Source: Syntrophaceae bacterium (GTDB taxonomy: Bacteria > Desulfobacterota > SM23-61). Taken from it: DNA of 13,252 bases. This document shows positions 1 to 13,252 of this stretch, piece by piece. A program made the translations under genes and the position numbers. The first letter of the stretch is position 1. Each line of letters starts with the position of its first letter. The DNA lies in the NCBI GenBank assembly GCA_003154025.1, contig PMCE01000442.1, forward strand, positions 1 through 13,252, in the 5' to 3' direction. A model generated the notes under the pieces. The model saw only the letters and a list, made by a program, of their open reading frames with translations. It was not told the origin of the DNA and did not search any database.

Positions 1-189
1 GCCCGCCCCATTCTGCGGAAGCACGGAGGGCCTCCGGGTGAGATTTCTTTCCCGCCGGTGATATTTGCGCGCAACGCCCTTGCTCCCGGGCCACAAGCTT
101 GCTTTTGCCCAGGAAACAAAGTCCCGAGAGTGAAGGTAGGCAGGTTGTTTTTGCCGGCAGCCCGGCCGAAAATCGGTCTTCCCGCGGGT

Positions 190-648
190 TTACGAATCCA
201 TGAAAAATTTCAAAAATTGGGGGAGGACTTTATGCTTCTCTTCCAGATCCGCCGTTAGGACGGGTGAAAGGAATCCCTCGCCCTGGCGGATGGTTTCAAT
301 GGCGGCAAGAAGTTCTTTTTCCGCATCCTCCTTCAGGAGATACCCTTCCACGCCGGCGGATATAGCCTCGTAGAGGTATTCCCTTTCTCGATGCATGGTA
401 AGGATCAATATTTTCATCTGCGGGTACTTCATTTTAATCTGGCGTGCGGTTTCAATCCCCCGGAGGTTGGGCATGGAGATGTCGAGAATCGCCAGGTGAG
501 GCTTCAATTGATCCAGGAGTAGAAGGAGTTTCAGGCCGTCGGAGGCTTCCCCTACAACATGAAAATCGCCTTTTTCCTCCAGGATACTCCTGAGTCCCTC
601 GCGAATGAGGTAGTGATCATCGGCCAGAACGATGCGGTAGTCATCCAT
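190..648 (-). CDS. NarL/FixJ-type response regulator, receiver domain only (C-terminal HTH missing)
   Basis: A CheY-like receiver fills residues 1-125 of a 152-residue product. The acidic pair D10/D11, phospho-acceptor D56 (in AILDISMPNLRG), T84 and K106 (in GYLLKED) are all present, so phosphotransfer from a histidine kinase should be possible. The sequence style (ADDHYLIREGLRSIL, LSPVLTADL after the receiver) is that of NarL/FixJ transcription regulators, which normally run to about 210-220 residues and end in a LuxR-type helix-turn-helix. Here the linker is followed by about 18 unrelated residues and a stop, and I found no HTH remnant in any frame of the remaining 189 bases. The start at 648 is preferred over the upstream ATG at 717 because AGAAGGAAG lies about 6-8 bases before it and MDDYRIVLADDH begins the domain. 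No cognate kinase is in the window. Truncated regulator is the best reading; a genuine single-domain regulator is the alternative. Confidence 0.88.
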   Translation of the reverse strand: MDDYRIVLADDHYLIREGLRSILEEKGDFHVVGEASDGLKLLLLLDQLKPHLAILDISMPNLRGIETARQIKMKYPQMKILILTMHREREYLYEAISAGVEGYLLKEDAEKELLAAIETIRQGEGFLSPVLTADLEEKHKVLPQFLKFFMDS

Positions 649-1090
649 TGAAGGCTTCCTTCTTTCGAGGCATGGTCGGGCCCCTCCTCTTTTAGGGGAG
701 CCACCCCAGGCTTCCATTCATGCCCCAGGGAACAGATCCAGAAAGAACAACAAGCTAAAGAGAGAAATATATTTTATTTTTGCTTAAAGGTGGGAGTAAT
801 AAAATGGGGGGAATTATGTATTTTCTGGTTTAAATACATGTATATTCTCCATTATGCCAAAACCCCTGATGAATCGCCCCCTCCACTGGGTAGAAGTTTT
901 TCCCATTCCTTCCTGCCGGCCGGACGGATCCAGGGTCCCCTCCCGAAGGCCTGTTGCCCGTCCTTGCGCGCGACGTCCCCGAGAATATCCGCAACGGGCG
1001 GGGAACCCTACGACTGAGGCCCTAAACACGGTCTTCCATTTTGTGAGCTTCTCGTCTCCCGCCGGGGATCGGAACCGTCCATGAAAAATT
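649..1090. other. Intergenic region, no gene supported
   Basis: This stretch separates two minus-strand genes. Its first part (about 760-860) is AT-rich and holds several TATA-like stretches, including a TACATGTA palindrome near 837, and could carry the promoter of the response regulator, although no convincing -35/-10 pair is visible. The rest (860-1080) is GC-rich; open frames exist on both strands but lack ribosome sites and recognisable protein motifs. A 16-base sequence at 1078-1093 is repeated at 197-212. Confidence 0.5.
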
Positions 1091-1441
1091 TCATATCCGT
1101 CTGCCTTCCACGAAGTCTTTCAGGGCCGCCGCGTTATTCAGTTTTTCTTCTTTGGAGGAGAAGAGAAAAGTAACGGTTCCCACCTTGGCCTTCTGGTGAA
1201 GGGTGGCAAATTCCTGCTTTTTCCCTTCAATCTCTCCCCAATACTTTCTTTTGAATTCGGTCCACTTCTGGGGGTCATGGGCATACCATTTCCGCAGCTC
1301 ATTGCTGGGGGAGATCTCCTTGAGCCACAAATCCACCCGGGCTTTTTCCTTGCTGAGCTCTCGAGGCCACAGCCGGTCGACCAGGATGCGGAAGCCATCC
1401 TCCGCTGCGGGTGGGTCGTAAATTCTTTTGACTTTGATCAT
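1091..1441 (-). CDS. DUF488 family protein (YeaO-like)
   Basis: This 116-residue protein matches the DUF488/YeaO family over its whole length. The N-terminal RIYDPP, the hallmark GFRILVDRLWPR (16-27), the LRKWYAHDPQKW block (49-60) and the YW pair at 67-68 are all there. The family's usual late D/E-E-x-H-N-x-A motif appears here as SSKEEKLNNAA (95-105), with Asn where His is common. The biochemical role of the family is not established; it is a small soluble cytoplasmic protein often found near stress or redox genes. A GAGAGG sequence lies upstream of the ATG. It runs in the same direction as the hemerythrin gene but is separated from it by 244 bases containing a fold-back element, so co-transcription is uncertain. 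Confidence 0.9.
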   Translation of the reverse strand: MIKVKRIYDPPAAEDGFRILVDRLWPRELSKEKARVDLWLKEISPSNELRKWYAHDPQKWTEFKRKYWGEIEGKKQEFATLHQKAKVGTVTFLFSSKEEKLNNAAALKDFVEGRRI

Positions 1442-1513
1442 GGCAACTGCCTCTCTTTCCTCGGGTAGGGCAAAGGGCGGGAATGAGGATCCTTAATGGC
1501 AATCTATGAATTA

Positions 1514-1636
1514 CCCCTTTCCCTGCGGGGAAGCCGTGAAAAAATTCAACCGAGCGAGGGAAAAGCTTCTCCCGGTTAGGCTCCCCAATTTCCCAGTCCC
1601 TGAATTTTTCCACAGCTTCGGGGGCATGAAAGGGGA
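1514..1636. repeat. Fold-back element, copy A (GAAGC-GTGAAAAAATTCA arms)
   Basis: Two inverted arms of about 36 bases (1514-1548 and 1600-1636) flank a centre of about 50 bases. The left arm contains GAAGCCGTGAAAAAATTCA; the right arm, read on the minus strand, contains GAAGCTGTGGAAAAATTCA, and the flanking CCCCTTT and TGC bases also match. The right half of the element recurs at 3881-3934 (copy B), giving a dispersed family in this genome. No protein is convincingly encoded. It looks like a MITE-like or REP-like intergenic element; its mobility is inferred, not shown. Confidence 0.75.
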
Positions 1637-1685
1637 TAAGCTTTCCGGAAAAGGACGACCCGCGGGTCTGGAATCCCGTGGCCCC

Positions 1686-2240
1686 CTATTTCAGGTAAAC
1701 TTCCTGCAGGTGATGCAGGAGTCGGTGAAACTCTTCGTGGGTTCCCTCCCCAATCCTCTCCACCTCGATCTTCTCGAATCCTTCCAGCAACCCCTCCTGA
1801 ATCTCCTTGGAAAGGACCTTTTCTCCCATGGGGAAGAGGACATTGTCTTCCTTCTTAATGTGCTGGGTCAGGAGAACGACATAATTGCGGGCATTCTCCG
1901 CAAAGTCAGCCAAAGCTTTCGGATCCTTTTTCCGATTCCGGTCGATGGCCTCCGCCATTCCCCGGATGTAACCCCGGCCCTGCTGATGCTCGGCCAGCAT
2001 GACCCCGATGGGCCCCCGTTCCCTCGGAATCCCGGCTTTTTCCATAGCGGGGAAGAGGAGGTCCTCCTCCTTCCCGTGATGACATTTGTCGGCAAAGACG
2101 CGTAAGAATTCGACGATCCGTTCCAGATGAGCCGGGTCCACTCTTTCCTTTTCTTCCAGTTTGGAGACCACCTTTTCCAGAATCCTCAGCATCAGGAGAA
2201 TGCCCTGGTGCTCCTCCCTCAATTGTTCCGCTGGTGTCAT
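1686..2240 (-). CDS. Hemerythrin HHE domain protein
   Basis: A 184-residue protein predicted to form the four-helix hemerythrin bundle. The expected non-heme iron ligand positions are visible: H11 (REEHQG), H54/H55 with E58 (DKCHHGKEEDLLFP), H85 (AEHQQGR) and H127 with E131 (QHIKKEDNVLFP). These residues bind a di-iron centre in the family, where roles include oxygen binding, oxygen or NO sensing, and iron handling. There is no signal peptide, membrane helix or extra sensory domain, so it is a soluble cytoplasmic single-domain protein. The start is supported by GGGAGA about 7 bases upstream. In an anaerobe it most plausibly scavenges or senses oxygen or NO; the actual ligand cannot be read from the sequence. 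Confidence 0.94.
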   Translation of the reverse strand: MTPAEQLREEHQGILLMLRILEKVVSKLEEKERVDPAHLERIVEFLRVFADKCHHGKEEDLLFPAMEKAGIPRERGPIGVMLAEHQQGRGYIRGMAEAIDRNRKKDPKALADFAENARNYVVLLTQHIKKEDNVLFPMGEKVLSKEIQEGLLEGFEKIEVERIGEGTHEEFHRLLHHLQEVYLK

Positions 2241-2731
2241 GAGAAGATCTCCCGTCTCGTGAAGCTGAATGAAATGATTATTCCCTGCTTCCTGGGCGTT
2301 CGAGATTGCTTAGAAGGCTCCCCGAAAAAATCTCGAATAAGAAATCTTGCGCCGAAAGGGCTGCGAAACGCATTCTTTGAGCGCCGGGCCTGGCAACCGG
2401 CAAAAGGAATGGATCGGCTATAAGATTCATTCTAACGAACCAAGAATCAAAGTCAAACGATTCGCAAGATATATTTTTCGGGGCCCCCCCGTGGCCATTC
2501 CGATGGATGCGGGGCCCGGGAGACTGGGAAATGCAACCTTACCTTTTTTGCCGGGGAATAGAGGAATGGCGCTAAGGAGAAGGCGGGAAGGGAGCAGAAA
2601 AAGGCAGGGAAAGGGCGGGGTGTACAGCCCCGCCCGGAGAAGAAGACCCTCTTTTCTTCTTTGTCCCGGCCCGGCTTGCAAGGGAATAGATTTTCATCAT
2701 TCTTCCTCCTAAAAAGGGGGCGTTTCCGGGT

Positions 2732-2737
2732 ATAATA
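2732..2737 (+). promoter_or_regulatory. Candidate -10 box for the DUF362 gene
   Basis: A consensus TATAAT lies 47 bases before the proposed ATG. No good TTGACA-like -35 is found 16-18 bases upstream, so the promoter may be weak, activator-dependent, or fortuitous. Confidence 0.4.
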
Positions 2738-2770
2738 AAAGAGTCGGGTGGAGAAAGAGAGAGCTGTCGA

Positions 2771-2776
2771 AGGAGG
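2771..2776 (+). promoter_or_regulatory. Ribosome-binding site AGGAGG fixing the DUF362 start
   Basis: A full AGGAGG with a 7-base spacer before the ATG at 2784 decides the start against the in-frame ATG at 2748, which would place this site inside the coding region. Confidence 0.85.
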
Positions 2777-2783
2777 AATAAGA

Positions 2784-3689
2784 ATGGTCAGTCAGAAGAG
2801 CAAGGTCATCTTTTTGCAGACGGAAGACCGGAAACAGGGAATGAAGACGCTTTTTAAGGCCCTCAAGGGGGGTTCCATAAAAGGGAAAAATGTGCTCATC
2901 AAGCCCAACTTCAACACCGCCGACCCGACGCCGGGGTCTACGCACAACGAAACTCTGACGGCGCTGGCGGAAGAGGTCTGGAAGGCTGGGGCCAAATCGG
3001 TGAGCGTGGGGGAGCGAAGTTTTCCTCCCACCCAAGAGGTTATGGAAAAAAAAGGGATCGGGCCCATCCTGGAAAAGCTGGAGGTCAAAGTCATCCCCTT
3101 CGACGACCTGAAGGAAAAGGACTGGGTGGAGTTCAACCCCCGGGAAAGCCATTGGCCGAACGGTTTCCGGATTGCCCGCCCGGTGCTGGAATCGGAATAC
3201 CTCATCTCCACCGGGTGCCTGAAGACCCACCAGTACGGGGGGATTTTCTCGTTGTCCCTGAAGCTCCATGTGGGAGTGGTCCCCACTTCGCGCCAGGGGT
3301 TTGAGTACATGCGCCAGCTCCACAGCTCGCCCCATCAACGGAAGATGATCGCCGAGATCAACGAGCCCTTCAAACCCAATTTGATCATCATGGACGGGAT
3401 CGAGGCCTTTGTGGACGGGGGGCCGGCCACGGGGAAGCGCGCGCGGGGGAACGTTTTCTGGGCTTCTTCCGACCGGGTGGCGGCGGATGCGGTAGGGGTG
3501 GCGCTCCTCAAATACCTGGGAAGCAACGACGCGGTCATGAACCGGAATATCTTCGAACAGGAGCAGATTGCCCGGGCGGTGGAACTGGGCCTGGGAGCGT
3601 CTTCACCCGGGGAGATCGAGCTGACCGCGGCCAACTCCGAGAGTCGAGAATACCGGGATAAAATCGTGGAGGTCTTGAATCACGGGTAA
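2784..3689 (+). CDS. DUF362 domain-containing protein
   Basis: The 301-residue product is a full DUF362 domain. Visible family hallmarks are VLIKPNF at 37-43, the TxxET segment after it (53-58), STGCLKTH at 142-149, IIMDGIEAFVDGGP at 201-214 and DRVAADAVG at 230-238. DUF362 proteins are frequent in anaerobes and are sometimes fused to 4Fe-4S ferredoxin domains; this one has no ferredoxin cysteine motif and no signal peptide, so it is a stand-alone cytoplasmic form. The family's reaction is not established as far as I know. It appears monocistronic: the next gene is nearly 300 bases away across two repeat elements, and the hemerythrin gene upstream points the other way. Confidence 0.94.
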   Translation: MVSQKSKVIFLQTEDRKQGMKTLFKALKGGSIKGKNVLIKPNFNTADPTPGSTHNETLTALAEEVWKAGAKSVSVGERSFPPTQEVMEKKGIGPILEKLEVKVIPFDDLKEKDWVEFNPRESHWPNGFRIARPVLESEYLISTGCLKTHQYGGIFSLSLKLHVGVVPTSRQGFEYMRQLHSSPHQRKMIAEINEPFKPNLIIMDGIEAFVDGGPATGKRARGNVFWASSDRVAADAVGVALLKYLGSNDAVMNRNIFEQEQIARAVELGLGASSPGEIELTAANSESREYRDKIVEVLNHG

Positions 3690-3710
3690 CACTTGGGCGC
3701 TTTGAAAAGG

Positions 3711-3757
3711 CCTTGCCAGAAATCCCTCCCGTCCTCCCTGTTTCAAAGGGAGGAGAG
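3711..3757 (+). repeat. G/C-run dispersed repeat, copy 1
   Basis: This copy begins with CCTTGCCAGAAATCC, continues with a C-rich arm, then TTTCAAA and a G-rich arm (GGGAGGA). The same leading 15 bases are found, inverted, at the copy at 9482-9524. It is a degenerate member (CCTCCCTG in place of a pure C-run). It follows the DUF362 stop codon by about 20 bases and could form a hairpin at the end of that transcript. Confidence 0.75.
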
Positions 3758-3795
3758 CTTTTAGGGGACTCGATGGAGAATACCTTTTGCTTTTC

Positions 3796-3934
3796 CCCCT
3801 TTGGAAGGGAAGCTTTAAAAAAAATCAATGGGGGGAGGCATAGGCCTTTCTCGTTGCCCCTCCCCCGGACATCCCAGGGCCCCCCAAATTCCCGCTGCCT
3901 GAATTTTTTCACAGCTTCAGGGGGATGAAGGGGG
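3796..3934. repeat. Fold-back element, copy B (GAAGC-GTGAAAAAATTCA arms)
   Basis: The left arm (3796-3829) carries GAAGCTTTAAAAAAAATCA and the right arm (3898-3934), read on the minus strand, carries GAAGCTGTGAAAAAATTCA. The right half matches copy A (1581-1636) closely, including CCCCAA.TTCCC, CCTGAATTTTT, CACAGCTTC and GGGGG.ATGAA. The left arms are less similar. The element ends inside the 5' extension of the next reading frame, so it may supply part of that gene's leader. Confidence 0.72.
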
Positions 3935-3978
3935 ATTTGACGGCTTTTCAAGAGGCTGAACTCCTGCAATCAAGGCTG

Positions 3979-4821
3979 ATGACTGACCAAAAATCCCCCG
4001 TTCATCAATCCGCAATCGAGCCTTACCCTCTTTGCCAGCCGGACCCGGCCAAATCCTGCGGGGCCTGCTGTGGCCTCTACAACTGGGAGGATCACTCGCG
4101 CGGAACGCTCACCCCCCTGCTGGAAAAGAGGACCGGTTTATTCTTTGCTGCGGGACAGGATCCGGAGGTTTTCCAGCGGGCCGTTGCCCGGGAATTGTCT
4201 CCCTCCAACCCCAAGCTCTTGGAGACGATCTACAACTGTGAATTCCTGGGCTTCCTGGATGAGGAGAAGAGAAGGGTGGGATGCCTGCTCCACCCATCGG
4301 TGAACCGGGGGCGGGACCTGCGGGATCAATGCTTCTACGGGGCGGAAATCTGCGCCGGCCATTTGTGCCCCAGTCATACCTACCTGACCAGGGCGGAACA
4401 AAAATCGGTCCTGGCGGCTCTGAAAGATTGGTACCTCTACGGCCTGGTCATTACCGACATCGACTTGGTCAAGGAGTTCTTCCGTCACGTTCAAACCCGT
4501 CTGGGAGACAGCCTGCGGGAGGCACGGCTGGAAGGCGGGAAGACCCGTGAAGCGTTGAGAGACTTTTTTTCTCTCAAGGAATCCTGGAAATTTGCCTCCG
4601 CCCGAAATCGTCTGGGAAAGTATTACTTTTCCCATTCGGAATACCGGATCGCCCGGGTCGAGTATGAAAAGAATTGGAAGTTGAAGGCTTCCCGCTTCGA
4701 CAAGATCCTGGTCAGTCTTTGTTCGGATTTCCGGACCCCGGAGGAGGTGCGGGAGGCCGAATCCATCGTGGAAGGGGAGATCGCGGGTTTCATTAAGGCT
4801 TACGAGGATTCCTCCCTTTAG
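3979..4821 (+). CDS. Unrecognised cysteine-rich protein with CxxCC motif
   Basis: I do not recognise a named family. From the ATG at 3979 the product is 280 residues. The N-terminal third has C19, C27, C30 and C31 (KSCGACCGLYNW), and further cysteines follow at 87, 102, 118, 125 and 130 (CFYGAEICAGHLCPSH). The CxxCC motif with spaced downstream cysteines recalls the YkgJ-type zinc/iron-chelating CxxCxxCC families, so a metal or Fe-S site is plausible but inferred. Residues 130-280 are charged and helical-looking with no cysteine except one near the C terminus, and there is no signal peptide or membrane span. An in-frame ATG at 3925 would add 18 residues but lies in the right arm of repeat copy B, so I prefer 3979, although its ribosome site (AAGG, short spacer) is poor. 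Confidence 0.72.
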   Translation: MTDQKSPVHQSAIEPYPLCQPDPAKSCGACCGLYNWEDHSRGTLTPLLEKRTGLFFAAGQDPEVFQRAVARELSPSNPKLLETIYNCEFLGFLDEEKRRVGCLLHPSVNRGRDLRDQCFYGAEICAGHLCPSHTYLTRAEQKSVLAALKDWYLYGLVITDIDLVKEFFRHVQTRLGDSLREARLEGGKTREALRDFFSLKESWKFASARNRLGKYYFSHSEYRIARVEYEKNWKLKASRFDKILVSLCSDFRTPEEVREAESIVEGEIAGFIKAYEDSSL

Positions 4822-4885
4822 ACGCCTAGCGCAAGATTAAATCCAGCCTGTCGGTAGGGAGGAAATACCTTCCGGCGGCGGATGT

Positions 4886-4921
4886 AGGGGCACGAGGTCC
4901 CGCGAAACGCGGGACGCCCCT
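4886..4921. repeat. REP-like palindrome (AGGGGC ... GTCCCGCG hairpin)
   Basis: GTCCCGCG (4897-4904) and CGCGGGAC (4908-4915) pair perfectly around an AAA loop, and outside them AGGGGC (4886-4891) pairs with GCCCCT (4916-4921) across a 5-base bulge. There is no T-tract, so it is not an intrinsic terminator. The AGGGGC/GCCCCT ends resemble REP-like intergenic palindromes seen in many environmental genomes. Confidence 0.7.
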
Positions 4922-5031
4922 GCGGGTAAATCGGGGCAGCGCGGACGGGGCCGCATTTCCCACGCTCTTTGGCGGCCAAACCCTTTGCTTCGGTGCCATT
5001 TTTTCTCATAGTTTTTGCCCGATCTTTTCAT

Positions 5032-5037
5032 TATAAT
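5032..5037 (+). promoter_or_regulatory. Candidate -10 box for the rubrerythrin gene
   Basis: A consensus TATAAT sits in an AT-rich pocket 42 bases before the rubrerythrin ATG, after the REP-like palindrome. The -35 region (about 5009-5014) has no good match to TTGACA, leaving room for activator or redox control. Confidence 0.5.
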
Positions 5038-5067
5038 ATTTGTAAAGATGAGTGGGTTCGCAGGAGA

Positions 5068-5073
5068 GAGGAG
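5068..5073 (+). promoter_or_regulatory. Ribosome-binding site deciding the rubrerythrin start
   Basis: GAGGAG lies 5 bases before ATG 5079. The longer frame from 5052 would place it inside the coding region and add nine residues outside the conserved domain. Confidence 0.75.
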
Positions 5074-5078
5074 AGACG

Positions 5079-5609
5079 ATGGCTAACACGACCGAAGAAC
5101 GGGTTCAGGCTCTGGAAGTGGCTTTGGCGAATGAAAGGCGGGAAAAAGAATTTTATCTGAAGAACGCCGAACGGACGACCAATCCCCTGGGGAAGCTGAT
5201 GTTTACCTCCATCGCCAGCGATGAAGACGAGCACTACCGCAGGATTCTGGGTCTCCATAAGACGCTCCGGGAGGAAGGAAAGTGGCCCGAGACGATCCCC
5301 CTGGAGGTGAAAGGGACCGCGGTCAAGGATGTGCTGAAGAAGTTCTTGGATGCGGTGAACACCTCCTCCAAGGCGGATAGGAACGATATGGAGGCGGTAA
5401 AGATCGCCATCGACTTTGAGACCAAAGGGGAGAAGTTCTACCTCGATCTAGCCAAGAACGTCGCCAACCCAGTGGAGAAAAAGTTTTACGATTTTCTGGC
5501 CTCCATCGAAGGGGAGCACCGCCTTTCTCTCGTGGACACCATGGAGTATTTCCAGGACCCGGCCGGATGGTTCCGGATCAAGGAGAGGCACCACATCGAC
5601 GGGGCTTGA
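5079..5609 (+). CDS. Rubrerythrin-type ferritin-like protein (no rubredoxin domain)
   Basis: A 176-residue ferritin-like di-iron protein. Paired Glu/His motifs recur as expected for a four-helix bundle: NERREKEFY (18-26), SDEDEHYRRI (48-56), DFETKGEKFYLDLAKN (112-127) and EGEHRLSLVDTMEY (144-157), ending in the family-typical DPAGWFRIKERHH. Likely iron ligands are E19, E51 with H52, E114 and E146 with H147. Rubrerythrins reduce hydrogen peroxide using electrons from rubredoxin-type donors and protect anaerobes from oxidative stress. The C-terminal CxxC rubredoxin module of classical rubrerythrin is absent, so an external electron donor would be needed. The gene has its own -10 box and is closed by a strong terminator, so it is a single-gene unit. 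Confidence 0.93.
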   Translation: MANTTEERVQALEVALANERREKEFYLKNAERTTNPLGKLMFTSIASDEDEHYRRILGLHKTLREEGKWPETIPLEVKGTAVKDVLKKFLDAVNTSSKADRNDMEAVKIAIDFETKGEKFYLDLAKNVANPVEKKFYDFLASIEGEHRLSLVDTMEYFQDPAGWFRIKERHHIDGA

Positions 5610-5692
5610 AAGACAGGGTCAGGAGAGAGCAATACTACTGGGATTTCAGAATAGGGGCCGGTTGAAAGGCTGATCGGCGGACGGTAAACCTG

Positions 5693-5734
5693 CAAACCCG
5701 TTAACTGAAGGGCACGTTAACGGGTTTGTTTTTT
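5693..5734 (+). terminator. Intrinsic terminator after the rubrerythrin gene
   Basis: A perfect 13-bp stem, CAAACCCGTTAAC (5693-5705) with GTTAACGGGTTTG (5716-5728), has a 10-base loop and is followed directly by six T (5729-5734). The stem is a textbook rho-independent terminator for the plus strand, about 85 bases after the stop codon. Confidence 0.92.
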
Positions 5735-5827
5735 GGACCTCGGGTCGAATCCATCGGACAAAAGCTTTCCGGCGACGATGGGGAGAATTCAGGAAGGAGC
5801 CGATCAGGCTGGGGAAAGGGGAACGAG

Positions 5828-6715
5828 ATGGGAAAAAGAAAAATATGGAATCGGATGAGATCGACCGTTTGGCAGAGAGACCTGTGGCTGCCCCTCCCTT
5901 CCATTGTCTTGGGAGCGCTCTTATGGGCCATTTCCATCAACGCAATCCTGGTTCATCACAAACTCCTCAGCGGAGGGATTTCGGGCCTGGCCCTGGTCAT
6001 CTATTACCTGGTCCCCAAACTATCTGTCGGGTTGATGGTCTTCTTGATCAACATTCCCCTGTTCATCGTGGGCTGGACCATGATCTCGGGAAAGTTCCTG
6101 GCCTTCAGCCTCGTGGGGATGGGGTCCTTCTCCCTGTTCCTCACCCTGACCACCCGGCTGCATATCACCGTCGAAAACCCCCTCCTGGCCTGTCTTTTTG
6201 CCGGGGTGATTTCGGGGGTTGGCTCGGGGATGATTTTCCGCGCGGGAAGTTCGGGGGGAGGGACCGGGATCATCGCCATGGTGTTGAACCGCAGGTTCTC
6301 GGTCCGGGTGGGCCTCGTCTCCTTTTTATTGAATTCCATACCCCTGATCCTGGGAGCGGTGATGATCGACCTGGATGCGGCTCTCTATTCCATCATCTAC
6401 GTCTATGCCTCCGGGTCGGTGATGGACCAGATCATCGCCAGCTTCAGCGAGAGAAAGAGCGTCTGGATCATCTCTTCCCGGTCGCCGGAGATTTGCGGCC
6501 AGATCCTAACCCGTCTGCGCCGGGGGGCTACCCTCTTCAACGCCAAGGGAGCCTTCTCTCAATCGCCGGTGGAAGTCATCTACAGCGTGATCTCCCCCTT
6601 TGAACTGGCCAAGCTGAAGGACCTGGTGATATCCGTGGACCCCAAGGCTTTCCTGATTATCAACGAGACTCAGCAGGTGATCGGAAAGGGATTCGATCCG
6701 CCGAAGGCGGATTGA
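5828..6715 (+). CDS. YitT family membrane protein (DUF161 plus DUF2179)
   Basis: A 295-residue integral membrane protein. Hydrophobic segments at roughly 22-42, 48-62, 67-86, 91-108, 117-137 and 163-182 form the YitT/DUF161 core; GGISGLALVIYYL (49-61) and the glycine-rich RAGSSGGGTGIIA (138-150) are characteristic. A soluble C-terminal DUF2179 domain (about 208-288) follows, with KGAFSQSPVEVIYSVISPFELAKLK and DPKAFLIINE. Bacterial YitT proteins are of unassigned function; transport or signalling at the membrane has been suggested only by architecture. The ATG at 5828 has AAAGGGGA 5 bases upstream, whereas a longer frame from 5726 overlaps the T-tract of the preceding terminator. It lies between that terminator and a fold-back repeat, so it is probably its own unit. 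Confidence 0.94.
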   Translation: MGKRKIWNRMRSTVWQRDLWLPLPSIVLGALLWAISINAILVHHKLLSGGISGLALVIYYLVPKLSVGLMVFLINIPLFIVGWTMISGKFLAFSLVGMGSFSLFLTLTTRLHITVENPLLACLFAGVISGVGSGMIFRAGSSGGGTGIIAMVLNRRFSVRVGLVSFLLNSIPLILGAVMIDLDAALYSIIYVYASGSVMDQIIASFSERKSVWIISSRSPEICGQILTRLRRGATLFNAKGAFSQSPVEVIYSVISPFELAKLKDLVISVDPKAFLIINETQQVIGKGFDPPKAD

Positions 6716-6718
6716 CAA

Positions 6719-6867
6719 TTGCGCATTGCGCATTGGGAATTAAGAATTAAAAGAACAGAAATTAGGAGCATGATTCGTGGGGGTCGAAAATCCGCAATCC
6801 GAAAACCGTCAAGGGGCAACAGGCCTTCTTGTTTTTTAATTCGCAATTCGCAATGCGAAATACGCAA
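6719..6867. repeat. Fold-back repeat with ATTGCGCATT/GCAATTCGCAAT-type arms
   Basis: The left arm (6719-6752) and the right arm (6834-6867, minus strand) match at about 28 of 34 positions: TTGCG.ATT.CGCATTG.GAATT..GAATTAAAA. The arms are built of short repeats of GCGCATT, GAATT and CGCAATT. The 81-base centre encodes nothing recognisable, though a weak hairpin CAAG...CTTG before six T (6809-6836) could act as a terminator for the YitT gene. The element starts three bases after the yitT-family stop codon and ends about 55 bases before the epmA start. Confidence 0.75.
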
Positions 6868-6921
6868 CCGGAAGACTGGCCGACCGGCTGACAGGCGAAC
6901 ACGCGAACGAAACGCATAACT

Positions 6922-7920
6922 ATGGATGAAAAGAAGAAAGAGAATCTGATCCTGCGGGGCAAGATCCTTCATGGCATCCGCCAGTATTTCCTGAAGGAAG
7001 GGTTCGTGGAAGTTGAGACGCCCTACCTCGTTTCTTCCCCGGGCATGGAACCTCACCTCCTGGCCCTGGAAGTAACCATCCATCCTCCCGGGCGCGGGCC
7101 CAAGGGGATGTATCTTCATACTTCTCCCGAGTACGCCATGAAAAAACTCCTGGGGCAGGGATGGGACAAGATCTTCCAAATATGCCGGGTCTATCGGGAC
7201 GAAGAGGCCGGCCCGACGCACCAGATCGAATTTACCATGCTGGAATGGTACCGGGCCCGCGCCGATTACCGGAAGATCATGGAAGATTGCGAAGGGCTGC
7301 TGTATTTCCTCTCCCAAGAGTTGCGGAATGGGACGGAGCTTGCGTATCAGGGCAAGAAGATAGATCTCTCCCCGCCGGCGGAGCGCCTGAAGGTTTCCCG
7401 GGCCATGCGGATGTATGGAAGGGTGGACATTGAGAAAAATGGCGATGGCGCCTCTCTCTTGGAAGAGGCCAAATCGCGGGGTTACCGTTTCGAACCGGGG
7501 GCGGTCTATTCCTTCGATGAGGTCTTTTTCAAAATTTTCCTGGAGTCGGTCGAACCCCGTCTCGGGCAACCCAAACCCACCATCCTGTATGATTACCCGG
7601 TCTCCATGGCCGCACTGGCTCGACGCAAGCCGGGAAACCCTCTATGGGCCGAGCGTTTCGAACTGTACATCGCCGGCCTGGAACTGGCCAATGCCTTCTC
7701 CGAGCTGACCGACCCGACCGAACAGAGGAAACGGTTCGAGTCCGAGCAGCGGCTCCGAGCGGTCCTCGAAAGGCCCCTGTATCCGATCGACGAAGACCTC
7801 CTGGCGGCCCTCTCCCGCATGCCCCCTTCTGCCGGCATCGCCCTGGGAGTCGATCGGCTGGCCATGCTCTTCTGCGACGCTCCTGCGATCCAGGAAGTGG
7901 TGGCGTTTTCGGAATATTAG
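6922..7920 (+). CDS. epmA: EpmA-type elongation factor P--(R)-beta-lysine ligase
   Basis: The 332-residue product is a class II lysyl-tRNA synthetase-like catalytic domain without an anticodon-binding domain, the architecture of EpmA/GenX/PoxA (about 325 residues in E. coli). Visible motifs are FVEVETPYLVSSPGMEPHL (28-46), motif 2 as QICRVYRDEEAGPTHQIEFTMLEWYR (86-111), FELYIAGLELANAFSEL (246-262) and motif 3 as PPSAGIALGVDRLAMLF (301-317). EpmA attaches (R)-beta-lysine to a conserved lysine of elongation factor P, helping ribosomes through polyproline stretches. Its partners, the aminomutase EpmB and EF-P, are not in the window. The ATG has no clear Shine-Dalgarno and follows directly on a fold-back repeat, so expression may be low or leaderless-like. 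A free-standing lysyl-tRNA synthetase is unlikely because the N-terminal OB-fold is missing. Confidence 0.9.
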   Translation: MDEKKKENLILRGKILHGIRQYFLKEGFVEVETPYLVSSPGMEPHLLALEVTIHPPGRGPKGMYLHTSPEYAMKKLLGQGWDKIFQICRVYRDEEAGPTHQIEFTMLEWYRARADYRKIMEDCEGLLYFLSQELRNGTELAYQGKKIDLSPPAERLKVSRAMRMYGRVDIEKNGDGASLLEEAKSRGYRFEPGAVYSFDEVFFKIFLESVEPRLGQPKPTILYDYPVSMAALARRKPGNPLWAERFELYIAGLELANAFSELTDPTEQRKRFESEQRLRAVLERPLYPIDEDLLAALSRMPPSAGIALGVDRLAMLFCDAPAIQEVVAFSEY

Positions 7921-7999
7921 TGAAAGTGTAAGTGAAAGGGAAAGGGAAAACAGTGACCTTCATTGCCTTTTTACTTACACTTACACTTACACTTTCACT
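7919..7999. repeat. Fold-back repeat with CTTACA hexamers
   Basis: AGTGAAAGTGTAAGTG (7919-7934) pairs perfectly with its reverse complement at 7984-7999. The right arm contains a run of the hexamer CTTACA (three units, about 7974-7992), and the left side carries GAAAGG units. The left arm overlaps the epmA stop codon. No T-tract follows, so terminator function is doubtful. Confidence 0.75.
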
Positions 8000-8080
8000 C
8001 GTTTACTTTTTCCTCGACCTTCCCCCCTTTCGATCTTATAATTAGCCAGGAAATAAAGGGGCCGAACTCGACTGATAAAA

Positions 8081-9463
8081 ATGACTCGCGAAAAGATTCT
8101 CGATCTGTTGGAAAGACACCATCAGGACCATGTCCTGGACCATTACCGACGCTTGAGCCCGGGGAAGCAGGATCTTTTCCACCGTGGTTTTTCAGGGATG
8201 GATCTGGGGTTGGCCTTTCAGCTTTACGGAAAATTTCCCCAACAAGGAGATTCGCGCCCGTTCCCCGGGGGCATCAGCCCGGCTCCGGTCATACCGATTC
8301 CCAAGGCTCTGGAAGAGATCCGGCGCTGGAAGGAGGCCTACCGAACGGGCGAATCGCTGCTCCGCCGGAACCAGGTCGCCGTTTTGATCGTGGCCGGAGG
8401 GCAGGGGACCCGACTCGGGTTTCCCGGGCCCAAGGGAAGTTTTCCCATCTCCCCGGTGAAGAGAAAGCCTTTGTTTCAGCTCTTTGCCGAATCGATCCAG
8501 GCTCTCTCCGTACGCTACCGGACGGACCTGCCGCTGCTGATCATGACCAGCCAGGAGAATCACGAGGAGACTCAAGGCTTTTTCGAATCCCACGGGTTCT
8601 TCGGACTGAAAAGGGAGGCGGTTCACTTTTTCAGCCAGGGCCTATTGCCCACCCTGACTCCCGAGGGCCGGCTGATCCTGAAGGACGAAGTGAACCTCCT
8701 GGCCAATCCGGACGGCCACGGAGGCTCGATGAAAGCCCTGTATGAGTCCGGAATGGCCGCCCGGTTGAAAGAGCGGGGCATTTTGGAGATTTTCTATTGC
8801 CAGGTGGACAACCCCCTCGCCAGGATCGCCGACCCTGCCTTTATCGGGTATCATCGGGAGGAAGGCGCGGATATTTCCACCAAAGTGGTCCGGCGTCAGA
8901 ACCTGGAGGAAAAAGTGGGGATCTATGGCCTGGTGAACGGCAAGCCGGCCATCGTCGAATACAGCGATTTTTCTCCTCAGGAGTATCGGTCTCTGGATGA
9001 AAAAGGAAATATCCGCTACTGGGCGGGAAACATCGCCATTCACATGATCTCCCTTTCTTTCGTGGAGCGACTGAACCGGCAGGGTTTTGCCCTTCCCTAT
9101 CACCGGGCCGTCAAGGAAGTGGAGGGGCTCGGGTTGGACGGAGAAGCGGCGAAGATGAAGGGCTGGAAATTTGAAACCTTTATCTTCGATGCCATTCCCC
9201 TGGCGCAAAAGAGCTGCTGTGTGGAAGTCATCCGGGAGGAGGAATTCTCCCCGGTGAAGAACCATACGGGCATCGATTCTCCGGAAACCGCCCGGCGGGC
9301 CATGACGAACCTTTTCAGGAATTGGCTTTTTGAGGCGGGCGCCGAAGTCCCACCCGAAGCCCAGGTCGAAATCAGCCCGCTCTTTGCCATGGACAAAGAG
9401 GAGGTGATCGATAAACTGAGGGGGAAGAAGGTGACGGTGCGGGAGGATATGTATTTCGGGTAA
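8081..9463 (+). CDS. UDPGP-family nucleotidyltransferase (UDP-N-acetylglucosamine/UDP-sugar pyrophosphorylase-like)
   Basis: A 460-residue member of the UDPGP type 1 family, which makes UDP-sugars from UTP and a sugar-1-phosphate. The nucleotide-binding loop reads VAGGQGTRLGFPGPKGSF (104-121). NPDGHGGSMKAL (209-220), QVDNPLARIADP (241-252), KVVRRQNLEEKVGIYG (268-283) and the IVEYSDF segment (291-297) match the order seen in eukaryote-type UDP-GlcNAc pyrophosphorylases, and a late FETFIFDAIPLAQ block (about 365-377) also fits. This differs from the bacterial GlmU and GalU types. The sugar cannot be assigned with certainty; GlcNAc-1-P is favoured by the overall resemblance to UAP1/AGX. The start at 8081 has only a weak upstream AAAGGGG at a long distance. 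Product use in envelope or exopolysaccharide synthesis is an inference. Confidence 0.9.
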   Translation: MTREKILDLLERHHQDHVLDHYRRLSPGKQDLFHRGFSGMDLGLAFQLYGKFPQQGDSRPFPGGISPAPVIPIPKALEEIRRWKEAYRTGESLLRRNQVAVLIVAGGQGTRLGFPGPKGSFPISPVKRKPLFQLFAESIQALSVRYRTDLPLLIMTSQENHEETQGFFESHGFFGLKREAVHFFSQGLLPTLTPEGRLILKDEVNLLANPDGHGGSMKALYESGMAARLKERGILEIFYCQVDNPLARIADPAFIGYHREEGADISTKVVRRQNLEEKVGIYGLVNGKPAIVEYSDFSPQEYRSLDEKGNIRYWAGNIAIHMISLSFVERLNRQGFALPYHRAVKEVEGLGLDGEAAKMKGWKFETFIFDAIPLAQKSCCVEVIREEEFSPVKNHTGIDSPETARRAMTNLFRNWLFEAGAEVPPEAQVEISPLFAMDKEEVIDKLRGKKVTVREDMYFG

Positions 9464-9481
9464 CGAGCCCGGCACCTCAAA

Positions 9482-9524
9482 TATCCCCCCTTTGAAAAAG
9501 GGGGGTGGGGGGATTTCTGGCAAG
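9482..9524 (-). repeat. G/C-run dispersed repeat, copy 2 (left border of the DUF559 unit)
   Basis: Read on the minus strand it is CCTTGCCAGAAATCC, a C-run, TTTTTCAAA and a G-run, then ATAT. Its centre (six C, TTTGAAAAA, six G on the plus strand) is identical over 21 bases to the inverted copy at 9884-9924. The copy lies about 20 bases after the UDPGP stop and ends one base before the proposed DUF559 start codon. Confidence 0.85.
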
Positions 9525-9525
9525 G

Positions 9526-9929
9526 ATGCTTCGATATGGCAACGGCTTGAAATCGAATGCCCGGGATCTCCGCAGCAAGTTAACCGAAGCCGAACAAATC
9601 CTCTGGAGTCGGCTTCGTAGGAAGCAACTATGGGGAGTGCAATTTAACCTCCAAAGGCCAATCGGAAATTACATCGTTGACTTCTACGCAGCGAGGGCCA
9701 AGCTGGTGGTCGAAGGATACGGCTCGGGGCATTTGTCATTCTCCGGAATTAAGAAAAATAAAAAAAAGACGACTATTTGGAAAGCCTTGGACTCTTGGTG
9801 CTTCATTTTGATGATTCCGAAATATTACGGGATACTGAAGAGGTTCTCGAGGTGATATTTCGAAAGTTATCCGAACGGCTAAATCCGGAAGTCCCCCCGT
9901 TCCCCCCTTTTTCAAAGGGGGGTAAATAA
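9526..9929 (+). pseudogene. DUF559 endonuclease-like gene, -1 frameshift at A AAA AAG
   Basis: The first 80 codons from ATG 9526 match the DUF559 family (Vsr-like PD-(D/E)xK endonuclease fold): LKSNARDLRSKLTEAEQILW, SRLRRKQLWGVQFNLQRPIG, NYIVDFYAARAKLVVE. The reading frame from there ends at 9855 with unrelated residues, but the -1 frame from 9765 restores the family C-terminus (DDYLESLGLLVLHFDDSEIL, RDTEEVLEVIFRKL) and stops at 9927-9929, giving about 134 residues if joined. The shift falls in eight A followed by G, where zero-frame codons AAA AAG form the A AAA AAG slippery heptamer. The usual VDG after the conserved Glu reads GYG here. It could be a decayed gene, a sequencing error in the homopolymer, or programmed frameshifting. 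It is bracketed by inverted copies of the G/C-run repeat, and the last dozen codons are encoded by the right-hand copy. Confidence 0.82.
9884..9924 (+). repeat. G/C-run dispersed repeat, copy 3 (right border of the DUF559 unit)
   Basis: Reads GGAAGT, six C, GTT, six C, TTTTTCAAA, six G, TAAAT. It is inverted relative to copy 2, sharing a 21-base identical core. It overlaps the restored 3' end of the DUF559 gene, where it encodes PPFPPFSKGGK. It ends 22 bases before the aspA start codon, so it also forms the 5' leader of aspA-hydF. Confidence 0.85.
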
Positions 9930-9946
9930 GGTTAGGACTGTAAGCG

Positions 9947-11335
9947 ATGCCCCACCGCATCGAAAAAGATTTCCTGGGCGAAAAACAGGTCCCCGAAGAG
10001 GCCTACTGGGGGATCCATACCCAGCGCGCCCTGGAGAACTTTCCCATCAGCGGGTATAAAATAAACCCCTCGCTGGTAAAAGCTCTGGCCATGGTGAAGA
10101 AGGCCTGCGGCCGGGCCAACCTCGAGCTGGGGTATTTGGATGAGGCCAAGGGAAAGGCCATCCTTTCGGCCTGCGACGAGGTGATCGAGGGAAAGCTCTA
10201 CGACCAGTTTCTCCTGGACGCCCTCCAGGGCGGGGCCGGGACCTCCAGCAACATGAACGTCAACGAAGTCCTGGCCAACCGCGCCATCGAATTACTGGGG
10301 GGGAAAAAAGGCGACTACGCCATAGTCCACCCCATTGAAGACGTGAACCTGCACCAGTCCACCAACGACGTCTATCCCACGGCCATAAAGGTTTCGGCCA
10401 TCTTCCTGCTGAGAGATTTGAGCCCGGCCGTCGCCCGTGTTCAGGGCGCCTTCCAGAAGAAGGAGAAAGAATTTGCCAAGATCGTCAAGGTAGGAAGGAC
10501 CGAGCTCCAGGAGGCGGTTCCCATCACCCTGGGAGGGGAATTCAGCGCCTTCGGCGAGGCGCTGGCCCGGGACCGGTGGAGGACGTTCAAATGCGAGGAG
10601 CGCCTCCGGGTCGTCAACCTCGGGGGGACGGCGGTGGGGACGGGGCTGAGCGCGCCCCGGAGCTACATCTTTCTGGCCGTCGAGAAGCTGAGGGAGATTA
10701 CCGGCCTGGGCCTCTCCCGGGGAGAAGACCTCCTGGACGCCACGGCCAACACCGACGCCTTCGTCGAGGTCTCGGGGATTCTCAAGGCCCATGCCAGTTC
10801 CTTGACCAAGATCGCCAATGACCTGAGGCTTCTCCATCTCCTCGGGGAGATCGAGCTCCCCAAACTCCAGCCCGGCTCCTCGATCATGCCCGGAAAGGTC
10901 AACCCGGTCATGCTGGAGGCTGCCATCCAGGTAGGATTGAAGGTCATGGCCAACGACTCCCTGGTCACCGCGGCCTGTTCTCGGAGCACCCTGCAGATCA
11001 ACGAATTCCTGCCCCTCCTGGCCCATTCGCTCCTGGAATCCATGGACCTCCTGATCCGGACGGACGGGATCCTGGCCGAACATATTGGCGGGATCACGGC
11101 GAATGAAGCCAAGTGCCGGGAGATCTTTGACGCCAGCCCGATGATCGTCACCGCCTTCCTTCCCCGCATCGGCTACGAGCGCGCGAGCGCACTCCTGGCG
11201 GAGTTTTTCGCCTCGGGAAGAAAGAACGTCCGGGAATTTTTGCGGGAGAAACTGGGGGCGGACCTGGTGGAAAGGGTCCTTTCCGCCGAGAGCCTGATTT
11301 CCTTGGGGTACCGGGAAGATGGAAAAAACACCTAA
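9947..11335 (+). CDS. aspA: Aspartate ammonia-lyase
   Basis: A full-length 462-residue member of the fumarase/aspartase superfamily, converting L-aspartate to fumarate and ammonia. Hallmarks are GAGTSSNMNVNEVLANRA (96-113), HQSTNDVYPTA (136-146), KVGRTELQEAVPITLG (181-196) and the superfamily signature GSSIMPGKVNP (310-320), whose second Ser is the lid residue proposed as catalytic base. The N-terminal RIEKDFLGEKQVPEEAYWGIHTQRALENFPIS is aspartase-like rather than fumarase-like. The last 17 bases overlap the hydF start, implying translational coupling. Aspartate ammonia-lyase genes recur beside hydE/hydF/hydG in anaerobes, so this copy is probably dedicated to, or co-expressed with, [FeFe]-hydrogenase maturation. 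The start codon has AGGA with a long 10-base spacer. The gene is complete, with no missing key residue seen. Confidence 0.95.
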   Translation: MPHRIEKDFLGEKQVPEEAYWGIHTQRALENFPISGYKINPSLVKALAMVKKACGRANLELGYLDEAKGKAILSACDEVIEGKLYDQFLLDALQGGAGTSSNMNVNEVLANRAIELLGGKKGDYAIVHPIEDVNLHQSTNDVYPTAIKVSAIFLLRDLSPAVARVQGAFQKKEKEFAKIVKVGRTELQEAVPITLGGEFSAFGEALARDRWRTFKCEERLRVVNLGGTAVGTGLSAPRSYIFLAVEKLREITGLGLSRGEDLLDATANTDAFVEVSGILKAHASSLTKIANDLRLLHLLGEIELPKLQPGSSIMPGKVNPVMLEAAIQVGLKVMANDSLVTAACSRSTLQINEFLPLLAHSLLESMDLLIRTDGILAEHIGGITANEAKCREIFDASPMIVTAFLPRIGYERASALLAEFFASGRKNVREFLREKLGADLVERVLSAESLISLGYREDGKNT

Positions 11336-12602
11336 ATCGCTGCGGCTCCAGATCGGCCTCTTCGGCCGGACCAACGTGGGCAAGTCCAGCTTCCTGAACC
11401 TGGTAGCCGGACAGGATGTGGCCATCACCTCGCCCGTCGCCGGGACCACCACGGACGTGGTGGAAAAATCAATGGAGCTTCTGCCCCTGGGCCCGGTGGT
11501 ATTCCTGGACACGGCGGGCCTGGACGACCGGTCGGTCCTGGCGGAGGCCCGCCTCAAGAAGACAGTCAAGATCTTCGACCGGTCCGACGTCATCACCCTG
11601 GTTGTGGAACCGAATGTCTGGACGGACTACGAAGAGAAGATTCTCGAAGAGGCCAAGAAGAGAGAGGTGCCCCCGGTCGTAGTCGTGAATAAAATAGACC
11701 TGGATCCCCCCTCTGCCGATTTCCTCCGGGAGGTCAACTCCAAGACTTCGCGGGTCCTCCTGTGTTCCAGCGTGGACTTCGACCGCCGGGACCCGGTTAT
11801 CAACCAGTACAAAAAATTTCTCATCGAAGTCTGCCCGGAGGATTTCCTGAAACCGCCTCCTCTGGTGGGAGACCTCCTGCCGGAGGCCGGAATGGCGGTG
11901 CTGATCGTGCCCATCGACCTCCAGGCGCCCAAGGGGCGGTTGATCCTTCCCCAGGTGCAGACCATCCGGGAGGCTCTGGATTTTGACGCCTCGGTGATGG
12001 TGGTCAAGGAGAGGGAGTATGCCCATGCCCTCACCAATCTGAAGACCCTCCCCAATCTGGTCGTTTGTGACTCCCAGGTGGTGCTCAAGATGGTGGCCGA
12101 CACCCCCGAGGGGGTTCCCTGCACCACCTTCTCCATCCTTTTTGCCCGAAACAAGGGAGATCTGGTTGAGCTGGCCCGGGGAGCGGCGGTCATCGAAACT
12201 CTGAAGCCCGGGGATAAGGTGCTGATTGCCGAGGCCTGCAGCCATCACGCTATTGAAGACGATATCGGGCGAGTCAAAATCCCGAGGTGGGTAAGGCAAT
12301 ATGTTGGCGGTGACCTCCAAATCGACGTGTTCTCCGGAAGGGATTACCCGGACAATTTGAAGGACTACCGGCTGATCATCCATTGCGGCGGTTGCATGCT
12401 GACCCGCAGGGAGATGCTGGCGCGGATCCAAAAAGCCAAGGAAGAAAAGGTTCCGATCACCAACTACGGCCTCTCCATCTCCTTCTCCCAGGGAGTGATC
12501 CGGAGGGCCCTGTCTCCCTTCCCTGCCGCCTTGGATGCCTTCCAAAGGGAGATCGGAAGAATTCGGAAGACCGAAAAGGGGGATCGCCGCCCCGCCGCAT
12601 GA
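11319..12602 (+). CDS. hydF: [FeFe]-hydrogenase H-cluster maturation GTPase HydF
   Basis: HydF is the scaffold on which the 2Fe subcluster of the H-cluster is assembled before transfer to the hydrogenase. The 427-residue product has an N-terminal TrmE/Era-like GTPase domain: P-loop GRTNVGKSS (16-24), GTTTD (42-46), DTAGLDD (64-70) and NKIDLD (124-129). A dimerisation region follows, then the cluster-binding domain with the [4Fe-4S] motif EACSHH (C307, H309) and HCGGC (H355, C356, C359), i.e. CxH-x45-HCxxC, very close to the published family spacing. NYGLSISFSQGVIRRAL near 382-398 is also typical. The start overlaps the end of aspA by 17 bases. HydE, HydG and a hydrogenase must be encoded elsewhere if the system is active. 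No terminator is evident after the stop; a sigma-54 promoter follows instead. Confidence 0.97.
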   Translation: MEKTPKSLRLQIGLFGRTNVGKSSFLNLVAGQDVAITSPVAGTTTDVVEKSMELLPLGPVVFLDTAGLDDRSVLAEARLKKTVKIFDRSDVITLVVEPNVWTDYEEKILEEAKKREVPPVVVVNKIDLDPPSADFLREVNSKTSRVLLCSSVDFDRRDPVINQYKKFLIEVCPEDFLKPPPLVGDLLPEAGMAVLIVPIDLQAPKGRLILPQVQTIREALDFDASVMVVKEREYAHALTNLKTLPNLVVCDSQVVLKMVADTPEGVPCTTFSILFARNKGDLVELARGAAVIETLKPGDKVLIAEACSHHAIEDDIGRVKIPRWVRQYVGGDLQIDVFSGRDYPDNLKDYRLIIHCGGCMLTRREMLARIQKAKEEKVPITNYGLSISFSQGVIRRALSPFPAALDAFQREIGRIRKTEKGDRRPAA

Positions 12603-12613
12603 TTTTTCATCCG

Positions 12614-12687
12614 AACTACTGGCATAAAGCTTGCATAATTCTCAATTTTATCAGAAGATCTTTAAAAATTAATAAACACCAGTAGTT
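12614..12687. promoter_or_regulatory. 9-bp inverted repeat around a sigma-54 promoter
   Basis: AACTACTGG (12614-12622) and CCAGTAGTT (12679-12687) are perfect inverted copies 56 bases apart. The left copy overlaps the -24 element and the right copy falls in the predicted transcribed leader. They could be operator half-sites or the base of a long RNA stem; a chance match is possible. Confidence 0.4.
12620..12635 (+). promoter_or_regulatory. Sigma-54 (RpoN) -24/-12 promoter
   Basis: TGGCATAAAGCTTGCA matches the sigma-54 consensus TGGCAC-N5-TTGCA at all but one position, with the invariant GG and GC exactly 10 bases apart. It starts 18 bases after the hydF stop, and transcription would begin near 12647, leaving a leader of about 150 bases before the next gene. 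Such promoters need an AAA+ enhancer-binding activator; none is in the window. Confidence 0.75.
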
Positions 12688-12740
12688 AGGCCCAGCCAAA
12701 AAAGCAAAGGGAAATCATGCCGTCTTTCTGCCAAAATGCA

Positions 12741-12762
12741 GGGGTGAGCGGCCGCTCATCCT
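12741..12762. other. GC-rich palindrome in the leader of the small exported protein
   Basis: TGAGCGGCCGCTCA (12745-12758) is a perfect 14-base palindrome, and four more flanking pairs can form if G-U pairs are allowed. It has no T-tract, so it is not an ordinary terminator. It lies about 40 bases before the next start codon and could be a protein-binding site or an RNA hairpin. Confidence 0.5.
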
Positions 12763-12799
12763 TACGAGGCACGGAACCGGAAGAGAAGGAATACTTGTA

Positions 12800-13144
12800 A
12801 TGGGATTTGATTCCCCCAGTCACCCCTGTCGATACCAGCGGACAACTTCACTTATTTTGTTATCCTTTATTATTATGGCCACCCTCGGGGCCGGAAGCCT
12901 GAAAGGGGGTAGGGAAGAGATGGAGATAACCGGAAAAATTTCTGTCATCGGCAACGAGCCTTTCACCCAGGTGGCCATCCGTTCCGAGGACGGACAGGTC
13001 TACGTCTTGGTGGGGGAGCACTCCCTGGAACTCGGCCGTCTTCAGGGAAGGCGGGTGACGATAACCGGCAAACCGAGCGAGGAAAAGCCGCGAGGGACTC
13101 AGGCCGTTGAGGTGAAATCGTTTCGAGTTTTGGAAGATAAGTGA
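12800..13144 (+). CDS. Small membrane-anchored or exported protein with predicted OB-like domain
   Basis: A 114-residue protein I cannot name. Residues 16-33 (TSLILLSFIIMATLGAGS) form one hydrophobic segment preceded by an Arg, so it is either exported or anchored with the rest outside the cytoplasm; no lipobox cysteine is seen. Residues 42-112 look like a small beta barrel: ITGKISVIGNEPFTQVAIRS, GQVYVLVGEH, LQGRRVTITGKPSE and QAVEVKSFRVLE alternate in a way typical of OB-fold proteins of the bacterial exported type. AGAAGGA lies 9 bases before the ATG. It is downstream of a sigma-54 promoter, implying conditional expression. Both the fold and the export are inference from hydrophobicity and pattern. 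Confidence 0.65.
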   Translation: MGFDSPSHPCRYQRTTSLILLSFIIMATLGAGSLKGGREEMEITGKISVIGNEPFTQVAIRSEDGQVYVLVGEHSLELGRLQGRRVTITGKPSEEKPRGTQAVEVKSFRVLEDK

Positions 13145-13166
13145 TATTAGTTTTCTCTTCTGTACT

Positions 13167-13213
13167 AGAAATCCCCGCTCGCCCCCTTTTAATAAAGGGG
13201 GGGAATGAGGGAT
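13167..13213 (+). repeat. G/C-run dispersed repeat, copy 4
   Basis: AGAAATCCCC, a short spacer, GCCCCCTTTTAATAAAGG and a G-run form a fourth member in the same orientation as copies 1 and 3. The centre TTTTAATAAA differs from the TTTTTCAAA of the other copies. It begins about 20 bases after the stop codon of the small exported protein, again in a gene-end position. Nothing else is seen to the end of the window. Confidence 0.75.
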
Positions 13214-13252
13214 GAACCCGGCTTTCCTTAATGAAGCAGGAGACGGGCGTCT

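Follow-up and report, generated by a model that had tools for sequence, protein, structure and literature searches.

A gene of the DUF559 nuclease family, enclosed between two inverted copies of a hairpin repeat, forms a unit that is probably a mobile element, copied by its nuclease through its ends in a manner similar to REP sequences and their RAYT partners. The unit was found in a 13,252-nucleotide stretch of DNA from a Syntrophaceae bacterium (contig PMCE01000442.1), referred to here as the window. Comparison among genomes supports its anatomy, its recurrence, the pairing of nuclease clade and repeat, the existence of gene-less copies, insertion within genes, and the occurrence of occupied and empty sites. 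The pair of gene and repeat looks like an undescribed mobile element and could explain how such repeats spread.

A decayed DUF559 gene between inverted repeats

The unit of the window stands between two host genes, and two further copies of the repeat lie elsewhere in the window.

3711 to 3753, plus strand: lone diverged repeat copy, CCTTGCCAGAAATCCCTCCC with hairpin CCTCCCTGTTTCAAAGGGAGG
8081 to 9463, plus strand: upstream host gene, UTP-glucose-1-phosphate uridylyltransferase family (profile match)
9485 to 9525, minus strand: left bracketing repeat, hairpin CCCCCCTTTGAAAAAGGGGGG (9485-9505) with head GGGGGGATTT toward the gene, extending up to the start codon
9526 to 9855, plus strand: DUF559 (PF04480) nuclease gene, first part, open frame; decayed, with a partial domain, an altered conserved motif and the frame lost mid-gene
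9856 to 9929, plus strand: remainder of the former coding region, C-terminal part in another frame, with its PPFPPFSKGG end inside the right repeat and a stop at 9927-9929
9885 to 9922, plus strand: right bracketing repeat, head CCGGAAGTCCCCCC toward the gene and hairpin CCCCCCTTTTTCAAAGGGGGG (9902-9922)
9947 to 11335, plus strand: downstream host gene, aspartase/fumarase-type lyase (profile match)
13167 to 13202, plus strand: lone diverged repeat copy, AGAAATCCCC with hairpin CCCCCTTTTAATAAAGGGGGG

The first-pass annotation had placed the gene inside two inverted repeat copies with a 21-base identical core. Indeed, the palindrome at 9485-9505 has its exact reverse complement at 9902-9922 (21 bases each). 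When at most three mismatches are allowed, seven partly overlapping matches are found at four places (3733-3753, 9484-9505, 9902-9923 and 13181-13202), far above the mean of 0.07 matches in 200 dinucleotide-preserving shuffles of the window, none of which reaches seven. Every copy carries a side "head" (AAATCCCCCC or similar), and the heads of both bracketing copies point to the gene. The lone copies annotated near 3711-3757 and 13167-13213 can still be recognised but have diverged, their hairpin cores being three and one mismatches away from the consensus. The window also contains a direct repeat of a different kind (59 bases, 85% identical, 1579-1637 and 3878-3936) and two further inverted repeats, at 6719-6867 and 7919-7999, with arms of 42 and 32 bases and 81% and 84% complementarity.

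The DUF559 gene of the window is a broken, decayed copy. Its sole profile match is to Pfam DUF559 (72.1 bits for a curated cut-off of 20.6, E 4e-20) and is partial, covering profile positions 3-67 of 109. The open frame stops at 9855, ahead of the right repeat, and the C-terminal half is found in a different frame. The relatives share an E-x-D-G-x-x-H motif, invariant or nearly so across 28 aligned sequences apart from noted exceptions, whose aspartate is changed in the window copy. Intact relatives exist and display the same kind of C-terminal end as PPFPPFSKGG; one of them, L155, reaches 113.5 bits to DUF559 and also matches MTES_1575. The left copy had been described as ending just before the start codon, and the ATG at 9526 does directly follow it, the start having been corrected by match to relatives (MLRYxxxLK...). 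The overlap of the right copy with the 3' end of the gene holds for the original gene but not for the frame now open. At the aspA locus, the nearest relative (L001, 68% AspA identity) offers no empty-site comparison because the uridylyltransferase match is absent from its 17 kb, in which aspA is followed by hydF.

Hairpin flanks and repeat content across genomes

The comparison set consisted of 155 genomes of one class, that of genome G001, to which the AspA of the window had led. PF04480 matches occur in 68 of these genomes and the palindrome CYYCCTTTNNNAAAGGRRG in 78, with up to 96 copies per genome against 0-2 for a reversed control pattern. A tree built from 63 DUF559 domains places the window in a clade of 22 members carrying the marker "QFYRQK" or close variants (support 98/84), and T-type palindromes are present at the edges of all 22. 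Among the 20 rows of this clade typed by a script requiring perfect arms, 15 have hairpins on both sides and five on one side. The typical 5' anatomy includes a hairpin CCCCCTTTnnnAAAGGGGG, a linker, GGGGGATTT and the start codon, and the typical 3' anatomy AAATCCnCCC, a linker and CCCTCCTTTnnnAAAGGAGGG over the stop region. A close intact relative has 2080 homologues; among the 120 listed, a permissive pattern recognises a repeat-encoded C-terminal tail in 113.

A general scan of the DUF559 genes at 64 loci, 62 from the class of G001 and two others, covered about 150 bases at each edge and counted every hairpin with perfect arms of 8 bases. The class loci are matches of at least 99 bits (63, G030:C93 being left out as it lies at a contig end), loci L172-L180 stand outside the 64-locus counts, and weaker DUF559 matches, many of them in long helicase-like frames, are mostly outside the sample. 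Hairpins flank 55 of the 64 loci, 33 on both sides and 22 on one, compared with 18 of 539 control windows at the same loci. Gammaproteobacteria and Anaerolineae were sampled as the best 30 loci each of longer match lists, one per genome, and only pyrimidine/purine hairpins were counted. In the former, 28 of 30 DUF559 loci are flanked (17 on both sides, 11 on one; control 11/275), and in the latter 21 of 30 (16 on both sides, five on one; control 6/261). Repeats thus flank DUF559 genes above chance, a check that the earlier annotation had called for, the control windows containing a hairpin in 2-4% of cases overall, and most DUF559 homologues are flanked. The loci devoid of a perfect hairpin at either edge, namely nine of 64 in the general scan, two of 30 in Gammaproteobacteria and nine of 30 in Anaerolineae, count against the mobile-element reading.

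Ten named regions were also considered (Neisseria, E. coli, Photobacterium, two cyanobacteria and Synechocystis, Sinorhizobium, Deinococcus, Azospirillum, Sphingomonas). The script detects pyrimidine/purine hairpins at both edges in three of them (L253, L254, L256), at one edge in three (L248, L250, L252) and at neither edge in four, where inspection by eye reveals shorter or imperfect G/C repeats. This incomplete flanking likewise counts against the mobile-element reading. In the Neisseria DUF559 region, similar stretches are arranged in direct rather than inverted order. A role of DUF559 as mover of CGTC-type repeats was rejected, the Neisseria region looked at giving no support for it.

The hairpin type tracks the nuclease clade. 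The types found at different DUF559 clades are CCCCCTTT..AAAGGGGG, CCCCTCCC..GGGAGGGG, CCCCCGCC..GGCGGGGG-like and CCTCTCCC..GGGAGAGG. Placed on the nuclease tree, these four labels need five changes (minimum three), as against a mean of 21.6 after shuffling and none of 200 shuffles as low, with 17 of the 63 rows unlabelled and shuffles that ignore relatedness. The gammaproteobacterial loci L309 and L316 have both proteins like those of the window's clade and T-type hairpins. Two DUF559 clades with different hairpins are present together in each of seven genomes (G029, G035, G036, G047, G051, G052, G090). The idea that only one DUF559 clade is flanked was rejected, as a scan for T-ended hairpins had been too narrow and the general scan finds other hairpins at other clades.

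Genes for GIY-YIG nucleases, which are small and scattered too, served as a specificity control in the class of G001. None of 30 has pyrimidine/purine hairpins on both sides, two have them on one side, and 28 have none. That small dispensable genes and hairpin repeats simply gather at the same permissive intergenic sites is hence very improbable. Such a coincidence would suit one intergenic site, flanked by genes for a periplasmic binding protein and a permease, which has many unlike insertions in different genomes; it is opposed by those 28 unflanked GIY-YIG genes of the same genomes, by the 2-4% of control windows, by insertions inside genes, and by DUF559 flanks that are tight, mostly inverted and clade-specific.

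A few observations concern other sequences. In four genomes (L391, L392, L396, L401), GIY-YIG genes share palindromes (ATTGCCCGGCTTGACCGGGCAAT or ATTGCCCAATCAAGTTGGGCAAT) on one side or on both, which may be a second pair of nuclease and repeat; CGTC repeats at GIY-YIG genes were rejected as a candidate (1/30). In seven genomes (L084, L085, L086, L087, L088, L090, L095), the DUF559 frame continues stop-free into similar downstream sequence, which in L085 is a radical SAM gene by Pfam. A phage collection yielded three weak matches. Two records of a plasmid collection, NZ_OL790696.1 and NZ_CP119142.1, are chromosome-sized (4.8 and 2.2 million bases).

The repeat is also more abundant where the gene is present. 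At least three T-type palindromes are found in all 21 genomes with the flanked clade, in 20 of 47 with other DUF559 genes only and in 18 of 87 without a DUF559 match (155 genomes); for any DUF559 against none, p is 9e-7, a value too small because the genomes are related. In Gammaproteobacteria, the search used the published intrastrand triplex motif BoxC/PIT/TM-ECO, given in the accessible text of Holder et al. 2015 (PMC4666352) as CCCTCNCCC N3-6 GGGNGAGGG N3 GGGNGAGGG. This pattern occurs in 31 of 143 genomes, that is, in 19 of 31 genomes with DUF559 at 50 bits or more versus 12 of 112 without (p 3e-8, again too small because of kinship), or in 20 of 47 with any DUF559 match versus 11 of 96 without. 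The repeat is therefore not equally abundant in genomes with and without DUF559. Against strict dependence, at least ten palindromes occur in 12 of the 87 class genomes without a DUF559 match, and G218, G220 and G266 are Gammaproteobacteria without a match but rich in triplex motifs (27, 43 and 16). Gene loss, incomplete assemblies or another mover could explain such genomes.

Gene-less copies, occupied sites and E. coli ycjD

Doublets made of two ends and a spacer, with no gene, are present in 27 of the 155 genomes (control 0). Genome G082 contains 11 of them, nine with like spacers of one length ending in ATTATC. In G082 the likeness extends past the doublet, into larger repeats, and in G059 some doublets are in tandem; therefore, not every doublet is an independent insertion. 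With a G082 doublet as DNA query, the best match reached 77%, and no close sister genome was recovered.

Orthologous sites are patchily occupied. Between the periplasmic binding protein gene and the branched-chain permease gene, 29 loci are readable on both sides: four hold a DUF559 unit, nine only 7-28 bp, and 16 other matter, including gene-less hairpins in five. This gap is an insertion hot spot, in which unlike repeats and genes are found in different genomes.

Units are found inside genes as well. At L347, an in-frame unit of 184 residues splits methionine synthase (metH). When structure 8g3h is compared with the L347 protein, positions 233-689 and 694-1161 align to 2-460 and 649-1108, with four residues between the two aligned parts. 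Two of 20 metH loci are occupied by the unit and 18 have 0-10 residues at that point, one empty locus being 87% identical in DNA. The metH unit, which starts with ACCCTCACCCC and ends with GGGGTGAGGGT, has an inverted doublet on each side of the gene. Another unit separates HSDR_N from SWI2_SNF2 in an HsdR-type gene, another lies within an MmeI-type methylase, and further ones are found in N6_N4_Mtase, DUF1156 and Methylase_S genes. Fusion of a nuclease to DNA-methylase genes could be functional in itself, whereas no such benefit is easily seen for metH. In L103, the HsdR-type frame also has a GIY-YIG domain (residues 250-320) beside the DUF559 unit, with no CGTC-type repeat around that domain.

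Mobility of the unit is thus indicated by comparison. The first-pass annotation had proposed a master element that encodes a nuclease and spreads short non-autonomous copies, by analogy with REP and RAYT; this proposal gains support from the gene-less doublets, the occupied and empty orthologous sites and the in-frame insertions. A target-site duplication was not established, as the metH site differs between relatives beyond the insert and the E. coli site is rearranged. At two E. coli sites, no new insertion was seen at strain level: almost every genome is occupied at tldD-aaeR (at least 80% of the query is covered in 5369 of 5426), and yhjE-yhjG is variable (coverage of at least 80% in 1595 of 5426), by rearrangement as well as presence.

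The DUF559 gene of E. coli is ycjD. Its neighbours on either side are fabI and sapF, and repeat-like DNA is present at its 3' end and past it. Upstream, at L258:3749-3815 (minus strand), a long near-perfect palindrome CACCTCATTCTGACA...TGTCAGAATGAGGTG spans the ycjD start region. A 48-base BoxC-like query from the ycjD region has matches in 5377 of 5426 genomes, at a median of 19 places. In 60 of 5411 E. coli records, those with ycjD (n=37) have 13-33 other places (median 21) and those without (n=23) 1-20 (median 5); the difference (p 5e-9) is confounded because ycjD presence follows lineages, and is a consistency check, not proof. According to the accessible text of PMC12817139, ycjD occurs in phylogroups A, B1 and C and in two further sequence types, replacing an efflux operon. 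The BoxC/PIT/triplex repeats of E. coli were already known in the 1990s, and 3610 have been counted in 262 proteobacterial genomes; in the accessible text of PMC4666352 they have no known way of spreading, and their gene contexts never showed activities that would provide mobility.

Nuclease fold, proposed mechanism and known systems

An AlphaFold2 model of a close intact relative has moderate confidence (mean pLDDT 73, pTM 0.66). Its best fold matches are 3hrl, a protein of the same family from Neisseria gonorrhoeae, and 3r3p, the homing endonuclease I-Bth0305I (E 3e-4, TM by target length 0.80-0.81), while the match to Vsr (1vsr) is weak and far lower. The best reading of this model is a fold of the Vsr/EDxHD homing-endonuclease type. 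In the accessible parts of two papers, YcjD is placed near Vsr in the PD-(D/E)XK superfamily (PMC1189080), and DUF559 genes are assigned, in that one paper, to the EDxHD homing endonuclease family (PMC9403480).

The nuclease might accordingly be a parasite of the repeats rather than their maker. The repeats would then spread otherwise, by replication slippage or another enzyme, and a homing-type DUF559 nuclease would cut unoccupied doublets, into which recombination would copy the gene. The closest solved fold outside the family, that of I-Bth0305I, and the family assignment just cited agree with this, as do doublets without the gene and repeats in genomes without DUF559. However, the insertion points in metH, HsdR and MmeI are repeat-free in the compared relatives, and therefore the unit came with its ends; moreover, the clade-repeat pairing and the co-occurrence exceed what a guest on independent repeats needs. 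This alternative is consequently considered unlikely.

Still less probable is a host-side role, in which the repeats would be structural DNA, the nuclease an enzyme that repairs or processes hairpin or triplex DNA, and the pair would be kept by selection or self-regulation. The Caulobacter DUF559 protein VsrA acts in vivo on chromosomal DNA of cells lacking a methyltransferase (PMC12907096, accessible text), and triplex motifs are linked to genome instability (PMC4666352, accessible text), which would both suit such a role. It leaves unexplained, however, whole units inside metH or HsdR frames, the patchy occupation of orthologous sites and the presence in one genome of two DUF559 clades whose repeats differ.

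The mobile-element reading is thus preferred. Taken with the fold, the YcjD and DUF559 papers and VsrA point to an element whose nuclease would cut at, or for, the hairpin ends, the cutting step being what we infer. The repeats would be the ends of a mobile unit. Each end consists of a hairpin, pyrimidine-rich in one arm and purine-rich in the other, and of a side head resembling the purine arm, which is the layout of an intrastrand triplex motif. The DUF559 nuclease would recognise and cut DNA at the ends of the unit or at its targets, and repair or transposition would then copy the unit. Gene-less pairs and single ends would be non-autonomous copies that spread or persist, in the way of REPs with RAYTs, and nuclease clade and repeat type remain paired. 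The window's own unit, with the uridylyltransferase and aspartase genes on either side, has decayed. It is presumably the nuclease itself that moves the repeats; its mode of cutting, and triplex or hairpin DNA as its putative substrate, belong to the same proposal.

A broader reading is put forward more tentatively, at somewhat less than even confidence: DUF559 nucleases may form a widespread class of mobile elements with triplex-forming hairpin ends, and be the missing source of BoxC/TM-type repeats in Proteobacteria, Cyanobacteria and other phyla. Such elements would move through nuclease cuts at folded DNA, a route distinct from both HUH and DDE transposition. Pairing BoxC/PIT/triplex repeats with a specific nuclease family would give them a named and testable mover, which laboratory E. 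coli K-12 carries as ycjD. REP-like systems would gain a second example, based on an unrelated enzyme, and a large family of "unknown function", called endonuclease by annotation pipelines, would receive its first biological context. In the open literature, to which the search was directed with subscription journals outside it, no paper joining DUF559 or ycjD with the repeats was found.

Among known repeats, the published BoxC/PIT/TM-ECO pattern fits the repeats beside DUF559 in Gammaproteobacteria and in the E. coli ycjD region. The window copies, in contrast, are a T/A-containing version (CCCCCTTT...AAAGGGGG...GGGGGATTT) that the published G/C pattern does not match. On paper, pairing rules would let their layout, a hairpin with a third strand, form a putative triplex. 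Like MITEs, the gene-less element has both ends and a short spacer; unlike insertion sequences and MITEs, the DUF559 unit has no classical transposase gene and no established target duplication. The likeness to the EDxHD homing endonuclease I-Bth0305I and to Vsr is one of fold, whereas DUF559 units, unlike homing endonucleases, are also found in intergenic DNA. To our knowledge, no free-standing homing endonuclease has such palindromic bracketing ends.

The closest parallel is with REP/REPIN sequences and RAYT (TnpA-REP). RAYTs are HUH enzymes, in this case tyrosine transposases, whereas the gene of the unit encodes a PD-(D/E)XK/Vsr-type DUF559 nuclease. The heads of DUF559 units are AAATCCCCCC or CCCTCACCCC, with no GTAG or CGTC tag, and the palindromes differ too from those of REPs. 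The REP/RAYT system, as described in the accessible text of PMC3733652 and PMC3116915, comprises short palindromes with a constant head, frequently in inverted doublets, a dedicated gene and non-autonomous copies. In both systems, inverted palindromes with a head bracket a dedicated gene, groups of this gene have different repeats, and non-autonomous copies accompany them.
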